Shown in pieces: positions 1 to 8,328 of a stretch of DNA of 8,328 nt (position 1 is the first letter of the stretch; each line of letters opens with the position of its first letter). Location of the stretch: contig QMSF01000026.1 in the NCBI GenBank assembly GCA_003649565.1, positions 1 to 8,328 on the forward strand, given 5' to 3'. Under the pieces are notes generated by a model. The model saw nothing but the letters and a program-made list of their open reading frames with translations, was not told where the DNA came from and made no database searches. Origin of the DNA: Thermoprotei archaeon (lineage in GTDB: Archaea; Thermoproteota; Methanomethylicia; Nezhaarchaeales; WYZ-LMO8). The translations under genes and the position numbers were made by a program.

Positions 1-33
1 GAGCTCTCTTGGAAGGGAGAATAAATCTTGTGT

Positions 34-126
34 TGGTGGGCCCGCCCGGACTCGAACCGGGGACCACCCGCGCTCTGAGGTTAGACCTCGTCAGGCGGGT
101 ATCCTAACCAACTAGACGACGGGCCC
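34..126 (-). tRNA. tRNA-Val(GAC), intron-containing, CCA encoded
   Basis: Read on the minus strand, the 7-bp acceptor stem pairs GGGCCCG (126-120) with CGGGCCC (44-38). The discriminator is A (37) and the terminal CCA is encoded (36-34). The T arm is CCCGG-TTCGAGT-CCGGG (61-45), the variable loop has 5 bases, and the D arm contains TAGTTGGTTAGGA. The anticodon stem CCCGC/GCGGG (99-95 with 71-67) encloses a 23-base loop rather than 7 bases. Removing 16 bases (88-73) leaves the loop CTGACGC with anticodon GAC (92-90), which reads GUC and GUU valine codons. The intron sits at the canonical 37/38 position. The gene is transcribed away from the alkyltransferase gene to its right. Confidence 0.95.
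73..88 (-). other. BHB intron in tRNA-Val (16 nt, position 37/38)
   Basis: The pre-tRNA folds into a canonical archaeal bulge-helix-bulge. The outer helix is the anticodon stem. The 4-bp central helix pairs CTGA with TCAG, and the two 3-base bulges are CGA (5') and AGC (3'). The inner stem GGT/ACC carries a 3-base loop. Cutting each bulge after its second base releases 16 bases and leaves a normal 7-base anticodon loop. The geometry matches that of the insert in hypD (3101-3122), so it calibrates that call. Confidence 0.92.
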
Positions 127-158
127 ATCTAGCCGCTAAAGAAGATACCTTGGGGTTG

Positions 159-167
159 CTTAAAAGA
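159..167 (-). promoter_or_regulatory. Putative TATA box for tRNA-Val
   Basis: On the minus strand this reads TCTTTTAAG, an archaeal TATA-like element centred about 37 bases before the mature tRNA 5' end. That distance fits a short 5' leader of roughly 10 bases that would be trimmed by RNase P. It is judged by composition and spacing only. Confidence 0.35.
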
Positions 168-192
168 ATTTTTCAGCTTTAGTTCGAGCGAT

Positions 193-200
193 TTCTTAAA
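193..200 (+). promoter_or_regulatory. Putative TATA box for the alkyltransferase gene
   Basis: TTCTTAAA is centred about 62 bases before the TTG start at 259. Transcription starting about 26 bases downstream (near 223) would give a leader of about 35 bases, which would include the GAGGT ribosome-binding site at 245-249. The 132-base gap from 127 to 258 otherwise shows only the divergent tRNA promoter. Confidence 0.35.
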
Positions 201-258
201 CGTAATACCTATGCTTTTGAGGATCTGATAATACAAGTGATTTTGAGGTTGGAGCATT

Positions 259-891
259 TTGCCTGGTACAGTTCAGGGTTTCATATATGTTGGCAAGATT
301 GGCGATAAGTGGATAGCCGTCGTTATAGATGAAAATGAGAGAGTTGTATCGCTCAGCTTATTCAAAAATAGCGAGGAAGAAGCAGTTAATGAAGCCAAAG
401 CTGCTGCATTAACTAAAGTGAGCTATAGATTTAGATCTGAGATGAATCCCTTCATTAGGAGAGTCGGCAGAGAAGTCATCGAGTTCATCGACTTATACCT
501 TAAGGGTGAGAAACCGAAGTTTAAGTTCAACTTGAATACTGATGGGCTTACAAAGTTTATGAGGCAAGTCTTGTCTATTGTTAGTGCCATACCTCGAGGT
601 TCAGTCACATGTTATGGAAGCATAGCTGAGGTTATGGGTAATCCTAGGGCTAGTAGGGCTGTAGGTAATGCCATTGCTAGGAATCCTTGGCCCATAATAG
701 TGCCATGCCATAGGGTTGTGAGAAGCGATCTCAGCATTGGAGGTTATAGGGGAGGCATTGAGATTAAGAAGAGGCTACTCAAAGTTGAAGGCGTAGCTAT
801 AACTTCAACTGGCAAAGTATTGCCATCACACTTCTTAAGAGCAAACCAACTTGAAAATTTAGTTAAAAACATTGAGAAATTGAGCTTCTAG
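259..891 (+). CDS. ogt: Methylated-DNA--protein-cysteine methyltransferase (O6-alkylguanine-DNA alkyltransferase)
   Basis: This enzyme repairs O6-alkylguanine by irreversibly moving the alkyl group to its own cysteine. The C-terminal domain (about 95-185) has the family signature: IVPCHRVV with acceptor Cys150, the DNA-binding helix-turn-helix GSVTCYGSIAEVMGNPRASR with base-flipping Tyr119 and arginine finger Arg133, hinge Asn137, and LLKVEG with Glu177. The N-terminal part (1-95) is the poorly conserved alpha/beta domain. At 210 residues it is somewhat longer than many archaeal homologues, with an extension of about 25 residues after the catalytic domain. The TTG start at 259 is chosen because GAGGT lies at 245-249 with 9 bases of spacing and an in-frame TGA at 244 allows no longer reading except from ATT. 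It appears to be a single-gene unit. Confidence 0.95.
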   Translation: MPGTVQGFIYVGKIGDKWIAVVIDENERVVSLSLFKNSEEEAVNEAKAAALTKVSYRFRSEMNPFIRRVGREVIEFIDLYLKGEKPKFKFNLNTDGLTKFMRQVLSIVSAIPRGSVTCYGSIAEVMGNPRASRAVGNAIARNPWPIIVPCHRVVRSDLSIGGYRGGIEIKKRLLKVEGVAITSTGKVLPSHFLRANQLENLVKNIEKLSF

Positions 892-906
892 TGAGGGGGA
901 GAAAGA

Positions 907-914
907 CATAAAAT
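907..914 (+). promoter_or_regulatory. Putative TATA box for the aminotransferase gene
   Basis: CATAAAAT is centred near 910. A transcription start about 26 bases downstream (near 936) would give a leader of about 20 bases that contains the GGTGG site at 945-949. The support is spacing and base composition only. Confidence 0.3.
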
Positions 915-944
915 CCCTCTTCGTGTCAGTTTCAAGCTAAATAC

Positions 945-949
945 GGTGG
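945..949 (+). promoter_or_regulatory. Ribosome-binding site GGTGG that decides the aminotransferase start
   Basis: GGTGG matches the core of the archaeal Shine-Dalgarno sequence (GGAGGTGATC). It touches the first ATG (950) but lies 6 bases before the ATG at 956 and 9 before the one at 959, so the first ATG is unlikely to be used. Confidence 0.55.
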
Positions 950-955
950 ATGTAT

Positions 956-2101
956 ATGATGAGCAAGTTGTTGATGATACCAGGCCCAACGAACGTTCCT
1001 CCAAGAGTTCTTGAGGCCATGTATAGACCAATAATAAATCATAGAGGACCGGAGTTCGAGGCTCTATATGCTGAGCTTTTCGAGAACTTGAAGTACTTCT
1101 TTCAGACAAGCTGGGATGTAATACCATTTACCTCGTCAGGTACAGGAGCCATTGAGTGCGTCGTTAGCAATGCTATAGCTCCAGGAGATAAGGTGTTGGT
1201 TCCATTATATGGCAATTTCACTAACAGAATAAAGGAGATTGTAGAGGCCTATGGAGGAAAGGCTATTACATTTGAAGTGCCAAAGAGAGAGGCTGTAACA
1301 GCCAAGCAAATCGAGGAGACTTTAGCTCGAGAGAGCGTGAAGATGGTCTATATAGTCTTTAATGAAACTTCTACCGGCGTTGCTGTAAAGGACTTAAAGG
1401 AGATTGCTAGGATAGCTCATGAGCATGGAGCGCTAATAGCTGTTGACGCCATATCAGGCCTTGGTGGTGACGAGCTTCCAGTAGAGGAATGGCAAATAGA
1501 TTTTTGCGTTGCTGCAAGCCAAAAGTGTCTAGCTGGACCTCCAGGCATGAGCATGGTCTCGATTAGCGATCGAGCATGGGAAATTGTGAATTCCATGAAG
1601 CCTAGAAGTCATTACTTCAATTTGAAGTTGTACAAAAAGTTCTTCTTAGAGAGAAGGCAGCCGCCCTTTACACCAGCAGTTTCAATATTCATTGCAGTGA
1701 ACGAGGCATTAAAGCTCCTCAAAGAGGAAGGAATAGAGAATAGAATTAAGAGACATAGGATTTGTGCTGAGGCTTTCTATAAGGCCTTTGAGGCCATGGG
1801 CTTAAAGTGCTATGCAAAGCCTGAGTTTAGATCGAACACCGTGATAACTATTGAGGTTCCCGAAGGCATAAGGGACGTAGACGTAAGGAGGATCATGAGG
1901 GAGAAGTACAATATATCCATTGCTGGCGGGATGGCTGATCTGAGAGGTAAGGTCATTAGGATAGGCTCGATGGGAATCATAAATCAATCAATGGTAATAA
2001 CTACCATAAGCGCTCTTGAATGCACACTTAAAGAGTTAGGGTATAAGGTCGAATTGGGGTCAGGTGTTGAAGCCGCTTTAAGCGTGTTTTCTAGGTTTTA
2101 G
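956..2101 (+). CDS. Class V PLP-dependent aminotransferase (serine/alanine--glyoxylate or --pyruvate type)
   Basis: This is a fold-type I aminotransferase of the AGXT/serine-glyoxylate group, predicted to move the amino group of alanine or serine to glyoxylate or pyruvate. Seen in the sequence: the N-terminal MIPGPTNVPPRVLEAM with substrate-loop character, the cofactor phosphate-contact region SSGTGAIE, Asp in AVDAISGLGG (D166 counted from the ATG at 950) that would contact the PLP ring nitrogen, and the Schiff-base lysine in AASQKCLAGPPG (K192 on the same count). The length of about 381 residues is typical. The ATG at 950 opens the frame, but the GGTGG site favours 956 or 959. The 3' end overlaps the hypD stop codon by 4 bases, tail to tail. 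Proteins of this family were once annotated as a 'soluble hydrogenase small subunit'; the neighbouring hyp gene should not revive that name. The exact substrate is not readable here. Confidence 0.9.
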   Translation: MMSKLLMIPGPTNVPPRVLEAMYRPIINHRGPEFEALYAELFENLKYFFQTSWDVIPFTSSGTGAIECVVSNAIAPGDKVLVPLYGNFTNRIKEIVEAYGGKAITFEVPKREAVTAKQIEETLARESVKMVYIVFNETSTGVAVKDLKEIARIAHEHGALIAVDAISGLGGDELPVEEWQIDFCVAASQKCLAGPPGMSMVSISDRAWEIVNSMKPRSHYFNLKLYKKFFLERRQPPFTPAVSIFIAVNEALKLLKEEGIENRIKRHRICAEAFYKAFEAMGLKCYAKPEFRSNTVITIEVPEGIRDVDVRRIMREKYNISIAGGMADLRGKVIRIGSMGIINQSMVITTISALECTLKELGYKVELGSGVEAALSVFSRF

Positions 2102-3244
2102 AGCCTTAGGCTAAAGGCATCTTCAGCACTTTTTATTCCATGCTTCATAGCTATATGGCAAGCTCCCTCTATGCTAACAGCACATGGGCCTATGGGGTTT
2201 ATTGGTGTACATGCCTTATTGTAGAGGGGGCATTCCCAAGGATATATCAAGCCCTTTAAGACGTCAGCACATCTGCATCCCTTAGGCATTTCTTCTTCAA
2301 TCGAAGGCTCCACGTCAAAACGCTTTAATGCATCATATTCTTCAAACTCCTTTTTCAGTTTGAGCTTTGATTCAGGTATTGTTCCGATCCCTCTCCAGTC
2401 GCCGTCGCATGGCTCAAATACCTCCCACATGGCCTTTTTCGCCTTTACATTTCCCTCTCTTCTTACGCTTCTTGAGTACTCTATCTCAACGTCGCATCTA
2501 CCATCCCTTATTTGCTCGAGAAGCATTAATATCGACGCTAAGACATCGAGGGGCTCAAACCCTCCTATGACCATGGGCTTACCATACTTCTTGGCTATGG
2601 GCTCATAGGGCTCTGAGCCTATAATCGTTGATACATGACCTGGACATATGAAGCCCCCTATGGCTATATCGCCGCTTTTGAGTAAATGCTCCATAGCTGG
2701 CGGTATCAGCCTATGACTAACTATTACGCTGAAGTTTCTTGGAACTCCTTTGAGAAGCTCAATAGCAGTTGTTGGTGCTGTAGTCTCAAATCCTATAGCG
2801 AAATGCACCACTTCAACGCCTAGTCTTTCAGCTATTTTTATTGAATCCATTATGCTATAGACTATTCTGATGTCGGCGCCCTTCGCTTTAGCCTTCATGA
2901 GCGACATGCCTTTAGTTGCTGGAACTCTAAACATATCGCCGTAAGTTGTCAATACCGCCTTTCTTGATAGAGCGAGGTCTATTGCTGCTTGAATTTCTGC
3001 TACGCTTGTAACACATACTGGACATCCTGGACCTGATCTTACCTCAAGTCCTTTAGGAAGCAGGCTTCTAAGCCCAAATCTCGATATGGTCCATTCGTGT
3101 CTCGGCCGGGGATTAACCCCGTGTGCCGCATACATGCATTATTATCAAGCGCTCAAGTGATAATTCCTTGAAGACGTCGCGTATTTTCTTGGAGAGAGCA
3201 CGAGCTATGCTTTCATCTCTAAAGGGCTCTACGATGTCTGCCAT
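2098..3244 (-). CDS. hypD: Hydrogenase maturation factor HypD, gene interrupted by a 22-nt BHB intron: join(3244-3123, 3100-2098)
   Basis: HypD, with HypC, carries the iron centre to which CN and CO ligands are added before transfer to the [NiFe] hydrogenase large subunit. The spliced gene has exon 1 (122 bases, ATG at 3244) and exon 2 (1003 bases), giving 374 residues against 373 in E. coli. The N-terminus MADIVEPFRDESIARALSKK leads to MHVCGT (Cys39), which joins HEWTISRFG from exon 2; then comes GPGCPVC (Cys67, Cys70). These equal C41, C69 and C72 of E. coli HypD with a constant offset of two. Later landmarks are YGDMFRVP, VVHFAIGFETTAPTT, CPGHVSTIIG, GGFEPLD and the cysteine-rich C-terminus (GCRC, ECPLYNKACTP, SIEGACH) that binds a 4Fe-4S cluster. 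Unspliced, exon 1 ends after 43 residues at a TAA inside the intron. An uninterrupted frame from 3135 exists, but its first 12 residues (MYAAHGVNPRPR) match nothing and lack Cys39. A TATA box 25 bases upstream and no Shine-Dalgarno suggest a leaderless mRNA. Confidence 0.92.
3101..3122 (-). other. Archaeal BHB intron in hypD mRNA (22 nt)
   Basis: On the minus strand the order is TG (outer helix), CGGC (central helix), ACA (5' bulge), CGGGG (inner stem), TTAAT (loop), CCCCG (inner stem), GCCG (central helix), AGA (3' bulge), CA (outer helix). The central helix CGGC/GCCG has 4 perfect pairs, the bulges have 3 bases each, and the inner stem has 5 perfect pairs. The outer helix is weak: two pairs, then alternating mismatches, a wobble and three further pairs. 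Cutting AC|A and AG|A releases 22 bases and joins GGC-AC to A-CAC-GAA-TGG, coding for GTHEW in phase 2. A 22-base insert is not a multiple of three and brings an in-frame TAA. About 15 of its 22 bases are G or C, richer than the surrounding gene. Confidence 0.9.
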
Positions 3245-3264
3245 AATTAGCTGTAGAGCGAAGC

Positions 3265-3273
3265 CTAAAAATT
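3265..3273 (-). promoter_or_regulatory. hypD: Putative TATA box for hypD (leaderless start)
   Basis: On the minus strand this reads AATTTTTAG, centred 25 bases before the ATG at 3244. That is the usual archaeal TATA-to-start distance, so the transcript would begin at or very near the ATG. No GGTG-like site lies between. This supports 3244, rather than 3135, as the real gene start. Confidence 0.45.
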
Positions 3274-3281
3274 AACTTAAC
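3274..3281 (+). promoter_or_regulatory. Putative TATA box for the phosphoesterase gene
   Basis: AACTTAAC is centred about 28 bases before the ATG at 3306, so transcription would start within a few bases of the ATG. It abuts the hypD TATA-like element on the other strand, making the 61-base gap between the two start codons a compact divergent promoter. Confidence 0.35.
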
Positions 3282-3305
3282 TTACTCATTTATTGCGGGC
3301 TTAAT

Positions 3306-3863
3306 ATGACGACGAACGTTTTGGCAATAGGCGATTTTCACATACCGTCGAGAGCTCGTTGGATACCTGATGCTTTAGAACGTGAAGTCACCAAGGATAA
3401 GTACGATATTGTCTTATGTACTGGTGATTTAACGAGCGAGGCAGTAATAACATGGCTTGAAAAGTTGGGAAAGGAGATTTACGTTGTTAGGGGTAATATG
3501 GATCACCTTAAGCTACCAGCTCATGCCGTCATTGATGTAGAGCAGCTAAAAATAGGTGTTTATCATGGTGCTGGAATATACCCTAGAGGTGATATTCCAA
3601 AACTTACAATGAAAGCCAAGCAGCTAGGAGTTGACGTGCTGGTTACTGGGCATACTCATTACCCCCAAGTGGTTATGGTTAAGGAGCATAAGGTTGTCAT
3701 CGTTAATCCAGGTTCAGCTACAGGTGCTTGGGGCGGCGATGAAAGAGCATCTTTGATACCCAGTTTTGCAGTTATGCAGGTTGATAAGAGGAATTTGAGA
3801 GTTCAAGTGAAGGAGGTTAAACCTCATGGGATTGAAGTTGCCAAGTATGAGTTCACGCTCTAA
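3306..3863 (+). CDS. YfcE/MJ0936-type metallophosphoesterase (Vps29-like fold)
   Basis: This is a small calcineurin-like phosphodiesterase of 185 residues, the usual length of the family. The two-metal site is readable: GDFHIP (Asp10, His12), GDL (Asp41), GNMD (Asn64, Asp66), YHG (His87) and GHTHYP (His116, His118), followed by the structural NPGSAT (134-139). Archaeal and bacterial relatives hydrolyse phosphodiesters in vitro, but the natural substrate is generally unknown, and nothing in the sequence narrows it. Eukaryotic Vps29 shares the fold but has lost catalytic residues; here they are intact. The gene lies between hypD and hypC on the opposite strand and converges on hypC with only 3 bases between stop codons. 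I see no direct evidence tying it to hydrogenase maturation. Confidence 0.9.
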   Translation: MTTNVLAIGDFHIPSRARWIPDALEREVTKDKYDIVLCTGDLTSEAVITWLEKLGKEIYVVRGNMDHLKLPAHAVIDVEQLKIGVYHGAGIYPRGDIPKLTMKAKQLGVDVLVTGHTHYPQVVMVKEHKVVIVNPGSATGAWGGDERASLIPSFAVMQVDKRNLRVQVKEVKPHGIEVAKYEFTL

Positions 3864-3866
3864 ATA

Positions 3867-4100
3867 TTAAAGTTCAACGCTCATTGTCTTGGCTATTTCC
3901 CTCCATAACTTCAAGGTCTCCTCGGCTTCTTCTTGGTCTAACACTTGAATTGCATAGCCTGTATGGACTAAGACGTAAGTGCCTGGTTGCACCTTCTCGC
4001 TCAGCAATGTTAGCATAACTTCTCTTTTAACTCCCCCAAAATCGACGAGTGCTTTATCTCCCTTGACTTCTACTACTTTGCCTGGCACTGCTAAGCACAT
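3867..4100 (-). CDS. hypC: Hydrogenase maturation chaperone HypC
   Basis: HypC (HypC/HybG/HupF family) is the small partner of HypD in the scaffold for the Fe(CN)2CO group, and then chaperones the hydrogenase large-subunit precursor. The 77-residue protein starts with the diagnostic MCLAVPGKV, whose Cys2 becomes the metal-binding and partner-binding cysteine, and carries the conserved histidine in VLVHTGYAI (His46). The length is typical and the frame is intact. No Shine-Dalgarno precedes the ATG, while a TATA box lies about 29 bases upstream, so the mRNA is probably leaderless or nearly so. hypC and hypD are often adjacent in one operon. Here they share a strand but are separated by an opposite-strand phosphoesterase gene, so each needs its own promoter. 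Confidence 0.96.
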   Translation of the reverse strand: MCLAVPGKVVEVKGDKALVDFGGVKREVMLTLLSEKVQPGTYVLVHTGYAIQVLDQEEAEETLKLWREIAKTMSVEL

Positions 4101-4124
4101 CGCGATAGTAAAGTGAGAAGGAGA

Positions 4125-4134
4125 ACTTATAAGT
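4125..4134. promoter_or_regulatory. Palindromic TATA-like element shared by hypC (-) and the FKBP gene (+)
   Basis: ACTTATAAGT reads the same on both strands. On minus it lies about 29 bases before the hypC ATG (leaderless start near 4104). On plus, a start about 26 bases downstream (near 4155) would give the FKBP gene a leader of about 25 bases that includes its GAGGTG site. Both distances fit archaeal promoters, so one element may serve two divergent genes. Confidence 0.45.
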
Positions 4135-4169
4135 GTAGCCGTTCTCCACTTTTTGCTTTAAAAGCGACA

Positions 4170-4175
4170 GAGGTG
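4170..4175 (+). promoter_or_regulatory. Ribosome-binding site GAGGTG of the FKBP gene
   Basis: A strong Shine-Dalgarno match 5 bases before the ATG at 4181. It fixes that start and requires a transcript with a leader, unlike hypC across the same promoter region. Confidence 0.75.
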
Positions 4176-4180
4176 TTGTA

Positions 4181-4945
4181 ATGCCCTTACAAAAGGGGGA
4201 CTTCATACTTGTTGATTATGTAATGAGGGTTAAGGATACAAATGAAATAGTTGACCTAACAATCGAGGAGGTCGCCAAGAAGGAAAAGGTATACAGGGAG
4301 GACGGTATCTACGAGCCAGCATTAATTGTTCTTGGTGAAGGATGGATTCTAAAAGGTATAGAGGAAGAGCTCTATAAGATGGAGGTTGGAGAGAGCCGTA
4401 CCATTGAAATTCCACCTGACAAAGCTTTTGGTGAAAGAGATCCCAGCAAAGTTAAGATCGTCAATGCGAGAGAATTAACCAAGCGAGGCATTACGCCACG
4501 CGTAGGCACTAGAGTCGAGCTAGATGAGGGAGTTGCGGTTATAAGGAGAGCTGAAGGCGGCAGAGTTGTTCTAGATTTTAATCATCCATTAGCTGGCAGG
4601 GCTATAGTGTGTGAAATTAAAGTAGTGAAGAAAATTGAAGATGTGAAAGAGAAGATCAAAGAGCTTATCCACTTAAGGATAAAGAGGATTGATAAGGAGA
4701 AATTTAAGGTAGAGCTTTCAGAGGATGGCGTCTTAACGATAGAGCTACCTCCAGAAGCCTATACATATGAGGGGCTTCAATACGCTAAGCGAGGTATAGC
4801 CGTTGACGTCGCCCGCTACATACCCGGTGTCAACGTGGTTAAATTCGTTGAGACTTATACCATAAGGCAACCTAAAGCCGAAGAGGCAAAGGAGGAGAAG
4901 AAAGAGGAGAAGAAGGGAGAAACGAAAACTGAAGAAAGCAGCTAA
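4181..4945 (+). CDS. Long archaeal FKBP-type peptidyl-prolyl cis-trans isomerase with insert-in-flap domain
   Basis: This is a predicted cytosolic prolyl isomerase and folding chaperone of 254 residues, of the SlyD-like long FKBP class. The order is an FKBP half (1-80, with VLGEGWILKGIEEELYKMEVG and IPPDKAFGERD), an insert-in-flap chaperone domain (about 85-130), return to the FKBP fold with the class signature DFNHPLAG (132-139) and a closing strand to about 150, and a further C-terminal domain (about 150-230) found in the long archaeal members. The last 24 residues are a Lys/Glu-rich low-complexity tail that is probably disordered. No signal peptide is visible. The nearby hyp genes are divergent, so this is more likely a general folding factor than a dedicated one, although bacterial SlyD does help nickel insertion into hydrogenase; this protein lacks SlyD's His-rich nickel-binding tail. 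Confidence 0.9.
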   Translation: MPLQKGDFILVDYVMRVKDTNEIVDLTIEEVAKKEKVYREDGIYEPALIVLGEGWILKGIEEELYKMEVGESRTIEIPPDKAFGERDPSKVKIVNARELTKRGITPRVGTRVELDEGVAVIRRAEGGRVVLDFNHPLAGRAIVCEIKVVKKIEDVKEKIKELIHLRIKRIDKEKFKVELSEDGVLTIELPPEAYTYEGLQYAKRGIAVDVARYIPGVNVVKFVETYTIRQPKAEEAKEEKKEEKKGETKTEESS

Positions 4946-4982
4946 AGCGGATTTCTCAAAGGCGGCTAATTAGCTGCGAGAT

Positions 4983-4990
4983 GTTTAAAG
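4983..4990 (+). promoter_or_regulatory. Putative TATA box for the gene at 5022
   Basis: GTTTAAAG is centred 35 bases before the ATG at 5022, placing transcription near 5012 with a leader of about 10 bases. No Shine-Dalgarno precedes the ATG. The upstream FKBP gene ends at 4945, so this gene probably has its own promoter. Confidence 0.4.
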
Positions 4991-5021
4991 CACATAAAAC
5001 CTCTACTCTTTTTGAGAGAAC

Positions 5022-5522
5022 ATGTTTCAAAAACCTGAGGATGCTCTTGATTTTTGCATTACGAGGTCACATTACCTGTTAGCAAGTTGGGTCGATGTGA
5101 TCTTGGAAGATTATGGTGAGGAAGTAAAGAATAAACTCAAGAACTTCATGTACGAAAGAGCTAGAAGATTATGGAATCAGATCAAAGATGAGCTTGATCA
5201 AGATATAGTTAAGAGGAGAGATGCCATAACGTGGTGGGAGGTTGAGTTAAAATTTCTAAGTCCATATATTTACAGCGGGATTATGGAAGTTAAGCCAATA
5301 GAGTTAACGCCTAAAAGATGTAAAGTTAGGTTTACAAAATGTTCATTTATAAATGGCTGGAACTTAGCAATGGTACAACCTGACGTTATGTGCGAAATTC
5401 TCAAGGAGACCGAGAGAGGATTTGCTGAGGCAATAAATCCAAAACTTAGAATTTCTGAGTTTAACCCTGGCTTGGCTAAATACGAGCCATATTGCGAATT
5501 GACTGTTGAAATGCAGGATTAA
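5022..5522 (+). CDS. Conserved small protein, resembles the L-2-amino-thiazoline-4-carboxylic acid hydrolase-like family
   Basis: A 166-residue soluble protein with no signal peptide or membrane segment. The N-terminal half is helical and rich in charged and aromatic residues (ITWWEVE at 69-75). The C-terminal half has a cysteine pattern recalling the ATC-hydrolase-like family: VRFTKCSFI (Cys107), MCEILKETERGFAEAINPKL (Cys124) and YCELTVE (Cys158). In that family a C-x-x-[DE] segment precedes an N-P-x-[LV] turn and a closing cysteine strand. I recognise the pattern, not a close homologue. Bacterial members with known activity open a thiazoline ring on the way to cysteine, but many archaeal relatives have no known role, so the function stays open. 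It sits between the FKBP gene (76-base gap) and the ACT regulator (42-base gap), all on the plus strand. Confidence 0.5.
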   Translation: MFQKPEDALDFCITRSHYLLASWVDVILEDYGEEVKNKLKNFMYERARRLWNQIKDELDQDIVKRRDAITWWEVELKFLSPYIYSGIMEVKPIELTPKRCKVRFTKCSFINGWNLAMVQPDVMCEILKETERGFAEAINPKLRISEFNPGLAKYEPYCELTVEMQD

Positions 5523-5564
5523 CCCAAAGCATTTTACGCATCCTCAACTCTTTTTTATTGAGTT

Positions 5565-6074
5565 ATGTGGAGCATAATAGTCAAGAAATTCGAGGAAGCT
5601 CCAGCAAAGTTGAAGGTAGCTAAATTGCTAGTTGAAAATGGCTTTAGAATAGGTGAAAATGGAAAAATCTATTGTGGTGACATCGAGATTCCCGATACTA
5701 AAATAGCTAGGGTTCTAAATGTTGATAGACGTGTTGTAAGGGAGACAGTGAAATATATAATGAGCGATGAAATGCTAAAAAAGGTGTTTACGCGTTTAAA
5801 GCCCGCAGGTGCTCTTCTTAGAGATGTCGCCACTCTATTTAGCTATGGAGTTCTCGAAATTAGGGCTGAGCCAAGCGCCGTTGGCATAATAGCTGGCGTC
5901 ACAGAAGCCTTAGCTAAGGCTGGCATAAGTATAAGGCAAATTCATGCTGAAGATCCTGATTTAAACCCCGATCCGAAATTAATAATTATAACCGAGAAGC
6001 CCGTACCTGGAGAAGTTATACCTGAAATTCTGAAAGTACCTAATGTCAAAAGCGTAACTATAATCCAAGGTTAA
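5565..6074 (+). CDS. Predicted regulator of amino-acid metabolism, HTH plus ACT domain (COG2150-like)
   Basis: A 169-residue two-domain protein. The N-terminal part (about 12-65) forms a winged-helix-like segment whose recognition region is IPDTKIARVLNVDRRVVRET. The C-terminal part (about 95-167) is an ACT domain: VLEIRAEPSAVGIIAGVTEA, then AGISIRQIHAED and a final strand VKSVTIIQG. ACT domains bind small ligands, commonly amino acids, so the protein probably senses an amino acid and controls transcription; target and ligand are unknown. The length and architecture match archaeal COG2150. No Shine-Dalgarno precedes the ATG. An AT-rich TTTTA near 5533-5537 sits about 30 bases upstream and could be the TATA box of a nearly leaderless mRNA. 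The stop at 6072-6074 is followed at once by the tmcA ribosome-binding site, so the two genes are probably cotranscribed. Confidence 0.82.
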   Translation: MWSIIVKKFEEAPAKLKVAKLLVENGFRIGENGKIYCGDIEIPDTKIARVLNVDRRVVRETVKYIMSDEMLKKVFTRLKPAGALLRDVATLFSYGVLEIRAEPSAVGIIAGVTEALAKAGISIRQIHAEDPDLNPDPKLIIITEKPVPGEVIPEILKVPNVKSVTIIQG

Positions 6075-6080
6075 GGTGAG
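6075..6080 (+). promoter_or_regulatory. tmcA: Ribosome-binding site GGTGAG that decides the tmcA start
   Basis: GGTGAG directly follows the stop codon of the upstream gene and lies 4 bases before the GTG at 6085. The other in-frame GTG (6076) lies inside this site and is unlikely to be the start. Confidence 0.6.
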
Positions 6081-6084
6081 AAGA

Positions 6085-8328
6085 GTGGTTTTAAGCAGAG
6101 AAATAGCAGATGAGATAATCAATAGCATAGCCAGTGGAATTAGGAATTTTCAGAGGAGAATGATAGTTCTATGCGGCTCAGGGACCAGTAAAGTCGAAGT
6201 AGCAGCTCAGCTGGTTGACCTATACATTGATAACATCAACAAGGCTCCATCAATGCTCTATGTTGTTGACTCTCTCGATCAGGGGACTCTCGGAGTTGAA
6301 GGGCTCAAGAGATTTAAAGAGTGCTTGAAGAACAAAATGGAGTTTAGAGCGATATCCTATCTTGACACAGAGTCTGTAATGGGGTTGACTTACGATATCC
6401 TCATCTTGGATGTTATGGAGGAGTTGAGGCCAAATGATTTAGGAAGGCTCATTGAAACTGTTAGAGGTGGAGGTTTAATCATTTTATTAGCTCCTCAACT
6501 TGACTCATGGATTAATAACATCACTAGATTTCAAAGAAAACTGCTTATACCGCCATATACCATTAACGACTTGAAGAGACTGTTCATAAGGAGGTTTATC
6601 AATAAGTTAAAAGAGCATAAGGGCATATGGCTCATAGACTTAGAGACGGGTTTTGTCCATTACAACAAGCCATCTGAGACCAAGACACGAGAAACTAAAA
6701 TGGAAATTCCATCCGGTTCCCTATTCCCGAAAGAGCTCTATCTTATGTCAAAGACTAATGACCAGGTCAAAGCCCTTATGTCAATGGAGGCCTTTGCCAA
6801 AGAGAGAAGATACGTTCTCGTGATAACGGCTAACAGAGGTAGAGGTAAAAGTGCTGTTTTAGGTTTAGGATTAGCAGGTCTTTTATATACTGCTAAAGGC
6901 AAGTTTAGCGTCATAGTTACTGCGCCATCACTTTACAATGTTCAAGTCCTCTTTGAATTTTTAAAGATGGGTTTAGAGAAGCTTGGCTTGCCCTATGATG
7001 TAGAGGAGAGGCATGGATTAATGAGGGCCATTTATTGCCGTAAAGGCAGGGTTACGTATGAAGAACCATTTGATGCTGCTTCTTCAAATGCAAAAATGGT
7101 CGTGGTTGATGAAGCTGCTGGCATACCTGTCCATCTTCTCTTGAGGATTAAGAGGAATTTTAGAAGAGCAGTATTTTCTTCGACAATCCATGGCTACGAA
7201 GGTGCAGGTAGAGGTTTTAGCATAAGATTTCTTTCAGCTCTTCGAAAAGAAAGCAGAACGCCTCTGCTCGAAATCTCCATGAGAGACCCTATACGATATG
7301 CTTCTGGAGACCCTATTGAGGAATGGCTTTACGATACATTGCTTCTTGACGCTGAACCCGCTAAGATAGAGGAGGAACCCACATCGCTAATTTATGAGAA
7401 GGCTGATTTGGAGAAATGGTTTTTGGAGAGGGAGGATGAATTAAGAGGCTTCATCGGAATATACGTGTTGGCTCATTATAGAAATCGACCAGATGATGTC
7501 GCTATACTGGGAGAAGCACCTCACCATTTTGCAAGGCTCTTGAAGACTTCAGACGGCGCAATAGTCACTGCAGTGCACTTGGCAAGAGAAGGGGAATTGG
7601 AGGATGAAATCATAGAAGAGATCTTAGCTGGCTATGAACCTTCAGGTAACGTTGTACCCTCACTCATAGTCAAGTACTATCCGCCATATAGGCACTTCGC
7701 CAAGTATGTCGGCTGGAGAATAGTGAGAATAGCTGTTCACCCTAATCTCATGGATAGAGGCCTGGGGAGTCTTGTTCTCGATGATTTATGCGATGAAGCG
7801 CAGCGAGCGGGTGTAGATTGGATTGGAGCAGGTTTTGGCGTTACAAGGACATTACTCAACTTCTGGATAAAGAACGGCTTTCTCCCTGTTCATATAAGTC
7901 CCACTAGGAATCCTGCTTCAGGCGAGTATAGCGTGCTCGTCATTAAGCCTTTGAGTAGGAGAGCTCATAAACTCGTCGAGGTTATGAGTAACGAATTCAA
8001 AACTAGGTTTATCGAAAGCTTATACGATACTTATTTTGATCTTGAAGCTGATGTGGCAAGGCTGCTTCTCTATTCACCCTATGGTGCAGGTGATATTAGA
8101 CTGAATCTATCTAAGAGCCAAGATGCCAGGCTTAAGGCATATGTTAATGGCATCGTGACGTACGAAGCAGCTAATGATGCCATAAGCCAGCTGGTTAAAG
8201 CTCATTTCATGCTAAGAAACGATAAGAGAGTTAGACTTGACGAGGAGGAAGAGGAGCTTCTCATAGCTAAGTGTCTTCAAGGCAGAAGCTGGAGCGATGC
8301 AGCTAAAGCAGCTGGCTTCTCCCCATCA
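6085..8328 (+). CDS. tmcA: RNA cytidine acetyltransferase TmcA (tRNA(Met) cytidine acetyltransferase), 3' end outside the window
   Basis: TmcA (RNA helicase-like plus acetyltransferase; NAT10/Kre33 relatives) uses ATP and acetyl-CoA to make N4-acetylcytidine. Bacterial TmcA acts on C34 of elongator tRNA-Met; archaeal members can act more widely on tRNA and rRNA. The 748 codons present are open to the right edge with no stop. Domains: an N-terminal alpha/beta domain (about 1-160), the helicase-like ATPase with Walker A ANRGRGKS (Lys255) and Walker B MVVVDEAAG (Asp342, Glu343), the conserved STIHGYEGAGRGFS and MRDPIRYASGDPIEEWL, then a GNAT acetyltransferase domain with the acetyl-CoA loop VHPNLMDRGLGS (Arg558 to Gly561), and a C-terminal helical part ending in an HTH-like segment (GRSWSDAAKAAGFSP). 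E. coli TmcA has 671 residues, and archaeal forms are longer, so little is probably missing. The gap of 10 bases after the ACT regulator suggests an operon. Confidence 0.95.
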   Translation, partial: MVLSREIADEIINSIASGIRNFQRRMIVLCGSGTSKVEVAAQLVDLYIDNINKAPSMLYVVDSLDQGTLGVEGLKRFKECLKNKMEFRAISYLDTESVMGLTYDILILDVMEELRPNDLGRLIETVRGGGLIILLAPQLDSWINNITRFQRKLLIPPYTINDLKRLFIRRFINKLKEHKGIWLIDLETGFVHYNKPSETKTRETKMEIPSGSLFPKELYLMSKTNDQVKALMSMEAFAKERRYVLVITANRGRGKSAVLGLGLAGLLYTAKGKFSVIVTAPSLYNVQVLFEFLKMGLEKLGLPYDVEERHGLMRAIYCRKGRVTYEEPFDAASSNAKMVVVDEAAGIPVHLLLRIKRNFRRAVFSSTIHGYEGAGRGFSIRFLSALRKESRTPLLEISMRDPIRYASGDPIEEWLYDTLLLDAEPAKIEEEPTSLIYEKADLEKWFLEREDELRGFIGIYVLAHYRNRPDDVAILGEAPHHFARLLKTSDGAIVTAVHLAREGELEDEIIEEILAGYEPSGNVVPSLIVKYYPPYRHFAKYVGWRIVRIAVHPNLMDRGLGSLVLDDLCDEAQRAGVDWIGAGFGVTRTLLNFWIKNGFLPVHISPTRNPASGEYSVLVIKPLSRRAHKLVEVMSNEFKTRFIESLYDTYFDLEADVARLLLYSPYGAGDIRLNLSKSQDARLKAYVNGIVTYEAANDAISQLVKAHFMLRNDKRVRLDEEEEELLIAKCLQGRSWSDAAKAAGFSPS

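What the first reader, a model, noticed from the sequence alone, without database searches (positions are those of the whole stretch)
3101..3122. Protein-coding BHB intron in hypD
A 22-base insert breaks the hypD frame and brings a TAA stop. Its ends sit in the two 3-base bulges (ACA and AGA) of a bulge-helix-bulge with a perfect 4-bp central helix (CGGC/GCCG) and a perfect 5-bp inner stem (CGGGG/CCCCG, loop TTAAT). Cutting each bulge after the second base restores CGT-HEW, the conserved HypD motif, and a 374-residue protein with cysteines at 39, 67 and 70. Structure, splice rule, reading frame and family alignment all agree on one junction. BHB introns in archaeal mRNA are very rare (cbf5 is the classic case); I know of none described in hypD. 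The gene would be misannotated as N-terminally truncated.
Basis: partly seen in the sequence, partly recalled or inferred. Interest (0 to 1): 0.95.

Follow-up and report, generated by a model that had tools for sequence, protein, structure and literature searches.

The report
Predicted splicing intron in archaeal hypD
A hydrogenase-assembly gene (hypD) of an uncultured archaeon carries a 22-base insert that stops its reading frame and is predicted to be cut out of the messenger RNA by the cell's tRNA-splicing enzymes; 15 other archaeal hypD genes carry such inserts at or within two bases of the same point, which would make hypD the second archaeal protein gene, after cbf5, with a well-supported intron.

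Summary
Minus-strand bases 3122-3101 interrupt hypD; leaving them out restores a 374-residue HypD with the CGTHE motif, and the insert ends lie in the two 3-base bulges of a bulge-helix-bulge (BHB). I found 15 further hypD genes with a 16-37 nt insert there: 6 in the Nezhaarchaeota clade, 1 in another lineage of that class, 3 Bathyarchaeia, 5 in the phylum of Hermodarchaeota (Asgard). Of all 16, 15 have a perfect 4-bp central helix and 3-base bulges at a register that restores CGTHE; one has 3 of 4 pairs. The helices covary, including a synonymous exon base with an intron base. A covariance model built without Asgard sequences found the five Asgard cases. Related genomes encode two splicing-endonuclease paralogues (11 of 13) and RtcB (12 of 13) and carry the published cbf5 intron. 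Translational bypass fits poorly: take-off and landing codons match in 1 of 16. Splicing itself was not observed; no transcript data were at hand. It is a new member of a known kind (cbf5-type archaeal mRNA introns) in a gene for which my searches found no earlier report, probably with more than one origin.

The parts
3123..3244 (-). hypD exon 1 (ATG 3244-3242; codons 1-40 and the first two bases of Thr41)
   Evidence: pN/pS 0.29 over exon 1 in 7 Nezhaarchaeota-clade genes
3101..3122 (-). predicted 22-nt BHB intron ACGGGGTTAATCCCCGGCCGAG, with a TAA in the exon-1 frame
2098..3100 (-). hypD exon 2 (third base of Thr41, then HEWT... to the stop)
3125..3128 (-). exon strand of the BHB central helix, CGGC (last base of the Cys39 codon and the Gly40 codon)
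3103..3106 (-). intron strand of the BHB central helix, GCCG
3122..3124 (-). bulge 1, ACA; predicted 5' cut between 3123 and 3122
3100..3102 (-). bulge 2, AGA; predicted 3' cut between 3101 and 3100
3107..3121 (-). inner hairpin CGGGG-TTAAT-CCCCG inside the intron
   Evidence: covariation
2098..3135 (-). 345-aa ORF read through the intron from an internal start; the form in the protein database (P0001)
3867..4100 (-). hypC-like ORF, 77 aa (MCLAVPGKV...); named from a recalled motif, not from a family search
34..126 (-). tRNA-Val(GAC) with a predicted 16-nt intron at 88-73 in the same kind of BHB (CTGA/TCAG, bulges CGA and AGC): a canonical splicing substrate in the same window

Best explanation
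The 22 bases that interrupt this archaeal hypD gene are most likely an mRNA intron, predicted to be cut out by the tRNA-splicing endonuclease at a bulge-helix-bulge and the exons joined by the RtcB ligase, because leaving them out restores HypD exactly and 15 other archaeal hypD genes carry inserts at or within two bases of the same point with the same kind of structure. Shown by sequence: the frame break, the BHB, the restored protein, covariation, the enzyme genes in related genomes, and the cbf5 intron in those genomes as a positive control. Inferred: that the endonuclease (probably an alpha2-beta2 type, judging by two paralogues) cuts after the second base of each bulge, that RtcB seals the exons, and that the 22-nt piece leaves, possibly as a circle. 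Without removal the ribosome would stop at codon 44, or start inside and make a HypD lacking Cys39, the counterpart of the essential Cys41 of E. coli (counterpart by the CGTHE motif, recalled for E. coli). The intron was probably gained more than once: one Bathyarchaeia case uses a site 2 nt away with a different central helix.
For: (1) 16 of 16 insert-bearing hypD genes found have a 3-base-bulge BHB at a register whose excision restores CGTHE; 15 of 16 with all four central pairs. (2) Inserts are 16-37 nt; every unspliced exon-1 frame ends in a stop (inside the insert in 12 of 16, in exon 2 in 4), so none can be read through. (3) Covariation: in 10 sequences 98.2% of cells paired against 86.8% in shuffles, all five inner pairs changed on both sides, 0 of 500 shuffles as high on covariation score; in 15 same-site sequences the fourth central pair is CG, UG or GC (14 of 15 paired), a synonymous exon base with an intron base. 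(4) Blind test: a covariance model built on ten Thermoproteota sequences, searched in 227 genomes of another phylum, gave 5 hits, all 5 hypD genes with an insert. In 398 genomes of its own phylum it gave 7 hits of 70.5-81.9 bits, all seven from genomes whose sequences trained it, and 25 hits of at most 36.4 bits with the 42-nt intronless span. (5) hypD gave one match in 9 of 10 intron-bearing genomes checked, plus a 57-base piece in the tenth. (6) Two endonuclease paralogues in 11 of 13 genomes, RtcB in 12 of 13; the alpha subunit of G007 matches PDB 3p1z chain B, E 1e-49. (7) cbf5 is interrupted in all 13 of the same genomes; in 10 of 13 the BHB could be scored at the published site, 8 of 10 with a perfect helix, 2 with three pairs (site from PMC2738675). 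(8) L101-L103, sisters of intron-bearing L112, lack the insert cleanly. (9) At the site 15 of 15 same-site genes use TGC for Cys and none uses GGA for Gly, against 86 of 161 TGC and 101 of 399 GGA elsewhere in the same exons; distinct intronless genes 86 of 122 TGC.
Against: No transcript or cleavage data. The outer helix is 2 bp plus weak pairs in the window. Local folding energy is ordinary (z -0.48). BHB-like shapes are not rare in the window (8 on two strands). L261 has a mismatch in the central helix, L014 only two contiguous inner pairs. The endonuclease and ligase were found in related genomes, not in the window's own, which is not held; G004 showed no RtcB and G002 and G004 one endonuclease gene each. 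The enzymes were not searched in the five Asgard genomes. The sequences are not independent, so codon-use counts and shuffle numbers overstate the evidence. A single assembly could carry an error, though the same truncated protein is recorded on 3 contigs (P0001).
Confidence: 0.93

Rival explanations
1. Ribosomes skip the insert (programmed translational bypass, as in phage T4 gene 60), helped by the hairpin.
For: A stop and a hairpin follow the take-off point in most of the genes.
Against: Bypass of the gene 60 kind needs matching take-off and landing codons (recalled); they are identical in 1 of 16 genes (1 of 11, 0 of 5), whereas cutting by the BHB rule gives an ACN threonine codon in all 15 same-site genes. 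Bypass does not explain why an exon base pairs and covaries with the insert, or the 3-base bulges.
Confidence: 0.03
2. hypD is a pseudogene or the insert is a sequencing or assembly error.
For: The frame is broken, and metagenome contigs can carry errors.
Against: Sixteen genes from different assemblies carry inserts at or within 2 bases of one point, with covarying structure; both exons are under purifying selection in 7 Nezhaarchaeota-clade genes (pN/pS 0.29 and 0.165; pS is near saturation, so the ratios are rough); hypD is essentially single-copy in the 10 genomes checked.
Confidence: 0.015
3. The cell uses an N-terminally truncated HypD started inside the gene, as databases annotate it; the insert stays.
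For: All 12 best database hits, the window's own protein among them, are recorded in truncated form.
Against: The truncated form lacks Cys39, the counterpart of E. coli Cys41, which is described as essential (PMC12130793, passages seen). Exon 1 keeps an open frame, a start 41-44 codons before the junction and purifying selection in the seven clade genes, which an untranslated stretch would not.
Confidence: 0.02
4. The BHB is cut but mainly to destroy or regulate the message (conditional splicing), not to make HypD constitutively.
For: The insert sits next to the residue on which hydrogenase assembly depends; in Haloferax an endonuclease-cut BHB lies in the 5' UTR of an mRNA (PMC7714728, passages seen).
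Against: Nothing in the sequence shows a switch; the intron varies in length and loop.
Confidence: 0.05

Closest known systems
cbf5 pre-mRNA intron of Crenarchaeota (Watanabe 2002, seen only as a reference; Yokobori 2009, PMC2738675, passages seen)
   Same: Short BHB intron at or next to the codon of an active-site residue, breaking the frame of a protein-coding gene; occurs in the same genomes as the hypD intron.
   Different: Different gene (hydrogenase assembly, not pseudouridine synthase); site in the Thr codon after Cys-Gly of HypD; recurs in Thermoproteota and in the phylum of Hermodarchaeota; the passage seen calls the newly studied cbf5 structures unconventional BHBs with two exceptions, while 15 of 16 hypD introns have the full 4-bp helix and 3-nt bulges.
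Archaeal tRNA BHB introns
   Same: Same 3-4-3 bulge-helix-bulge and cut rule; a 16-nt example lies in the tRNA-Val of this window.
   Different: In an mRNA, without the tRNA body and with a weak outer helix.
HVO_1309 5' UTR BHB intron of Haloferax (PMC7714728, passages seen)
   Same: mRNA substrate of the splicing endonuclease.
   Different: Untranslated region, not a coding frame.
Unconfirmed intron predictions in other archaeal and viral protein genes (mentioned in PMC2738675)
   Same: Proposed short inserts in protein genes.
   Different: That paper says splicing was not confirmed for any gene other than cbf5; I did not see the cited works.
T4 gene 60 translational bypass (recalled)
   Same: Hairpin insert in a coding frame.
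   Different: Needs matched codons; not met here.

Membership tests
Archaeal protein-coding BHB intron (cbf5 type) | Short insert breaking a conserved protein-coding frame, absent in relatives | tested here: met
   22 nt with TAA; intronless L101-L103 are sisters of intron-bearing L112.
Archaeal protein-coding BHB intron (cbf5 type) | BHB with two 3-base bulges separated by a 4-bp helix at the exon-intron borders | tested here: met
   perfect in the window and in 15 of 16 in all; 3 of 4 pairs in L261.
Archaeal protein-coding BHB intron (cbf5 type) | Cutting in the bulges restores the exact family sequence | tested here: met
   CGTHEW and a full-length HypD.
Archaeal protein-coding BHB intron (cbf5 type) | Hetero-oligomeric splicing endonuclease in the organism | tested here: inconclusive
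   Two PF01974 paralogues in 11 of 13 related genomes, one in G002 and G004; the window's own genome is not held and the subunit make-up is inferred.
Archaeal protein-coding BHB intron (cbf5 type) | Ligase RtcB in the organism | tested here: inconclusive
   12 of 13 related genomes, not G004; own genome not held.
Archaeal protein-coding BHB intron (cbf5 type) | Spliced mRNA observed | not testable with these tools
Group I / group II intron or intein | Hundreds of bases with ribozyme core, or an in-frame intein ORF | tested here: not met
   Inserts are 16-37 nt.
Translational bypass (T4 gene 60 type) | Identical take-off and landing codons (recalled) | tested here: not met
   1 of 16 identical.

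The most novel reading that the evidence does not exclude
hypD carries a hot spot for mRNA introns: BHB introns have arisen repeatedly at one codon next to its iron-binding cysteine in Thermoproteota and Asgard archaea, making [NiFe]-hydrogenase assembly depend on the tRNA-splicing machinery in whole lineages, Asgard archaea included.
Probability: 0.6. Interest if true: 0.92.

Novelty: new member of a known kind. Interest (0 to 1): 0.86.

Why it matters
A 2020 paper states that, beside the 5' UTR case it describes, only one BHB intron had been reported in archaeal mRNA, that in cbf5 (PMC7714728); other protein-gene introns had been predicted without confirmation (PMC2738675). hypD would be the second well-supported protein gene, probably with more than one origin at nearly one site, so intron gain by the endonuclease route becomes open to study. 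It also means that hypD of a whole clade stands in databases without its first 40 codons and without a cysteine described as essential, and that gene callers for archaea miss mRNA introns. The five Asgard cases would place splicing of a protein gene by tRNA enzymes in the group from which the eukaryotic host lineage is thought to come (recalled).

Tried and rejected
Single-sequence folding energy gave no support (z -0.48). A BHB scan of the window shows that such shapes occur by chance (8), so I did not rely on shape alone. A test of whether L143 shares a clade with the others did not finish (part C). One shared origin for the Nezhaarchaeota clade and the Bathyarchaeia pair is not rejected (p 0.267); adding the L112 group is borderline (p 0.044). 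My first pN/pS script compared unaligned exon 2 (0.32); the codon-aligned value is 0.165. My cbf5 pattern did not match G008, G009 and G011; there the interruption is visible and a BHB fits by eye but was not scored. Twelve of the 80 loci, and 25 of the 108 loci L081-L188, gave no motif match and were left out of junction counts; 5 of those 108 repeat L001-L004 and L014 and were dropped as duplicates from the tree and from the codon counts. In Bathyarchaeia the match list was cut, and the model search uses strict filters, so further introns away from the main register, like G084's, may have been missed. The seven strong hits and the two are sequences on which the model was built; only the five are new finds. 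How many of the 227 genomes hold hypD was not determined. On seven single genomes the model gave five hits, all of the intronless 42-nt span. Literature: searches gave no report of a hypD intron in what their listings show; in the two papers holding hypD, intron and archaeon the passages shown concern other things. PMC12397907 was looked into for mRNA introns; only its reference list turned up. Subscription papers are mostly not in the library.

Full report
What is there. The window encodes, on the minus strand, a HypD whose frame is broken by 22 bases at 3122-3101. Leaving them out gives 374 aa that match the HypD model TIGR00075 over residues 5-362 and the solved T. kodakarensis HypD over residues 4-363, with MHVCGTHEWT intact. 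The insert ends lie in the bulges ACA and AGA of a BHB with central helix CGGC/GCCG. Cutting after the second base of each bulge leaves GGCAC + ACACGAATGG, that is Gly-Thr-His-Glu-Trp. The window also holds a tRNA-Val(GAC) that ARAGORN could not name as it stands; without a 16-nt BHB intron it is called tRNA-Val(gac).

Chance. Shuffled insert letters gave an equal or better BHB at a protein-restoring register in 7 of 20,000. For the other ten genes of that call the counts run from 0 to 64 of 20,000, and for the five Asgard genes from 2 to 110 (L261 scored with three central pairs). Against this, BHB-like shapes as such are common (8 in the window) and the fold energy is ordinary.

Relatives. 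A search of 5.8 billion proteins (7,999 candidates scored, 120 listed) showed that the 12 best hits, the window's own protein among them, lack exon 1; the three that name an organism are Nezhaarchaeales or Nezhaarchaeota. Of the 120 listed proteins 93 have an intact CGT-HE or CGS-HE; 9 show His-Glu preceded by x-Pro-x, which in the window is the reading of CCG-ANN at the intron end and in the others is inferred to be so; 18 did not match the motif, 11 of which start beyond it. Inserts: L001 25, L002 20, L003 22, L004 22, L108 21, L178 23 nt (Nezhaarchaeota clade, 100* with the window in the HypD tree); L112 26 nt (another lineage of that class, sister to intronless L101-L103); L014 33 and L151 37 nt (Bathyarchaeia); L143 33 nt (Bathyarchaeia, cut site 2 nt upstream, central helix TGTG/CACA). 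In the class of G003, 34 of 40 genomes gave a hypD match: 7 with an insert, 25 intronless, 2 with partial matches only. In the class of Bathyarchaeia 191 of 256 genomes have a hypD match and 3 inserts are known: 2 first seen by protein search and recovered by the model, 1 by its in-frame stop.

A blind test. The covariance model R1 was built from ten Thermoproteota sequences. In 398 genomes of the phylum it gave 32 matches: 7 at 70.5-81.9 bits spanning 62-68 nt, all from genomes whose sequences trained it, and 25 at 36.4 bits or less spanning 42 nt, the intronless length. So it separates the two states but found no further case in that sample. In 227 genomes of the phylum that holds L041 (Candidatus Hermodarchaeota, Asgard) it gave 5 matches, and all 5 are hypD genes with 16, 16, 17, 17 and 24-nt inserts at the same point. 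None of these trained the model. Four have a perfect central helix, CGGG/CCCG; L261 has 3 of 4 pairs. The change from C-G to G-C in the fourth central pair joins a silent codon base of the exon to an intron base.

Selection and copy number. In the seven Nezhaarchaeota-clade genes pN/pS is 0.29 in exon 1 and 0.165 in exon 2 with pS near saturation, so the numbers are rough. hypD gave one match in each of 9 of the 10 related intron-bearing genomes in which it was searched; in G084 there is also a 57-base match at a contig start. The five Asgard genomes were not searched for a second copy, and the window's own genome is not held.

Machinery and positive control. Two tRNA-splicing endonuclease paralogues lie in 11 of 13 genomes, one in G002 and G004; RtcB in 12 of 13, not in G004. 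The 13 include three genomes without the hypD insert (G008, G009, G011). The alpha subunit of G007 aligns to PDB 3p1z chain B without a gap over residues 10-81; the second subunit, of G041, matches solved splicing endonucleases too. cbf5 is interrupted in all 13 genomes. The published cbf5 intron lies between the first and second letter of the catalytic Asp codon (PMC2738675, passages seen). My pattern reached 10 of 13; excision there restores GHGGTLDP or GHAGTLDP at that place, 8 of 10 with all four central pairs and 2 with three.

Rivals. Bypass: take-off and landing codons agree in 1 of 16. Truncated HypD: it would lack the residue equivalent to E. coli Cys41, called essential in PMC12130793 (passages; equivalence by the CGTHE alignment to the archaeal structure and by recall for E. 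coli). Error or decay: contradicted by recurrence and selection.

Origins. The tree with 16 intron-bearing rows needs at least 5 changes of state, 4 forced by starred branches (4 and 3 for the 11). These are quick trees with some long branches. L143 has a shifted site and helix and so probably an origin of its own; the rest may be one or several gains. Gain and loss cannot be told apart by these counts.

What is known. PMC7714728 (passages) says that apart from its own HVO_1309 case only the cbf5 mRNA intron had been reported; PMC2738675 mentions unconfirmed predictions in other protein genes. I found no report on hypD. I therefore file it as a new member of the cbf5-type archaeal mRNA introns: the features that can be read from the window are met, the enzymes are shown only in relatives, and in vivo splicing remains to be shown.

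Noticed in passing
L245-L257 (genomes G001-G005, G007-G009, G011, G040, G041, G084, G263): The cbf5 gene of all 13 genomes examined is interrupted at the published crenarchaeal intron site, with 18-23 nt inserts in the 10 that could be scored; the 2009 survey (passages seen) places it in Desulfurococcales and Sulfolobales, so its range is wider than that survey.
   Followed up: partly
window 34-126, minus strand: tRNA-Val(GAC) with a predicted 16-nt canonical BHB intron at 88-73, which ARAGORN leaves unnamed.
   Followed up: yes
G263:C2:90883-93678 and G084:C38: RtcB in G263 and Cbf5 in G084 match in two pieces within long open frames (1032 and 884/792 aa), perhaps inteins, in genes of or near the splicing pathway.
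   Followed up: no
L023 and L029: Contigs labelled Chloroflexota and Patescibacteria carry hypD that groups with Aenigmatarchaeota (100*): perhaps mislabelled bins or transfer.
   Followed up: no
window 3306-4100: hypD and the hypC-like ORF lie on one strand, separated by a YfcE-family phosphodiesterase gene on the other strand.
   Followed up: no
P0001-P0012, P0066, P0074, P0083, P0086, P0109, P0116: Public HypD proteins begin inside or after the predicted intron; nine appear to contain translated intron sequence at their N-terminus.
   Followed up: partly
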